From Caballeronia sp. Lep1P3 (GTDB lineage: Bacteria > Pseudomonadota > Gammaproteobacteria > Burkholderiales > Burkholderiaceae), in contig NZ_CP084265.1 in the NCBI RefSeq assembly GCF_022879595.1, positions 2,046,001-2,110,000 on the forward strand: 64,000 bases of DNA, read 5' to 3'. The translations under genes were made by a program, and so were the position numbers. This document shows positions 1 to 64,000 of the stretch, in pieces (position 1 is the first letter of the stretch; each line of letters opens with the position of its first letter). The notes below the pieces were generated by a model. It saw nothing but the letters and a program-made list of their open reading frames with translations. It made no database searches and had not been told where the DNA came from.

Positions 1-720
1 ATACTGCTCCGTCGAAAAGCGCTTCGGACGGCGCGGATTCGCGAGGATATCGCCTTCCGAAATGCAGACGCGCGCTTCGTGCGCGGTGAAGTCGTCGGGC
101 GTCATGAACTGCAGCGGATGCGTGGCGACGACCGGCAAGCCGAGCTTCGCCGCGAGCGCGACCGCTTCCAGAATGTACGCCTGCTCGCCGGGCTGCCCGG
201 CGCGCTGCAACTCGATGTAGAACGCGTTCGCAAAGAGCTTCGCCCAGCGCTCGGCGTGACGCTCCGCGCTTGCCGCGTTGCCCGCCGCGAGCGCCATGCC
301 GATGTCGCCCGTCTGCGCGCCGGAGAGCGCGAGCAGGCCTTCGGCCAAGCCCTCTTCCAGCCATTCGACCATCACTTCCGCGCGCCCGCGATACTGGTTC
401 GTGAGCCACGCGCGGCTCAGCAATTCGCAGAGGTTGAGATAGCCGGTCTTGTCGCGCACGAGCAAGAGCAGGCGCGACGGCTTGTCGCGGTCGGCCGGAT
501 TGGTGATCCAGACGTCGCAGCCGGCGATCGGTTTCAAGCCGTTGCCGCGCGCTTCCTTGTAGAAGCGCACGAGGCCGAATGCGTTCGCGAGATCGGTGAG
601 CGCGAGCGCGCCCTGGCCGTCCTCGGCGGCTGCCTTGACGACGTCGTCCAGCCGCACGATGCCGTCGGCGATCGAGAATTCGGAGTGGACGCGGAGATGA
701 ACGAAGCGGGGATCTGACAT
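1..720 (-). CDS. dnaE: DNA polymerase III subunit alpha, N-terminal part (cut by window edge)
   Basis: This is the catalytic polymerase subunit of the replicative DNA polymerase III holoenzyme. Only the first 240 codons lie here and the reading frame runs off base 1. The reverse-strand translation starts MSDPRFVHLRVHSEFSIADG, which is the start of the N-terminal PHP domain of DnaE, and continues with PHP-type segments such as LTDLANAFGLVRFYKEA, GCDVWI and a late THPLQFMTPDD. The ATG is at 718-720. It is divergent from trhO, with about 220 bp between them holding both promoters. The family assignment is firm. Full length and C-terminal integrity cannot be judged. Confidence 0.95.
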   Translation of the reverse strand, partial: MSDPRFVHLRVHSEFSIADGIVRLDDVVKAAAEDGQGALALTDLANAFGLVRFYKEARGNGLKPIAGCDVWITNPADRDKPSRLLLLVRDKTGYLNLCELLSRAWLTNQYRGRAEVMVEWLEEGLAEGLLALSGAQTGDIGMALAAGNAASAERHAERWAKLFANAFYIELQRAGQPGEQAYILEAVALAAKLGLPVVATHPLQFMTPDDFTAHEARVCISEGDILANPRRPKRFSTEQY

Positions 721-944
721 GGCGATATTGTACATGCGGGCTGTCGCGAAAAAGCCCGGCGCGGCCGCATTGGCCGAACGGATAAGGCGCTCGCGGCTCT
801 CGAAATTGAGCGTGCGCAAGGCCGCGCGCACCGCGTCGGCCGGGCGGCGGAAAAGCGCGCGCCGTTTGCGGGATAATACGGTCTTTGCGCGGCGCCCTGC
901 TGCTGCCGCCGTTCACGTTTTCAGCGTTTCACCCGCATCCGATC

Positions 945-1808
945 ATGAGCATATTGAACCTTTCCGCCTACAAATTCGTCACCATCGAAGACGGCGCCGC
1001 GTGGCGCCCGCTCGTCACCGAACGCTGCAACGCGCTCGGCCTCAAGGGCACGATCCTGCTGGCGCCGGAAGGCATCAACCTGTTCATCGCCGGTCCGATT
1101 CGCGAAGTGCGCGAGTTCATCGACTACATTCGCACCGATGCCCTCTTCGGCGGCCGCTTCGCCGACTTGCAGTTCAAGGAAAGCCTGTCGGAAACACAGC
1201 CTTTTCGCCGCATGCTCGTGCGGCTCAAGCGCGAAATCATCACGATGAAAAAGCCCGCGATCAAGCCGGAACTGGGCCGCGCGCCGGTCGTCGATGCACC
1301 GACGCTCAAAAGCTGGCTGGATCGGGGTCACGACGACGAAGGCCGTCCGGTCGTCATGCTCGACACGCGCAATGCGTTCGAAGTCGATGTCGGCACCTTC
1401 GACAACGCGCTCGATTACCGCATCGCGAAGTTCAGCGAGTTTCCGGAAGTCATCGAGCAAAACCGCGCGGACCTGGAAGGCAAGACGATCGTATCGTTCT
1501 GCACGGGCGGAATTCGCTGCGAGAAGGCCGCAATTCACATGAAGGAAGTGGGCATCGAGCATGTTTATCAACTCGAAGGCGGCATTCTCAAGTACTTCGA
1601 GGAAGTGGGCGGCGCGCATTACACCGGCGAGTGCTTCGTGTTCGATTACCGCACCGCGCTCGATCCGAACCTTCAGCCTACGTCGACTGCGCAATGCTTC
1701 GGATGTCGCGCGGTCGTGAGCGCGGAAGACCAGAAATCGCCGCATTACACGCCGGGCGAGACCTGCCCCGCGTGCCATCCCGACGCGAAGGTCGGCCAGG
1801 CGGCATGA
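945..1808 (+). CDS. trhO: tRNA uridine(34) hydroxylase, rhodanese-like (TrhO/YceA family)
   Basis: The family carries out oxygen-dependent hydroxylation of uridine 34 in tRNA, the first step towards 5-(carboxy)methoxyuridine. The 287-residue product begins [17 protein letters not shown], has the N-terminal acylphosphatase-like half of YceA proteins and a rhodanese domain with the active-site loop [11 protein letters not shown]; the catalytic Cys is about residue 186. A C-terminal cysteine-rich tail (CFGC...CPACH) is also present, as in longer family members. I chose the ATG at 945 because the upstream in-frame extension is not family-like. gluQ follows 10 bp downstream in the same direction, so the two are probably cotranscribed, both being tRNA-modification genes. 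Confidence 0.93.
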
Positions 1809-1818
1809 GCCGCATCGC

Positions 1819-2703
1819 ATGGCGCACCGCATGACGTATCGCGGCCGCTTCGCGCCTTCGCCCACCGGCCCGCTGCACGCGGGCTCGCTCGTGAGCGCGC
1901 TTGCCAGTTACTTCGATGCGCGCGCGCACGGCGGAAGCTGGATCGTGCGGATCGAAGATGTCGATGCACCGCGCACGGTGCCGGGCGCCGCCGACGCTAT
2001 CCTCGCGACGCTCACGCGTTTCGGCATGCATTGCGACGAGCCGCCCGTGTGGCAGAGCCAGCGCGACGACGCCTACGCTCGCGCCTTCGCGCAGTTGCAG
2101 GCGCGCGGGCTCGTGTATCCGTGCGGCTGCACGCGGCGCGAGATTGCCGACTCGCTCGTTCACGCACACGCGCGCCATGCGACGCTCGCGTATCCCGGAA
2201 CGTGCCGAACCGGATTGCATGGCCGCGAAGCGCGCGCATGGCGGCTGCGCGTGCCGGAAGGCGACGCGGCGCGCATTGCGTTCGTTGACCGCTGGCAAGG
2301 GCCGCAGTCGCAGAATTTGGCGACCGAAGTCGGCGATTTCGCGTTGAAGCGTGCCGATGGCTTGTGGGCGTATCAACTGGCCGTCGTCGTCGATGATGCC
2401 GACGCCGGCATCACGCATATCGTGCGCGGCGCGGACCTGCTGGATTCGACCGCGCGCCAAATCCACCTTCAGCGGTGTCTCGACGTGCCGACGCCGTCCT
2501 ATCTGCACGTCCCGGTCGTGAACAACGACGCCGGCGAGAAGCTTAGCAAACAGACGGGCGCCGCGCCGCTCGATGCGCTCGTCCCGCTCGACGCGCTCAC
2601 GGCAGCCGCGCGGCATCTCGGCATCGAGGCACCGGCGGCGCGTTCGCTCGATGCGTTCTACGCCACGGCGACTGCGGCGTGGGCGATGCGCTTCCCGCGC
2701 TGA
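1819..2703 (+). CDS. gluQ: Glutamyl-Q tRNA(Asp) synthetase
   Basis: This paralogue of glutamyl-tRNA synthetase lacks the anticodon-binding domain and glutamylates the queuosine base at position 34 of tRNA(Asp). The 294-residue product has the class I signature region [13 protein letters not shown] near residue 10, cysteine pairs for zinc binding ([10 protein letters not shown] and YPGTCR) and the KMSKS-like loop KLSKQTG near residue 240. Its length fits GluQRS (about 290-310) and rules out full-length GltX. Start could be 1819 or the in-frame ATG at 1831; neither has a strong ribosome site, and translational coupling to trhO is possible. A bidirectional hairpin terminator follows. Confidence 0.94.
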
Positions 2704-2731
2704 CCGCCGCGGGGATTCTTCGATCGCCACG

Positions 2732-2760
2732 AAAAGGCAGCCGCTTCGGGCTGCCTTTTT
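2732..2760. terminator. Bidirectional Rho-independent terminator between gluQ and rhlE
   Basis: Arms AAAAGGCAGCC and GGCTGCCTTTTT enclose a 6-nt GCTTCG loop. The stem has A-tracts on the left and T-tracts on the right, so it can end transcription from both convergent genes. Confidence 0.85.
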
Positions 2761-2778
2761 GCTTTCACGCACAAGCCG

Positions 2779-4260
2779 TCAGGACGTCTTACGCGGCATC
2801 CCAAGACCGCCGAGCAGCGCCGCGAGCGGCTGCTTGGGCGCGCTCTTGCGCTCAGGCTCGGCCGTCTCCTCGTGACGCTTAAGCGCGGACGGCGAAGGTT
2901 CGTAGGGTTTCAGGAAGAACTCGTCGACAGGCTGCTGACGTCCGCGCGGCCGGTCATACGAACTCGACGTGCGGCGCCGCGAACCCGCGTCGTCGCGCGC
3001 GCCGTGACGATGCTCGGAGCGCTCGCTGCGCGCCGGGCGCTCGTCGCGGCGCGAAGCGTCGCGGTGCACGCGCGTGGCGACCTCGAGCGTCTCGACCTCG
3101 AGCGGGCGCTTGATCAGCTTTTCGATGTCCGCGAGCTGCTTGCGCTCGTTGGGGCTGCACAGCGACAACGCGTCGCCCGACGCGCCCGCGCGCCCCGTCC
3201 GCCCGATGCGGTGCACGTAATCTTCGGCGTTGAACGGCAAGTCGAAGTTGATGACCGCCGGCAGCTCCGCGATATCGAGGCCGCGCGCGGCGACGTCCGT
3301 GGCGACGAGCGCCTCGATCTCGCCGCGCTTGAAGGCGTCGAGCGCCTGCATGCGCTCGCTTTGCGTGCGGTCGCCGTGGATCGCGGTGGCCACGATGCCG
3401 TCGCGCTCCAGTACGCGCGCGAGGCGGCTCGCGCCGATCTTGCTGTTGCAGAACACGATGACCTGCTTCAACTCGCGCTCGCGGATGAGCTGCGCGACCG
3501 CGCCCGACTTGTCGCTCTCGTGCACCTCGTAGACGATCTGGCGCACGTTGGTCGCCGTGGAATTGCTGCGCGCGACCTCGATCGTCTGCGGGTTGCGCAG
3601 ATACGTCGCGGCGAGCTTCTTGATTTCCGGCGAAAACGTCGCGGAAAAGAGCAGCGTCTGGCGTTCCTTCGGCAGCAGATTCAGGATGCGCTGCAGATCC
3701 GGCAGGAAGCCCATGTCGAGCATGCGATCCGCTTCGTCGAGAACGAGCATCTGCACCTGGCCGAGATTGAGCGTCTTTTGCTGGACGTGGTCGAGCAGGC
3801 GGCCCGGCGTCGCGATCAGGATTTCGACGCCCCGGCGCAGCGCTTCGGACTGCGGGTTCATGTCGACGCCGCCGAACACGACGGTGCTGCGCAGCGGCGT
3901 GTGTTTCGAGTAGGTCTGGACGTTCGCGGCGACCTGATCGGCGAGTTCGCGCGTCGGCGTGAGCATCAGCGCGCGCACCGGATGACGCGCGGGCGACGCG
4001 CTCGTATTGGCGTTCGGCAGCAGACGCTGGATGATCGGCAGCGAGAAGCTGGCCGTCTTGCCGGTGCCGGTCTGAGCCGCGCCCATCACGTCGCGGCCCG
4101 AGAGCACCACGGGAATCGCTTGCGCCTGAATCGGCGTGGGCGTGGTGTAGCCGGACTCGCGCACCGCCTTGAGAATGTCGGGGGCCAGGCCGAACTGATC
4201 GAACGTCGGCGCGGCCGTGGCTTCTTCGGTGGACGTGTTCGGGGCGACGGAATCAGACAT
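2779..4260 (-). CDS. rhlE: DEAD-box ATP-dependent RNA helicase, RhlE type
   Basis: An ATP-driven RNA-remodelling helicase acting in ribosome assembly and RNA turnover. The 493-residue protein shows all DEAD-box motifs in order: Q motif (FDQFGLAPDIL...TPIQ), motif I AQTGTGKT at about 62-69, PTRELA, motif II VLDEADRMLDMG, SAT (LFSATF), and motif VI HRIGRTGRAG. After about residue 385 comes a low-complexity, Arg-rich tail with RHRD/RSER runs, the RNA-binding extension typical of RhlE proteins. It is convergent with gluQ and has a long non-coding leader of about 450 bp upstream. RhlE is the best subfamily match; other RhlE paralogues usually exist in such genomes. Confidence 0.92.
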   Translation of the reverse strand: MSDSVAPNTSTEEATAAPTFDQFGLAPDILKAVRESGYTTPTPIQAQAIPVVLSGRDVMGAAQTGTGKTASFSLPIIQRLLPNANTSASPARHPVRALMLTPTRELADQVAANVQTYSKHTPLRSTVVFGGVDMNPQSEALRRGVEILIATPGRLLDHVQQKTLNLGQVQMLVLDEADRMLDMGFLPDLQRILNLLPKERQTLLFSATFSPEIKKLAATYLRNPQTIEVARSNSTATNVRQIVYEVHESDKSGAVAQLIRERELKQVIVFCNSKIGASRLARVLERDGIVATAIHGDRTQSERMQALDAFKRGEIEALVATDVAARGLDIAELPAVINFDLPFNAEDYVHRIGRTGRAGASGDALSLCSPNERKQLADIEKLIKRPLEVETLEVATRVHRDASRRDERPARSERSEHRHGARDDAGSRRRTSSSYDRPRGRQQPVDEFFLKPYEPSPSALKRHEETAEPERKSAPKQPLAALLGGLGMPRKTS

Positions 4261-4716
4261 GGTGACTATGTTGGCTTTCGCTAAAAGTCCGCTCGATGCG
4301 GCGCGCGTGAGGATCGCCCGGATGGTGCGGTCGTTTCACGCGTATGTGTTTCGGTGTCGCGCAATGTGCCGCGACGCAATGTGCAAGAGGTCCGGCGGCC
4401 GGCGTTCGTGACGGTGTCTCTTTCGGTCCGCCCGCTGGCGGTTCACTCGGGACCGGCCCGGTTCGCGTTCCGATGGAACACCGGTTCGATGACGTTTTCA
4501 AGACATCGGCGCCCGATGCCGCCAGTGCGGCGCAATCGGCGCGCCACCGCTCGCTCGACGTGACGGGCGATGCGCGCGAACGTTGGCGATTCACTGCGGG
4601 AAAGCCGCACATTGTAGCACCGCCCGCCAAAGCGCTCCGGCGCTCGCGAGCGCTCGCGCGTGTCTTCCGGCGCCCGCGCCAGTCGACCCGCGCGACGGCA
4701 TGGCGTCGACTGCCGG
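4261..4716. other. 456-bp non-coding interval upstream of rhlE
   Basis: I see no convincing gene here; the open frames across it lack ribosome sites and read as compositional shadows. It should hold the promoter and leader of rhlE on the reverse strand and the 3' end of the lipoprotein/MliC unit. A near-direct repeat GCAATGTGC occurs twice around 4362-4384, of unknown meaning. No clean terminator hairpin is visible. Confidence 0.5.
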
Positions 4717-5091
4717 CTAATCCGTGCGAGCGTGGCAATCGGCGAGCAAAGGCGGCGAATTCTTCGCGGCCATTTCGTCGTAGAGATTGGCGTCGGGGCC
4801 TTTGGTCCACCATGTGTATTGATCGGCGACGTACCGGGCGCCCGACCCGGCGATCACGTTCACGAAAAGCAGCTTGCGCCCGTCGACGGTCAGCGCGGCG
4901 AAGCTCTGCCGATTGCGCGTGTTCGTGTATTGCACGGACACGGTCTTGCCGTCCTTGCAGTCGTAGCGCGTGGTTTGCGTCGACGCGGTCTGCACCTGCG
5001 GGACGGTGAGCGGCATCGCGACCGCCGTCGAAAGGGGCAGCGCGGCCGCTGCGGCCATTGCGCTCACCGGCAGCGCGAGAAGCTTTTTCAT
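4717..5091 (-). CDS. MliC-family lysozyme inhibitor (exported)
   Basis: Predicted periplasmic protein that blocks C-type lysozyme, protecting peptidoglycan from host or predator lysozyme. The 124-residue product has a signal peptide (MKKLLALPVSAMAAAA... ending near AVA), no lipobox Cys, then the MliC domain: YDCKDGKTVSVQYTN, then DGRKLLFVNV, DQYTWW, and a closing C in LLADCHA. Two in-frame starts exist, 5103 and 5091. The AAGG ribosome site directly abuts the first ATG but sits 12 nt before the second, so I prefer 5091. The gene follows a small lipoprotein gene by about 40 bp, suggesting one envelope-stress or defence transcript. Confidence 0.82.
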   Translation of the reverse strand: MKKLLALPVSAMAAAAALPLSTAVAMPLTVPQVQTASTQTTRYDCKDGKTVSVQYTNTRNRQSFAALTVDGRKLLFVNVIAGSGARYVADQYTWWTKGPDANLYDEMAAKNSPPLLADCHARTD

Positions 5092-5134
5092 CGTTGAGTT
5101 CATCCTTCGTCGATACGTGCGCCGCGACAGGCGA

Positions 5135-5305
5135 TCAAGGATCGATGACATCGGCGCAGGCGTCGGTGGGCGCCGCGGCGACATGACCGACCACCGGCAC
5201 GATCTTGAGCCCCGCCGACGCGATACGGCAGGGAGCGGCCGCGAGCCCGCAGCCTGAAAGTCCAACGCATGCCGCGACGAGCGCGGCCAACCCTAATCGT
5301 TTCAT
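5135..5305 (-). CDS. Small lipoprotein (DUF6726-like), 56 aa
   Basis: A short gene encoding MKRLGLAALVAACVGLSGCG followed by about 36 residues ending ADVIDP. The lipobox LSGC gives a Cys that would be lipidated after signal peptidase II cleavage, leaving a mature peptide of about 38 residues with two further Cys. The ribosome site AGGAG lies 6 nt before the ATG. It is first in a two-gene unit with the MliC-like inhibitor. The family resembles small lipoproteins annotated DUF6726 in Burkholderia, whose function is not known; the domain number is from memory. Confidence 0.75.
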   Translation of the reverse strand: MKRLGLAALVAACVGLSGCGLAAAPCRIASAGLKIVPVVGHVAAAPTDACADVIDP

Positions 5306-5324
5306 CTCTTGCTCCTGTCGGCCA

Positions 5325-5510
5325 GAGTCAGCGCGTTAGCGCCCGCTCTGGCGCCATGCAGCGCGGTCGCGCCAAGGTTAGCGCTTCGGCGCTTCCTCTG
5401 GCGCCATGCAAGGCGGTCGCGCCAGAATTGGCGCTTTGGCGCTCAGTCGGTCCCATGCAAAAAGGTCGACCGAGTGATTAGCGCCCGCTCCGGCCACATG
5501 CAGCCGGGAA
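5325..5510. repeat. Tandem array of ~50-bp hairpin repeats (three full units plus a short fourth)
   Basis: The motif CCATGCA recurs at 5354, 5404 and 5453, with a variant at 5496, giving steps of 50, 49 and 43 bp. Each unit has a TTAGCGC or TTGGCGC lead, a left arm, CCATGCA, 3-5 variable bases, GGTC, then a complementary right arm. Arms differ but keep pairing: TGGCGC/GCGCCA, TCTGGCGC/GCGCCAGA, TCGGTC/GACCGA, and CCGGC/GCCGG. A partial right half (GTCGGCCAGAG) lies just upstream at about 5317. The array sits between the purT 3' end and the lipoprotein start, both on the reverse strand, so it would be transcribed in a leader or trailer. Confidence 0.8.
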
Positions 5511-5539
5511 GACCCGCCTCCAATCTACAACCGCCTCGC

Positions 5540-6787
5540 TCACTTCGTCGAGACGGGCCGCACTTTCGATGCCGCCAGCTTCGCGCGCTCACGCGCCTCG
5601 GCCGTATCGACGCCTGTTGCAACCGCCACGCCCATCCGACGCTTCACGAAACTCTCCGGTTTGCCGAAGAGCCGCACATCCGCGCCCGGCACCGCGAGCG
5701 CCTCGCGAACGCCTTCGAATTCGATCCCCGCCTCGTCGATGCCGCCGTAAATCACTGCCGACGCGCCCGGCGTGCTCAGCGACGTGTCGACCGGCAGGCC
5801 GAGAATCGCGCGGGCGTGAAGCTCGAACTCGGAGAAGCGCTGCGTGGCGAGCGTCACGAGACCGGTGTCGTGCGGCCGCGGACTCACTTCCGAGAACCAC
5901 ACGTCGTCGCCGCGCACGAAAAGCTCCACGCCAAAAAGACCGCGTCCGCCGAGCGCCGTCGTCACTTTTTCGGCCACGTCGCGCGCCCTGGCGAGCGCGG
6001 CGGCGCTCATCACCTGCGGCTGCCACGATTCGACGTAATCGCCCGCCACCTGCAAGTGGCCGATCGGTTCGCAGAAATACGTCGCGGTCGCGCCCGTCGC
6101 GGGATCGGCGGCGCGCACGGTGAGTTGCGTGATCTCGTATTCGAAGTCGATGAAGCCCTCGACGATCACGCGCCCGTGATTCACGCGCCCGCCCGCCATC
6201 GCGTAAGCCCATGCCGGCTCGACGTCGGCCTCGCTTCTGAGTACCGACTGGCCCTTGCCCGACGACGACATCACCGGCTTCACGACGCATGGGAAACCGA
6301 TGTTCGCGACGGCCGCCTTCATTTCGTCGAGCGACTGCGCGAAGGCATACGGCGATGTCGGCAAGCCGAGCGTTTCGGCGGCGAGCCGGCGAATGCCTTC
6401 GCGGTTCATCGTGAGTTGCGTCGCGCGCGCGGTCGGGATGACGGTCGCCGCGCCCGACGCCTCGATTTCCGCAAGCGCGTCCGTGGCGATGGCTTCGATC
6501 TCCGGCACGATCAGATGCGGCTTCTCGGCGTCGACGAGCGCGCGCAACGCGGCGGCGTCCGTCATGTCGATGACGTGCGCGCGATGCGCCACCTGATGCC
6601 CCGGCGCGTTCGCATACCGGTCCACGGCGATCACTTCGACGCCCAGCCGTTGCAGCGCGATGATGACTTCCTTGCCGAGCTCGCCCGCGCCCAGCAGCAT
6701 GACGCGCGTGGCGTGAGAAGAAAGCGGCGTGCCGATGCGCGATGCCGTGTCGTTCGCTGCGTTGCTGCCCGGTTCCTGCGTCTGCAT
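5540..6787 (-). CDS. purT: Formate-dependent phosphoribosylglycinamide formyltransferase 2
   Basis: PurT makes formyl-GAR from GAR, formate and ATP in purine synthesis, bypassing folate-dependent PurN. The 415-residue product has the ATP-grasp layout: an N-terminal [12 protein letters not shown] nucleotide motif, then [29 protein letters not shown], and the late [23 protein letters not shown] metal/ATP-binding segment (given in part: [10 protein letters not shown]). I chose ATG 6787 because GGAG lies at proper spacing before it; an upstream in-frame ATG at 6835 has no such support. It is divergent from the META-domain lipoprotein gene. Confidence 0.94.
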
Positions 6788-7077
6788 GCGTGCTCCAGAT
6801 CGAATCGTTGCGTGCGGTTTTCGAGGGCATCGCAAAGCCGCTCGCGAGGCCGGAAACGCCCGAAAACCAGAGTTCGCGGCGATGTTAACACGCTAGCCGC
6901 GCGCCTCACTCCTCTGCCATCCGGTCTATTGACAAGTGCATCGATTCGCGCATGCGGCGGGGATCGTCGCCACTTTGCCGCCGCGCAGGGCACCGATCAT
7001 TTTGTTGCATCTCGAAGCTGGACAAATCGTAGGACGCGTGCGGTACCCTTACGCTTTCGCCCGCTTCAGGATCGTCG

Positions 7078-7653
7078 ATGTCCCTGCACTTCCCTCGCAT
7101 GTCCTGCATGTTTTCCTCGCGCTCGTCGTCGTTCATGCGCCCGCGTCAATCGCTCGCTCTTACTGCGGGCGCGGCCATCGTCGCGGCGAGCCTCGTGAGC
7201 GCGTGCGCCATGCCCCGGCATTCCGACGCGAGCGCGCCGCCGACCGATCCGTACAACCCCGCCGCCACGCAGTTGCTCGACGACACGCAGTGGCAACTGA
7301 CCGACTGGACCGACGCGAACGGCCAGCCGCGCGCGGTTCCATACGGCGCGGAGGGCGGCGAGCCGCTGACGCTGGTTTTCTCGACGGAGAGCGGCCATCG
7401 GCGCGCGAGCGGGTTCTCCGGCTGCAATCGCTTCGCGGGGGCTTACGACCTGAAGGACGGCCAGCTCGCCCTGCGCCCGCTCGCCGGCACGCGCATGGCC
7501 TGCGCGTCAGGGATTGGCAGCGCGCTCGAGCGGCCTTATCTCGACGGCCTCGCCCACGTAGCGAAAAGCGGCGTGCAGATGAACCCGCCGCAATCGCTTC
7601 GACTCACGCTGGACGACGGCGCGGTGCTGACCTTCGCGCGGCGGGACAAGTAG
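7078..7653 (+). CDS. META-domain (HslJ-like) lipoprotein
   Basis: Outer-envelope lipoprotein with one META domain (DUF306), the fold of the E. coli heat-shock protein HslJ; its biochemical role is not established. The 191-residue protein has a hydrophobic signal and lipobox VSAC near residue 43, then LLDDTQWQLTDW, LVFSTESGHRRASGFSGCNRF and LAGTRMAC, which are typical META landmarks with the conserved GCNRF. The start at 7078 has AGGA about 7 nt upstream; an internal ATG at 7135 would shorten the signal peptide but has no ribosome site. A monocistronic gene between purT and ftsK. Confidence 0.85.
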   Translation: MSLHFPRMSCMFSSRSSSFMRPRQSLALTAGAAIVAASLVSACAMPRHSDASAPPTDPYNPAATQLLDDTQWQLTDWTDANGQPRAVPYGAEGGEPLTLVFSTESGHRRASGFSGCNRFAGAYDLKDGQLALRPLAGTRMACASGIGSALERPYLDGLAHVAKSGVQMNPPQSLRLTLDDGAVLTFARRDK

Positions 7654-7853
7654 GCGCACGGCACCGCTTGTTTGAGCGCGGCTCGCTCGCGCCAAGTGTT
7701 GCGCGCTCGCGCCAGCCGCGTCGGCTTCATTCGACACCCGTTAAACTGCTCGTTCGATACATGCGATGAGCCCGGTCCGCAGACGCTGCGAGCCGCCGGG
7801 CCGCCGTCTCATCCGTCTTCATCGTCTCACCCAACCTTGGTTCGGTCCTTAGC

Positions 7854-10800
7854 ATGCACACGGTAGTTCTCGGCTGGTTCGGTGCATCAGTCGTCTGGTT
7901 TCTTCCTCTCTTGTGGCGCGTCGTCAAGTCGGCGCTGCCGGGCGGGGCCGGGTTGCGCGGCCCCGGCACGATCCGGCTGTGGCTCGGCTTTTTCTGCGTG
8001 CTGCTGTCGAGCGCGACGCTCGAAGCCGCGCTCGCTGGCGCAGTCGAAACGCAAGACAACGTCAACCGCTGCGGACGCGCGCTCGCGGGCGCACTCGCCA
8101 CGCTCGCGCATCCGCCAGGGGCAATCGCCATCGCCGCGCTCACGCTCGCGATCAGCCTGCCGTGGCTCATCGATTTCAGCTGGCGCTCGGTGCTCGCTTG
8201 GGCCGACGAAGCGTTCGGCTTCGGCCTGCCCCGCAGTTGGATCACGGTCCCCGACGACTCCGGGCGGGAACCGCGTCAACGCGACTCGGGGAGCACCAAG
8301 TCCGCGGCGATGCGCTGGCGCGAAAGACGCGAGCGCCGCGCCCGTCAGACGCTGGCGACCGAAGCGCCCGCGCGGGGCATCGGCGGGGAACGCTTGGACG
8401 GATCGGCCGGCCGCGCGTCCCACGACGAGCCGACGCTCGGCATGCCGCCCGCCAATCGCAGCGGGCGCTACCAGCGGCCGACCGTCTGGCGCCCGCCGGC
8501 GACGGGCAAGCGCTCGGCCAAGCAGGCCGAGGCCACGGCTGCGAGCATCGCGGCCACGGCCGAGGCGTATTCCCGACGCCCGGCGTTCGAGCGCGCGGGC
8601 ACGTCCGTTCAGGCGGCCTTCGTCGAACCGGTCGCACCGGACGGCTGGCTGAGTTCGCTCTCGACGGCAAGCGCCGCGCTCGGCTCGAATCCTTCCGCCG
8701 CAAGATCGGCGTCGGCGTCGGCGTCGGCGATGCCGGGCCGCGGTGCCGCGCACTCGCAGACGCCGCAGCGCCCCGCCGCTCGCGTTGCGCCGCCTGCCGG
8801 TGCGTCGGGGACTGCGCCCGTTTCCGCCGCGCCCGAAGCGGCCGCAGCGAGCCAGCGGTCCTCTGCCGCGCCCGCCCGCACCGCCGCGTCGCTGGCGCGC
8901 TCGGCTTCCATGTCGGCAGCGCCCGCCGCGCGCAGACCGATGGCGGCATCGAATCCTGCTGCGAGGCCCGCGCCGGTCTCGGCGTCGATGTCGGCGTCGA
9001 TGCCGCGCGGGGGCGTCAGGCGTGGCCCGCCGCACGAGCCGGTGAGCGCCGCTGCGCGCGAATCCGACTCGCGGCCTTTCGCGCCGCCGGCGTTCTCGCG
9101 GGCCGTCACCCCGCCTGCGCCGCCGCCCGCGCCGGAGGCGATCCAGGCGACGCTGCGCTCGATCGAAGAAAACGCCGCGCTGTGGACATCGCTCGCGGGC
9201 GCGAGCCTCGCCCGCCATCACGAAGCGCACACTTCGGCAGCGAGCGACGGCGGCGCGACGGCGCACGCCTACGCGCCGCCAGCGCAACACGAGAACGCGC
9301 TAGCCGCGCCCTTCACTGCCGACGCGCAGCCGGGCGACGGCTCGGAGCTTCGCGTGCCGTCTTTCGCCGCTTCGCTCGCGGATGAACGCGGCGATGCGCC
9401 GGACGCAGCGCATCCGTCCGTGGACGCCGCTGAAGGACTGCAAAGCATCGATGCGCCTGGCGGGCCGCTGGATTTCGCCGACCGTGAAGAGGCGCTGCAG
9501 CAAGCCGTGCCCGCCGATGCATCGGCCGGGCCTTTCGCACATGAGCAGGTCACGGCGGCTACGGTGCGCTGGGACGATGGCGAGCCGTCTTTCGGCCGTC
9601 GATCGGACGTCATCGAGGCAGTGCCGAACGAGCCTGACGCGAGCATTCCGTTGACGGCAGTTGCGCCCACCGGGGCTGATATCGCTGACGTGATCGGCCA
9701 GCCGGAGCCGGTCCTAGAGACTCAGGCCAAGGGCGTCGACGACCCGTTTAGCCGCCCGGAGCCGTCTTTCGAACGTTTCGCGGACTTCGCGCCCGCATCG
9801 GAACCCGGCTCCGAGCCGTCGATGCCCGCAAGCGCGCTCGTCGTGAACGCAACCGTCGACGGCGCCGCGCATGAGAACGCCGTCGACGAAACGCTCGACG
9901 CGCCGGCGATAGCGGTGACGCGCGTCGAGACGGCCGACACGACGCCTGAACGCGTCGCCCCGATCTCCGAACCGCGAATCGACGCGCCCACGCCCCATTT
10001 CGAACAAAGCGCGCCGTTCGAACTGCCCGCATGGCCGGCACTGCCGACATCCTTCGCACCGGCGAGCGCGCCGGAAGCGGACACCGAGATGGATCGCGTC
10101 AGCTATTCGTTCGACGCAGCGCCGATCGTGCCGCCGCCGCTGCCGCGACCGCTCGCGCAGCCGCCCGAACCGCCCCGCTCAATCGCCGATACGCCGCCCT
10201 GGATCGACGACGCCCCCGGCGAAGCACCGCTTGCGCCGTCCGCCAGCACGCTGCCCGCGCCAACGCCGACGCCAACGCCCGCACCCTCCCCCGTGCGCGG
10301 CTTCGCGCCGACCGAGTTCGAATTCCACGCGCCGCACGCGTCCGCCGTGGAATTGCCGACGCTAGATCTGCTCGAACCCGCCTCCGACGAAATCGAGCCT
10401 GTGTCCGAGGAACGCCTCGCCGATACGGGCCAGCTGATCGAGCAGCGCCTTCAGGAATTCAAGGTGCCTGTGACGGTCGTCGGTGCGTCGGCGGGTCCGG
10501 TCATCACGCGCTTCGAAGTCGAGCCGGCGCTCGGCGTGCGCGGAAGTCAGATCGTCGGGTTGATGAAAGACCTTTCGCGCGGGCTCGGCCTCACGTCCAT
10601 ACGCGTCGTCGAGACCATTCCCGGCAAGACGTGCATGGGCCTGGAATTGCCGAACGCGAAGCGCCAGATGATCCGCCTCTCGGAGATTCTTGAAGACGAC
10701 GTGTACCGCGCGTCCAAGTCGAATCTCACGATCGCGATGGGCAAGGACATCGTCGGCAATCCGGTCGTGACCGATCTCGCGAAAGCGCCGCACATGCTCG

Positions 10801-11825
10801 TCGCGGGCACGACGGGCTCGGGCAAATCCGTCGCCATCAACGCGATGATCCTCTCGCTGCTCTACAAGGCGAAGCCCGAAGACGTGCGCCTCATCATGAT
10901 CGACCCCAAGATGCTGGAGCTGTCCGTCTACGAGGGCATCCCGCATCTGCTCGCGCCCGTCGTGACCGACATGAAGCTCGCCTCCAACGCACTCAACTGG
11001 TGCGTCGGGGAAATGGAGAAGCGTTACCGGCTGATGTCCGCGGTCGGCGTGCGCAATCTGCAGGGCTTCAACCAGAAAGTCCGCAACACGGAAGCCGCCG
11101 GCAAGAAGCTCACGAATCCGTTCTCGCTCACGCCCGATGCGCCCGAGCCGCTGTCGACGCTGCCGCTCATCGTCGTCGTCATCGACGAGTTGGCCGACCT
11201 GATGATGGTGGCCGGCAAGCAGATCGAGCAATTGATCGCGCGTCTCGCGCAGAAGGCGCGCGCGGCCGGCATCCATCTGATTCTCGCGACGCAGCGGCCT
11301 TCGGTCGACGTCATCACCGGTCTCATCAAGGCCAATATTCCGACACGCGTGGCGTTCCAGGTGTCATCGAAAATCGATTCGCGCACGATTCTCGACCAGA
11401 TGGGCGCGGAATCGTTGCTCGGCGCGGGCGACATGCTGTTCCTGCCGCCCGGCACCGGTTATCCGCAGCGCGTGCACGGCGCGTTCGTCGCAGACGACGA
11501 GGTGCACCGCGTGGTCGAGTATCTGAAGCAGTTCGGCGAGCCGGAGTACGAGGAAGGCATCTTGTCCGGGCCGACATCGGAAGGCGCGTCGCAGGACCTC
11601 TTCGGCGAATCGCCGGACGCGGAAGCCGACCCGCTTTACGACGAAGCCGTCGCGTTCGTCGTGCGCACGCGGCGCGCCTCGATTTCGTCGGTGCAGCGGC
11701 AATTGCGCATCGGCTATAACCGCGCGGCGCGCCTCGTCGAGCAGATGGAAGCGGCCGGACTCGTCTCGCCGATGGGCACCAACGGCAACCGCGAAGTGCT
11801 TGCGCCGCCCGGCCCCGGCGAATGA
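7854..11825 (+). CDS. ftsK: FtsK/SpoIIIE-family DNA translocase with very long linker
   Basis: Membrane-anchored double-stranded DNA pump that clears chromosome ends from the division septum. The 1323 residues comprise a short hydrophobic N-terminus (about three membrane segments in the first 120 residues), a roughly 700-residue Ala/Pro/Ser-rich low-complexity linker, and a C-terminal motor from about residue 840. The motor shows [20 protein letters not shown] (Walker A), [24 protein letters not shown] (Walker B) and [12 protein letters not shown]. The last 65 residues are a winged-helix gamma domain ([20 protein letters not shown]), which in the family reads KOPS sequences. Burkholderiaceae usually carry a second, shorter FtsK, so this may be a paralogue. 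It is convergent with zntB 10 bp away. Confidence 0.92.
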
Positions 11826-11835
11826 TTCGAACGGC

Positions 11836-12894
11836 TCACCAGAGCCGCAGCTTGCGCAAGAGGAAGATGGTGATGGCGGCGCACCCCGTCATCACGCCGA
11901 TGACGACCCAGAACGAAGCGGGATCGTGCGTGCCCGGCAAGCCCGCCACGTTCATGCCGAAGATGCCGGTCACGAGCGTGGCCGGCAACAGCAACGCCGA
12001 CATGATCGCGAGCCACAGGAGCTTGCGGTTGATGTCCTCGGACAGCAGCGCGGCGATCTCGTCCTGCAGCAGCTTCGCACGCTCATAGAGCGCTTCGAGC
12101 CCGCCGCCCAGCCCATTGAGCACCTGAATGGCCTGCACGAGCGCTTCCATCGAACGCGGCTCGGCCCACTCCAGACGCCGCGTGACGAGTTGCATCAGCG
12201 CGTTGCGCTCGGGATCGATGAAGCGCTTCACCTCGACGATCCTGCGCCGCACGCCGCCCAGCGCCGCGCGGCACTTCGAATGCGCGCCTTCGAGCACGTC
12301 CTCTTCCACGTCGTCGAGACGGTCGCCGAGTTCGTCGATGCGATCGACGAAGGTCTCGTTCAACGCGCGGATCAGGCCCGCGAAGAGATCGACGGTATCG
12401 CGGAACGTCGCGCCTTCCAGCACAGCGTGACGCAAACGGTCGGTGGATTGCAGCGGCCGCGCGCGCACGGTGATCATGCGCTGCTTATCGACGTAAAAGC
12501 GCAGCGCGCCGGTCGCGCGGATCGCTTCGCGCGCAACCGGCGTCGCGGCGGTATCGGGCGCGGTCGCGACGAGTTCGAGGTCCGCCACCACGCCGAACAT
12601 GAAATTCGGCCCCATGTGCACGCGCGGGCGTTTGTCCTCGCCATTGAGAAATTCGCGCGCGACATCGGGCAGCGCCGTCACGCCTTCCAGCCAGCTTTCG
12701 ACGGTGTCGTCGTTAGCCGAAAGATGCAGCCACGTCATGCCGTCGCTGACGATCGCCTTGCGCGCTTCCTGCCAGGAAAGCCGCAGCGCGTCGCCGCCCG
12801 CGAAGTCGAACGCGCTGATGAAGCCCGGCGGCGCCGGATCGTTCGCGCCGGCGCTCGTGTGCGCGGCGGCGTAGTCGTTGCGAGTCGTATCCAA
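11836..12894 (-). CDS. zntB: ZntB/CorA-family divalent cation transporter
   Basis: Inner-membrane pentameric metal channel of the 2-TM-GxN family; ZntB members handle zinc, CorA members magnesium or cobalt. The 352-residue protein has a large cytosolic domain with a coiled-coil-rich centre (LGDRLDDVEEDVLEG, ERAKLLQDEIAALLSEDINRK given in parts) and ends in two membrane helices separated by the signature GIFGMNVAGLPG, with GMN intact. The overall length and N-terminal WLHLSANDD pattern fit ZntB better than CorA. It lies downstream of pagP on the reverse strand, 116 bp away. The substrate is an inference. Confidence 0.87.
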   Translation of the reverse strand: MDTTRNDYAAAHTSAGANDPAPPGFISAFDFAGGDALRLSWQEARKAIVSDGMTWLHLSANDDTVESWLEGVTALPDVAREFLNGEDKRPRVHMGPNFMFGVVADLELVATAPDTAATPVAREAIRATGALRFYVDKQRMITVRARPLQSTDRLRHAVLEGATFRDTVDLFAGLIRALNETFVDRIDELGDRLDDVEEDVLEGAHSKCRAALGGVRRRIVEVKRFIDPERNALMQLVTRRLEWAEPRSMEALVQAIQVLNGLGGGLEALYERAKLLQDEIAALLSEDINRKLLWLAIMSALLLPATLVTGIFGMNVAGLPGTHDPASFWVVIGVMTGCAAITIFLLRKLRLW

Positions 12895-13010
12895 TCTTGC
12901 TTCCCTGCCATTACCTTACGATTTATCGGGACACCTTTCGATTTCCCGCGTGCGAGCCTTAGCCGTGTCGTGCCGTGCCGTGCGTCGGGCAAAGCGGCAC
13001 GTCAATGCTA

Positions 13011-13586
13011 CTAGAACTCGTAGCGTCCAAAGAAGAACGCGACGTCGCCGTCGTTGAGGCCAGGCAGGCGCGGGATGAGCGTGCCCATGAGCGAAGCGCG
13101 CCGGTAACGCACCGATGCGATCGGCAGCGCGAGCGGCAACGGCAGGTAATGCACGACATCGCTGCGCGCGGTGAAACCCGCGAAGTAGCCGCCGCCGAGC
13201 TGCAAGCCGCCGAGCACGGGCTTCGTGTACCACTGGCGCGCGTAGCCGCCGATCGGCTCGAAGTTGTGATGGGAGTCGGAAAAGGCGAACACGAAGAGGA
13301 CGTCCTCATTGCCGTTCGCATCGGTCCAGTGCTTGCCCGCGCCGCCGCCCCAGGACCACGGATTCAGTTCCTTGCGATCCGTGTAGCCGTCGATGTGCCA
13401 GCCATAGCCCGTCACGTAGAGATCCCACGTGCCCTCGCGCGCGACGCGCGTCACGCGCTCGCACGCCGACGACAACCAGTCGCGCTTGTAGTCGCATTGG
13501 CCCTCGCCCGCGTGGGCCGCGAGCGGGGCCGCCATGAAAAGACACAACGAGGAAACCGTGACCGCCCTGACCGTTATTTTTGTCAT
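13011..13586 (-). CDS. pagP: Lipid A palmitoyltransferase
   Basis: Outer-membrane beta-barrel enzyme that moves a palmitoyl chain from phospholipid to lipid A, giving resistance to cationic peptides. The 191-residue product has a signal peptide ending AAPLAAHA, then TWDLYVTGYGWHIDGYT, in which the His of YGWH matches the catalytic His, and FAFSDSHHNFEPIGGYA, with the Asp-Ser of the catalytic set. The C-terminus ends in aromatic-rich VAFFFGRYEF, typical of an outer-membrane barrel. It lies between the lactonase-fold gene (53 bp upstream) and zntB, all on the reverse strand, so readthrough is plausible. Confidence 0.9.
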   Translation of the reverse strand: MTKITVRAVTVSSLCLFMAAPLAAHAGEGQCDYKRDWLSSACERVTRVAREGTWDLYVTGYGWHIDGYTDRKELNPWSWGGGAGKHWTDANGNEDVLFVFAFSDSHHNFEPIGGYARQWYTKPVLGGLQLGGGYFAGFTARSDVVHYLPLPLALPIASVRYRRASLMGTLIPRLPGLNDGDVAFFFGRYEF

Positions 13587-13639
13587 CGTGATGGGTGCGA
13601 CTCGCTATGGAAGGTCCGCGCGTCCTGGGTTTCACCTCG

Positions 13640-14971
13640 TCATGACGGCGAGACGAATTTGAAATCGACGGGCGAGCCGATCGAGAGCTGCTTCGGATCG
13701 GACGCGAGTTCGCCCGTCGCCGGGTCGCGGCGGAAGAAGTACGCGCTGTCGCTGTCCTGATTGCCGACGACGAGCCAGCGCCCGGTCGGATCGATCGCGA
13801 ATTCGCGCGGCGTCTTGCCGAGCGTCGGATAGCGCTTGAGCAGCTTGAGATGCCCGTTCGCCGGATCGACCGCGAACGCGACGAGCTGATTCACGTCGCC
13901 GCGATTCGTCGCGTAGAGAAAGCGTCCGTCGGGCGACAGATGCAGCGCGCCGCCGCCGATCTTGCCCTTGAAGCCCGGCGCGGTCATCGGCAGCGACTGC
14001 GTTTCGGTGAGCTTGCCGTCCGCGTAGTTGAAGACGAGCACCGAAGCGTTCAGTTCGGTCGTGAGATAAGCGTGCTTGCCGCTCGCGTCGAAAATCAGAT
14101 GGCGCGGGCCGGAGCCGGGCCTGATCTGCGTGTAGCGGGCCTCGGTCGGACCGAACAGGCCGCGGCTGCCGTCAGGCGTGTATCGATAGGCGAAGACCTT
14201 ATCCACGCCCAGGTCCTGCGCGAAGAGATAGCGGCCATCGGGCGAGAACACCGTCGAATGGACGTGCGAGTTGTCCTGCCGGCCCTTCACCGGGCCACTG
14301 CCCTCGTGATGCACGGTCAGCACGGACGTACCGACGTGGCCATCGGCGGAAAGCGGAAACACCGCGAAGCTGCCGCCGGGATTCGCCGCGACCGAGTAGT
14401 TGGCCGTGAGCAGATATCTGCCGTCGGGCGAGATCGCGAGATAGCACGGATCGTTGCCGTCCGACGAAACGCGGTTCAAAAAGCTCAGTTGCCCGCTCGC
14501 GCGATCGAAGCGGAAGGCGCTTACGCCGCCGCGCTGCGACGCGGGGCCGTTGTCGCCGGGCAGCTCGTTGACCGCATACACGAAATTGCGGTCGCGGCTC
14601 ACGACGAGATACGACGGATTCACCGTCTGCGCCGACGCGATGCGTGACAGCTCGCCGCTGCCGGCATCGAAGCGATAGACGTAGATGCCTTCGCTCTTGC
14701 CGCTGCCCGTATAGGTGCCGATGAGCAGGTCATAGACCTCGCCCGTTGTCGAGCGCGTCGGTGCGCTCGCCGACGCCGATGCAGACGTGTCGCCGGTTGT
14801 CTGCGTCTGCGCGAAACCGTGGGCGGCGGCGAGCGAAAGCATCAGCGCGACGCCCTTGGCCCAGTGAATCGGACGAGGACGGGCCTTGTTCGAACGCGAA
14901 CGCGAAGCAGCAGGAAGCGGGCGCGGCATTTGCATCTCGCTCGTCGCGGTGCGGGACTGACTCGGTTGCAT
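13640..14971 (-). CDS. Secreted lactonase-family seven-bladed beta-propeller protein
   Basis: Related to 6-phosphogluconolactonase Pgl (YbhE), but exported. The 443 residues have an N-terminal basic stretch and hydrophobic segment (VALMLSLAAAHGFAQ) acting as a signal, then seven propeller repeats with recurring motifs such as NPSYLVVSRDRNFVYAVNE, CYLAISPDGRYLLTANY, HSTVFSPDGRYLFAQDLG, GPRHLIFDASGKHAYLTTE and LHLSPDGRFLYATNRG. An extracytoplasmic location makes a role in the pentose phosphate pathway unlikely; a lactone or sugar hydrolase in the periplasm is inferred. The start at 14971 gives a long n-region; an ATG 12 codons later is an alternative. Confidence 0.85.
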   Translation of the reverse strand: MQPSQSRTATSEMQMPRPLPAASRSRSNKARPRPIHWAKGVALMLSLAAAHGFAQTQTTGDTSASASASAPTRSTTGEVYDLLIGTYTGSGKSEGIYVYRFDAGSGELSRIASAQTVNPSYLVVSRDRNFVYAVNELPGDNGPASQRGGVSAFRFDRASGQLSFLNRVSSDGNDPCYLAISPDGRYLLTANYSVAANPGGSFAVFPLSADGHVGTSVLTVHHEGSGPVKGRQDNSHVHSTVFSPDGRYLFAQDLGVDKVFAYRYTPDGSRGLFGPTEARYTQIRPGSGPRHLIFDASGKHAYLTTELNASVLVFNYADGKLTETQSLPMTAPGFKGKIGGGALHLSPDGRFLYATNRGDVNQLVAFAVDPANGHLKLLKRYPTLGKTPREFAIDPTGRWLVVGNQDSDSAYFFRRDPATGELASDPKQLSIGSPVDFKFVSPS

Positions 14972-15169
14972 GAGACCTCCTCATCGTCTTGGTGCCTGTT
15001 ATCAAGCGCGACGCGCGGGCGTCGGCATTGCCATCGCCTGTGCGGCAGCGGGATGGCCGGCCTGCACGAGCAAGTTCCGGACCGTGGCGCGGGGTCGAAC
15101 CGTCATCGAGGCAAAGCATCGAGGCAAAAACAGACCACACAACTCGAACCAACAAAAGGAGCTGATGCA

Positions 15170-15322
15170 ATGAACATCCACGTAAGCCTTGGACCGCTCG
15201 TCTCGCTGATCGCCGGCATTTTGATTCTCGTGATGCCGCGGCTTCTGAACTTCATCGTGGCGATCTATCTGATCGTGATCGGACTGATCGGGCTATTCGG
15301 CATGAGTTCGACGCACTTCTGA
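15170..15322 (+). CDS. DUF3096 small membrane protein (50 aa)
   Basis: A 50-residue protein with two predicted membrane helices (VSLIAGILILVMP and IVAIYLIVIGLIGLFG) separated by a short turn with RLLN, as in DUF3096 proteins, whose role is unknown. A strong ribosome site AAGGAG lies 8 nt before the ATG. It is divergent from the lactonase-fold gene and transcribed alone. Confidence 0.82.
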   Translation: MNIHVSLGPLVSLIAGILILVMPRLLNFIVAIYLIVIGLIGLFGMSSTHF

Positions 15323-15415
15323 CACAGCCCGACGCGCGCGTGGCGCATCTGCGTTGTGACGCCGATCGCGTCGAACGGTTCCGCGCGCGCCGCTGATGGA
15401 CGATGCAGCCGAAGC

Positions 15416-15664
15416 TCAGCCGTTCGCCAGTTGATCGAGCCGCAAGCGCCCTTGCAAGGACAGCGCGCCGACCGCCAATCCGCGCACGTCGAAGCTGAAG
15501 CGGCTAAAGCATCCGCGCTCGGTGAGGAAGGCGGCGGCGGTGTCCATCGCGTTGCGCGACAAGCCGAGGCGCTTGTGATCGAGCGCGAGCAGCGCGTCGC
15601 TGTCGTGCACGCGGCTCGCAGCGGACAGGATCGCGATGCAGTCTGCTTTCGACGGATTGAGCAT
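15416..15664 (-). CDS. Hypothetical 82-aa protein
   Basis: I do not recognise the family. The product is a compact, apparently soluble, helix-rich protein starting MLNPSKADCIAILSAASRV and containing LLALDHKRLGLSRNAMD and FLTERGCF. The ATG at 15664 has GAGGAA 9 nt upstream, and a longer in-frame extension to 15778 lacks such support. It sits alone between the DUF3096 gene and the GH15 gene, divergent from the latter. Coding status is inferred from the ribosome site and codon pattern. Confidence 0.6.
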   Translation of the reverse strand: MLNPSKADCIAILSAASRVHDSDALLALDHKRLGLSRNAMDTAAAFLTERGCFSRFSFDVRGLAVGALSLQGRLRLDQLANG

Positions 15665-16052
15665 GGTTGTCTGTTCCTCGAAAACCGAAGCTACGGCGTG
15701 TGAAGGAAAGAGCGCGCGCGTCGCCGGATGCTGGGAAGCGGCGCGTGAAGCTGAAAGCGTGAAGACGGGAAAGCGCAAGGCGATCGATGCCTCGACCGAG
15801 GGTCCATTCTAAACATCAGCCGAAACCAGGAGCAACGGTTTCATCGGCGCTTCGGTAGTGCTTTTCCGCCAAACGCGCCTACAGGCTCGCTCATAACCGT
15901 GAGCGGCCCGTTGCCGCAGCGCTGCACGCGCGGCAGGCACCCGCCCGGTTTTCTGCTCGCGACCAGCGATTGCGGCAGAATGCGGCGACATGGAGGCGTG
16001 CGCCGCCGCGTGCGACGCATCGCCGGTTCTACCGCTCAAACCACGTTCGCCC
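15665..16052. other. 388-bp divergent interval between the 82-aa gene and the GH15 gene
   Basis: No gene is supported. It must hold the promoters of both flanking genes. An in-frame extension of the GH15 frame to 15990 exists but lacks family similarity. I see no clear operator or terminator. Confidence 0.45.
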
Positions 16053-17927
<1,875 letters not shown>

Positions 17928-18283
17928 TCCGCGGCGTATCGAAAGCGCTGCTCGGACAGCGTAAGATGCTGCATTGCACAATTCGACGGTTGTTGCGGAA
18001 ACACCGGTAATTTCAACCGGCCGGTTGAAACGCAACCGCTTTGAGCGGAAAATGTTGCTCCCGCTCAAGAGTGGCGTTAGCGCAGTCGTTAGCCGTATTG
18101 ACGATTGCAAAGACATTGCAGAAACGCTGGCCGTCATCAGCAGGAAAGGCAGACCTCGCGGCGCGGTTCAGCCGCCGCGCTACGAGAATTTTTTTGGCCG
18201 TTGAAGCACGTTGAATCCGATTGCCGGCTGCTTTCGCCGGGATCAGCGGGCGTACCGGTTTGTACGAAGTCATTGGGGCCACC
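17928..18283. promoter_or_regulatory. 356-bp control region upstream of phaZ
   Basis: No gene is seen. The region holds a TGC-rich stretch (TGCATTGCACAATTC near 17969), the perfect palindrome at 18011-18030, a CCGCT-TTG-AGCGG hairpin at 18036-18048 and a TTGACG hexamer near 18097 that could be a -35 element. Together they suggest a regulated promoter for phaZ. Confidence 0.5.
18011..18030. promoter_or_regulatory. Perfect 20-bp palindrome upstream of phaZ
   Basis: Arms TTTCAACCGG and CCGGTTGAAA join with no spacer, giving exact dyad symmetry. It lies about 250 bp before the phaZ ATG and 85 bp after the GH15 stop. The form suits a dimeric regulator site; which protein binds is unknown. Confidence 0.6.
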
Positions 18284-19555
18284 ATGCTCTACCAAATCCA
18301 CGAATTTCAGCGGGCCATGTTGTCTCCCCTCACGGCGTGGGCCCAGGCCGCCTCCAAATCGTTCGTGAATCCGGCCAGTCCGCTCGCCTACGTCCCCGGC
18401 TCCACGCGCTTCGCCGCTGGCTACGAACTGCTCTACCGGCTCGGCAAGGACTACGAAAAACCGGAGTTCAACATTCATCAGATCGTCAAGGACGGCCACA
18501 ACATTCCGATCGTCGAGCAGACGGTGATCGAAAAGCCGTTCTGCCGGCTGCTGCGTTTCAAGCGTTTCGCCGACGACAGCGCCACTGTCACGAAGCTGAA
18601 GAACGAGCCGATCGTGCTCGTATGCGCGCCGCTTTCGGGTCATCACTCGACGCTCTTGCGCGACACCGTGAAAACGCTCCTGCAGGACCACAAGGTGTAC
18701 ATCACCGACTGGCTCGACGCGCGCATGGTGCCGATCGAGAACGGCCCGTTCCATCTGGACGATTACGTCGAATATATTCAGGAGTTCATCCGGCACATTG
18801 GCGCGAAGGATTTGCATGTGATCTCCGTGTGCCAGCCGACGGTGCCCGTGCTCGCCGCCATTTCGCTGATGGCGAGCCGCGGCGAGGACACGCCCCGCAC
18901 CATGACGATGATGGGCGGCCCGATCGATGCCCGCCGCAGCCCCACATCGGTCAATTCGCTTGCGAGCGAGCATTCCTACGAATGGTTCGAGAACAACGTC
19001 ATCTATACGGTGCCGGCGAACTATCCGGGCGTGGGCCGCAAGGTCTATCCGGGCTTCCTGCAGCACGCCGGTTTCGTCGCGATGAATCCGGAGCGCCATC
19101 TCACCGCCCATTGGGACTTCTATCAAAACCTTCTGCGCGGTGACGACGACGACGCCGAACAGCATCGCCGTTTCTACGACGAATACAACGCCGTGCTGGA
19201 CATGGCCGCGGAGTATTACCTGGAGACCATCCGTGTCGTGTTCCAGGAATTCCGGCTCGCGGAAGGTACGTGGGACGTGAACGGCGAGCGCGTGCGTCCG
19301 CAGGACATCAAAAACACGGCGCTGTTCACGATCGAAGGCGAACTCGACGACATTTCCGGCGACGGCCAGACGCGCGCCGCCCACGATCTGTGCACCGGCA
19401 TCCCGCAAAAGAACAAGCGCCACTTCACGGCGGAGAAGGCCGGCCACTACGGCATTTTCTCGGGCCGCCGCTGGCGCACGATGGTGTATCCGCAATTGCG
19501 CGAGTTCATTCTGGAACACGACAAGTCGCCGAAGACGGAAGCCGTGCCTGCCTGA
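18284..19555 (+). CDS. phaZ: Intracellular polyhydroxybutyrate depolymerase
   Basis: Mobilises stored PHB granules by cleaving the amorphous polymer inside the cell. The 423-residue product begins MLYQIHEFQRAMLSPLTAWA, the conserved N-terminus of PhaZ1-type enzymes, and has CQPTVPVLAA, where Cys183 replaces the Ser of a lipase box, exactly as in Cupriavidus PhaZ1. A C-terminal Asp (GELDDISGDGQT) and His (EKAGHYGIFSG) complete the catalytic triad. Start 18284 has a GGGG element just upstream. It ends in a bidirectional terminator shared with a TetR-family gene. No PHA synthase gene lies in this window. Confidence 0.95.
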   Translation: MLYQIHEFQRAMLSPLTAWAQAASKSFVNPASPLAYVPGSTRFAAGYELLYRLGKDYEKPEFNIHQIVKDGHNIPIVEQTVIEKPFCRLLRFKRFADDSATVTKLKNEPIVLVCAPLSGHHSTLLRDTVKTLLQDHKVYITDWLDARMVPIENGPFHLDDYVEYIQEFIRHIGAKDLHVISVCQPTVPVLAAISLMASRGEDTPRTMTMMGGPIDARRSPTSVNSLASEHSYEWFENNVIYTVPANYPGVGRKVYPGFLQHAGFVAMNPERHLTAHWDFYQNLLRGDDDDAEQHRRFYDEYNAVLDMAAEYYLETIRVVFQEFRLAEGTWDVNGERVRPQDIKNTALFTIEGELDDISGDGQTRAAHDLCTGIPQKNKRHFTAEKAGHYGIFSGRRWRTMVYPQLREFILEHDKSPKTEAVPA

Positions 19556-19620
19556 TCATTCGTGATTCTTCCTGAATCGCGCTGCGATATCGGCTTCGGT
19601 ACCGATTCCATCGTCAAAAG

Positions 19621-19658
19621 AAAAACGTCGCGCCCGGCAACAGGCGCGACGTTTTTTT
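19621..19658. terminator. Bidirectional terminator between phaZ and the TetR gene
   Basis: Arms AAAAACGTCGCGCC and GGCGCGACGTTTTTTT enclose an 8-nt loop. The T-tract on the forward strand and the A-tract mirrored on the reverse strand serve both convergent genes. Confidence 0.88.
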
Positions 19659-19676
19659 CATCAGACAGCGCCGCTT

Positions 19677-20309
19677 TTAGCGACGAGTGAGATAAGCGAG
19701 CAGCAATTCCGTATTCATCTTCACCATTTGTTCGCGCTGAGTGGCTTCGCTGAAATCGAGGCCGAAGGTCGCTTCGAGCGTGAAGCGGTTCGACACGATG
19801 TAATAGCCGAGCCCGGACAGCGTGATATAGAACTTGAGCGGATCGACGTCGTTGCGAAACAGTCCGGCCTTCTGGCCACGCTGGAGAATATTCGTGAGCG
19901 TTTCGACGACCGGCGAAATCAGGTCGCGCGTCCGGTCCGATCCCTTGATATATCTTGCCTCGTGCAGATTCTCATTGTTGACTAGTCGCAGCAATTCGGG
20001 GTGATCGCGGTAGTAATCCCAAACAAAATGCGCGAGACGCGTCATTGCTTCAATAGGCGCAACGCCTTCGAGATCGAGCGTGCGTTCGGCCTCGACGAGT
20101 GCGGAAAGCGCATGTTCGAGCACTGCCGTAAAGAGCTGCTCCTTGCTACCGAAGTAGTAATACAGCATGCGCTCATTGGTCTCCGCCCGCCGGGCGATCT
20201 GATCCACGCGCGCGCCAAACAGGCCGCCGGCAGCGAATTCTTCCGCGGCGGCAAGCAGGATACGGCGGCGTGTCCCTTCAGGATCTCTTTTGATTTTCGG
20301 CTGATTCAT
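19677..20309 (-). CDS. TetR/AcrR-family transcriptional regulator
   Basis: DNA-binding repressor of 210 residues. The N-terminal helix-turn-helix reads EGTRRRILLAAAEEFAAGG followed by LFGARVDQIARRAETNERMLYYYFGSKEQLF, a standard TetR HTH (shown in parts). The larger C-terminal domain (VWDYYRDHPELLRLVNNEN) resembles the regulators with a TetR_C_6-like ligand domain. The start MNQPKIKRDPEG at 20309 is preferred over a far upstream alternative start. It is convergent with phaZ and divergent from rsxB, so its target may be itself or a distant operon. The ligand is unknown. Confidence 0.88.
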   Translation of the reverse strand: MNQPKIKRDPEGTRRRILLAAAEEFAAGGLFGARVDQIARRAETNERMLYYYFGSKEQLFTAVLEHALSALVEAERTLDLEGVAPIEAMTRLAHFVWDYYRDHPELLRLVNNENLHEARYIKGSDRTRDLISPVVETLTNILQRGQKAGLFRNDVDPLKFYITLSGLGYYIVSNRFTLEATFGLDFSEATQREQMVKMNTELLLAYLTRR

Positions 20310-20648
20310 GGTGGCATGAGTCGGGAGCCGCGTTGTCCGGATATGCGTCACGCGGCCCGCATTGGGTACATGACGTGAACGTGCGCTGCCCAGGTTATTG
20401 GGGAACACCGTCCTGCGGTCAAACGATAAAGCGCTTCGATTATGCGCACATCGAAGCGGCATTGGCAATGAGTACAAAGCGGCACAGCGAGGATCAAGCG
20501 CGAAGGCGACGCGCGCCGCGCTTGGCGCACTTCGGCGATAATCACGTCTGGCGCTTCTCGCGCCGTTGCCGCTTTGCTTCGTCAGCGGCATCGCGCTCCA
20601 GACGCTGCATCGAGTCGTGCTTTACCTGCCATCGCGCAAGACCTCATA
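20310..20648. promoter_or_regulatory. 339-bp divergent interval between tetR-family gene and rsxB
   Basis: No gene is supported. It contains an inverted repeat at 20432-20458 with perfect 9-bp arms CGCTTCGAT and ATCGAAGCG separated by 9 bp, a reasonable TetR-type operator candidate. Both promoters must lie here. Confidence 0.5.
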
Positions 20649-21512
20649 GTGACCGCAACTCTCACGAAGACTCACACCAAGACGCTCGCCGGGCGCATCG
20701 AAGACTTGCTGCCGCAAACGCAATGCACCAAGTGCGGCTACCCGGCGTGCCGCCCGTATGCCGAGGCCATCGCCGCTGGCGAAGCGAGCTACAACCAGTG
20801 CCCGCCGGGCGGCGAAGAGGGCGTCGCGCGTCTCGCGGCGCTGCTCGGCAAGCCGGCGATACCGCTCGATACCTCGCACGGCGTCGAGCGCGCGCGCCCG
20901 CTCGCCGTCATCGACGAGAACGTGTGCATCGGCTGCACCCTGTGCATGCAGGCGTGTCCTGTCGATGCAATCGCCGGTGCAGCCAAACAGATGCACACGG
21001 TCATCGCGCAACTGTGCACGGGCTGCGATTTGTGCGTGCCGCCCTGCCCCGTCGATTGCATCGCGATGATTCCCGTCACCGGCGACGCCACCGGCTGGGA
21101 CGCCTGGAGCCAGCAAGACGCGGACGCGGCCCGCGCGCGTCATGAGCGGCGCACGGCGCGCATCGAACGCGAGCGCGCGGAAGCCGAAGCGCGTGCGGCC
21201 GCGCGTCAGGCAGCGCGCACGCCGCAGGAAGCGCGGGATGCCTTGCCGGCGGAAGCATCGTCGCCCGCGCAGACGGCATCCGCCGACGATGCGCAAGCCA
21301 AAAAACGCGCGATCATTCAGGCCGCGCTCGAACGCGCGCGCAGAAAGAAAGAGGACATGGCGAAGCTCGGCGCCGGCCCGAAGAACATGGAGAACGTCAG
21401 TCCCGCCGTGCAGGCGCAGATCGACGCGGCCGAGGAGCGCCGCCGCCGGCTCGGACTGGAGCAGACCGCGGACGCCGATCAAAACGATAACGATTCAGGC
21501 CAGCCGCGATGA
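20649..21512 (+). CDS. rsxB: RnfB/RsxB-like ferredoxin, solitary form
   Basis: Iron-sulfur protein related to the B subunit of the Rnf/Rsx electron-transfer complex. The 287 residues hold a [17 protein letters not shown] ... CPPGG domain for one [4Fe-4S] cluster, then two ferredoxin motifs, [16 protein letters not shown] and [16 protein letters not shown]. The last 110 residues are a charged Ala/Glu/Arg helical tail. The membrane-spanning N-terminus of true RnfB is missing and no other rnf genes adjoin, so it probably acts as a soluble electron or cluster donor. The GTG at 20649 is the best start; a further upstream TTG is not family-like. Its stop overlaps the nth ATG by 4 nt. Confidence 0.85.
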
Positions 21513-22159
21513 ACGCCACCAAGCGACGCGCCATCTTCGAGACGCTGCAAAGCATCGACCCGAATCCGAAGACCGAGCTCGAATACACGACTCCGTTCGA
21601 ACTGCTGATTGCCGTGATGCTGTCGGCGCAGGCCACCGATGTCTCCGTGAACAAGGCGATGCGCAACATGTTTCCCGTCGCGAATACGCCGGAGAAAGTG
21701 CTCGCGCTCGGCGAAGAAGGCGTGAGCGAATACATCCGCACGGTCGGGCTTTATCGGACGAAGGCGAAGAACGTGATCGCGACGTGCCGCATGCTGGTCG
21801 AGCAACACGGCGGCGAGGTGCCCGACAATCGCGAGGCGCTCGAAGAACTGCCGGGCGTGGGACGGAAGACGGCGAACGTGGTGCTCAACGTTGCCTTCGG
21901 CCAGCCGACGATCGCCGTCGATACGCACATCTTCCGCGTGGCGAATCGCACAGGGCTCGCGCCCGGCAAGGACGTGCGCGCGGTCGAAACGGCGCTCGAA
22001 AAGAACGTGCCGAAAGCGTTCCTTCAGCACGCGCATCACTGGCTGATCCTGCACGGACGATATGTCTGCAAGGCGCGCGTGCCCGAATGCTGGCATTGCG
22101 TGATCGAGCCGCTATGCGAATACCGGCCGAAGACGCCCGCGCCCGCGCCGGACGCCTGA
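21509..22159 (+). CDS. nth: Endonuclease III
   Basis: DNA glycosylase/AP lyase that removes oxidised pyrimidines in base excision repair. The 216-residue protein has [19 protein letters not shown], the helix-hairpin-helix [18 protein letters not shown] with the catalytic Lys, the catalytic Asp in [12 protein letters not shown], and the C-terminal [4Fe-4S] ligands in C-x6-C-x2-C-x5-C form ([17 protein letters not shown]). ATG overlaps the rsxB stop as ATGA, so the two are translationally coupled; this links a cluster-bearing repair enzyme with a ferredoxin. Confidence 0.95.
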
Positions 22160-22230
22160 AGCGCATCCCGGCGAACGCCGACGCCCGGATTTACAATGAC
22201 GCCCTGACCCTCCAGCCGAATCGACCCGTC

Positions 22231-22662
22231 ATGTTCAACCCTAGCCGCGACGAAGTCCGCCAGTTCTTCACCGAAACGTGGCGCAAGGAGCGCGCCGGCG
22301 AAATCCTGACGCCGCTCGAAAGCATGGCCGCCGACTGGATCGGCGAGCATCCGGAATATCAGGCGGAACTCGCCGATCCCGACGCAAAGCAGGCCGATTA
22401 TTCGCCCGACGCAGGACGGACGAATCCGTTTCTGCATCTGTCGATGCACCTCGCGATCAGCGAGCAATTGTCGATCGATCAGCCGCCGGGCATCCGCCGC
22501 GCGCATGACCGGCTCGTCGCCCGCCTCGGCTCGCCGCACGACGCGCAGCACGCGATCATGGAATGCCTCGGGCAAGTCATCTGGGAAGCACAGCGCAGCA
22601 ACACGCCGCCGGATACGGATGCGTATCTCGCGCTGATCGAGCGCCGCGCGTCGCGTGATTGA
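22231..22662 (+). CDS. DUF1841 family protein
   Basis: A 143-residue soluble protein of unknown role starting MFNPSRDEVRQFFTETWRK and containing HPEYQAELADPD, NPFLHLSMHLAISEQLSIDQP and HDAQHAIMECLGQVIWEAQR, which are hallmarks of DUF1841. The His-rich helix (HLSMHLAI, HDAQH) looks conserved but no enzyme activity is known. It follows nth by 71 bp in the same direction, so it may be a third gene of that transcript. It ends before a strong bidirectional terminator. Confidence 0.85.
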   Translation: MFNPSRDEVRQFFTETWRKERAGEILTPLESMAADWIGEHPEYQAELADPDAKQADYSPDAGRTNPFLHLSMHLAISEQLSIDQPPGIRRAHDRLVARLGSPHDAQHAIMECLGQVIWEAQRSNTPPDTDAYLALIERRASRD

Positions 22663-22708
22663 GCGTGATTGAGCGCGATCGAGCGCATCACAAGCATCGC
22701 GCCGAAAC

Positions 22709-22740
22709 GAAAACACCCCGCATGGAGCGGGGTGTTTTTC
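22709..22740. terminator. Bidirectional terminator between DUF1841 gene and cytochrome gene
   Basis: Arms AAAACACCCCGC and GCGGGGTGTTTTT around loop ATGGA, with tracts on both sides, serving the two convergent genes. Confidence 0.88.
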
Positions 22741-22766
22741 TTGATACGAAGCGAATCGCCGCGCGC

Positions 22767-23147
22767 TTACTTCTTCAGGACAAGACTGCCATCCAGCGAT
22801 TCGATGTACGCCGCGATGTCCTTCAGATCGCTCTGCGAGAGGCTCTGCACCTGCGCCGCCATGATCGCGTTGTTGCGCCCGAAGTTCGGGTTGCCGTTGC
22901 CGATCTGATACTGGCGCAGCGCCCAGTAAATGTAGGTCGCATGCTGGCCCGCGAGCTTCGGATATTCGCCGCTCGCCGGCTTGTTGAGATTCGGGCCGTG
23001 ACAGGCCGCGCAGTTATGGCTTTCGGAGAGCACCTTGCCGTTGCCCGCATCCGCTGCGTGCGCCGCATTGAGCGTCGCCATGCCGAAGAGCGCCGCCGCC
23101 GCGCATGCTGCCTTGATGCTCGTGTGAAGTGCCTGAGAGGGCTTCAT
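22767..23147 (-). CDS. Class I c-type cytochrome (monohaem, CAACH)
   Basis: Periplasmic electron carrier of 126 residues with a signal peptide (start MKPSQALHTSIKAACAAAAL, cleavage near AAHA), haem-binding CAACHGPN, and a late distal Met in GRNNAIMAAQVQ. This spacing fits a small cytochrome c5/c553-type protein. The ribosome site AGGAG is 5 nt before the ATG. It lies 126 bp downstream of a second small cytochrome gene on the same strand; the pair may pass electrons to a terminal oxidase, but no oxidase genes are in view. Confidence 0.88.
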   Translation of the reverse strand: MKPSQALHTSIKAACAAAALFGMATLNAAHAADAGNGKVLSESHNCAACHGPNLNKPASGEYPKLAGQHATYIYWALRQYQIGNGNPNFGRNNAIMAAQVQSLSQSDLKDIAAYIESLDGSLVLKK

Positions 23148-23273
23148 GAATTCTCCTGTCGACCGCGCCTCGCTTTGGCGTCTGGCTGCGGTCCCATGCA
23201 AAGATAGTTGCTGCCTTCGTTGCGTCGCCGGGCGAAGCGTGTCGGCCGTGTCGACGAATTGCGGCGACGAGGC

Positions 23274-23639
23274 TTACTTGTCGGGATTGTTCTTCGATTG
23301 CGGCGTCTGCGCGGCGTAGTACGCGGCGATATCGGCGATATCCTGATCCGACAGCGTCACCGCGATGGCGCGCATGGTGTCGAAGTGGCGATCGCCCTTC
23401 TTGTACGCATGCAGCGCATTGGCGATGTATTGCGCGTTCTGGCCGCCCAGCATCGGCACCTCGTAGACCTCGGGGTATGCCGTGCGATAGCCGGGAATGC
23501 CGTGGCAGCCGATGCACATCGCGACCTTGCCCTCTGCGGCCTTCGCGTTGCCCACGACGTCGGCCGACGCCTGGGTCGCGAAGCCGGCAAGACCCGACAG
23601 CGCTGCAATCACGGCAAGTTTGCCGACGAAATAGTTCAT
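23274..23639 (-). CDS. Class I c-type cytochrome (monohaem, CIGCH)
   Basis: A 121-residue exported cytochrome beginning MNYFVGKLAVIAALSGLAGF, with signal cleavage near ASA, haem motif CIGCHGIPGYRTAYP and a probable distal Met in DTMRAIAVTLSDQDIADIA. It resembles the N-terminal half of cytochrome c4 and c553 proteins. With the neighbouring CAACH cytochrome it could form the equivalent of a split dihaem carrier. The very long upstream open frame is not family-like, so I place the start at 23639, which has AGG about 9 nt before it. Confidence 0.86.
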   Translation of the reverse strand: MNYFVGKLAVIAALSGLAGFATQASADVVGNAKAAEGKVAMCIGCHGIPGYRTAYPEVYEVPMLGGQNAQYIANALHAYKKGDRHFDTMRAIAVTLSDQDIADIAAYYAAQTPQSKNNPDK

Positions 23640-24097
23640 AGCTTCTAACCTAGCATGAGGGGAAATCCGGCGTTCGGAAGCGCGGCCCGCGCCGGGCGCA
23701 CGCAGGCTTGCAAGGACCGCTTCCCGAACTGTTTGCTGCCTTCCACGCTGCTTCACGGGACCGATGCACCGCCGCCTGACCGGGCAGGCCAAAAAAATCG
23801 CGCCCATTGTACCGCGCGACCTCCGGACCGTCCATTCTCCGAGACAGCCAAAACCCGCTCCTGGCAATGGGATACGGCTGAAAGAAGCACGCGCAACCTG
23901 CGACAATTCGCCTCTATGCGCGCGATGCCTGGCGCTGCATGCGCCGATCTCAGCAAGCCGCATGCAGCGCCCCGATCGCGGCCTTGCGGGACCTTCGCGC
24001 GGACCTTGCCGAGCGGCTGCCACGATACCGGCGGGCCGCCCATCCCGAAAGGGCTTCTGACTTATACTGGGATTTTTTTCCTCACCGGATCTTCGTC
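23640..24097. other. 458-bp divergent interval between cytochrome and MoxR genes
   Basis: No gene is supported on either strand. It should contain two divergent promoters; the TTATACTGGGAT stretch near 24062 resembles a -10 region for the MoxR gene. No FNR-type site or terminator was noticed. Confidence 0.45.
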
Positions 24098-24940
24098 ATG
24101 CGCTTCGAAGGCTCATCGCAGTACGTTGCAACCGACGATCTCAAGCTCGCGGTGAACGCCGCGATGACGCTCCAGCGCCCGCTGCTCATCAAGGGCGAGC
24201 CCGGCACCGGCAAGACCATGCTCGCGGAGGAAGTGGCCGGCGCGCTCGGCATGCCGCTTCTGCAGTGGCACATCAAGTCGACGACGAAAGCGCAGCAAGG
24301 CCTCTACGAATACGACGCCGTCTCGCGCCTGCGAGATTCCCAGCTAGGCGACGAGCGCGTGAAGGACATCCGCAATTACATCGTCAAGGGCGTGCTGTGG
24401 CAGGCCTTCGAGTCGGATCGGCAATCCGTGCTTCTGATCGACGAGATCGACAAGGCCGACATCGAGTTTCCGAACGACCTGCTGCGCGAACTCGACCGCA
24501 TGGAGTTCTACGTCTACGAGACGCGCGAGCTGGTTACGGCGAAGCATCGGCCGCTCGTCATCATCACGTCGAACAACGAGAAGGAGCTGCCGGACGCGTT
24601 CCTGCGCCGCTGCTTCTTCCACTACATCAAGTTCCCGGATGCATCGACGATGAAGGAAATCGTCGACGTGCATTTTCCGGGCATCAAGGACGAGTTGCTG
24701 GCTGCTGCGATGCAGAGTTTCTTCGAGTTGCGCAACGTGTCGGGGCTCAAGAAGAAGCCGTCGACTTCCGAGCTGCTCGACTGGCTCAAACTTTTGCTCG
24801 CCGAAGATATTCCCCCCGACGCGCTGCGTTCGTCGGACCAGAAGCAGATCGTTCCGCCGCTGCATGGCGCGCTGCTCAAGAACGAGCAGGACGTGGCGCT
24901 CTTCGAGCGGCTGCTGCTCATGAACCGCAATAACCGCTGA
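24098..24940 (+). CDS. MoxR-family AAA+ ATPase
   Basis: A chaperone-like ATPase thought to help mature or activate metal-containing enzymes or protein complexes, usually with a partner VWA protein. The 280 residues contain Walker A GEPGTGKTML near residue 37, the substrate loop HIKSTTKAQQGLYEYDAV, Walker B VLLIDEIDKADIEFPNDLL, sensor 1 VIITSNNEKELPDAFLRRC and a C-terminal lid. It is followed by an acetyltransferase gene and then a VWA/MIDAS protein gene, the usual MoxR partner. The client is unknown. Confidence 0.9.
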   Translation: MRFEGSSQYVATDDLKLAVNAAMTLQRPLLIKGEPGTGKTMLAEEVAGALGMPLLQWHIKSTTKAQQGLYEYDAVSRLRDSQLGDERVKDIRNYIVKGVLWQAFESDRQSVLLIDEIDKADIEFPNDLLRELDRMEFYVYETRELVTAKHRPLVIITSNNEKELPDAFLRRCFFHYIKFPDASTMKEIVDVHFPGIKDELLAAAMQSFFELRNVSGLKKKPSTSELLDWLKLLLAEDIPPDALRSSDQKQIVPPLHGALLKNEQDVALFERLLLMNRNNR

Positions 24941-24999
24941 CCGCTGACACGCGCGCCGGGAATCGCGCGAGCCGGAAACCACGATAAGGAAAACCACGC

Positions 25000-25590
25000 A
25001 TGAGCCGCTGGATCGAACCCGTCACGCTCGAAGGCGAGCACGTCAAGCTGGTCCCGCTCGCAGCCGAGCATGAAAAGGCGTTGTCGGCGGCCGCCGCCGA
25101 TGGCGAACTGTGGAAGCTCTGGTACACGAGCGTGCCCTCGCCCGATACGGCGCGCGCGTATATCGAAGCCGCCATCGACATGCGCGAGCGGCTCGGCGCG
25201 CATCCGTTCGCGGTCATCGATACGAAAACGGGCGACATCGTCGGCTCCACGCGCTATTTCAACGTCGAGGCCGCGCACAGGCGCCTCGAAATCGGCCATA
25301 CGTGGTACGCGAAACGCGTGCAGCGCACGGCGCTCAACACCGAAGCGAAGCTGCTTCTGCTCGGGCATGCGTTCGACAATTTGAAGGCGATCGCGGTGGA
25401 GTTCCGCACGCATTTCATGAACCACCCGTCGCGCGCGGCCATCGCGCGGCTCGGCGCGAAGCAGGACGGCATTTTGCGCAATCACCAGATCGGTCGCGAC
25501 GGCGCGTATCGCGATACCGTCGTGTTTTCGATCATCGAATCCGAATGGCCGGCCGTGCGCGCGCATCTGAAGCACCGGCTCGATCGCTGA
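25000..25590 (+). CDS. GNAT-family N-acetyltransferase (RimJ/RimL-like)
   Basis: Predicted acetyl-CoA-dependent N-acetyltransferase of 196 residues. The order of motifs fits the RimL-like subgroup: an N-terminal VTLEGEHVKLVPLAAEHEKAL strand, GDIVGSTRYFNVEA, HRRLEIGHTWYAKRVQRTALN and the acetyl-CoA-binding helix region NTEAKLLLLGHAF, then FRTHFMNHPSRAAIARLGAK. AAGGAAAA sits before the ATG. It lies between the MoxR and VWA genes, with gaps of 59 and 34 bp, so it is probably cotranscribed with them. The substrate (protein N-terminus, antibiotic or metabolite) is not known. Confidence 0.85.
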   Translation: MSRWIEPVTLEGEHVKLVPLAAEHEKALSAAAADGELWKLWYTSVPSPDTARAYIEAAIDMRERLGAHPFAVIDTKTGDIVGSTRYFNVEAAHRRLEIGHTWYAKRVQRTALNTEAKLLLLGHAFDNLKAIAVEFRTHFMNHPSRAAIARLGAKQDGILRNHQIGRDGAYRDTVVFSIIESEWPAVRAHLKHRLDR

Positions 25591-25624
25591 GAACGCGCCG
25601 GTTCACGTCAAAGGAGAGCGCGCC

Positions 25625-26800
25625 ATGCTGATCGACTTCTTCTACTCGCTGCGCGACGCGAAGCTGCCCGTGTCGGTGAAGGAATATCTGACGCTGCTCG
25701 AAGCATTGAAGGCGCAGGTCATTGCGCCGTCGCTCGACGAGTTCTACTTCCTCGCGCGCATGACGCTCGTCAAGGACGAGAAGTATTTCGACAAGTTCGA
25801 CCGCGCGTTCGGCGCGTACTTTCACGGCGTCGCGCAGCTTCCCGACGAAGCGTTCGACGTTCCGCTCGACTGGCTCAGGAAGCGGCTCGATCGCGAATTC
25901 ACGGCCGAGGAAAAGAAGCGCATCGAGGCGATGGGCGGCCTCGACAAGCTGATGGAACGCCTCAAAGAACTGATGGACGAGCAGAAAGAGCGTCACGAAG
26001 GCGGCAACAAGTGGATCGGCACGGGCGGCACGTCGCCGTTCGGACATGGCGGCTACAACCCGGAAGGCATTCGCATCGGCGGTGAATCGGCGGGCAACCG
26101 GACGGCCGTGAAAGTGTGGGACGAGCGCGCCTACAAGGATTACGACGATCAGGTCGAAATCGGCACGCGCAACATCAAGGTCGCGCTGCGTCGCCTGCGC
26201 CGATTCGCGCGCGAAGGCGCCGCCGAAGAACTCGATTTGCCCGATACCATCCGCAGCACCGCCGCGAACGCGGGCTGGCTCGACATCAAGATGGTGCCGG
26301 AGCGCCACAACAACGTGAAGGTGCTGATGCTCCTCGATGTCGGCGGCTCGATGGACGACCACATCAAGCGCGTCGAAGAGCTTTTCTCGGCGGCGAAAGC
26401 GGAATTCAAGCATCTGGAGTTCTACTACTTCCACAACTGCGTCTACGACTACCTGTGGAAGAACAATCGCCGCCGCCATACCGAACGCACGCCGACCTTC
26501 GACGTGCTTCACAAGTTCACGCCGGATTACAAGCTCATCTTCGTCGGCGACGCCACCATGAGCCCGTATGAAGTCCTGCAGCCGGGCGGCTCTGTGGAAT
26601 ACAACAACGCCGAAGCCGGCGCCGTGTGGCTGCGGCGCTTCGCGGATCAATTCCCGCGTCACGCGTGGCTCAATCCCGAACCCGAGCGGCTCTGGGAATA
26701 CCGCCAGTCCATTTCGGCGATCCGCCATGTCCTCGGCAACCGCATGTACGCGCTCACCATGGCCGGCCTCGAAAGCGCGATGCGCGCGCTATCCAAATAA
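25625..26800 (+). CDS. VWA domain protein (CoxE-like), partner of MoxR ATPase
   Basis: A 391-residue cytosolic protein with an N-terminal helical region (MLIDFFYSLRDAKLPVSVKE) and a C-terminal von Willebrand A domain. The metal-ion-dependent adhesion site is DVGGSMDDH near residue 238, followed by YYFHNCVYDYLW and FVGDATMSPYE. MoxR and CoxE-like VWA proteins act together, for example in inserting cofactors, and the gene order here fits such a pair. A strong AAAGGAGAG ribosome site precedes the ATG. The target of this pair is unknown. Confidence 0.88.
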   Translation: MLIDFFYSLRDAKLPVSVKEYLTLLEALKAQVIAPSLDEFYFLARMTLVKDEKYFDKFDRAFGAYFHGVAQLPDEAFDVPLDWLRKRLDREFTAEEKKRIEAMGGLDKLMERLKELMDEQKERHEGGNKWIGTGGTSPFGHGGYNPEGIRIGGESAGNRTAVKVWDERAYKDYDDQVEIGTRNIKVALRRLRRFAREGAAEELDLPDTIRSTAANAGWLDIKMVPERHNNVKVLMLLDVGGSMDDHIKRVEELFSAAKAEFKHLEFYYFHNCVYDYLWKNNRRRHTERTPTFDVLHKFTPDYKLIFVGDATMSPYEVLQPGGSVEYNNAEAGAVWLRRFADQFPRHAWLNPEPERLWEYRQSISAIRHVLGNRMYALTMAGLESAMRALSK

Positions 26801-26812
26801 CCCGAATCGAGC

Positions 26813-28009
26813 ATGACCGCTTCCAGCACCACGCCTCCACCGCTGCGCCTTTTTTCCGATACGTCCGTCTCCGCCGTCGTCGCCGGTTTCGTCGCGATGA
26901 TGACCGGCTATACGAGTTCCCTCGTGCTCATGTTCCAGGCGGGCCGCGCCGCGCACCTTTCCGACGCGCAGATTTCCTCGTGGATCTGGGCGCTCTCGAT
27001 CGGCATGGCGGCGTGCACCATCGGACTCTCGCTGCGCTTTCGCGCGCCGATCGTCGTCGCATGGTCGACGCCGGGCGCGGCGCTGCTGGTTTCATCGCTG
27101 CCGAATGTCCCTTACGCCGATGCCGTCGGCGCGTTCGTCGTCTGCGCGCTGCTCCTGACCGCCGTGGGCATCACCGGATGGTTCGATGCGCTGATGAAGC
27201 GCATTCCGCCGGGCATCGCGGCGGCGCTGCTCGCGGGCATCCTCTTCGAGATCGGCATCGAGATTTTCCGCGCAGCCGAGCATCAGACGGCGCTCGTGCT
27301 CGCCATGTTTTTCACGTACCTCGTCGTCAAGCGCGCGATGCCCCGCTACGCCATTCCCGCGACGCTCGCGGCGGGCGTCGCCGTCGCGGGCGCGCTCGGC
27401 CAGCTCGATTTCTCGCGCTTTCACGTCGCGCTCGCGCACCCCGTCTTCACCATGCCCGCGTTCTCGCTGTCCGCCATCGTCAGCATCGGCGTGCCGCTTT
27501 TCGTCGTCGCGATGGCCTCGCAGAACGTGCCCGGCATCGCCGTGCTGCGCGCGGACGGCTACGCCACGCCGTCCGCGCCGCTTATTTCGACGACCGGCAT
27601 CGCGTCGCTCGTGCTCGCGCCGTTCGGCTCGCACGGCGTCAATCTCGCGGCGATCACCGCGGCCATCTGCACGGGCCGCGAAGCACACGAAAACCGCGAC
27701 CGGCGTTACACGGCGGCCGTGTGGTGCGGCGTCTTCTATCTGATCGCGGGCACTTTCGGCGCGACCATCGCGGCGCTGTTCGCGGCGTTTCCGAAGGCGC
27801 TCGTCGTATCGGTGGCGGCGCTCGCGCTCTTCGGCTCGATCATGAGCGGCCTCGCCAACGCGATGCACGACGCCCGCCAGCGCGAACCCGCGCTCGTCAC
27901 GTTCATGGTGACGGCCTCGGGCCTCACGCTGCTGTCCATCGGGCCGGCGTTGTGGGGCTTGATCGCGGGCGTCGTGACGCACCTCGTGCTCAACGTCCGG
28001 CGAAGCTGA
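26813..28009 (+). CDS. BenE-family transporter
   Basis: Inner-membrane proton symporter family named for benzoate uptake. The 398-residue product is hydrophobic with about 11-12 predicted helices, and shows VSAVVAGFVAMMTGYTSS, APIVVAWSTPGAALL, VPLFVVAMASQNVPGIAVLR and APFGSHGVNLAAITAAICTG, all BenE landmarks. It begins 12 bp after the VWA gene, so it may be in the same transcript. No benzoate catabolic genes lie nearby, so benzoate as substrate is only a family-level guess. Confidence 0.88.
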   Translation: MTASSTTPPPLRLFSDTSVSAVVAGFVAMMTGYTSSLVLMFQAGRAAHLSDAQISSWIWALSIGMAACTIGLSLRFRAPIVVAWSTPGAALLVSSLPNVPYADAVGAFVVCALLLTAVGITGWFDALMKRIPPGIAAALLAGILFEIGIEIFRAAEHQTALVLAMFFTYLVVKRAMPRYAIPATLAAGVAVAGALGQLDFSRFHVALAHPVFTMPAFSLSAIVSIGVPLFVVAMASQNVPGIAVLRADGYATPSAPLISTTGIASLVLAPFGSHGVNLAAITAAICTGREAHENRDRRYTAAVWCGVFYLIAGTFGATIAALFAAFPKALVVSVAALALFGSIMSGLANAMHDARQREPALVTFMVTASGLTLLSIGPALWGLIAGVVTHLVLNVRRS

Positions 28010-28023
28010 CGCGTCCTACAATG

Positions 28024-28057
28024 ATGAAACCGGCTGGCCGCGCGTCAGCCGTTTCAT
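28024..28057 (+). other. Stem-loop just upstream of the TonB-C-like small gene
   Basis: ATGAAACCGGCTG pairs with CAGCCGTTTCAT, one bulged base, around a 9-nt GCCGCGCGT loop. It starts 15 bp after the BenE stop and ends 23 bp before the next ATG. With no T-tract it is not a classical terminator; a leader structure or processing site is possible. Confidence 0.45.
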
Positions 28058-28080
28058 GCAACGGCTTTCGCTTTTTCATC

Positions 28081-28326
28081 ATGGCTTTGATCGACAAACT
28101 GCTGGCGCGCACCGCGCCGACCGGCGCCCAGAAACGCAAGACGATTGTTCGCGTGCTGCTCGACGACGCCGGGCACGTTCAGGACGTCGTCCTCAAGATG
28201 ACGTGCGGTGACGCGCAGAAAGACGCCCACGCGCTCGAAGAAGTCCGCAAGATGCGCTTCGCGCGCGGGCAGCTCGGCTCGGGCACGGTGCGGCGCTGGC
28301 ACGAACTGGCGTACTCCAGCGAGTGA
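28081..28326 (+). CDS. Small protein resembling a TonB C-terminal fold, 81 aa
   Basis: An 81-residue product starting MALIDKLLARTAPTGAQKRK. The segment KTIVRVLLDDAGHVQDVVLKM, followed by DAHALEEVRKMRF, follows the pattern of a TonB C-terminal domain (strand, G-x-V, strand, small-residue loop, helix, MRF strand). There is no membrane anchor or proline linker, so it is not a working TonB. It lies between the BenE-type gene and tal in the same direction. Function is unknown, and the resemblance is by eye only. Confidence 0.65.
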   Translation: MALIDKLLARTAPTGAQKRKTIVRVLLDDAGHVQDVVLKMTCGDAQKDAHALEEVRKMRFARGQLGSGTVRRWHELAYSSE

Positions 28327-28510
28327 CGGCCCGCGCCGGGGCCGGACGGCCGCCGCGCGTGCCGCGAGCGCGATTACCGTGCGCGGGACTAGAATGAGAC
28401 ATTCGCAACAGGGGCGAGCCGCGCGTCGCGAAGACGCGTCGCGGCATCGCGATCATGCACACCCGCGGCTTACCGCAATCTGACAAGGCGCATTGCGCCG
28501 ACGACTCGAC

Positions 28511-29464
28511 ATGACATCCGCTCTCGACCAGCTCAAGCAATACACCACCGTCGTCGCCGATACGGGCGACTTCCAGCAATTCGTACAGTTCAAGCCGCAG
28601 GACGCGACCACCAATCCGTCCCTGATCCTCAAGGCCGTCCAGAAGGACGACTACAAGCCGCTGCTCGAAAAGACGGTCAAGGAGAACGCGGGCAAGCCGA
28701 TGGGCCAGATCATCGATCATCTGCTCATCGCCTTCGGCACGGAAATTCTGAAGATCGTGCCGGGGCGCGTCTCCACCGAAGTCGACGCACGCCTCTCGTT
28801 CGACACGAAGGGGTCCATCGACAAGGGCCGCGAGATCATCAAGCTGTACGAAGGCGCGGGCATCGACCGCAACCGCGTGCTGGTGAAGCTCGCATCCACC
28901 TGGGAAGGCATCCGCGCGGCCGAAGTGCTGCAGAAAGAAGGCATTCGCTGCAACATGACGCTGCTGTTTTCGCTGGCGCAGGCCGTGGCGTGCGCCGAAG
29001 CGGGCGCGCAGCTCATCTCGCCGTTCGTCGGCCGCATCTACGACTGGTACAAGAAGTCGGCGGGCGCCGAGTGGGACGAAGTGAAGAACGGCGGCGCGAA
29101 CGATCCGGGCGTGCAGTCGGTGCGCCGCATCTACGCGTACTACAAGAAGTTCGGCTACAAGACCGAGGTCATGGGCGCGAGCTTCCGCACCGTGAGCCAG
29201 ATCACCGAACTGGCCGGCTGCGATCTGCTGACCATTAGCCCCGATCTGCTGAAAAAGCTCGCCGACAGCAACGATACGGTCGAGCGCAAGCTGTCGCCGG
29301 ACGCGGAGCAGAACGAGAACATCGAAAAGATCAACGTGGACGAGCCGACTTTCCGCTTCCTCGTCAACGAAGACGCGATGGCGACGGAAAAGCTCGCGGA
29401 AGGCATCCGCGCGTTCGCCGCCGACGCAATCAAGCTCGAGAAGCTCATCATCGCGCTGCAGTAA
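28511..29464 (+). CDS. tal: Transaldolase
   Basis: Pentose phosphate enzyme transferring a dihydroxyacetone unit between sugar phosphates. The 317-residue product begins [20 protein letters not shown], includes [31 protein letters not shown], and the Schiff-base lysine in [19 protein letters not shown] (about residue 126), then [20 protein letters not shown] and [13 protein letters not shown], all type I TalB features. I chose 28511 because the upstream in-frame start lacks family similarity. It appears monocistronic. Confidence 0.96.
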
Positions 29465-29652
29465 GACCGACGAGGCGCGCGGCGCGCGCGTCTTTCCGCG
29501 CCGCCGCGTTGCCACGCTGCCGCATTCGGAGAAGTACGGCTTTCGGCCGTTTGCGACATAAATTGACTGTTTCCGGGTCGGCGCGGTATCCGGTTGCAAT
29601 AGACTTTCGTGCTTTGGCGGGAGCGCCGCCCAGGTTTGGAGAAAGTCAGTCA

Positions 29653-30111
29653 ATGCAACTGGATACGTATCTTTTTTTTAACGGAGATTGCGCGGACGCC
29701 CTCGCGCTCTATCAGGCCGCATTCGGCGCGCAGATACACACGCTGATCCGCTTCCGGGACACGCCGGATGCCGCCAACGTGCCGCCCGAGTGGCATGACA
29801 AGGTCATGCACGCGCTGTTCAGCCTCGGTGCCAACGCCGTCATGGTGTCGGACGGACAGTTCGGCCAGCCGCAGCGCGACTATCACGGCTTCACGCTTTC
29901 CATCGGCGCGAGCGACGCCCAGGCCGGCGAGCGCGTCTTCAACATGCTCGCCGAGGGCGGCACGGTGCTGACGCCCTGGCAGTCCACCTTCTTCACCGCC
30001 GGCTTCGGCATGCTCAAGGACCGCTTCGGCGTGCCCTGGCTCATCAACGTCGTCGAACAACAAGCGCCGGCCGAAGCTCCGCCACCGCCCGCAGCACCCG
30101 ATCAGCCCTGA
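29653..30111 (+). CDS. VOC-superfamily protein (PhnB-like)
   Basis: A 152-residue glyoxalase/dioxygenase-fold protein of the PhnB (3-demethylubiquinone-9 methyltransferase-like) type; most are of unknown function. It starts MQLDTYLFFNGDCADALALY, contains HALFSLGANAVMVSDGQFG and ends in STFFTAGFGMLKDRFGVPWLINV with a short Pro/Ala tail. GGAGAAAGTCAGTCA precedes the ATG. Metal ligands typical of glyoxalase I are not evident, so it may be non-enzymatic. Confidence 0.8.
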   Translation: MQLDTYLFFNGDCADALALYQAAFGAQIHTLIRFRDTPDAANVPPEWHDKVMHALFSLGANAVMVSDGQFGQPQRDYHGFTLSIGASDAQAGERVFNMLAEGGTVLTPWQSTFFTAGFGMLKDRFGVPWLINVVEQQAPAEAPPPPAAPDQP

Positions 30112-30123
30112 GCGCGCGAGGCA

Positions 30124-31212
30124 TCATCCGTTGAGCGGCCGTGCGCCTTCGATATTCCACTGCCGCTCGATTTCGCTCACACGCACCCGCAGCCGATCCA
30201 CCTGTTCGGTAAGACGCATGGCGAGCCAGTGCATGCCATGCGCCGATTCTTCCGCTCGCTCCATCCCCTCCATCGCGCCCGCGCGCGCATAAAGCAGACT
30301 CACGCGGCCGAAACGCAGCGCGCGCGCCATCTGCAACAGCGTGTGCCGCGCCGCCTCTTCGTTTTTCGTGCAATCGAGCGCGAAGCCGTGCGTATTCGCC
30401 GGGTCGTCCGGCATCGACGTCACCAGCATTTCGAGCGCCGCAAGAATCGAGCGATGCAGCCGCTGGATTTCCTCCAGCCGCGCGAGCGGCACGCGCGTTT
30501 CCTTCGCGACGGAATCCATCAGCGCCCTTGACTGCACGAGCCGCTGGCTCGTGACGAAGAAGCGGCGCGCCGTTTCCTCGGCGATGAGCGGTCTGCCGTC
30601 GAGCAGCGCGCCATAGAGCCGCGCACATTCGCGCAGATTGTCGGCGAGGCGATAGCGCCACGAATACGTCGCGTACTGCGGCAGCACGAACGAGAACGCG
30701 AGCGCGATGGCAATACCGATCAGCACGTTCGCCGTGCGCCACAAGCCGACGTCGAAAGGCGAATCGCCGTGGCCCGCGACGATGACCATCGTGATCGCCG
30801 TGAGCAGCGCCACGTAGCCCGCCTTGCCGATGGCGTAGTACGCGCACGCGCCGGCTATCGCGGACATCAGCAGAAAAAAGAGCGTGAGCGAGCCGAAGAG
30901 CGTCTGCACGAGAATCAGCGCAAGCCCGATGGCCGCGCCGAGCGCCGTGCCGATTGCGCGCTCCGCCGCCTTCTTGCGGATGTTGCCGTAATGCTGCAGG
31001 CCGCCGATCACCACCAGAAGCGAGACCGACGCCCAGCTTCCGTGCGGCACGTTGATGCCGGTCGTGACGATGAACGATGTCGCCATGCCGAGCGCGACGC
31101 GCACCGCATGGATCGCCTTCGCGTGGCGATAGCGGAAGAATGGCGACGCCAGTCCGCTCAGAAGCCGCCTCGCCCGGCTCTTGCGCGGTTGCGCCGATGT
31201 CGATGGAAACAT
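30124..31212 (-). CDS. FUSC-family inner-membrane protein
   Basis: Member of the fusaric-acid-resistance/aromatic-efflux-like membrane family. The 362-residue product has about six N-terminal helices, starting AIHAVRVALGMATSFIVTTG, and the typical FUSC segment NIRKKAAERAIGTALGAAIG, then a cytosolic helical half with ETARRFFVTSQRLVQSRALMDS. It has one FUSC unit, half the size of the AaeB type. The preferred start is 31212; the longer frame begins with a TTG inside the upstream terminator. No efflux partner (AaeA-like or MFP) adjoins it. The substrate is unknown. Confidence 0.83.
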   Translation of the reverse strand: MFPSTSAQPRKSRARRLLSGLASPFFRYRHAKAIHAVRVALGMATSFIVTTGINVPHGSWASVSLLVVIGGLQHYGNIRKKAAERAIGTALGAAIGLALILVQTLFGSLTLFFLLMSAIAGACAYYAIGKAGYVALLTAITMVIVAGHGDSPFDVGLWRTANVLIGIAIALAFSFVLPQYATYSWRYRLADNLRECARLYGALLDGRPLIAEETARRFFVTSQRLVQSRALMDSVAKETRVPLARLEEIQRLHRSILAALEMLVTSMPDDPANTHGFALDCTKNEEAARHTLLQMARALRFGRVSLLYARAGAMEGMERAEESAHGMHWLAMRLTEQVDRLRVRVSEIERQWNIEGARPLNG

Positions 31213-31258
31213 GGTTCGCTCGCGTCGATGCGTTGGGTTGGATCGGGAGCGCTCAAGC

Positions 31259-31295
31259 AAAAACGCCCGCAACGGCCGGGGCCATTACGGGCGTT
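31259..31295 (-). terminator. Rho-independent terminator after the mctP-like gene
   Basis: Read on the reverse strand, AACGCCCG and CGGGCGTT form an 8-bp stem with a following T-run, 22 nt past the permease stop codon. It insulates the FUSC gene from the mctP unit. Confidence 0.78.
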
Positions 31296-31316
31296 AGCGT
31301 ATCAGACGCGCGCCGG

Positions 31317-32870
31317 TCAGCTTTCCACGACGTCCAGGTAGTCTTCAGGCCGCGTGCGGTCGTCGGAGCGTTTCAGGCCGATCGCGCGAACCACCACGCT
31401 CACGCCCACCGACACGATCAGATTGACGATCAGCGCCCACACCGCCGCATAGCCCGGCACCGCGTGGCCGAACATGTGCACGGTGTAAATCGAGCCTTTT
31501 AGCTGCAGCGACACGGCCATCCAGGTGCCGACGCCGATGCCCACCGCCCAGCCGATCAGCAGCCCTCGATGATCCAGCACGCGCGTATAGAGACCGAGCA
31601 CGAGCGCGGGCAGCGTCTGAATGATCCAGATGCCGCCGAGCAGCTGAAGCTGGATCGCGTAAGTGAGCGGCAGCGCGAGAATGAACACCACCGCGCCCAC
31701 TTTCACGATCAGCGAGACGAGCTTCGCGACGTTCGTTTCCTGCTCCGGCGTCATCGAGCGATTGACGAACTCGCGATGCACGTTGCGCGTGTAGAGATTC
31801 GCTGCGGCAATCGACATGATCGCCGCCGGCACCAGCGCGCCGATGCCGATGGCCGCGAACGCCACGCCCACGAACCACGACGGGAAGTAGTGCAGGAAGA
31901 GCGCCGGCACCGCGAAGTTCGCGCCGTAAGCCTTGAAGTACGACGCGTACTCCGGCATGTCCTTCACGCCCGACGCGAGCGCCATGTAGCCGAGCAGCGC
32001 GAGCAGGCCGAGCACCAGCGAATACGCGGGCAGAAGCGCCATGTTGCGGCGGATCGTGTTCCCGGAATTCGACGAGAGGATGGCCGTCACCGAGTGCGGA
32101 TACAGGAAGAGCGCGAGCGCCGAGCCGACCGCGAGCGTCGCGTAGGCGCTGTATCCGTTGAGGCTCGCGGCATCGGGCGCCTTCAGCAAGAGCTTCGCGG
32201 GCGGCACGGCGCCGAAGATATGGCCGAAGCCGCCGAGCTGCGCCGGAATCACGATCATCGCGGCGATGATGGTGATGTAGATCAGCACGTCCTTCACGAC
32301 CGCGATCATCGCGGGTGCGCGCAGGCCGGACGTGTACGTATAGGCCGCGAGAATCGCGAACGCGATGATGAGCGGCAAGTCGCCGACGAAGCCTTGCGTC
32401 GAGAACCCGAGCGCGCCGATCACGACTTCGATGCCGACGAGCTGCAGCGCGATATACGGCATCGTCGCGACGATGCCCGTCAGCGCGACGGCGAGCGCGA
32501 GCATGCGGCTGTTGTAGCGCGCGTGCACGAAGTCGGCCGCGGTCACGTAGCCGTGACGCTTCGCGATGCTCCAGAGCTTCGGAAACACGACGAACGCGAA
32601 CGGATAGATGAGGATGGTGTACGGCAGCGCGAAGAAGCCCGTCGCGCCCGCGCCGAACACGAGCGCCGGCACCGCGACGAACGTGTACGCGGTGTAGAGA
32701 TCGCCGCCGAGCAGGAACCACGTCACGATGGTGCCAAAGCGCCGGCCGCCGAGACCCCATTCGTCGAGCTGGCCGAGATCGCCCTTGCGCCAGTGTGCGG
32801 CGATGAAGCCGAGAATCGTCACGCCGACGAAGAACAGCACGAAGACGAAAGTTGCGGTGATGTTCATCAT
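31317..32870 (-). CDS. mctP: Sodium:solute symporter, monocarboxylate permease-like
   Basis: Inner-membrane transporter of the SSS family, closest in look to MctP, which takes up lactate, pyruvate and similar monocarboxylates. The 517-residue protein has about 13 helices, beginning MMNITATFVFVLFFVGVTIL, with WGLGGRRFGTIVTWFLLGGD, KRHGYVTAADFVHARYNSRM and ALFLYPHSVTAILSSNSGNT. Its ATG overlaps the stop of the DUF3311 gene, and GAGG is 6 nt upstream. That gene pair is the usual MctP arrangement. Specificity is inferred; an acetate permease (ActP) is the main alternative. Confidence 0.85.
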   Translation of the reverse strand: MMNITATFVFVLFFVGVTILGFIAAHWRKGDLGQLDEWGLGGRRFGTIVTWFLLGGDLYTAYTFVAVPALVFGAGATGFFALPYTILIYPFAFVVFPKLWSIAKRHGYVTAADFVHARYNSRMLALAVALTGIVATMPYIALQLVGIEVVIGALGFSTQGFVGDLPLIIAFAILAAYTYTSGLRAPAMIAVVKDVLIYITIIAAMIVIPAQLGGFGHIFGAVPPAKLLLKAPDAASLNGYSAYATLAVGSALALFLYPHSVTAILSSNSGNTIRRNMALLPAYSLVLGLLALLGYMALASGVKDMPEYASYFKAYGANFAVPALFLHYFPSWFVGVAFAAIGIGALVPAAIMSIAAANLYTRNVHREFVNRSMTPEQETNVAKLVSLIVKVGAVVFILALPLTYAIQLQLLGGIWIIQTLPALVLGLYTRVLDHRGLLIGWAVGIGVGTWMAVSLQLKGSIYTVHMFGHAVPGYAAVWALIVNLIVSVGVSVVVRAIGLKRSDDRTRPEDYLDVVES

Positions 32871-33115
32871 CGCGCACCTCCTTGGCCCGCGCGGCGCGAA
32901 GGCAGCGCCTTGGTCTTCGTATAAACGAGCGCGGTGATGACTGCGCTGATCAGCACCCAGAGAAGCTGATACCAGTAGAAGAAGGGAAAGCCCCACAGCG
33001 TGGGCTCGATCTTGTTGTAAAACGGCACCCACACCACGCCGATCCACGGAAGGATCAAAAGCCAGAGCCATTGTCTGTTGCGCGGTTGTCCGGTGCGGCC
33101 CGGATCCTGAGCCAT
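32867..33115 (-). CDS. DUF3311 small membrane protein, partner of the permease
   Basis: An 82-residue protein with two membrane helices (QWLWLLILPWIGVVWVPFYN and FYWYQLLWVLISAVITALVY) and a polar C-terminus, matching DUF3311. Proteins of this family usually precede an SSS permease and are thought to help its assembly or activity, comparable to the YjcH-ActP pairing. A GGAGG ribosome site precedes the ATG, and its TGA overlaps the permease ATG. Confidence 0.86.
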   Translation of the reverse strand: MAQDPGRTGQPRNRQWLWLLILPWIGVVWVPFYNKIEPTLWGFPFFYWYQLLWVLISAVITALVYTKTKALPSRRAGQGGAR

Positions 33116-33345
33116 ACGGCCTCCTCCTTGTTATGAGCATCGCTGATGAGCGAGCATTCGCTTTTATGAGCCGCGATCGTGAGCCGCGGCCCGGCGAGCC
33201 GCGGCTGTCGCGGCGGCGGCGGTCGGGCAGACACGCCGCGGGAAGCGCCCCGAAACAACAGGAGGAGTATAGGGACCGCCAAAACACGGTCAAGCAGGGG
33301 GAATCCCGAGCATTCCCCAGAGGTGAAAAGCGCTGTAAGCGCGGC

Positions 33346-34239
33346 TCAGATCACGAAAGAACCGCTCGCCGGCACGCCCGCGCTTTCGGCGATACCTTTC
33401 ACCCATTGGCGCGCGGGCAAGCCGAGTTGCGATTCGATCAGCTTCGCGCGCTTTTCGAGCGCGGCGAACGGCACGTCGAGCGCGGGACCGGCGAACGCGA
33501 TCGCGACGCGATTGCCGTCGTGCACTTCGGGCAGCGCGATCACGCGGCGGTCGAAGGCTTCGTTCAGATGGCGCATGTTGCGCACGAAGCTCGGGTGATC
33601 GCCGAACAGGTTGATCGTCACGACGCCCGCTTCGCGGCTGAGACAGGCGCGGCACGCGCGATAGAACGACACGCTGTCGAGCACGGGACCGCGCGCGGTG
33701 GCGTCGTAGATATCGATCTGCAATGCGCCGATGGTGCCGTGATTCGCGCGATCGTTGACGAACTCCCACGCATCGCGTTCGGTGACGGTGAGGCGCGCGT
33801 CGTCGTAGGGCAATTCGAACATCGCGCGCGCCGCGATCACGACAGCCGGATTCAGTTCCACGGCTTCGACCTTCGCGCGCTTCAGAAAGCGATGACAGAA
33901 CTTCGTGAGCGCGGCCGCGCCGAGCCCGAGTTGCACGATGCGCTCGGGCGTCTCGATGAAAAGCAGCCACGCCATCATCTGCTGCCCGTATTCCAGTTCG
34001 ATGTGATCGGGCTTTTTCAGCCGCATCGCGCCTTGCACCCATTCGGTGCCGAAATGCAGATAGCGCACACCGCCCTCTTCGGAGAACGTGACGGGCGCGA
34101 AACGCGGCTTGCGCGGCGCCTCGATGCGCGGCGCGTTGGCGAGGTCGTCGTCATCGGGCTCGCTCTTCGCGCGGCTCTTGTTCTTCTTGCTGCCGAACGC
34201 GCGAGCTTCCGCCGACGCGCGCTTGATGAGTTTCGTCAT
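33346..34239 (-). CDS. Spermidine synthase-like (polyamine aminopropyltransferase-like) protein
   Basis: Class I SAM-fold protein of 297 residues related to spermidine synthases. It has a Lys-rich N-terminus, VRYLHFGTEWVQGAMRL (beta-hairpin), LEYGQQMMAWLLF, the nucleotide loop IVQLGLGAAALTKFCHRF, AVELNPAVVIAAR and the Asp-containing GALQIDIYDA. The classic GGDGG loop is altered to LGLGAAA, so true aminopropyltransferase activity is uncertain. It is last in an ATGA-overlapping operon with ubiC and the DNA glycosylase gene. Confidence 0.82.
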   Translation of the reverse strand: MTKLIKRASAEARAFGSKKNKSRAKSEPDDDDLANAPRIEAPRKPRFAPVTFSEEGGVRYLHFGTEWVQGAMRLKKPDHIELEYGQQMMAWLLFIETPERIVQLGLGAAALTKFCHRFLKRAKVEAVELNPAVVIAARAMFELPYDDARLTVTERDAWEFVNDRANHGTIGALQIDIYDATARGPVLDSVSFYRACRACLSREAGVVTINLFGDHPSFVRNMRHLNEAFDRRVIALPEVHDGNRVAIAFAGPALDVPFAALEKRAKLIESQLGLPARQWVKGIAESAGVPASGSFVI

Positions 34240-34718
34240 TGTGTGGAAAGAATGTCGCGCCAGATGCGCAATTTTTGGTCGAACGAGAGGATAGCATTGG
34301 CCGGACTCGACGACGGCAGCACGAGCGTGGCGTACCCCGCCGCCGCGATCACCGGCGCGAACTTGCCCGAAGTCTTGCCGTTGAAGCAGACCTTTCGGAG
34401 CATCGGAAAGCGCGCGTGAAACGCGGCGAAGTCGTTCGGCGATGCGTTACGGATCGCGCTATCGAGACTGCCCTCGCGCTCGCACGCGGCAAGCACGTCC
34501 CATAGCCCGATGCCGCGATCCGTCAAACGCGAAAGACGTTGCGCGTAAGCGAGTTCGTGCAACGGCTCGCCGATGACCGCGCCCACGAGCCGCCAGAACT
34601 GGTTGCGCGGATGCGCGTAATACTGCGTGGCGTCGAGCGATGCGACGCCCGGAAAGCTGCCGAGGATGAGGGTGTGCGTTCGCGCGTCGCCGACGGGCGG
34701 GAAGCCTGCGAGCTTCAT
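34236..34718 (-). CDS. DNA-deoxyinosine glycosylase (UDG superfamily)
   Basis: Base-excision repair enzyme expected to remove deaminated bases such as hypoxanthine or uracil. The 160-residue product shows [54 protein letters not shown] and [12 protein letters not shown], with the late LPSSSPAN motif, as in the hypoxanthine/uracil glycosylase subfamily. The ATG overlaps the ubiC stop (ATGA), and its own stop overlaps the SpeE-like start, so the three are translationally coupled. Confidence 0.85.
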
Positions 34719-35356
34719 CCGGCGTCGCCGTGCGCCACGCGCTTTGCATGCGACGCGAGGTGTTCGCAGGCGCGGGCATGTTCGCGGTGATGCGTGGCGC
34801 CATGCGATGCGGCGAGCCGGCGCCAGAGCGCATCGAGCATGCATTCGGTGACCATCAGCGGCGCGCCGTGGCGCACGAAAACCGATCGGCGTGCGACGAG
34901 TGCGTGGTTTGTTTGCGCTTGCCGGACCGCCAGGCGATACAGCGGATGCCGCGCCGTCAACACGCGGCTCACGAGCGCGGAACGCGACACGCTGCTGTCG
35001 CTATAGAGCAATTCGGCGAGCGGGCGCGTGCGCAGGCGGCGCATCGATTGCCACACGCCGGTGCTGTGCGACAAAGCGACGATGCTGTGCGCGACGACGA
35101 ATGGCACGCCGTCGACTTTCAGCGTGACTTCGCGTGTCCACACCGGCGTGCGGCGTGTGATGCCGAGTGCGCGCGATTCGTCGTGCCAAGGTGTATCGAC
35201 GGCTTCACGGGTGACATCGACGGTGACTGTGCCGAGCGTGCGCAAGTGGGCGGTCAATGAGCCGCCGCGCGTGAGCCAGTCTTTTTGGTGCGCGGTGAAC
35301 GACGCGAGCGGCGCGGCGCGCCAGTGAACATCGACGGGATCGTTAGGGATCGACAT
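34715..35356 (-). CDS. ubiC: Chorismate pyruvate-lyase
   Basis: Converts chorismate to 4-hydroxybenzoate and pyruvate, the first committed step of ubiquinone synthesis. The 213-residue protein has [50 protein letters not shown] and the family end block LARRSVF-like [21 protein letters not shown]. Start 35356 ([12 protein letters not shown]) is preferred over 35365. No ubiA follows, unlike enteric bacteria; here it heads an operon with a DNA glycosylase and a SpeE-like gene. Confidence 0.88.
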
Positions 35357-35483
35357 GGCGGCCATTATAGGACCGCGTCCGAGTTCGGATGAATCGTATG
35401 GTTATCGCCGCAACCACGCGCGAGACTGTTCGAGCCGCGCCCTTCCGGCGCTGGCTGTCCGCGAGACATAGTGAGGAATAACA

Positions 35484-35741
35484 ATGACGAACAACACGAA
35501 GAAAACATCGGCGAAGGTCGCCCACCTCGCCAGCTCGACGCTGCAAGATCCCAAGGCCTCGGCAATCGCCAGAAGCCTCGCAGGATCGGCAACAGCTCAA
35601 TCACGCACGACTAAGCAGACGAGCGCCGAAATGGAGAGCAAAGCGAGCAAAGTGCTGAGAAGCAACAAGTATTCGGGGGAAACCAAAACACTCGCTGCCT
35701 CAGTGGTTAGCCAATCCAACAAGGACCGCAAAGCGAAATAA
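35484..35741 (+). CDS. Hypothetical small Ser/Lys/Ala-rich protein, 85 aa
   Basis: An 85-residue, hydrophilic, basic protein starting MTNNTKKTSAKVAHLASSTL with repeated Ala/Ser/Lys stretches such as AIARSLAGSATAQSRTTKQ and KVLRSNKYSGETKTLAASVV. It resembles small proteins found near stress genes in Burkholderiaceae and has no recognised domain. GAGGA lies 6 nt before the ATG. Its base composition (lower GC, AAG/AAC codons) differs from that of its neighbours. It is convergent with htpG and shares the terminator. Confidence 0.7.
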   Translation: MTNNTKKTSAKVAHLASSTLQDPKASAIARSLAGSATAQSRTTKQTSAEMESKASKVLRSNKYSGETKTLAASVVSQSNKDRKAK

Positions 35742-35773
35742 AAAACGCGCCGCCGGTTCACCCGGCGGCGCGT
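35740..35773 (-). terminator. Rho-independent terminator for htpG
   Basis: Arms ACGCGCCGCCGG and CCGGCGGCGCGT form a 12-bp stem; on the reverse strand it is followed by TTTTTT, 35 bp past the htpG stop. The forward side lacks a good T-run, so termination of the small gene here would be weaker. Confidence 0.85.
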
Positions 35774-35807
35774 CTTCAAGCGTCTTCAGGCAACGCTCGC
35801 GTGCAAC

Positions 35808-37712
35808 TTATCGCGCGAGCAACAACGCATTCGTCCGCTTCACAAAACTGGCCGGATCTTCCAGCACGCCGCCTTCGGCCAGCATCGCCTGATCGAACAG
35901 CAGATGGCACCAGTCCGCGAAGTTCGCATCGTCCGCATTCAGCGCCTTCACCAGCGGATGTTCCGGATTCACCTCCAGAATCGGCTCCGCTTGCGGCGCC
36001 TTCTGCCCCGCGGCCTTCAGCATGCGCTGCAGATAACCGCTCATATCGCCTTCGTCGGCGACGAGGCAGCTCGGCGAATCCGTCAAACGGAACGTCAGAC
36101 GCACGTCCTTCGCCTTGCCTTCGAGCGCTTCCTTCATCTTCTCGACGAGCGGCTTCAATTCCTCGCCGACTTTCTCCTGCTGCTGCTTTTCCTCGTCGTT
36201 GAGCGCGCCGAGATCGAGGTCGCCGCGCGCGACGCTCTGCAACGGCTTGCCGTCGAACTCGTTGAGGAAGGACAGCATCCACTCGTCGACGCGATCGGTC
36301 AGCAGCAGCACTTCGACGCCCTTCTTGCGGAACACTTCCAGATGCGGGCTGTTCTTCGCGGCCTGCCAGTTGTCGGCGGTCACGTAGTAGATCTTCGTCT
36401 GCTCGGGCTTCATGCGCGCGACGTAATCGGCGAGCGACACGTTCTGCACGTCGCTGTCGTTATGCGTCGATGCGAAGCGCACCAGCTTCGCGATGCGCTC
36501 GCGGTTGCCGAAGTCCTCGCCGATGCCTTCCTTGAGCACCTGGCCGAACTCGTTCCAGAACGTCTGATACTTCTCTCGGCCGGCGTCTTCCGTGGCTTCC
36601 GCCGAGGACGTCGCAAGCTCTTCCAGCATGGACAGCACGCGCTTGGTCACGCCTTCGCGGATGGCCTTTACATCGCGGCTTTCCTGCAGGATTTCGCGCG
36701 ACACGTTGAGCGGCAGGTCCGCCGAATCGACCACGCCCTTCACGAAGCGCAGATACGTGGGCAGCAGCTGCTCGGCGTCGTCCATGATGAACACGCGCTT
36801 CACATACAGCTTCAGCCCGCCGCGATGCTCGCGGTTCCACAGATCGAACGGCGCGTGCTTCGGCACGTACAGCAGTTGCGTGTACTCGCTGCGGCCTTCG
36901 ACGCGGTTGTGCGTCCACGCCAGCGGGTCGTCGTGATCGTGAGAAATGTGCTGATAGAACTGCTTGTACTGCTCGTCGGTGACATCGCTCTTCGGGCGCG
37001 TCCACAGCGCGCTCGCCTGATTGACGGTCTCGTCCTCGTCCTTCTCGACCATCTCGCTCTTCTCGGCGTCCCATTCTTCCTTTTTCATGAGGATGGGCAG
37101 CGCGACGTGATCCGAGTATTTCTGAATGATCGACTTCAGCCGATGCGACGACAGCAGCTCGTCCTCGTCGGCACGCAAATGCAGCGTGATGGTCGTGCCG
37201 CGTTGCGCGCGCTCGATCTCCTCGATCTCGAAGTCGCCCTCGCCCGCGCTCGTCCAGCGCACGCCCTGCGACGCCGGCAGCCCGGCGCGGCGCGTCTCGA
37301 CCGTGATCTTGTCCGCGACGATGAAGCCCGAATAGAAGCCCACGCCGAACTGGCCGATGAGCGCGGCGTCCTTCTGCTGGTCGCCGGAGAGCTTCGAGAA
37401 GAATTCCTTCGTGCCCGAACGCGCGATGGTGCCGAGATGCGAGATGGCTTCGTCGCGGCTCATGCCGATGCCGTTGTCGTCGATCGTGATCGTGCGCGCG
37501 GCGTTGTCGAACGAGATGCGGATGCGCAGGTTCGGATCGTTCTCGTAGAGCGCGCTGTTTTCGATAGCCTCGAAGCGCAGCTTGTCCGCGGCGTCGGATG
37601 CGTTCGAGATCAGCTCGCGCAGGAAGATTTCCTTGTTGCTGTAGAGCGAATGGATCATCAGGTGCAGAAGCTGCTTCACTTCCGCCTGAAAGCTCATGGT
37701 TTCTTGCGCCAT
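35808..37712 (-). CDS. htpG: Molecular chaperone HtpG (Hsp90)
   Basis: Bacterial Hsp90, an ATP-driven homodimeric chaperone. The 634 residues have the GHKL ATPase domain ([40 protein letters not shown]), the middle domain ([17 protein letters not shown]) and the C-terminal dimerisation domain. Length fits E. coli HtpG. An upstream sigma32-type promoter at 37796-37823 supports heat-shock control. It ends with a strong terminator. Confidence 0.97.
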
Positions 37713-37795
37713 GGTCGGGTCCTCTGGTTGATGTCGTCAATTGCCGTGGGGCCGCTGGATGGTGCTGGCAACGCGCCGTCCGGCGAATTCGTCCG

Positions 37796-37823
37796 ATATG
37801 AGGGCGATCCGCGCGCTTTCAAG
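37796..37823 (-). promoter_or_regulatory. Sigma32-type heat-shock promoter of htpG
   Basis: On the reverse strand CTTGAAA (37823-37817) and CCTCATAT (37803-37796) are separated by 13 bp, close to the consensus CTTGAA-N13-15-CCCCATNT. Transcription would start near 37789, about 75 nt before the htpG ATG. Confidence 0.65.
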
Positions 37824-37884
37824 AGCCGCCGCGCGACGCTTTCACCTAGAATGCGCGGCCGTTTCCGACAACTTGCCTTGGCCC

Positions 37885-38439
37885 ATGAAGCGCCCGCTCA
37901 CGCCCGGTGAAATCGCGATGGCGCGCCTCGTTTTCGCCGATTCCATCGACTATTCGGCGGTGCGCGTCCACGCCCGCGCCTATCTGCCGTTCGGCCTGCA
38001 GCCGGCGCGCACCGCGATGGCGCCGAACGGCAGCCTCTATTTTCCGCGCGCGTGCCATCGCGATGATTTTTCGGCGTGCGGCATCGCCGATCGCATGTGG
38101 TTCATCCACGAGATGACGCACGTCTGGCAATTTCAGCTCGGCTACTGGGTGCGCGTGCGCGGGGCAATCCGCATCGGCCTGTCCTACGGTTACGCGCTCG
38201 CGGCAGGCAAGCGGCTGTCCGACTACAACATGGAAGCGCAGGGCAACCTGCTCGCCGATTACTTCGCGCTCAAGTTCTGCGGCGCGCAGGGCCAGCTTTA
38301 CGAACACCGCTATCGGCACGCGCCCGATGCGCTCGCGCTCTACGAAACCGTGCTCGCCGGTTTCATCGCGGCGCCGTCCGCGCGCCGTCATCTGCCGGGA
38401 CGCCGCGCCGCGCGACCTTTTCCAGATGGTTCGCGATGA
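37885..38439 (+). CDS. Putative zinc metallopeptidase-like protein (HExxH)
   Basis: A 184-residue soluble protein with MWFIHEMTHVWQFQLGYWVR, where HEMTH (about residues 75-79) is a zinc-protease type motif, and a later conserved YNMEAQGNLLADYFALKFCG containing a possible third ligand Glu. It resembles proteins sometimes labelled vgr-related or DUF-type in Burkholderia. No signal peptide is seen. Its 3' end overlaps the convergent MocR gene by 77 bp, so the last residues are uncertain. The htpG promoter lies just upstream in the opposite direction. Confidence 0.68.
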   Translation: MKRPLTPGEIAMARLVFADSIDYSAVRVHARAYLPFGLQPARTAMAPNGSLYFPRACHRDDFSACGIADRMWFIHEMTHVWQFQLGYWVRVRGAIRIGLSYGYALAAGKRLSDYNMEAQGNLLADYFALKFCGAQGQLYEHRYRHAPDALALYETVLAGFIAAPSARRHLPGRRAARPFPDGSR

Positions 38440-39844
38440 GCGCGGGCAGCGCCGGATCGCCGCAATTGGCGACGTTGAAGCGCATCCACGTCGTCGGCGA
38501 CTGCTGCGGTGAAAAGAGGCTGCCGGGCGTGAGCAGAAACCCCGCTTCGTGACCCGCCGCCGCGAGCCCGTCCGAGTCCACGCCCGCGTCGGCCCAGAGG
38601 AACATGCCCGCGTCGGGCGTCGTGAAAAGCCGCAGGCCGGTTCGCTCCAGCATGCGCGCGGTCTTGTCGCGCACGGTGTCGAGCCGCGCGCGCAGGCGCT
38701 CCACGTGGCGCCGGTAGTGGCCCTCGGTCAGCACCTTGTAGACGACGCGTTCGTTCAGCTCCGGGCTCGTCATGCCGACGAGCATTTTCTGGTCAGCGAG
38801 CGCCTTCGCCACCTCCGCCGACGCCGCGACGTAACCCACGCGCAGATTGGCCGCGAGCGTCTTCGAAAAGCTGCCGAGGAAGATCACGCGCTTCAACTGA
38901 TCGAGCGATGCGAGGCGCGTGGCGGCGAAATTCGTCGGGCAAAGATCGCCGTAGACATCGTCCTCGACGACGATGAAGTCATATTCCTGCGCGAGTTGCA
39001 GAATGCGAAACGCCTGCGCCGCCGTGAGCGACGTGCCGGTCGGGTTGTGCAGCACCGAATTGATGATGAGCATCTTCGGGCGCCACGTCGCGACGAGCGT
39101 TTCGAGCGCGTCCAGATCGGGGCCGTCGGGCGTGTACGGCATGCCGACGAGCCGCGCGCCCTGCGACGCGAAGCGGCCGAACATCTGGAACCACGCCGGA
39201 TCGCCGACGATCACCGCATCGCCCGTTTTGACGTAGATTCGCGCGATGAGATCGATGGCCTGCGTGATGCCCGACGTAAGCACGATCTGCTGCTCCGACG
39301 CGCCGATTTCCAGTTCCGCGAGGCGCGTCTGCAATTGCTGGCGCAGCGGCAGAAAGCCCTGCGGCGTGCCGAAGCCGAGCATCTGCGCGCCGGAGAGCCG
39401 GCTCATCGAGCGCAGCGCGTTGGTGATGAGTTCGCCGTCGAGCCAGCGCGCGGGCAAATAGCCGAGGCCCGGCCCCTTTTCGGGGCTCGCCGTGTGCAGC
39501 ATGTTGCGCAACAGCCAGACGACGTCGATGGTGTTCTGCACCGGCTCCCGCTGCGACGCGGCGTTCGCGCCCGGCGCTGCGGGCGTGACGCGATCACGCA
39601 CATAGAAGCCGGAGCCGCGCCGCGAGTCCAGATAACCGTGCGCGACGAGGCGCTCATACGCCTCGACGACCGTGAACCGCGACACGCCCTTGTCGATGGC
39701 GAGCTTGCGGATCGACGGCATGCGCATGCCGGGCCGGAACACGCGCTCGTCGATGCGGCGCCGGCCCCACTGGACGAGCTGATCGACGAGCGTGAGCTGC
39801 TCGGCATCGTGCGGGGCGGGGATTTGATCGAGGGGGACGGACAT
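38363..39844 (-). CDS. MocR-family PLP-dependent transcriptional regulator
   Basis: GntR-type DNA-binding domain fused to a class I aminotransferase domain that senses PLP or an amino compound. The 493 residues have a winged helix at about 15-85 (GMRMPSIRKLAIDKGVSRFT, VVEAYERLVAHGYLDSRRGS), then an aminotransferase fold with NSVLHNPTGTSL, VVEDDVYGDLCP and the lysine-bearing FLGSFSKTLAANLRVGY. It is divergent from the VOC/EamA/aminotransferase/RidA/PhzF run and very likely regulates it, as MocR genes normally lie next to their targets. Twin TGTACCG boxes lie in the intervening gap. Confidence 0.9.
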   Translation of the reverse strand: MSVPLDQIPAPHDAEQLTLVDQLVQWGRRRIDERVFRPGMRMPSIRKLAIDKGVSRFTVVEAYERLVAHGYLDSRRGSGFYVRDRVTPAAPGANAASQREPVQNTIDVVWLLRNMLHTASPEKGPGLGYLPARWLDGELITNALRSMSRLSGAQMLGFGTPQGFLPLRQQLQTRLAELEIGASEQQIVLTSGITQAIDLIARIYVKTGDAVIVGDPAWFQMFGRFASQGARLVGMPYTPDGPDLDALETLVATWRPKMLIINSVLHNPTGTSLTAAQAFRILQLAQEYDFIVVEDDVYGDLCPTNFAATRLASLDQLKRVIFLGSFSKTLAANLRVGYVAASAEVAKALADQKMLVGMTSPELNERVVYKVLTEGHYRRHVERLRARLDTVRDKTARMLERTGLRLFTTPDAGMFLWADAGVDSDGLAAAGHEAGFLLTPGSLFSPQQSPTTWMRFNVANCGDPALPALIANHLEKVARRGVPADDGARTAPR

Positions 39845-39875
39845 GCGGACCTCTTCTCGCGAACGTGTCGGTGAA

Positions 39876-39962
39876 CTGTACCGAATGGGATCAGGCCGAT
39901 TGTACCGTTACTGTTCTGGTGATAACCGCTACATTTTCCTTTCCGGCGACCGGTACGGAATG
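39876..39962. promoter_or_regulatory. Candidate MocR operator: direct TGTACCG repeats plus inverted copy
   Basis: TGTACCG occurs at 39877-39883 and again at 39901-39907, 24 bp apart, i.e. close to two helical turns. An inverted relative, CGGTACGGAAT, lies at 39951-39961. Direct repeats with such spacing are typical for MocR dimers. The boxes lie in the 187-bp gap between the regulator and the VOC gene. Confidence 0.55.
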
Positions 39963-40031
39963 CCCGGCAACCGTGAATCGGCGGTTATGCTGTCGGCCTC
40001 TTTTTCACGCCCTCGCGCCTCACGCCAAGCC

Positions 40032-40886
40032 ATGACCGCCTATCCGCTGAAACTCGATCATCTCGTCATTGCCGCGCGCACGCTCGAAGAAGGCGCGCAG
40101 TTCATCGCCGCCAAGTTCGGCGTGGAGGCCGCGCCGGGCGGCGCGCATCCGTCGATGCGAACGCACAACCGGCTGCTGAATCTGTGGGGCGGCGCGTATC
40201 TGGAAGCGATTGCCGTCGATCCGGCCGCCGCGCAGCGCGACACGGCACACGACGCGCCGCGCGCCCGCCTCTTCGCCCTCGACGATCCCGCGATGCACGC
40301 CCGGCTCGCCGAAGGTCCGCAACTCGTGCACTGGGTCGCGCGCGTGGATCGTCCGAAGTCACTGGCGCGCTGGCGCGAGCAGTATCCGCAGGGCATCGCG
40401 CCCGTGGTGGCGATGTCGCGCGGCGGCAATACATGGAGCCTGACCGTCCCCGACGACGGCGCGTTTCCCGCGTGGCAAGGCGCGGGCGGCGGCGTGCTGC
40501 CCTCGCTGATCCAATGGGACAGCCCGCGGCATCCGAGCGACGCGCTTCCCGAAACCGGCATCGCGCTGCGCTCGCTCGCGGGTTATCACCCGAACGCGGA
40601 AGCGGTCGCGGAGCAGCTCGCGTGGCTGGGCGCGGCACATCTGATGCGCGTCGAAGCGACGGCCGGCGCGCCCGCGCTGGTCGCCGAGTTCGAACTGCCG
40701 GACGGCTCCATCGTGACGCTCGGCGAATCGGCGGAATTCGCGCAATCGGCGGACGAGGCGCGGCGCGCGGGCGATGAAGCGCAGCGGGCGGCGAGCAAAC
40801 GCCGTCGCACGAAAAGCAGGAAAACAGACGGCAATGCGGACGAAGCGCAGCCGGAATTGCCGCTTTCCCCCGATACGACCGACTGA
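40032..40886 (+). CDS. Glyoxalase-like (VOC) domain protein
   Basis: A 284-residue protein with an N-terminal glyoxalase-like domain: LKLDHLVIAARTLEEGAQFI, HPSMRTHNRLLNLWGGAYLE, then GNTWSLTVPDDGAFP and LIQWDSPRHPSDALP. The tail (from about 245) is Ala/Arg/Lys-rich and looks disordered. The family (Glyoxalase_3-like) is of unknown activity. It is the first gene of a five-gene forward run divergent from the MocR gene; the next gene starts 34 bp on. The start at 40032 was chosen because upstream frame codes through the operator region. Confidence 0.8.
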   Translation: MTAYPLKLDHLVIAARTLEEGAQFIAAKFGVEAAPGGAHPSMRTHNRLLNLWGGAYLEAIAVDPAAAQRDTAHDAPRARLFALDDPAMHARLAEGPQLVHWVARVDRPKSLARWREQYPQGIAPVVAMSRGGNTWSLTVPDDGAFPAWQGAGGGVLPSLIQWDSPRHPSDALPETGIALRSLAGYHPNAEAVAEQLAWLGAAHLMRVEATAGAPALVAEFELPDGSIVTLGESAEFAQSADEARRAGDEAQRAASKRRRTKSRKTDGNADEAQPELPLSPDTTD

Positions 40887-40920
40887 CGCACAACAGAACA
40901 GAACAGAAAGGAGACGCCCG

Positions 40921-41883
40921 ATGAGAACCCGCGAAACCGAAGGCATGCTGCTCGGCCTGATCGGTGTCGTCATCTTCAGCCTCACGCTGCCGATGACGCG
41001 CATCGTCGTGCAGGAAGTGCATCCGCTTCTGAACGGCCTCGGACGCGCGCTCGTCGCGGCGATTCCGGCCGCGCTGCTGCTCGCGTGGCGGCGCGAGAAA
41101 CGGCCGACCTGGGCGCAGGTCAAGAGCCTCGCGGTGGTCGCGCTGGGCGTCATCATTGCGTTTCCGGTGTTCTCGGCGTGGGCCATGAAAACCGTGCCGG
41201 CGTCGCACGGCGCGGTCGTCAACGGCTTGCAGCCGCTGTGCGTCGCGATTTATGCCGCGTGGCTGTCGCACGAACGGCCGTCGAAGGCGTTCTGGGCGAG
41301 CGCGGTGGCGGGCAGCGCCATTGTGGTCGTGTTCGCGTTGCAGGCGGGCGGCGGCGGCCTGCAGGCGGGCGATCTGCTGATGCTCGTCGCGGTCGGCATC
41401 GGCGCGCTCGGCTATGCGGAAGGCGCGCGGCTCGCGCGTCAGATGGGCGGCTGGCAGGTCATCTGCTGGGCGCTCGTGCTGTCCGCGCCCTTCCTGCTCC
41501 TGCCGGTCGGCTGGCTCGCGTGGGCGCATCATGCGGCGCATCCGGAACCGATCGCGCTTCGCACCTGGCTCGCGTTCGGCTACGTCACGCTCTTTTCGCA
41601 GTTCATCGGTTTCTTCGCGTGGTACGCGGGCCTCGCGATGGGCGGCATCGCGCGTGTCGGGCAAGTGCAACTGCTGCAAATCTTCTTCACGATGGCCTTC
41701 TCCGCGCTGTTCTTCGGCGAGCATGTGAGCACATTGACGTGGCTGTATGCGGCCGCGGTCATCGTCACCGTCGTGCTGGGCCGCAAGGCGTCGGTGCGCT
41801 CAGCCCCGCTCCCGGCGGGCGATGCGCGCCCGACCAAGCCGGCGGCGCACCCGGTCGCCGCGTCAACCGGCCACGCAAAATGA
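40921..41883 (+). CDS. EamA-family (DMT) transporter
   Basis: Inner-membrane drug/metabolite transporter of 320 residues with ten predicted helices in two EamA repeats, starting GMLLGLIGVVIFSLTLPMTR and later QFIGFFAWYAGLAMGGIARV and LLQIFFTMAFSALFFGEHVS. Such proteins mostly export amino acids or related metabolites. AAAGGAG precedes the ATG. Its position between a VOC gene and an aminotransferase gene suggests export (or uptake) of the pathway substrate or product. Confidence 0.88.
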   Translation: MRTRETEGMLLGLIGVVIFSLTLPMTRIVVQEVHPLLNGLGRALVAAIPAALLLAWRREKRPTWAQVKSLAVVALGVIIAFPVFSAWAMKTVPASHGAVVNGLQPLCVAIYAAWLSHERPSKAFWASAVAGSAIVVVFALQAGGGGLQAGDLLMLVAVGIGALGYAEGARLARQMGGWQVICWALVLSAPFLLLPVGWLAWAHHAAHPEPIALRTWLAFGYVTLFSQFIGFFAWYAGLAMGGIARVGQVQLLQIFFTMAFSALFFGEHVSTLTWLYAAAVIVTVVLGRKASVRSAPLPAGDARPTKPAAHPVAASTGHAK

Positions 41884-41968
41884 CGCGCCCGCGCGATAAT
41901 CGCAGTCTGCGCGCGGCATCGTCCGCGCGGAAATTCAAAATCACACTTCGAGACAACCGAGGCATTTC

Positions 41969-43165
41969 ATGAATCAAGCCGATCTCCGCGCCACGCCGTG
42001 GCAACTCTCCGAACGCGCCCGCAAGCTCACCAGCTCGGCGATTCGCGAAATCCTCAAGGTGACGGAACGGCCCGAAGTCATTTCCTTCGCGGGCGGCCTG
42101 CCCTCGCCGGCCACGTTTCCGGTCGAACAAATGCGCGAGGCGTCCGAACGCATCCTGCGCGACCAGCCCGCCGCCGCGCTCCAGTACAGCGCGACCGAAG
42201 GCTACATGCCGCTGCGCGAATGGGTCGCGGCGCGCTATTCGGCAAACGGCGTGACCATCCGCCCGACGCAGGTGCTCATCACGACAGGCTCGCAGCAGGC
42301 GCTCGACCTGCTCGGCAAGGTGCTCGTCGATCCAGGCAGCCGCGTGCTCGTCGAAACGCCGACGTATCTCGGCGCGCTGCAGTCGTTCTCGCTCTTCGAG
42401 CCGAACTACGTGCAGGTGCCGACGGACGCATCCGGCCTCATTCCCGAACGCCTCGATGACGCGCTCGTCGCGAACGCGCGCCTCTTGTACGCGCAGCCGA
42501 ATTTCCAGAACCCGACTGGCCGCCGCCTGCCGCTCGAACGCCGCCGCGCGCTCGCGGCGTTCGCGCAGAAAGCCGCGTTTCCCGTGATCGAGGACGATCC
42601 CTACGGCGCGCTCGACTACGCCGGCGCGCCGCTGCCGACGCTGCTCTCGATGGCGCCGGACCACATCGTGCATCTCGGCTCGTTCTCGAAGGTGCTCGCG
42701 CCGGGCCTGCGCGTGGGCTACATCATCGCGCCCGAGGAGTTGCACTTCAAACTCGTGCAGTCGAAGCAGGCCACCGATCTGCACACGCCGAGCCTCACGC
42801 AGCGCATCGTGTACGAAGTCGTGAAGAACGGCTTTCTCGACACCCACGTTCCGACGATCCGCGCGCTCTATCGCGATCAATGCGCCGCGATGCTCGCCGC
42901 GCTCGAACGCCACATGCCGGCGGGCGTCGAATGGAACCGGCCCGAAGGCGGCATGTTCGTGTGGGTGAAGCTGCCGGATCACATCGATTCGATGAAGCTG
43001 CTCGAGCAATCCATCGCGCAGAACGTGGCGTTCGTGCCGGGCGGCCCGTTCTTCGCGAATACGGCCGAGCACAACACCATGCGCCTCTCGTTCGTCACGG
43101 TGCCGCCGGCGACGATCGACGAAGGCGTGGCGAAGCTCGGCGCGCTCATTCGCGCGAGCGTCTGA
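41969..43165 (+). CDS. PLP-dependent aminotransferase (AAT-I fold, 2-aminoadipate type)
   Basis: A 398-residue class I/II aminotransferase close to LysN/KYAT-like enzymes. Key motifs: VISFAGGLPSPATFPVEQMR, LQYSATEGYMPLREWVAARY, ITTGSQQALDLLGKVLVDPG, YAQPNFQNPTGRRLPLERR, IEDDPYGALDYAG and the PLP-lysine loop HLGSFSKVLAPGLRVGYI, with a C-terminal VPGGPFFA substrate loop. It lies 86 bp after the EamA gene and 31 bp before the RidA gene. The amino donor is not known. It shares its fold with the regulator of the cluster, which may sense the same compound. Confidence 0.9.
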   Translation: MNQADLRATPWQLSERARKLTSSAIREILKVTERPEVISFAGGLPSPATFPVEQMREASERILRDQPAAALQYSATEGYMPLREWVAARYSANGVTIRPTQVLITTGSQQALDLLGKVLVDPGSRVLVETPTYLGALQSFSLFEPNYVQVPTDASGLIPERLDDALVANARLLYAQPNFQNPTGRRLPLERRRALAAFAQKAAFPVIEDDPYGALDYAGAPLPTLLSMAPDHIVHLGSFSKVLAPGLRVGYIIAPEELHFKLVQSKQATDLHTPSLTQRIVYEVVKNGFLDTHVPTIRALYRDQCAAMLAALERHMPAGVEWNRPEGGMFVWVKLPDHIDSMKLLEQSIAQNVAFVPGGPFFANTAEHNTMRLSFVTVPPATIDEGVAKLGALIRASV

Positions 43166-43195
43166 ATCTTCTCACCGCTTTTCAAGGAGTAGTCG

Positions 43196-43657
43196 ATGGC
43201 ATCGAACGTGTACGACAAGCTGAAGGAACTCGGCATCGAACTGCCCGTCGCGGGCGCGCCGGCCGCCGCTTACGTGATGAGCGCGCAAAGCGGCAATACG
43301 GTGTATCTGTCCGGCCACATCGCCAAGAAGGACGGCAAGCCCTACGCGGGCAAGCTCGGCGACAGCCTCGCGACGGAAGATGGCAAGGCCGCCGCGCGCA
43401 GCGTCGCGATCGATCTCATGGCGACCCTGCACGCACACACGGGCGACCTCAACCGCGTGAAGCGCATCGTCAAGCTGATGAGCCTCGTGAACTCGACGCC
43501 CGATTTCACCGAGCAGCACATCGTGACCAACGGCGCGTCCGAATTGATCGCGGAAGTGTTCGGCGATGCCGGCAAGCACGCGCGCTCGGCGTTCGGCGTC
43601 GCGCAGATTCCGCTCGGCGCGTGCGTCGAGATCGAGCTGATCGCCGAAGTCGGCTAA
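43196..43657 (+). CDS. RidA-family enamine/imine deaminase
   Basis: A 153-residue RidA-family protein, YjgF-like subgroup of the longer type, that hydrolyses reactive enamines formed by PLP enzymes. Features: ELPVAGAPAAAYVMSAQSGN, VYLSGHIAKKDGKPYAGKLG, VKRIVKLMSLVNSTPDFTEQ and the Arg-containing end HARSAFGVAQIPLGACVEIE. The catalytic-type Arg appears kept. AAGGAG precedes the ATG. Being next to an aminotransferase it probably clears that enzyme's imine by-products. Confidence 0.88.
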   Translation: MASNVYDKLKELGIELPVAGAPAAAYVMSAQSGNTVYLSGHIAKKDGKPYAGKLGDSLATEDGKAAARSVAIDLMATLHAHTGDLNRVKRIVKLMSLVNSTPDFTEQHIVTNGASELIAEVFGDAGKHARSAFGVAQIPLGACVEIELIAEVG

Positions 43658-43680
43658 GCCGCGGCGTCGGCGCGTTATGC

Positions 43681-43713
43681 GAGCCCGGCCGCGCGAGCGC
43701 GCCGGGTTTTTTG
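43681..43713 (+). terminator. Rho-independent terminator between the RidA and PhzF genes
   Basis: CCCGGC and GCCGGG arms with a GC-rich loop, followed by TTTTTTGTTTTT on the forward strand, 23 bp after the RidA stop and 20 bp before the PhzF ATG. It suggests that phzF is only partly co-transcribed with the upstream genes. Confidence 0.75.
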
Positions 43714-43732
43714 TTTTTCAGCGAGCAAGCTC

Positions 43733-44623
43733 ATGACCACGCAAACCGTCCGCTTCAAACAGGTCGACGTCTTCACGGATGTCGCGTTCAAGGGCAATCC
43801 GCTCGCCGTGATTTTCGACGCCGACGCGCTCACGACTGAGCGCATGCAGGCCATCGCGCGCTGGACCAATCTCTCGGAGACGGCCTTCATCCTGCGCCCG
43901 ACCGATCCGCGCGCCGACTATCGCGTGCGCATCTTCACGACGGCCACCGAGCTGCCGTTCGCGGGCCACCCGACGCTCGGCACGGCACACGCGCTCATCG
44001 AAAGCGGCTACGCGCCGAAGAAGGCGGCAACGCTCGTGCAGGAATGCGGCGTCGGGCTCGTCACGCTCGAAGCGCGCGCGAACGGACATTGGGCGTTCGA
44101 TGCGCCGCCCGCGCGCATCGTCGCGCTCGACGACGCACAGCGCGAACGGCTCGCCGCCGCGCTCGCGCCCGCCCAGATCGACTTCAGCGCGCCGCCGTGC
44201 GCGGTGAACAACGGCGCGCCGTGGCTGATCGCGCGCCTGCGCGATGCGGCACAATGTCTCGCGATGACGCTCTCGCCCGAAGCGCGGCATGCGCTCGCCG
44301 CGCTCGTCGCGGAAGTCGGCACGCACGGACTCGTCGTCTACGGTCCGCACGATGGCGGCGCGCCCGCGACCTTCGAGTTGCGTGCGCTCCTGCTCGGCGC
44401 GGAGAACGTCGAAGATCCGGTGACGGGCAGCGCGAACGCCGCACTCGCGATGCTTCTCACCGAGCAAGGCAAGCGCCCCGGCGACGCGTACACCGTGCGG
44501 CAGGGCACCGCGCTCGGCCGCGACGGCCGCGTGAGCGTCGCCTACGACGATGGCGCGAACGGTCCGACCGTGTGGATCGCAGGCGCGAGCGTTACGATCG
44601 TCGACGGAACATTCCGCTTTTGA
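43733..44623 (+). CDS. PhzF-family isomerase-like protein
   Basis: A 296-residue protein of the PhzF/diaminopimelate-epimerase fold. It starts with VRFKQVDVFTDVAFKGNPLA, and the catalytic Glu is in NLSETAFIL (about residue 49). Later come TTATELPFAGHPTLGTAHAL and GAENVEDPVTGSANAALAM, which are family signatures. Most members are of unknown substrate and catalyse proton shifts on cyclic acids. It follows a terminator, so it may be partly independent of the MocR-controlled run. Confidence 0.88.
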   Translation: MTTQTVRFKQVDVFTDVAFKGNPLAVIFDADALTTERMQAIARWTNLSETAFILRPTDPRADYRVRIFTTATELPFAGHPTLGTAHALIESGYAPKKAATLVQECGVGLVTLEARANGHWAFDAPPARIVALDDAQRERLAAALAPAQIDFSAPPCAVNNGAPWLIARLRDAAQCLAMTLSPEARHALAALVAEVGTHGLVVYGPHDGGAPATFELRALLLGAENVEDPVTGSANAALAMLLTEQGKRPGDAYTVRQGTALGRDGRVSVAYDDGANGPTVWIAGASVTIVDGTFRF

Positions 44624-44984
44624 AACAATGATCTGCGTGCCTAGCCGTAAACCCGACGCGGGCACGTTTTCGCTTTCTCAACCCGCACGGCTTCAAGTAC
44701 TATCTGAGCAATCCAAGGCGCGGCGCGTGTTGCGAGCGCACCGCGCTCCGTGTTTAGCGCTTCGATGAAACATCGTGGCTGCGCGAGCCTCGCGCCACGA
44801 ACAGTGACCATCCACGCACGCGCATGCTTTTCAGCCTGCCTGAAGCTCGTCTTCACGCTCTTCCCGCGACAACGCGCGGTTTATTGGACGGCACTCGCCG
44901 GACGTCTCGACACATGTCTCGCCATTTCCACCTCGCGCGCCTCGGCGGGCGCGCGCTACGCGGTTCCGCCGCACCGAACGCTTC
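44624..44984. other. 361-bp interval upstream of the GGDEF-EAL gene
   Basis: No gene is supported; open frames here lack ribosome sites and family similarity. It should hold the promoter of the GGDEF-EAL gene. Its 3' end runs into the palindrome that covers the next start codon. Confidence 0.45.
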
Positions 44985-44996
44985 ATGAAGCGTTCG
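44975..44996. repeat. Perfect 22-bp palindrome spanning the GGDEF-EAL start codon
   Basis: Arms CGAACGCTT and AAGCGTTCG flank a central CATG. The A and G of the start codon ATG (44985-44987) fall in or beside the loop. It could fold in the mRNA as a 9-bp hairpin or serve as a DNA site. No ribosome site lies close before the ATG. Confidence 0.65.
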
Positions 44997-47414
44997 CGCT
45001 CACACGCGGCGAGCGAATCCCAACTGGCCCCTCCGTCGGCGCGGCGGCGGCGCGCGCTGCTCGCGATGCCCCTACTGGGCACCTTCGTGCTCGTCCTTCT
45101 GTGGGCGGTCATCTTCGCGCGCCTTTCGGTGGAACGCGAAGCGACGACGCACGAATCGATGGCCTCCGCCGCGATCCTCTCGTCCGCGCTGGAACAGCAC
45201 ACGATCCGGGCGATTCATCAGGTCGATCAGATCACGCGCTTCGTCAAATACGAGTACGAGAAAGCGCCCGACACGTTCGATCTCGTCGCGACGGTGGACA
45301 AGGGCGTCGTGCAAAGCGACACGCTCGTGCAGGTCTCGCTCATCGACGAACACGGCAGGCTGACCGCGAACACCTACGACGCGCATCCGAAGCCGATCGA
45401 TTTATCCGATCGCGAACACTTCAAGGTTCACGCGCGTTCGAACGACGACCTGCTCTACATCAGCCGTCCGGTGCGCGGGCGCGTGTCCGGCAAGTGGACG
45501 CTGCAGATCACACGGCGGCTCAATCATGCGGACGGCTCGTTCGCGGGCGTGGTCGTCGTGTCCGAAGACCCGGCGTATTTCACCAGCGACTTCTATAACG
45601 TCGCCTCCATCGGGCGCGAAGGCGTGATCGCCGCCGTGTCGGACAACGGCTCGGTGCTCGCGCGCAGCACCGGCGGCACGCTCGCGGAAACGCCGTCGCC
45701 GAAGGCCGTCGCGAAAGGCAGCGCCCGCGACGGCACGGGGTCGGCGCGCGCGGCCTTCAGCGCGAGCGGCGTCTATCCTGCTTCCGAACAGGCTTCCGGT
45801 ATCTATGCCGATCCCATCGACGGCGTGAGGCGCATCGTGTCGTACCGGCATATCGACGGCTATCCGCTCGGCGTGCTGGTCGGCCTGTCCGAGCGCGAGG
45901 AACTGGCCGACTACCGCCACACGCGCAACGTCTATTTGCTGATGGCGAGCTTCATTTCGCTCGCGATGCTCGGCTTCTTCGCGGTGGCGACGGGTCTCAT
46001 CGGCAAGCTGCTCGGGCGCGAGCGCGAGATGACGCATCTGGTCGAATACGACCTGCTCACGGGCCTGCGCAATCGCTATTCGACGCTGCGCGCGCTGCGT
46101 GCCGACGTCGGCCAGACCGAGAACATCGGGCGGCTCGCGCTGCTCTTCATCGATCTGGACAACTTCAAGACGGTGAACGACACGCTCGGCCACAACGCCG
46201 GCGACATCGTGCTGCAGATGACGGCGTCGCGCCTCGCGCAGACGGTGGGTCAGAGCGGCATGCTCTCGCGCATCGGCGGCGACGAGTTCGTCGTGATCGT
46301 GAAGGGCGATGACGTCGAGAAGCGCGCCGTCGCGCTCGCCGACGACATTTCGACGATGTTCGCGACGCCCTTCGACGTGCGCGGCAGCGCGTTCGTGCTG
46401 CACGCGAGCATCGGCATTGCGCTTTTCTCGGTGTCGAACGAAAGCGAAGTCGACTTGCTCAAGAAAGCGGACCTCGCGATGTACAGCGCGAAGGACGCGG
46501 GCAAGAACTGCTATCAGTTCTATTCGCCGCAGCTTTCGCACCGCGCGGACCATCTGATGAAGTGGGAGCAGCAGTTGCGCGTTGCGCTCACCGAGCGGCA
46601 GCTCTTTCTCGTGTACCAGCCGAAGATCGATCTCGCGCGCCGCTGCATCACCGGCTTCGAGGCGCTCGTGCGATGGCATCATCCGCAGCACGGGCTGATT
46701 CCGGCCAACGAATTCATTCCGGTCGCGGAGTCGACGGGCCTGATCGTCGCGGTCGGCGACTTCGTGATTCATACGGCCTGCGCGCAACTCGCGCAGTGGC
46801 AGCGCGCGGGCTACACCGCGCTGTCGCTCGCGGTCAACATTTCGGCCGTGCAGTTCTGGCGCGGCGATCTGCTCGAGACCGTCGCGCGCGCCATCGACGC
46901 GACCGGCATCCCGCCCGACAAGCTCGAACTCGAAATCACCGAGACCGTGATGGTGGAATATCCGGAGCTGGTGCAGGAGAAGATCGTCGCGCTCAAGCGC
47001 CTGGGCGTTCGCATCGCGCGCGACGACTTCGGCACCGGATATTCGTCGCTGTCCTATCTGAACCGCTTTTCGGTGGATACGCTCAAGGTGGACCGCTCGT
47101 TCATCCAGGCGATTCCCGAAGACCGCAGCGTCTGCGTGATGGTCGCCGCGATCATCAATCTCGCGCGGTCGCTCGGCCTGACGGTCGTGGTGGAAGGCAC
47201 CGAGCGCGAAGAGCAGATCGCATGGCTCGCGGCGCTCGGGCCGGTCGAGGCGCAAGGCTTCCTGTTCTCGCGCCCCGTTCCCGCCGATGGCGTGCAGGCG
47301 CTTCTGGATCGCTTCGGCGTATGCGGCTGGCCGATCGGACGGGGTGTGCTCGGATTGCGCAGCTTCGGTCAGGAGCCGTCGAGCACGGCCTTGAGCGACG
47401 AGCGCGGCGCCTGA
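44985..47414 (+). CDS. Membrane sensor with GGDEF and EAL domains
   Basis: Bifunctional cyclic-di-GMP enzyme, 809 residues. Order: basic N-terminus, membrane helix (about 24-45), extracytoplasmic sensor domain (about 60-300, dCACHE/CHASE-like), second membrane helix (about 315-335), GGDEF domain (SRIGGDEF near 430), EAL domain (FEALVRWHHP near 559, NISAVQFW, EITETVM, DDFGTGYSS, TLKVDRSF). Catalytic motifs of both domains look intact, but the inhibitory RxxD site before GGDEF is absent. Whether it makes or breaks c-di-GMP in vivo cannot be told. It is single and convergent with a CopD-like gene 19 bp away. Confidence 0.9.
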   Translation: MKRSRSHAASESQLAPPSARRRRALLAMPLLGTFVLVLLWAVIFARLSVEREATTHESMASAAILSSALEQHTIRAIHQVDQITRFVKYEYEKAPDTFDLVATVDKGVVQSDTLVQVSLIDEHGRLTANTYDAHPKPIDLSDREHFKVHARSNDDLLYISRPVRGRVSGKWTLQITRRLNHADGSFAGVVVVSEDPAYFTSDFYNVASIGREGVIAAVSDNGSVLARSTGGTLAETPSPKAVAKGSARDGTGSARAAFSASGVYPASEQASGIYADPIDGVRRIVSYRHIDGYPLGVLVGLSEREELADYRHTRNVYLLMASFISLAMLGFFAVATGLIGKLLGREREMTHLVEYDLLTGLRNRYSTLRALRADVGQTENIGRLALLFIDLDNFKTVNDTLGHNAGDIVLQMTASRLAQTVGQSGMLSRIGGDEFVVIVKGDDVEKRAVALADDISTMFATPFDVRGSAFVLHASIGIALFSVSNESEVDLLKKADLAMYSAKDAGKNCYQFYSPQLSHRADHLMKWEQQLRVALTERQLFLVYQPKIDLARRCITGFEALVRWHHPQHGLIPANEFIPVAESTGLIVAVGDFVIHTACAQLAQWQRAGYTALSLAVNISAVQFWRGDLLETVARAIDATGIPPDKLELEITETVMVEYPELVQEKIVALKRLGVRIARDDFGTGYSSLSYLNRFSVDTLKVDRSFIQAIPEDRSVCVMVAAIINLARSLGLTVVVEGTEREEQIAWLAALGPVEAQGFLFSRPVPADGVQALLDRFGVCGWPIGRGVLGLRSFGQEPSSTALSDERGA

Positions 47415-47433
47415 GGCTCGCGTATCGCGTCGT

Positions 47434-47892
47434 TCAGATGCCGCGCGACAACACCGCCGTTCCGACCGTCACGATGCCGAGCACGAGATTCACGACGACG
47501 AGCCGCCGCACCGTGCCGACCGCGCGTGCGCCATCGGGCCAGTTCTGCGCCTGCACCGCGCGCCGGATGCGCGGAAACACGCCGAAGCGGATATGCCCGA
47601 AGATGAGCATCATCACGATGCCGAGGCCCGCCATCGCATGAAGCGGCCATGCGGCGTGCGCGCCGCCGTATTCCACGAGCAGGAAGCCGCCCGTCAGCAG
47701 GATGATGAGCACCGCGCCCGCGACCCAGTTGAAGAACCGCGCGAACACGGCTTCCCAGAGCGGCAGGCGCAATTGCGGCGTGAGGTCGCCGAGCGCGGGG
47801 CGCAGGCAGAAATGCGCGAAGATCATCCCGCCTATCCATACGGCCACACCGAGCAGATGCAGAAAGAGTGCGGCTTCGATGGCTTTGGTCAT
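47434..47892 (-). CDS. CopD-family membrane protein
   Basis: A 152-residue inner-membrane protein with four predicted helices, beginning ALFLHLLGVAVWIGGMIFAH and later VFARFFNWVAGAVLIILLTG and HAMAGLGIVMMLIFGHIRFG. His residues in helices 1 and 3 recall CopD-type and similar b-haem-like copper-handling proteins. It is monocistronic with no copper genes nearby, so copper transport is a family-level guess. It is convergent with the GGDEF-EAL gene. Confidence 0.75.
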   Translation of the reverse strand: MTKAIEAALFLHLLGVAVWIGGMIFAHFCLRPALGDLTPQLRLPLWEAVFARFFNWVAGAVLIILLTGGFLLVEYGGAHAAWPLHAMAGLGIVMMLIFGHIRFGVFPRIRRAVQAQNWPDGARAVGTVRRLVVVNLVLGIVTVGTAVLSRGI

Positions 47893-47984
47893 GGAGATTT
47901 CCGGGCGGCTGGTGAATGAAGTGTGGCCTTTCGACTGAACGTCGGCGCGTCAGTTCCGAAACGCTTCGACGCGAAGCGCAAAAG

Positions 47985-48018
47985 AAAACGCCTCGCTGCG
48001 ATATTCGCAGCGAGGCGT
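47985..48018 (-). terminator. Rho-independent terminator for parC
   Basis: Reverse-strand arms ACGCCTCGCTGCGA and TCGCAGCGAGGCGT form a 14-bp stem with a 3-nt loop, followed by TTTTCTTTT, 20 bp past the parC stop. Confidence 0.87.
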
Positions 48019-48037
48019 AGAACAGGCCGGGATCGTG

Positions 48038-50359
48038 TCAGCCCTCGAACACCGGCCGCATCTCGCTCACCTTCAGCGATGTTTCCGGCGCACGCCCCTT
48101 TCTCGCGCGCTTGCGGAGATGCAGTTGCAGTTGCGTTCCCGCGAGCTTCTCTTCCCTCACCTTGCCGCCGCGCCCGGTTCCGATCAGCAGCACGCCGCGC
48201 GCGTCGATGGCGAGCGCCTGACGCAGCGTTTCGTTCGGATCGAGCGCCATCAGCGTGACGCCGCGCCCACCGCCCGCGAGCGTCTTCATCTCGTCCATGC
48301 CGAAGACGAGCAGGCGGCTCGCGCTCGACAGACACGCGACATGGCTCGCGCCCGGCACCACCGGCATCGGCGCGAGCGGCGCGGCGCCTTCGTCGATGGT
48401 CATGAACGACTTGCCCGCCTTGTTGCGGCTCACCAGGTCGCCGATCTTCGCAATGAAGCCGAAGCCGTTGCTCGACGCCAGAAGCAGTTGCTGCTCCGCC
48501 GACGCCGCGAAGTAATGCAGCAAGTGCGTGCCGGATTCCAGTTCGATGAGCGACGTGACCGGCACGCCGTCACCGCGTCCGCCCGGCAGCGCCGCGACCG
48601 GCACCGAGTACACGCGCCCGTTGCTGCCCCACGCGATGAGCGTATCCGGCGTGCGCGCCTGGAACACCGCATAGAGCGAATCGCCGGCCTTGAACGTGAA
48701 GCCCGCCGGATCGAGTCCGTGACCCTTCAGCGCGCGCACCCAGCCCTTCTGCGAGACGACGACCGTCACCGGCTCGTCGACGACGCGCGTCTCCAACGTC
48801 GCGCGCGTGGCCTGCTGGATGAGCGTGCGCCGGTCGTCGCCGTACTGCTTCGCGTCGGCTTCGATTTCCTTGATGAGCAGGCGCTTCATCGCGGCGTCGC
48901 TGTTGAGGAGTTCTTCGAGCTTCTTCTTCTCGTCGCGCAGTTCGGACAGTTCCTGTTCGATCTTGATCGCTTCCAGCCGCGCAAGCTGACGCAGCCGGAT
49001 TTCGAGGATGTCTTCCGCCTGCCGGTCCGACAGGTTGAAGCGCGCGATCAGCGCCTCTTTCGGCTGCTCGGCTTCGCGAATGATGCGAATGACTTCGTCA
49101 ATATTCAGAAAGACGATCATCCGCCCTTCGAGAATATGAATGCGGTCGTTGACCTTGTTCAGGCGATGCTGCGTCCGGCGCGTGACCGTCACGAAGCGGA
49201 AACCGACCCACTCGTGAAGAATTTCGACGATGCCTTTCTGACGTGGCCGGCCGTCCGCGCCGATCATCACGAGGTTGATCGCCGCGTTCGATTCCAGGCT
49301 CGTATGCGCGAGCAGCGAATTGACGAACTCCGTCTGATCGATGCGGCTCGACTTCGGTTCGAAGACGAGGCGCACGGGCGCGTCCTTGCCCGACTCGTCT
49401 CGCACGGTGTCGAGCAGGCCGAGCAGCGTCTGCTTGGTCTGCAACTGATCCGGCGTCAGCGTTTTCTTGCCGAGCTTGATCTTCGGGTTGGTCAGTTCCT
49501 CGATTTCCTCGAGCACCTTCTGGCCGGACGTGCTCGGCGGCAATTCGGTGATGACGAGCTGCCACTGGCCGCGCGCCAAGTCTTCGATCTTCCAGCGCGC
49601 GCGCACCTTGAGGCTGCCGCGCCCCGTTTCATAGGCCGCCGAGATTTCCGCCTGCGACGAGATGATCTGCCCGCCGCCGGGAAAGTCCGGACCGTTGAGC
49701 TTTTCCATCACGCCGGCGTGGTCGAGCTTCGGATCGCGGATCATCGCGACGGCGGCTTGCGCGACTTCGCGCAGATTGTGCGATGGCACTTCCGTCGCGA
49801 GACCGACCGCAATGCCCGATGCGCCGTTGAGCAGCAGGAAAGGCAGACGCGCGGGCAGGAGCTTCGGCTCTTCGAACGAGCCGTCGTAGTTCGGCATGAA
49901 ATCGACCGTGCCCTGATCGATTTCGTCCATCAGAAGCCGCGCGATCGGCGTGAGGCGCGCTTCGGTGTATCGCATGGCCGCCGCGCCGTCGCCGTCGCGC
50001 GAGCCGAAATTGCCTTGCCCGTCGATGAGCGGATAGCGCATCGAAAAGTCCTGCGCGAGACGCACGAGCGCGTCATACGCGGACTGATCGCCATGAGGAT
50101 GATATTTGCCGAGCACGTCGCCGACCACGCGCGCCGACTTCACCGGCTTCGCCGTGCTGGCGAGTCCCATTTCGCTCATCGCGTAGAGAATGCGGCGCTG
50201 CACGGGCTTCTGCCCGTCCGATACGTCGGGCAGCGCGCGGCCCTTCACCACGCTCACCGCGTAGTCGAGATAGGCGCGCTCGGCGTAATCGCCGAGGGTC
50301 AGTTGCTCTGCGTCTGGCGCCGCTTGCTGTTCGGCGAAAAGATCGTCTGTGATTCCCAT
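48038..50359 (-). CDS. parC: DNA topoisomerase IV subunit A
   Basis: Cuts and rejoins DNA strands in decatenation of daughter chromosomes. The 773 residues contain [39 protein letters not shown] and the catalytic Tyr in [14 protein letters not shown], plus a C-terminal beta-pinwheel with repeats such as [15 protein letters not shown]. In the quinolone-target region the residue matching E. coli Ser80 is Gln. It is 31 bp downstream of parE in the same operon. GyrA was considered, but the pinwheel lacks a clear GyrA box and the parE context supports ParC. Confidence 0.94.
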
Positions 50360-50390
50360 CGAATTTCCGTATCAGTGCGTTGATCGAGCG

Positions 50391-52421
50391 TCAGATGTCC
50401 GCTTCGACCTCGTTGCCCTTCTCTTCGAGCCAGCTTCGGCGCGACGCCGCTTCGCCCTTGCCCATCAGCATCGTCATGCGCGAGACGGTGAGATCGAAGC
50501 CGAGATCGCCGAGACCGACCGGCAGCAGGCGGCGCGTGTCGGGGTTCATCGTCGTGTCCCACAGCTGTTCCGCGCTCATTTCGCCGAGGCCCTTGAAGCG
50601 GCTGATGCTCCATTGCGTCTCGCGCACGCCGTCCTTGCGCAGCTTGTCGAGAATCGCTTCCAGTTCGCCTTCGTCGAGTGCGTAGAGCTTCTGCGCGGGC
50701 TTCTTGCCGCGCGCGGGAGCATCGACGCGAAAGAGCGGCGGACGCGCGACGCATACGTGACCGCGTTCGATCAGTTGCGGAAAATGCTTGAAGAAAAGCG
50801 TGAGCAGGAGAACCTGAATGTGCGCGCCGTCGACGTCCGCGTCCGACAGGATGCAAATCTTGCCGTAGCGCAAGTTCGAGAGATCGATCTGATCGTCGGG
50901 ACTATGCGGATCGACGCCGATGGCCACCGCGATGTCATGCACTTCGTTGTTCGCGAAGAGGCGGTCGCGCTCGGTTTCCCAGGTGTTCAGCACCTTGCCG
51001 CGCAACGGCAAAATGGCCTGGAATTCCTTGTCGCGGCCCATCTTCGCGGACCCGCCCGCCGAATCGCCTTCCACGAGGAAAAGCTCGTTGCGCGTGATGT
51101 CCGTCGATTCGCAATCGGTCAGCTTGCCCGGCAGCACGGCCACGCCCGAACTCTTGCGCTTCTCGACCTTCTGGCCCGCGCGCGTGCGCGCCTGCGCCTG
51201 CCGGATGACGAGTTCCGCGAGCTTCTTGCCGTATTCGACGTGCTGATTCAGCCACAACTCCAGCGCCGGCCGCAAGAACGACGACACGAGCTTCACGGCA
51301 TCGCGGCTATTGAGGCGTTCCTTGATCTGCCCCTGGAACTGCGGGTCCAGCACCTTCGCCGACAGCACGAACGACACGCGCGCGAACACGTCTTCCGCGA
51401 GCAGCTTGACGCCCTTCGGTTGCAGATTGTGAATCTCGACGAAGTTCTTGACCGCCTGAAAGAGACCGTCGCGCAGGCCGGATTCGTGCGTGCCGCCCGC
51501 GGGCGTCGGAATGAGGTTCACATATGATTCGCGCAAGAGCGGCCCTTCCTCGCTCCACGCGACGACCCACGACGCGCCCTCGCCTTCGGCGAACGTTTCT
51601 TCGTTCGAGCGCGAGTTGTCCGCATAGCGCTCGCCTTCGAAAAGCGGAATCAGCAGTTCGCTGCCGCCCATCCCTTCGAGCAGATAGCCGCGCAGACCGT
51701 CCTCGTACTTCCACGTCTGACGCTCGCCCGTCTTCTCGACGACGAGCACCACTTCGACGCCCGGCAGCAGCACGGCCTTCGAGCGCAAGAGGCGCTGCAA
51801 CTCGCCCTGCGGCAGATTGGGGGAATCGAAATACTTCGCGTTCGGCCATGCGCGCACGCGCGTGCCGGTCTTCTTCTCGCCGCGTTCGACGGAACGCGTC
51901 GTGAGCGGCTCGATGACATCGCCGTTGGCGAACGCGAGTTGCGCGACCTTGTTGTCGCGCCAGACCGTGACTTCGAGGCGCGTGGCGAGCGCGTTCGTCA
52001 CCGATACGCCGACGCCGTGCAGACCGCCCGAGAACGTGTACGCGCCGCCCGCGGCCTTGTCGAACTTGCCGCCCGCGTGCAGCCGCGTGAACACGATCTC
52101 GACGACCGGCACGCCTTCTTCCGGGTGCATGCCGAACGGAATCCCGCGGCCGTCGTCTTCCACGGACACCGAGTTGTCCGTGTGCAGCGTGACCGTGATC
52201 TGCTTGCCGTAGCCGCCGAGCGCTTCGTCCGAGGCGTTGTCGATGACTTCCTGCACGATGTGCAGCGGATTCTCGGTGCGCGTGTACATGCCCGGCCGCT
52301 GCTTGACCGGCTCGAGTCCCTTCAGCACCTTGATCGATGCTTCGCTGTAACCGGCCGCCTTCGCGCTCATCGCGCGCTTCGTGGTGACTGCTTCGGCCGC
52401 ACTGGATTTTTTCGTGGACAT
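50391..52421 (-). CDS. parE: DNA topoisomerase IV subunit B
   Basis: ATPase subunit of topoisomerase IV. The 676-residue product has QRPGMYTRTENPLHIVQEVI, the GHKL sites DNASDEALGGYGK and VEDDGRGIPFGMHPEEGVPV, GGLHGVGVSVTNAL, then the TOPRIM motifs LFLVEGDSAGGSAKMGRDK and LSDADVDGAHIQVLLLTLFF, and the C-terminal GLGEMSAEQLWDTTMNP. A basic N-terminal extension (KKSSAAEAVTTKRAMSAK) precedes the core. First gene of the parE-parC unit; a GyrB assignment is excluded by length and context. Confidence 0.94.
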   Translation of the reverse strand: MSTKKSSAAEAVTTKRAMSAKAAGYSEASIKVLKGLEPVKQRPGMYTRTENPLHIVQEVIDNASDEALGGYGKQITVTLHTDNSVSVEDDGRGIPFGMHPEEGVPVVEIVFTRLHAGGKFDKAAGGAYTFSGGLHGVGVSVTNALATRLEVTVWRDNKVAQLAFANGDVIEPLTTRSVERGEKKTGTRVRAWPNAKYFDSPNLPQGELQRLLRSKAVLLPGVEVVLVVEKTGERQTWKYEDGLRGYLLEGMGGSELLIPLFEGERYADNSRSNEETFAEGEGASWVVAWSEEGPLLRESYVNLIPTPAGGTHESGLRDGLFQAVKNFVEIHNLQPKGVKLLAEDVFARVSFVLSAKVLDPQFQGQIKERLNSRDAVKLVSSFLRPALELWLNQHVEYGKKLAELVIRQAQARTRAGQKVEKRKSSGVAVLPGKLTDCESTDITRNELFLVEGDSAGGSAKMGRDKEFQAILPLRGKVLNTWETERDRLFANNEVHDIAVAIGVDPHSPDDQIDLSNLRYGKICILSDADVDGAHIQVLLLTLFFKHFPQLIERGHVCVARPPLFRVDAPARGKKPAQKLYALDEGELEAILDKLRKDGVRETQWSISRFKGLGEMSAEQLWDTTMNPDTRRLLPVGLGDLGFDLTVSRMTMLMGKGEAASRRSWLEEKGNEVEADI

Positions 52422-52639
52422 AGTTGAACGTTGGTCCGGCCTTCTGCGAGACGAGCGGGAATGCTCACCGCACGACGCCGCGATGCCGGCGAATGCTTGA
52501 TCGAATGCTCGAGGATTGCCTGACGAGGCCGGCGTGAGCGGACTCGTGCCGCGTTCGCCTGCCGCGCCGCGCTAGGAGAATAGCGGTTTTCGCCCGCCAC
52601 GCCCATCTTGACGATGCGCGCGGCGCCGTGCAAGACGGC

Positions 52640-54574
52640 TTACTTGCGCTTCGCTTCCAGCTCTTCCCAGCGTTCCAGCGCGACGAGGAGTTCGTCTTCG
52701 ATGGCCGCGTGGCGCTCAGACAGCCGCGCCCCTTCCTTCGCGTCCTTCGCGAAGATCGAGCCGTCTTCGAGCTGCGCGCCGATGCGCTTCTGCTCCTCTT
52801 CCAGGTCCGCGATGCGCGCGGGAAGCGCTTCCAGTTCGCGCTGTTCCTTGAACGAGAGTTTGACCGTGCGCTGCGCGTTGCGGCCTGCCGCGCTCTCCTT
52901 GGGCGCGTCCTCCTTCGGAGTTTCCTTCGCGCTCTGCCGCGCCGCTTCCTCGGCGATGCGGTCCGAACGTTCGCGCTGAATCTGCCAGTCGGAGAAACCG
53001 CCGACGTACTCGCGCCACTTGCCGCCGCCTTCCGCCGCGAACACGGAGGTCACGACGTTGTCCAGAAACGCGCGGTCGTGGCTCACGAGCAGCACGGTGC
53101 CGTCGTAGTCCGCGAGCAGTTCCTCGAGCAGTTCGAGCGTGGGAATGTCGAGGTCGTTGGTCGGCTCGTCGAGCACGAGCACGTTCGCCGGGCGCGCGAA
53201 AAGACGCGCGAGCAACAGGCGATTGCGCTCGCCGCCCGAGAGCGAGCGAACCGGCGAGCGCGCGCGTTCGGGCGCGAAAAGAAAGTCGCCGAGATAGCTC
53301 ATGACGTGCTTCTTGACGCCGTTCACTTCGACCCACTCGCTGCCGGGGCTGATCGTGTCCGCGAGCGATTTGTCGAGATCGAGTTGCGCGCGCATCTGGT
53401 CGAAATACGCGGTCTGGATGTTCGTGCCGGGGCGAACGCGCCCTTCGTCGGGCTGCAATTCGCCGAGAATCAGCTTGAGCAGCGTGGTCTTGCCCGCGCC
53501 GTTCGGACCGACGAGCCCGATCTTGTCGCCGCGCATGACGGTGGCCGTGAAGCGATCGACGATGGTGCGATCGCCGTAGCGCTTGGTCACATCCGTCAGT
53601 TCCGCGACGATCTTGCCGGACTTCTCGCCCTGTCCCACGTCGAGCCTGACATTGCCCTGCACGTTGCGGCGTTCCGCGCGTTCATTGCGCATTTCGACGA
53701 GCCGCGCAATGCGCCCGACGCTGCGCGTGCGCCGCGCCTCCACGCCCTTGCGAATCCACACTTCTTCCTGCGCGAGCAGCTTGTCGAACTTGGCCTGTTC
53801 CACTTGCTCGACTTCGAGCTGCTGCGCCTTGCGAATCTGATATGCGCTGAAATTGCCGGGATACGACAGCAGACGCCCGCGATCCAGCTCGACGATGCGC
53901 GTCGCCACGCGATCCAGAAACGCGCGGTCGTGCGTGATGAAAAGCAGCCCGGAGCGCAAGGTGACGAGCAAATCCTCGAGCCAGCGGATGCCTTCGAAGT
54001 CGAGATGGTTGGTCGGCTCATCGAGCAGCAGCACGTCCGGCTGCACGACGAGCGCCCGCGCCAGCGCGACGCGCTTTCGCATGCCGCCCGAGAGCGCGCC
54101 CGCGCGTGCGTCGCCGTCGAGACCAATCTGCGCGAGCGTCGTCGAAACGCGCGTGCGCCAGTTCCACGCGTCGCGCAGATCGAGCGCCGATTGCAGCGCG
54201 TTCATGCGCGAGAGCAACGCGTCGTGCTGCGCGCCTTCGGGCGTGTCCGCGAGCCGATGCGCGACGTCGTCGTATTCGTCGAGCAACGCGCGCGCTTCGG
54301 TGAGGCCCGAGGCGACGACATCGAACACGGACGCGTCGAGGTCGAACTCCGGCTCCTGCGGCACATAGACGGTCGTGAGTTCGTTCTGGCGCGTGACGAG
54401 GCCGTCATCGGCCGCGGCGAGTCCCGCGACGATTTTCAGGAGCGACGACTTGCCCGCGCCGTTGCGCCCGATCAGCCCGACGCGCTCGCCCGCCTCGAGC
54501 GAGAAGTCGGCGTGATCCAGCAATGCGACGTGACCGAACGCGAGTTGTGCGTCCGAGATGGAATAGAGCGACAT
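52640..54574 (-). CDS. uup: ABC-F type ATPase Uup
   Basis: Soluble ATPase of the ABC-F group, acting on ribosomes and linked to precise excision of transposons. The 644-residue protein has two ATP-binding cassettes: GLIGRNGAGKSSLLKI and LSGGMRKRVALARALV in the first, GLVGPNGAGKTTLLKL and LSGGERNRLLLARLFA in the second, joined by a helical linker, and ends in a coiled-coil C-terminal DNA/RNA-binding domain (KEQRELEALPARIADLEEEQ). Length and C-terminal coiled coil fit Uup rather than EttA. Start 54574 precedes MSLYSISDAQLAFG. Confidence 0.92.
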   Translation of the reverse strand: MSLYSISDAQLAFGHVALLDHADFSLEAGERVGLIGRNGAGKSSLLKIVAGLAAADDGLVTRQNELTTVYVPQEPEFDLDASVFDVVASGLTEARALLDEYDDVAHRLADTPEGAQHDALLSRMNALQSALDLRDAWNWRTRVSTTLAQIGLDGDARAGALSGGMRKRVALARALVVQPDVLLLDEPTNHLDFEGIRWLEDLLVTLRSGLLFITHDRAFLDRVATRIVELDRGRLLSYPGNFSAYQIRKAQQLEVEQVEQAKFDKLLAQEEVWIRKGVEARRTRSVGRIARLVEMRNERAERRNVQGNVRLDVGQGEKSGKIVAELTDVTKRYGDRTIVDRFTATVMRGDKIGLVGPNGAGKTTLLKLILGELQPDEGRVRPGTNIQTAYFDQMRAQLDLDKSLADTISPGSEWVEVNGVKKHVMSYLGDFLFAPERARSPVRSLSGGERNRLLLARLFARPANVLVLDEPTNDLDIPTLELLEELLADYDGTVLLVSHDRAFLDNVVTSVFAAEGGGKWREYVGGFSDWQIQRERSDRIAEEAARQSAKETPKEDAPKESAAGRNAQRTVKLSFKEQRELEALPARIADLEEEQKRIGAQLEDGSIFAKDAKEGARLSERHAAIEDELLVALERWEELEAKRK

Positions 54575-54690
54575 GGGGATGAATTGCGAACGATAGGGAT
54601 ACAGCGCAAGCGGCCATTGTACCGATGTTGCCCGCATCCATCGGCGCCCTGGCCGAACGGACGAGGCGCGCTGTCCCGCTCGTTCCCCGC

Positions 54691-55101
54691 TTAGCGGACG
54701 TGAACCCGGATGGTCTGCGCCATCTCCGGCCCATACGAGCGATGGGCGCCGTCGCCGAGCTGCATCGTGAGCGTATGGTCGCCGGGCGGCAGTTTCACGT
54801 CGGCTTCGGTCTGCGCCTTGCCGTAGTGCAGCGACGTATCGCTCGCCGGAATGACGGTGCCTTTGGGCAGCGGGCCGCTATCGATCAGCAGATGGTGGTG
54901 CCCCGTGCCTTCGGTCATCGTGCCCGCCGGCGCGAGCTTCATGCCGTCGATGCCGAACTTCACGTGCACAGGGCTCGTCACCGTCGCGCCGTCTTTCGGC
55001 TCGATGAAATAGACGCGTGATTGTGCGTGAGCCGCGCCCGCGAATGCCGCGAGCGCGAACGCGCCCGACAGCGCGGCGGTGCAAAGCGTTTTGTTCAGCA
55101 T
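54691..55101 (-). CDS. DUF4399 exported protein
   Basis: A 136-residue periplasmic protein with a signal peptide (MLNKTLCTAALSGAFALAAF..., cleavage near AHA) and an Ig-like DUF4399 domain: RVYFIEPKDGATVTSPVHVK, FGIDGMKLAP, GTGHHHLLID and DHTLTMQLGDGAHRSYGP. A His cluster (GHHH) is conserved and could bind metal. The function is unknown. AGGAG precedes the ATG. It appears to be monocistronic, with a short repeat upstream. Confidence 0.83.
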   Translation of the reverse strand: MLNKTLCTAALSGAFALAAFAGAAHAQSRVYFIEPKDGATVTSPVHVKFGIDGMKLAPAGTMTEGTGHHHLLIDSGPLPKGTVIPASDTSLHYGKAQTEADVKLPPGDHTLTMQLGDGAHRSYGPEMAQTIRVHVR

Positions 55102-55141
55102 CGTGTTCTCCTGTCGCGTGAATCGCATCGAGAAAGCGAGT

Positions 55142-55172
55142 ATGGCGAGTAGTGGCGAGTAGTGGCGAGTGA
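55142..55172. repeat. Three copies of a 10-bp direct repeat upstream of the DUF4399 gene
   Basis: TGGCGAGTAG is repeated twice in full and a third time as TGGCGAGTGA with no spacers. It lies 40-70 bp upstream of the ATG on the reverse strand and may be a slippage product or affect promoter spacing. Confidence 0.6.
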
Positions 55173-55375
55173 TGGCGCGGCCTTCGCCGCAAAAGCGCCA
55201 GCCAGAATACACCCGCCTTTCGGCGACGCGCATCGCGCGTGCTTTGCTGCGCTTTCGCGGCGTTTGCGCCCGAAACAATGCGCCCAGGCGTTTCGGGTAA
55301 GATGCCGCCTCGCCGTTTGCCGCGCCGTCCTGAATGCACGCGCGGCCCGTTTCAATCCGAGAACGAGAGTGTGTC

Positions 55376-55558
55376 GTGAGCGAAGTCATCGAATACAAAA
55401 GCTGGGTGTGCCTGATTTGCGGCTGGGTCTATAACGAGCAGAACGGCCTGCCGGGCGAAGGCATCGCGCCGGGCACGCGCTTCGCCGATATTCCCGCCGC
55501 GTGGCGCTGCCCGGAATGCGACGTCGGCAAGGAAGACTTCGTCGTCGTCGAGTTCTGA
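55376..55558 (+). CDS. Rubredoxin
   Basis: A 60-residue cytosolic one-iron electron carrier with the four Cys ligands in CLICGW and CPECD form, plus the family segments WVYNEQNGLPGEGIAPGTRF and FADIPAAWRCPECDVGKEDF. It starts with GTG at 55376 (GTG AGC GAA GTC); a GAGAG element is just upstream. It was not recognisable as part of any operon; the next gene is convergent. Confidence 0.92.
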   Translation: MSEVIEYKSWVCLICGWVYNEQNGLPGEGIAPGTRFADIPAAWRCPECDVGKEDFVVVEF

Positions 55559-55582
55559 GTTCCGGGTTCCGATTCAACGCCG

Positions 55583-55602
55583 CCGCGCTTTCCCGCGCGG
55601 CT
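55583..55602. terminator. Weak hairpin between the rubredoxin and methyltransferase genes
   Basis: GCCGCGC and GCGCGGC arms around TTTCCC form a 7-bp stem between two convergent genes, followed only by TTCTC. A weak or Rho-assisted terminator is possible. Confidence 0.35.
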
Positions 55603-55608
55603 TCTCGC

Positions 55609-56352
55609 CTAGCGCGCCACCGCGATCAGCTCGCGGCTCGTTTCGTCCACCGGCGCGCGGTTCCAGTCCCCATACCAGTCGATGTGCGCGAACCCCGCGC
55701 GCGTCAAGAGGCGCGCGAGTTCGTCGCGGCTGTAAAAGCGCAGTTCGCTCATCGCTTGCAGCGTTTGCGCGGCGCCCTCGAAGCGATAGTGCGTCGTGAA
55801 CGCGACGCGGCCCGTCACGAGCGGATCGGGCGATGCGTGGCGCTCCAGCCAGACATCGGCCGTGCGCGCATCGGCGCCGCGCACGCGCCGCAGCGAGCGT
55901 TCCGGCGTCCAGTCCTCCCAGGCCCGCGCCGCCGGATTGCGGCTTTCGAACGCAATGCGTCCGCCTGGCCGCAACGCGCGGCGGGCAGCGGCGAGCGTCG
56001 CGAAGAGCGATGCATCGTCGAGGAAGATCTGCGCGACGTGGCCCGTCATCACCAGCAAATCCGCCGCGCCGACGAACGGCAACGCGGCCGCGTCGCCCTC
56101 GATCCAGCGCACGCGCTCGCCGTGCGCGCGCCCGCGCGCGATGCGCAACATCTCGCGCGAAGGATCGATGCCCGTCACGCGATAGCCGCGCTCCGCGAAG
56201 AGGCAGGTGAGCAGGCCGGTGCCGCATCCGAGATCGACGATACGCCCCGCGCCTTCCGCGAGCGCGAGATAGAACGCCGTGTCGGGGCCGGCGGGATTGA
56301 GCGCGTCGTAGAGGGCGACCGTGCGCGGATCGGCATAGAGCGTGGTCGGCAT
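55609..56352 (-). CDS. Class I SAM-dependent methyltransferase
   Basis: A 247-residue methyltransferase. The SAM-binding loop is IVDLGCGTGLLTCLFAERGY, followed by GIDPSREMLRIARGR and GDAAALPFVGAADLLVMTGH, then FESRNPAARAWEDWTP. It is of the UbiE/Methyltransf_25 kind; the substrate is not known. The ATG at 56352 overlaps the TGA of the upstream DUF4239 gene by one base, so the pair is coupled. A much longer open frame upstream is only a shadow of that gene. Confidence 0.87.
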   Translation of the reverse strand: MPTTLYADPRTVALYDALNPAGPDTAFYLALAEGAGRIVDLGCGTGLLTCLFAERGYRVTGIDPSREMLRIARGRAHGERVRWIEGDAAALPFVGAADLLVMTGHVAQIFLDDASLFATLAAARRALRPGGRIAFESRNPAARAWEDWTPERSLRRVRGADARTADVWLERHASPDPLVTGRVAFTTHYRFEGAAQTLQAMSELRFYSRDELARLLTRAGFAHIDWYGDWNRAPVDETSRELIAVAR

Positions 56353-57155
56353 CAGCGGCTCTGGTAGGCGAGCGCGTCGCGCATGGGCTGGCTGTGTACC
56401 ATGATCGGCCCGCTGAAAGGCGTGTCGAGATCGAGGATGACGAGCACCGCCGACGCGATCGACAGCGCCCCGAGCATGATGGTCACGAGCGAAAGCGCGT
56501 TGCGCGGCGCGATCAGCCCGAAACACAGAAAGATGATGAGCAGCCAGCCGACGAGAATGCGGTCGAACGGATAGGAGATCGAGCCGTGCGCTTCGTCGAT
56601 CAGCTTCCAGCGCAGCGCGATCAGTTGCTCGAAGCGCGTGGCGATGTCGTCGGCGAGCTTGCGGCGATACGCGTCGGCGGGTGCCAGCAGGCGCACCTGA
56701 CGCTCGCCGCGCTCGAGCATGTCGCCGAGCGTGCGGCTTGCGAGCTGGCCGCTTGCGCGCGGCGCGGCCTCGATGCGCGGATAGCCGCCGCCCGCCGGAG
56801 GCGGCTCGTTCGGCCACGTACTCGCGACCGCCGCCGCCGTGTAGGCGCGCATGAGCGCGCGCGTGGCGTCGAGGTCCGCGCCGTAATCGCGCATCGCGTG
56901 ATCGAGTTCGATGATCGCGGCGGCATAGCTGCGAATGTCGCTGTCGGTCGTGTCGAACACGGTTTTCGCGGACGCCGTGAGAAGGCCCAGCACGAGCGCG
57001 GCGAACGTGACCAGCATGCCGACGACCAACTGCACGAGTTGCACCGTCTCCTGCGCCTTGTGCTCCTCGGGCAGCACCGGCCGCACGATCGCGCCGATGC
57101 CCGTGCTCGCGAGCAGCAGCACGAAGACGAGCACCGAGGATTCGATTTCGGTCAT
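56352..57155 (-). CDS. DUF4239 (bestrophin-like) membrane protein
   Basis: A 267-residue inner-membrane protein with helices at both ends, N-terminal SSVLVFVLLLASTGIGAIVR plus LVVGMLVTFAALVLGLLTAS and C-terminal RILVGWLLIIFLCFGLIAPR plus SLVTIMLGALSIASAVLVIL, and a soluble middle. This is the DUF4239 layout, related by fold to bestrophin channels; function is unknown. The start MTEIESSVL at 57155 is preferred. It is the first gene of a two-gene unit with a methyltransferase and is divergent from the PAS kinase gene. Confidence 0.8.
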   Translation of the reverse strand: MTEIESSVLVFVLLLASTGIGAIVRPVLPEEHKAQETVQLVQLVVGMLVTFAALVLGLLTASAKTVFDTTDSDIRSYAAAIIELDHAMRDYGADLDATRALMRAYTAAAVASTWPNEPPPAGGGYPRIEAAPRASGQLASRTLGDMLERGERQVRLLAPADAYRRKLADDIATRFEQLIALRWKLIDEAHGSISYPFDRILVGWLLIIFLCFGLIAPRNALSLVTIMLGALSIASAVLVILDLDTPFSGPIMVHSQPMRDALAYQSR

Positions 57156-57360
57156 GAGCGCATGAGCCGTGAGGCGCGACGAAGGTCGTCGCATTATCGA
57201 GGCAACGGCTCTCGCGTGCAAAGCGTTACCGAACGCCGGCGCAGCGAACCGTTTCGCGATCCGCGCGTGGCCGTGCCGCGCGGCGGCGTGACGGGTACAT
57301 TCGCCGCATCTACACTGCAAACGGTCGCGATGTCCACGATTCCAGCCACGGAGAAACCCG

Positions 57361-58491
57361 ATGCGCCCTGCATGCGGTTCGTCCCCTTCCCTCGCGAGCG
57401 CGCCGCCGGACGAGGGCGCGATCATTTCTCCCCTTTGGACCGACGCGCATTTCCGGCTGCTCGTCGAGTCCGTCGAGGATTACGCCATCTTTCTGCTCGA
57501 CGAACGCGGCAACATCGTCACATGGAACAACGGCGCCCGGCGCATCAAGGGCTATGATGCGCACGAGATCGTGGGCCGGCATTTCTCCGTGTTCTATCCG
57601 TCCGACGATATCGCCGCGAAGAAGCCGCAAAAGGAACTGGAGGCCGCCGCATCGAAGGGCCGCATCGAAGACGAAGGCTGGCGCGTGCGCAAGGACGCGA
57701 CGCGCTTCTGGGCCAACGTCGTCGTCACGGCGTTGCGCGATGAAAACGGCAAGCTGATCGGTTTCGCGAAGGTCACGCGCGACATGACGGACCGCTTGCG
57801 CCTCGCCGAACTGCAGCATGCGCGCGAACTGTCCGCGCATGTTCAGGCGGCGCTGGAGGACGAACGGGCCACCATTTCCCGCGAACTGCACGACGATCTC
57901 GGCCAGCAGCTCGCGGCGCTCAAGATGCAGATCGCCGCACTGGATTCACAGCGCGAAGGCGCCGGGTTCGCGCGTCATTCGCTTGCCGACACGCGGGGCA
58001 TCCGGGCGCAGATCGACACGGTCATCGCTTCGCTCAGACGAATCGCCGCGGGTTTGCGTCCGCCGGTGCTCGACGATCTCGGCCTTTTCGCCGCGATCGA
58101 ATGGCTCGTCAACGATTTCCGCCGCCGTCACGGTCTTTCGATCGCGCTCGATCTCGACGGCGAAGAGATGGAACTCGGCGGCGATGCGGCGACTTCCATG
58201 TTTCGTCTCGTGCAGGAAGCGCTCACAAACGTCGTGCGGCACGCGCACGCGAGCGAAGTGCGTATCGAGGCAAGCTGCGCGGGCGACCGCTGCAGGCTGA
58301 CGATCGAGGACAACGGCCGTGGCGCCGATCTCGCCAAGCCTCGCGCGGCGCATGCGTTCGGCCTGCTCGGGATGGGCGAGCGCGTGAGGCAGCTCGGCGG
58401 CGTCATCGCGTTTCGAAGCGTTCCGGGCAACGGCTTTCGCATCGACGTCGACATTCCCTTGAGCGGACTCGCGCAAGACGCTGGCCAATGA
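57361..58491 (+). CDS. PAS-domain sensor histidine kinase (HisKA_3 type)
   Basis: Cytosolic two-component kinase of 376 residues. A PAS domain at about 30-140 (FRLLVESVEDYAIFLLDERG, NIVTWNNGARRIKGYDAHEI, GRHFSVFYP) is followed by a short coiled coil, the HisKA_3 dimerisation helix with phospho-His in SRELHDDLGQQLAALKMQI (His about 177), and a HATPase domain (EALTNVVRHAHAS, DNGRGADL, GLLGMGERVRQLGG). This is the NarX/DegS-like class whose partners are NarL-type regulators; none adjoins, so it is an orphan. GGAGAAACCCG precedes the ATG. The PAS ligand is not evident. Confidence 0.9.
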   Translation: MRPACGSSPSLASAPPDEGAIISPLWTDAHFRLLVESVEDYAIFLLDERGNIVTWNNGARRIKGYDAHEIVGRHFSVFYPSDDIAAKKPQKELEAAASKGRIEDEGWRVRKDATRFWANVVVTALRDENGKLIGFAKVTRDMTDRLRLAELQHARELSAHVQAALEDERATISRELHDDLGQQLAALKMQIAALDSQREGAGFARHSLADTRGIRAQIDTVIASLRRIAAGLRPPVLDDLGLFAAIEWLVNDFRRRHGLSIALDLDGEEMELGGDAATSMFRLVQEALTNVVRHAHASEVRIEASCAGDRCRLTIEDNGRGADLAKPRAAHAFGLLGMGERVRQLGGVIAFRSVPGNGFRIDVDIPLSGLAQDAGQ

Positions 58492-58512
58492 GCGAGCCGC
58501 TGCGCCCGCGTT

Positions 58513-58866
58513 CTACACCGCGATCGTTCTTGCGGCCTCGAGCCCGATCCACGCGATGCCTTCGCGCAATCCGGCGATCACCGCGTCGCGTTCGCTATCG
58601 AGCGTGCATGCGTGGCAGAAGCGATGCACGAAGCGGCCGCCTTCCACGTTGCGATGCTCGACGCCGATCGAACACACGAAGCCTTGCGGCCCCTGTGCCG
58701 TGGTGCAAGTGACGGTCCAGTCGCTCCTTCCACCTTCCGTTTGATTCGACTCTATCGGCGTGCCGCCCGAAGCCTTCGAGCAGGTCAACCGGACCCTTCG
58801 ATGCCTTAGCGGATTCGCTTGATCCCGGTCAATCCGCTCGGCGACGCCTTCGGTAAAGTCGTTCAC
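58513..58866 (-). CDS. Hypothetical protein, 117 aa
   Basis: An unrecognised soluble protein with Cys-rich middle (LTCSKASGGTPIE, WTVTCTTAQGPQGFVCSIGV, RFVHRFCHACTLDSERDAVI) and an amphipathic C-terminus. The GTG at 58866 has GGTGG 6 nt upstream. An ATG at 58893 also exists but would overlap the start codon of the divergent UspA gene (shared CATG), so I prefer the shorter form. It is convergent with the PAS kinase gene. Real coding status is likely but not proven. Confidence 0.55.
   Translation of the reverse strand: MNDFTEGVAERIDRDQANPLRHRRVRLTCSKASGGTPIESNQTEGGRSDWTVTCTTAQGPQGFVCSIGVEHRNVEGGRFVHRFCHACTLDSERDAVIAGLREGIAWIGLEAARTIAV
58819..58832. promoter_or_regulatory. ANR/FNR-type box upstream of the UspA gene
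   Basis: TTGATCCCGGTCAA fits TTGAY-N4-RTCAA with dyad symmetry. Its centre is about 66 bp before the UspA ATG, as expected for an activator site near -41.5. Such sites are bound by ANR/FNR-type oxygen-sensing regulators. Confidence 0.68.
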
Positions 58867-58891
58867 GACAAACCACCGTGACGAGCCCGCC

Positions 58892-59383
58892 ATGTACACA
58901 CGCATCCTCGCCCCCATCGACGGCAGCGCGACTTCCGCGCACGCGTTCGACGAAGCCCTCAAGATCGCGCGCGACAATCGCGCCGAGTTGCAGCCGCTGT
59001 TCGTGATCGATCTCCAGCCGGTCGCCTACGACGCCGCCGCCGCGTGCTATTCCGACATGCGCGAATCCATGCTCGACGAAGGCCGGCGCCTGACATCCGA
59101 TGCGGCGAAGCGCATGGATCGCGAGGGCGTGAGCGGCAAGCCGCGCATCGCCGAAGTCGAACTGACGGGCGACGACATCGCCCAGCGCATCTGTCATTGC
59201 GCGCAGGACTTCGGCGCCGACCTCGTCGTGATGGGCACGCATGGCCGGCGCGGCTGGCGGCGGCTCGTGCTGGGCAGCGTCGCCGAGCGTTTCCTGCGAC
59301 TTTCGCGCTGGCCGGTATTGCTCGTGCCGGGCCACGACGCCGAGGAAATCGCGCGCCGGCAGGCCGCTGCCGAAAGCGACTGA
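58892..59383 (+). CDS. Universal stress protein, UspA family
   Basis: A 163-residue nucleotide-binding stress protein. It opens MYTRILAPIDGSATSAHAFD and has the ATP motif G-x2-G-x9-GS in GTHGRRGWRRLVLGSVAERF followed by WPVLLVPG. Such proteins are induced by low oxygen and stationary phase. Transcription is probably controlled through the ANR-type box at 58819-58832. Its start codon shares CATG with a possible reverse-strand start. Confidence 0.93.
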   Translation: MYTRILAPIDGSATSAHAFDEALKIARDNRAELQPLFVIDLQPVAYDAAAACYSDMRESMLDEGRRLTSDAAKRMDREGVSGKPRIAEVELTGDDIAQRICHCAQDFGADLVVMGTHGRRGWRRLVLGSVAERFLRLSRWPVLLVPGHDAEEIARRQAAAESD

Positions 59384-59572
59384 ACGGCCCGGCGCGGCCA
59401 GCGTCGGCATTGCGCTCATCGCGCGCGCGGGCGGTGCGGTTCTTCGCGGGATCGAAAAATCGCTCGGCGATGCGCCACCGGAAGCCGCGCGTGCCGCGAC
59501 GTCCGCATTCCCCAGCGGGCGCGGCTGAAGAACCGCTAGCGTTCGACGTATCCAGTTCGGCCGCCTCTCGCC

Positions 59573-60562
59573 TCACTCGTGGATACGCAGCACAGCGGCG
59601 CCGACCATGCGCCCTTCGCGGAGATCCGCGAGCGCCACGTTCGCGTCGGCGAGCGCGTACACGCGCGTTTGCACATGAAGCGCAATGGCCGCCGCGCGCG
59701 CCATGAATTCCTGCCCGTCCGCGCGCGTCAGGTTCGCAACCGACGCGATGCGCCGCTCCTGCCACAGCAGCGAATACGGGAATGCGGGAATGTCGCTCAT
59801 ATGGATGCCGCCGCACACGACGATGCCGCCCTTGCCCAGCGCCGCGAGCGCCGCCGGCACGAGCGCGCCGGCGGGCGCGAAGATGAGCGCGGCGTCGAGT
59901 TCGGCAGGCGGGCGTTCGTCGCTGCCGCCGGCCCATGTCGCGCCCAGTCGCATAGCGAGCGATTGAGCGGCGCTGTCGCCGCGGCGCGTGAAGGCGTAGA
60001 CGGTGCGGCCCTCGTGCCGCGCGATCTGCGCGACGATATGCGCTGCCGCGCCGAAACCGTAGATGCCGATGCGCTCGGCGTCGCCCGCCATTTTCAGCGT
60101 CCGGTAGCCGATGAGTCCGGCGCACAGGAGCGGCGCGGCCTCGATGTCCGAATAGCGTGATGGAAGATGCAGGCAGAAGCGGCTCTCCGCGACCATGCGC
60201 TCGGCATAGCCGCCATTGAGCGTGTAGCCGGTGAAGCCCGGCGCATCGCACAGATTCTCGCGATGCGTCGAGCAGTAGCGGCAGCGCCCGCACGCATGGC
60301 CGAGCCACGGCACGCCGACGCGGTCGCCCGGCGCGAAGCCTTCCACGCCCGCGCCGATCGCGGCCACGCGTCCGACGACTTCATGCCCCGGAATGACCGG
60401 CCGCCTCGGATGCGCGAGCTCGCCATCGACGACATGGAGATCGGTGCGGCATACGCCGCACGCGATCACATCGATCAGAAGCTGCCCCGGACCGGCAACG
60501 GGGTCGTCGGTATCGGCGGCGCGCAATCGCGGGCCGGTTCCGTCGAAGAGCATTGCGCGCAT
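59573..60562 (-). CDS. Zinc-dependent alcohol dehydrogenase (AdhA-like)
   Basis: Medium-chain, zinc-containing NAD(P)-dependent alcohol dehydrogenase of 329 residues. It has catalytic-zinc ligands in CGVCRTDLHVVDGE and VIPGHEVVGRV, a structural-zinc lobe CGRCRYCSTHRENLC, and the cofactor region RIGIYGFGAAAHIVAQIARH. It resembles AdhA-type enzymes of the low-oxygen gene set. It is 43 bp downstream of the DUF1488 gene and so probably belongs to that ANR-boxed transcript. The substrate (ethanol or other alcohol) is not established. Confidence 0.9.
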   Translation of the reverse strand: MRAMLFDGTGPRLRAADTDDPVAGPGQLLIDVIACGVCRTDLHVVDGELAHPRRPVIPGHEVVGRVAAIGAGVEGFAPGDRVGVPWLGHACGRCRYCSTHRENLCDAPGFTGYTLNGGYAERMVAESRFCLHLPSRYSDIEAAPLLCAGLIGYRTLKMAGDAERIGIYGFGAAAHIVAQIARHEGRTVYAFTRRGDSAAQSLAMRLGATWAGGSDERPPAELDAALIFAPAGALVPAALAALGKGGIVVCGGIHMSDIPAFPYSLLWQERRIASVANLTRADGQEFMARAAAIALHVQTRVYALADANVALADLREGRMVGAAVLRIHE

Positions 60563-60605
60563 CGTCCGCCTCCGTGCGATGCGTTAGTGTTGCCTTAGTG
60601 CTGCA

Positions 60606-60977
60606 TTAGCGATGTGCGCTGCGTTCGCGCGGCGCCGCGTTGTCTGCGGGATGAGCGTCGTCGTGCAGCTTCCAGTCGCGATGCGGGTGCAACGCGGCCG
60701 TGCCGTCGCTGAAGCGGAAGTAGCCGCTGCGCAGCTTGACCGGCGTGCGCCCCACGCTCGTCAGCAATTGCTCGGCGGCGCCTTCGATATCCGCGCGATG
60801 CGTGTCGAACGCGTGCAGCAAGTCGTCCACCCGCGACGACGCCGCGCCGAAGTGATCCATCAACGCCTCGGCGGAAATGGTGCACGGGATACGTTCGCCG
60901 TCGGCGAGCGCGTAGAAAAGGAGCGCGGGTTCGTCGCCCCGATAAAGCGGCGCGCCTTCCAGGAATGCGATGTCCAT
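60606..60977 (-). CDS. DUF1488 family protein
   Basis: A 123-residue protein starting MDIAFLEGAPLYRGDEPALL with FYALADGERIPCTISAEALM and AASSRVDDLLHAFDTHRADI, the DUF1488 pattern, of unknown role. The C-terminal part (GRTPVKLRSGYFRFSDG) is an extension. It precedes the alcohol dehydrogenase gene and lies downstream of the ANR-type box at 61042-61055, whose centre is about 71 bp before the ATG. Low-oxygen induction is inferred. Confidence 0.78.
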   Translation of the reverse strand: MDIAFLEGAPLYRGDEPALLFYALADGERIPCTISAEALMDHFGAASSRVDDLLHAFDTHRADIEGAAEQLLTSVGRTPVKLRSGYFRFSDGTAALHPHRDWKLHDDAHPADNAAPRERSAHR

Positions 60978-61041
60978 GATGAAAGTCCTCACATCAGGTC
61001 GCGATACCCAACCAGTGTCCGCCCGCATGCGCCCGCCGCCG

Positions 61042-61055
61042 TTGATACAGATCAA
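61042..61055. promoter_or_regulatory. ANR/FNR-type box upstream of the DUF1488-adh unit
   Basis: TTGATACAGATCAA is a perfect consensus TTGAT-N4-ATCAA palindrome, about 71 bp before the DUF1488 ATG on the reverse strand and in the gap after the HPF-like gene. Confidence 0.75.
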
Positions 61056-61202
61056 GGGCATCGCGCGCCCGCGCCAGCATCGTCGTGATGTGTCTTGCGC
61101 GCCATTCGTCGCTGGGACACGTCCGCCTGTTTGCCTGCGCGTGTCCATCGTGCTTTCGCGCACTGGGCCGCCGATGCGTAAGCAAGTAGCGACCGGCAAC
61201 CA

Positions 61203-61517
61203 TCAGCGCGCCGGCGATGGCATGCGCCGCTGCGAAAGCAGGCGCACCGCGTTGTCGAATGCGCGATGAATCGCGATGCGGATGTCCGCGTCCGTGCTCC
61301 GCTGCACCGGCAACAGCTTGAAGTCGCGCGTGACGAGGTCGAGGCGCGCATCGAAAAGGCGGCGCCCGGAGGGATCGCGATAGGCCTCAAGCGTCAGGCG
61401 GCAATCGGCGATGTCTCTTGCGCTGCGCTCGAGCCGCACGAGTTCGATGCCCGCCTCGCGCTCCGCGTCGCTGGAGCCGGCGAATCCGAGAAAGTCGATT
61501 TGCATTCCGAGTCCCAT
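61203..61517 (-). CDS. HPF/RaiA-like short protein (S30EA fold), 104 aa
   Basis: A 104-residue product whose middle follows the ribosome-hibernation factor pattern: ELVRLERSARDIADCRLTLE, DARLDLVTRDFKLLPVQRST and ADIRIAIHRAFDNAVRLLSQ. The basic ribosome-binding face is weak, so a degenerate or specialised HPF is possible. A GGAGG ribosome site is 7 nt before the ATG at 61517; an internal ATG at 61505 exists. It lies in the low-oxygen gene cluster and is divergent from the repeat-bearing stress gene, with an ANR-type box between them. Confidence 0.68.
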   Translation of the reverse strand: MGLGMQIDFLGFAGSSDAEREAGIELVRLERSARDIADCRLTLEAYRDPSGRRLFDARLDLVTRDFKLLPVQRSTDADIRIAIHRAFDNAVRLLSQRRMPSPAR

Positions 61518-61620
61518 GATCCCGCCTCCCCACTCTTTTCTGTTTCCGGAACGCGGGCCATGACTGCCAGCGCCCGGATCGCGGCGTCAGGACATCGTCC
61601 GCTATTTGCGTCGGATGGCT

Positions 61621-61634
61621 TTGACCCACGTCAA
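61621..61634. promoter_or_regulatory. ANR/FNR-type box between the HPF-like and second stress-protein genes
   Basis: TTGACCCACGTCAA fits TTGAY-N4-RTCAA with full dyad symmetry. It lies 104 bp before the HPF-like ATG and 43 bp before the presumed start of the forward stress gene. Confidence 0.62.
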
Positions 61635-61676
61635 GCGCATGCCCGTATCGCCGCGAAAGCACGTTGCCTAGCGCTC

Positions 61677-62624
61677 ATGCGGCTGCGGCTGTGGCGGCTG
61701 GCTCACGAGCGCATCGCGCGGGAGGCGCACGTCGTCGGACTATTCGCCGTGTTCGAGCCCAGCGCGCGCATTCGCTGTGATGGCCGGCACCGCGGACCAC
61801 TACGCGCAGCACGCGGCGTTGCGCCGGAAGCAGTGCGGCGCGATCGAGCGTCTCTTCGCGCGGAGCTTGCGCGCGCCGACGTGCGCGGCGAGTGGATCGA
61901 CACCGACGAGCGCGCCGCCTTCGCCGCGCCGCATTACGCGCGATACGCCGATCTCGTCATCGCGAGCCAGGACGATCCGAACGATCCCGATTCCTTCATC
62001 GGCGATCACTTTGCCGAGACGCTCGTCATGTCGTTGGGGCGTCCGGTACTGTTCGTGCCCTATACGGGCGTCTTCGCGTCGGTGGGAACGCACCCGATGA
62101 TCGCGTGGGACGGCGGGCGCGAAGCGGCGCGCGCCGTCCACCATACGCTGCCGCTGCTCAAGTTCGCCGAACGCGTGACCGTCGTCACGATCGACGCGGA
62201 CCACAGCGAAGCGGCCGGCAAGCGGACCGACGGCGCGGCCATCGCCGCCTGTCTCGCGCGGCATGAGCCGAACGTGGCGGTGTCGCCGGGCGCGGCGGCC
62301 AGCGATGCGCAAGCCGGCGACCTACTGCTCTCGCGCCCGGCCGATCCCGGCGGGAATTTCGGCGGGAATTTCGGCGGGAATTTCGGCGGGAATTTCGGCG
62401 GGAATTTCGGCGGGAATTTCGGCGGGAATTTCGGCGGGAATTTCGGCGCGGATTTCGGCGCGGATTTCGGCGCGGATTTCGGCGCGAATTTCGGCGCGGA
62501 TTTCGGCGCGAATTTCGTCCCGATGCGCGGCTACGGTCATGCGCGCTGGCAGCAGTTCGTGCTCGGCGGCGCCACGCGCACGTTCCTCGCCTCGATGACG
62601 ATGCCCGTGCTGATGTCTCACTGA
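61677..62624 (+). CDS. Universal stress protein with internal repeat expansion, possibly degenerate
   Basis: Two-domain UspA-type product of about 315 residues. The C-terminal half is family-like: HYARYADLVIASQDDPNDPD, RPVLFVPYTGVFASVG, PMIAWDGGREAARAVHHTLP and the ATP-binding end GYGHARWQQFVLGGATRTFL, finishing PVLMSH. A tract of 14 four-residue units (GGNF x8, then GADF/GANF) sits just before GYGHAR. The first Usp strand is missing, and about 30 residues near the N-terminus fit the family better in another frame, as if two compensating shifts had occurred. The start is uncertain; the open frame extends back to 61266. It may be a decaying copy or a functional variant. Confidence 0.55.
   Translation: MRLRLWRLAHERIAREAHVVGLFAVFEPSARIRCDGRHRGPLRAARGVAPEAVRRDRASLRAELARADVRGEWIDTDERAAFAAPHYARYADLVIASQDDPNDPDSFIGDHFAETLVMSLGRPVLFVPYTGVFASVGTHPMIAWDGGREAARAVHHTLPLLKFAERVTVVTIDADHSEAAGKRTDGAAIAACLARHEPNVAVSPGAAASDAQAGDLLLSRPADPGGNFGGNFGGNFGGNFGGNFGGNFGGNFGGNFGADFGADFGADFGANFGADFGANFVPMRGYGHARWQQFVLGGATRTFLASMTMPVLMSH
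62349..62516 (+). repeat. 14 tandem 12-bp repeats inside the stress-protein gene
   Basis: Eight GGCGGGAATTTC units are followed by GGCGCGGATTTC x3, GGCGCGAATTTC, GGCGCGGATTTC and GGCGCGAATTTC. Each is 12 bp, so copy-number change keeps the frame. Encoded units are GGNF, GADF and GANF. Family members normally have a GAD(L/V)-like motif at this place, so the array may have grown from it by slippage. Confidence 0.92.
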
Positions 62625-62659
62625 CGCTTGGGGCGAGCAAAGCCGCCACCCGCTTCCTC

Positions 62660-63457
62660 TCAAACAATGCCCGCGTGCTCCACGACGAGCCACGCGGACC
62701 ACGCGATGAGCGCGACGCCGAGCGGCTTGCCGATGCGCCTGCCCGCGCGAAGGTTCTTCTCGGCAGCCATGATCGCGCCGAGCGCGAGCATCCATCCGAC
62801 GCTCGCCGTGCCGATAGCGAACATCACGAGCATCAGCGCCCAGCAACAGCCGACGCAGAAAAGGCCGTGACTCGCGCCGAGCACGAAGCTCTCGCGGCGC
62901 GCGCGCCTGCCGCGCCAATGCCCGGCGATGAACATGAGCGGCGAGCGGCATCGGTCGAGACATCGGCGCTTGAGCGCGCTGAACTGATAGAGCCCCGCGA
63001 CGGCGGCAATCGCCGCGCCGATGAGCCAGCCGTTCGCGAGCATCGCGGGCGACCGTTCGACGAGCGCATGAAGCGCCGAATCGAAGCCGTGCGCGACGAG
63101 GCCGAAAAGCGCCCACACGGTTGCATAACCCGCGATCAGCAAGGCGATCAGCGTGCGCCTGTCGTCGCGCGCGACGGTCATGCGCGCGAAAGCGTCGAAG
63201 AGCGGGAACGCGGTCGGCAGCATCATCGCGGCGATCATGACGAGCCATGCGGCGCTGTAGAGCGATGCCGCGAGCGCCGCGCTCGCGCCGGGCAGCGCGC
63301 GGCACAGCGCGCCGATGCCCGCGAGGTCGTTCCAGCTCGCCGTGTGCAGATAGCGCGCATACGGCCCCGCGTCCCATATCCAGAGCACGGTCCACGCGCT
63401 CGCCGTCAACGCGACGAAAAGCGGCGCGAAAAGCCTCGCGCGCGGGCGCCTTTTCAT
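62660..63457 (-). CDS. DUF2182 integral membrane protein
   Basis: A 265-residue inner-membrane protein with about six helices, including AWLVMIAAMMLPTAFPLFDA, GWLIGAAIAAVAGLYQFSAL followed by KRRCLDRCRSP, and SHGLFCVGCCWALMLVMFAI. The paired Cys and MMLP motifs mark DUF2182, annotated as a predicted metal-binding membrane protein of unknown function. Its ATG overlaps the stop of the DUF1326 gene (ATGA); the two families commonly occur together and probably act as one system. Confidence 0.85.
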   Translation of the reverse strand: MKRRPRARLFAPLFVALTASAWTVLWIWDAGPYARYLHTASWNDLAGIGALCRALPGASAALAASLYSAAWLVMIAAMMLPTAFPLFDAFARMTVARDDRRTLIALLIAGYATVWALFGLVAHGFDSALHALVERSPAMLANGWLIGAAIAAVAGLYQFSALKRRCLDRCRSPLMFIAGHWRGRRARRESFVLGASHGLFCVGCCWALMLVMFAIGTASVGWMLALGAIMAAEKNLRAGRRIGKPLGVALIAWSAWLVVEHAGIV

Positions 63458-64000
63458 GACGAGAAACTGAAGGATCCCTGAATGGCGTTGTGTCCGCTCA
63501 AGTCGAGATCGAGATCGAGCGCGTCGTGCCGCAGGCGAAAGGAATTGGCTTTGGCGACGAACGCGGCAGACCCCGGTATCGTCGAAAAAATGCTTTCGAC
63601 GAGTTTCGTCGGCTCGCCGTTCGGACCGCGATACGGCTCCATGTCCGCCTCGACGACTTCGCCGACCTTCATCCTGCCCTTGCCTTCGACGACCGTGTAT
63701 TCGATCGGCGCGCGCTGCACCGAGACCATTTCGCCGATCAGCTTCACGATGTCCGCGAGCGGTCCGCCGCGCTCGCCACGGTGCGCGCTCACGAGCGCAT
63801 CGAACTGCGCGTCGCTCGCGTCTTCGTCGACGAACATCGCGACGCGCCAGCCGCCCTTCAGCACGTTGCCGGGGATGAACGCCGCGAACGCGACCGTCCT
63901 GCCGGAGACATCGACGCCATCGATCACGCCTTGCTCATAGTGGTACGCGAGCGCGCTGCGGCACGTGCCGTTGTCGGGGTCTTCACCGACCCAGCACGGG
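63454..64000 (-). CDS. DUF1326 protein (5' end beyond the window)
   Basis: The 182 codons seen encode PCWVGEDPDNGTCRSALAYH, then VDVSGRTVAFAAFIPGNVLK, WRVAMFVDEDASDAQFDALV and ADMEPYRGPNGEPTKLVESI, ending SGHNAIQGSFSFSS. This is the DUF1326 pattern, with the conserved C-P-C-W and C of the N-terminus partly visible. The gene start lies past base 64000. Its stop overlaps the DUF2182 start, so the two are coupled. Function is unknown. Confidence 0.85.
   Translation of the reverse strand, partial: PCWVGEDPDNGTCRSALAYHYEQGVIDGVDVSGRTVAFAAFIPGNVLKGGWRVAMFVDEDASDAQFDALVSAHRGERGGPLADIVKLIGEMVSVQRAPIEYTVVEGKGRMKVGEVVEADMEPYRGPNGEPTKLVESIFSTIPGSAAFVAKANSFRLRHDALDLDLDLSGHNAIQGSFSFSS

Follow-up and report, generated by a model that had tools for sequence, protein, structure and literature searches.

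The window analysed here, a stretch of 64,000 nucleotides from Caballeronia sp. Lep1P3, corresponds to C1:2046001-2110000 of a genome of 6,178,487 bases in 6 contigs, rated 99.95% complete (labelled G000). Near its end, a single-domain universal stress protein with a full-length match to PF00582 (9.2e-31) is encoded on the plus strand at 58892..59383, and is followed on the minus strand by a DUF1488 (PF07369) protein at 60606..61199 and by a 104-aa gene at 61203..61517. A 452-aa open frame, delimited mechanically, then occupies 61266..62624 on the plus strand, and its first ~148 codons align with none of the three relatives tested. Within this frame lies what we read as the remnant of a usp gene (61710..62624, plus strand), delimited by a frameshift-aware alignment to the relatives P0001, P0002 and P0003 and by homology search, with a stop codon at its 3' end. 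The remnant contains an in-frame tandem array of 14 units of 12 bp (62349..62516, plus strand) and the region of the C-terminal strand and ATP motif (62517..62621, plus strand). The downstream gene, at 62660..63457 on the minus strand, shows a near-full-length match to PF09948 (PpoB2). A minus-strand frame crossing the array (62322-63395) was discarded as a protein, since it overlaps this PF09948 gene in another frame.

The array was defined by a repeat finder, a pattern search and a unit-by-unit cut. From position 62349, fourteen adjoining units are read in frame, namely eight copies of GGCGGGAATTTC, three of GGCGCGGATTTC, then GGCGCGAATTTC, GGCGCGGATTTC and GGCGCGAATTTC, after which the sequence continues with GTCCCGATGCGC. 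The corresponding residues are GGNF eight times, GADF three times, GANF, GADF and GANF, the last six units being thus of the GADF/GANF type, followed by VPMRGYGHAR. Tandem Repeats Finder reported positions 62348-62517 with a period of 12, 14.2 copies, 96% matches, no indels and a score of 270, the highest among its 8 rows for the window. The unit number, coordinates and residues that an earlier note had given for this array agree with the repeat finder, the unit cut and the translation. With its near-identical tandem units in phase with the frame, the array has the structure of an in-frame VNTR. It resembles bacterial in-frame minisatellites in that near-perfect units of 12 bp, a multiple of three, follow one another head to tail, but differs from them in that its host frame appears broken and that the array is known from one strain. 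Phase-variation contingency loci have a repeat unit whose length is not divisible by three, or a repeat located in the promoter; a 12-bp unit inside a frame therefore rules out a switch of this type. The three-unit pattern was found in the 6.18-Mb genome at the array site only (12 overlapping matches, none in the reversed-pattern control), and this single locus rules out a mobile repeat. Among the titles listed in literature searches, none deals with a GGNF/GADF array.

Other repeats are present in the same genome. A 464-kb sample, made of the window plus twenty 20-kb stretches, contains two arrays with 5 or more copies and a match level of 90% or more, the 12-bp array and a 120-bp repeat of 7.8 copies with 91% matches (L128, 5024-5956, on C1). 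On C2, a 9-bp array of 36.8 copies with 87% matches and DSH/DPH/NPH residues (L142, 6486-6816, about 306486-306816 of the contig) lies in frame in a 1231-aa open frame, hybrid histidine kinase-like by eye, just before an NLLSNAIKF motif. For in-frame variation in length, this 9-bp array is more promising than the 14-unit usp array.

Only the later part of the 452-aa frame is homologous to the ~279-aa universal stress proteins of other Caballeronia (278 or 279 aa for the relatives P0001-P0018). The homology is nevertheless significant, with a phmmer E-value of 1.5e-82 between the host frame and P0001, which itself scores 45.2 bits against PF00582, and the host gene is thus a member of this family by descent. 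P0002, a UspA-family protein of Caballeronia sp. SL2Y3, shares 52% BLASTP identity with the host frame, the homology extending to the C-terminus. Those members of P0001-P0018 that were displayed have a start, a single GADL-type motif and the motif glycine, whereas the copy of the window has none of the three. When the array was shortened in the protein query, 31 of 61 genomes were matched, and the short frame 62028-62621 matched 572 relatives. At the DNA level, 51 of 58 genus genomes were matched at E 0.001, many by short hits with marginal E-values; the nearest long matches to the remnant (G012 and G069) are 74% identical, and no closer relative of the host gene was seen in these collections, which hold one genome per species. 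Both matches of the subfamily in the source genome at E 0.001 are pieces of the host gene itself, leaving no second copy. Plasmid records gave 32 matches, none of which reaches 80% query cover, and a scan of genome contigs, from which records near the genome of the window may have been left out, gave one distant locus in Mesorhizobium. Among solved structures, a single weak sequence match to P0001 was obtained (4wny).

Several features of the host gene point to decay. The frameshift-aware alignment begins at codon 25 of P0001 or codon 31 of P0002 and P0003 (window 61710 or 61722), so that the start codon and first strand of the family, that is, the first 24-30 codons, are not found in the host gene. 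Two small indels near 61758-61764 and 61858 leave ~33 codons out of frame between them in the alignment with the three relatives. No Pfam family was detected in the 452-aa frame at E 0.001 nor in the segment 61869-62348 at E 0.01, and the host frame thus stays below the Pfam cut-off expected of a functional PF00582 member. The nucleotide-binding motif of universal stress proteins is defined as G-2X-G-9X-G in an excerpt of a structural survey (PMC3673472), and its first glycine is replaced by an arginine in the host gene (MRGYGH). This position is a glycine in all 193 relatives whose motif could be parsed by pattern (11 were unparsed) among the 204 fetched from the best 120 of 362 and the best 120 of 572 matches. 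Five of 52 columns that are invariant in the relatives are changed in the host gene. In the same test on 28 relatives, 17 have no change, 7 have one, 3 have two and one, P0028, also has five while being an ordinary predicted protein. Private changes fall at codon positions 1/2/3 in the proportion 9/10/1, versus 39/21/22 when the 10 nearest of 30 relatives are taken together (p = 0.039, a weak test), a skew in the alignments that hints at relaxed constraint on the host gene.

Other observations are less easily reconciled with a dead gene. From 61525 to the array, the homologous frame contains no stop, whereas the other five frames contain 3-6 stops each; taken together, the two indels bring the sequence back into frame, and it stays in frame through the array. 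This open frame would be explained by recent decay or by some remaining translation. A promoter scan found no promoter, where only 0.1 was expected. In the excerpt cited above, the first motif glycine is missing in 5 of 26 solved universal stress proteins, and a degenerate motif alone is described as no bar to ATP binding (PMC3673472). An AlphaFold model of the frame 61869-62621, computed with 34 relatives, has a mean pLDDT of 68.3. Of the first 14 ten-residue blocks, which precede the array, 12 reach a mean pLDDT of at least 80. The array corresponds to model residues 161-216, of which 161-206 are below 50; values below 50 cover residues 157-206, 113-116 and 224-233, the last stretch lying in the motif region. 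For the final units of the array, the model shows a short helix and the beginning of a strand leading to the motif. Should the frame be translated at all, most of the array would, on the basis of this model, form a flexible insertion at a conserved position.

The surroundings of the gene were compared with two sets of genomes. In seven fetched stretches around usp relatives (L070-L075 and L077), homologues of the DUF1488 protein are present in six and homologues of the 104-aa gene in five, the stretch of G012 having neither. In G067, the 104-aa gene and the usp start are separated by a Usp-like frame of 156 aa and by another of 169 aa, which we take to be flavodoxin-like, versus ~190 bp between the 104-aa gene and the remnant in the window. 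A borrowing of the 5' end of the remnant from another Usp was considered and rejected: the 31-bp match to G012 lies just 3' of the stop of a Usp-like frame, has no Usp-like reading and was judged due to chance. The second set comprises seven near relatives, 91-93% identical to the window over 50391-52421, presumably parE, the nearest being G063 (93%). Within the ~12 kb fetched, they are collinear with the window until ~57.2 kb and then differ, except for one 187-bp match of 70% identity in G065; the PF09948 segment has matches at other places in four of the seven (G073, G077, G063 and G065). The synteny break spans 57225-62650, and the cluster made of a histidine kinase, Usp, ADH, DUF1488 and the usp remnant is missing from that place in the seven near relatives, which on this gene-order comparison suggests an inserted or rearranged segment. 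A tRNA-linked island was discarded, as no tRNA is present in the 64-kb window.

How could such an array have arisen? The earlier note had stated that the family normally has a single motif at this site, and this is borne out: of the 204 relatives fetched (from the best 120 of 362 and of 572 matches), not one contains a tandem pair of G[AG][DN]F units, and a less strict pattern of three G[AG][DNE]x units is matched by P0056 alone. At the array site, intact relatives have ADLGADL or a similar sequence, which is an imperfect 12-bp duplication. Among 24 distinct site sequences, the uninterrupted run of bases that match at a 12-bp offset is 10 long in one, 7 in five and 2-6 in eighteen; the nearest relative, G012, has 3, and 0.3% of 20,000 random 54-bp stretches of the window reach 10. 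These 24 sequences are all unexpanded, the pattern used to collect them allowing just short spacings, so that it would miss an array. Neither strand of the array, taken as single-stranded DNA, folds more strongly than shuffled sequences, and DNA hairpins were therefore rejected as the driver of the expansion. Growth by slippage from an ADLGADL-type duplication is plausible.

The same dodecamer was also encountered elsewhere. A DNA pattern search over the genus found arrays in the source genome and in G028, that is, in 2 of 58 genomes. In G028 (contig C13; L076, 3656-3718), 5.2 copies of the GGCGGGAATTTC dodecamer lie in frame in a gene unrelated to usp, which we assume to be TolC-like. Five units are counted there versus two in the readable loci of its relatives (G025, G020 and G033; 3 readable of 9). 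The G028 array thus shares with that of the window its unit and its phase, but it sits in an unrelated gene whose readable relatives already have two units. The G028 gene also has an in-frame stop just 3' of its array, which is missing in these three relatives. Over the family, 3 of 398 genomes contain the two-unit pattern, each at a site unrelated to the other two, and its reversed control gave none; beyond the source genome, 2 of 397 genomes thus have arrays of the GGNF/GADF-type unit at unrelated sites. In another genus of the family, a short array of GGCGCGAATTTC-type units is found at about 1480-1540 of L093 (G219:C56), a locus that also has a porin-like frame by eye. In the 58 genomes, a looser AAC TTC pattern matched two units once, with one mismatch, and its reversed control gave 7 matches. 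A coincidence would be a plausible reason for the unit shared by the usp remnant and the G028 gene.

Altogether, we propose, with a probability of roughly three in four, that the locus is a degraded usp pseudogene with little or no function, whose 14 units grew by slippage from an imperfect duplication of 12 bp. The disorder predicted for most of the array, the lack of a second copy in the genome and the extra stop in the G028 gene speak for this reading, while the modest seed in the relatives and the absence of both neighbour genes from the G012 stretch speak against it. The simplest explanation for the missing start and N-terminus would be the loss of a segment that lay between the 104-aa gene and usp. 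Constraint on the gene may have been relaxed, replication slippage from an ADLGADL-type seed, before or after the breakage, may have built the array, and the product of the remnant, if any, would be non-functional. The main competing view is that a shortened or remodelled stress protein is still translated, for example from ATG 61677 or ATG 62028, with a C-terminal Usp domain and a flexible loop whose length would vary with the unit number. The stop-free frame, the preservation of the downstream frame by the indels and the array, the well-modelled blocks before the array and the occurrence of single-domain Usps in the window speak for it. We nonetheless consider it improbable, since the first strand and the start are missing, the motif glycine has become an arginine, five invariant residues are changed, no Pfam match is obtained, the motif region is itself among the poorly modelled residues, and the array occurs in none of the fetched relatives (best 120 of 572) of 62028-62621. 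The tunable, working stress protein put forward by the earlier note, with its start and N-terminus missing, ~33 codons out of frame, its motif glycine lost and no Pfam Usp match, is unsupported and appears unlikely. The other half of that proposal, growth from one ancestral motif, remains plausible in view of ADLGADL in the relatives, of the 6 of 24 site sequences with at least 7 matching bases and of the G028 parallel.

One could also wonder whether errors of sequencing or assembly produced the indels and possibly the precise number of units. Both indels are small, and assemblies are known to go wrong at tandem repeats according to an excerpt of PMC6868369; such an error is still very improbable, because the lost 5' end and the residue changes do not look like read errors, the neighbouring genes are near-full-length in Pfam (PF00582, PF09948, DUF1488, ADH_N), and the genome is nearly complete in few contigs. 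The least probable explanation, to which we give hardly any weight, is that the dodecamer is itself a slippage hotspot and would lengthen in any gene in which it happened to appear. It would account for the unrelated locations in the family, for the longer G028 array and for the rarity of the AAC TTC pattern relative to the GGNF/GADF unit, but only three cases are known and the array does not fold more strongly than shuffles. A wider hypothesis, very improbable in our opinion, is that the lineage expands short in-frame repeats in signalling and stress genes, as in the 14-unit and 36.8-copy arrays, and that dodecamers such as GGCGGGAATTTC are sequence-specific hotspots in unrelated genes of the family.

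Since the host gene looks like the decaying remains of a stress protein gene, the repeat probably reflects a stutter in DNA copying and not a means of tuning. This mainly corrects a misreading, in which a broken gene passed for a repeat-expanded stress protein owing to an open frame in a GC-rich genome. If the dodecamer did prove prone to expansion in unrelated genes, it would offer an example on which sequence-specific slippage could be put to the test in bacteria.
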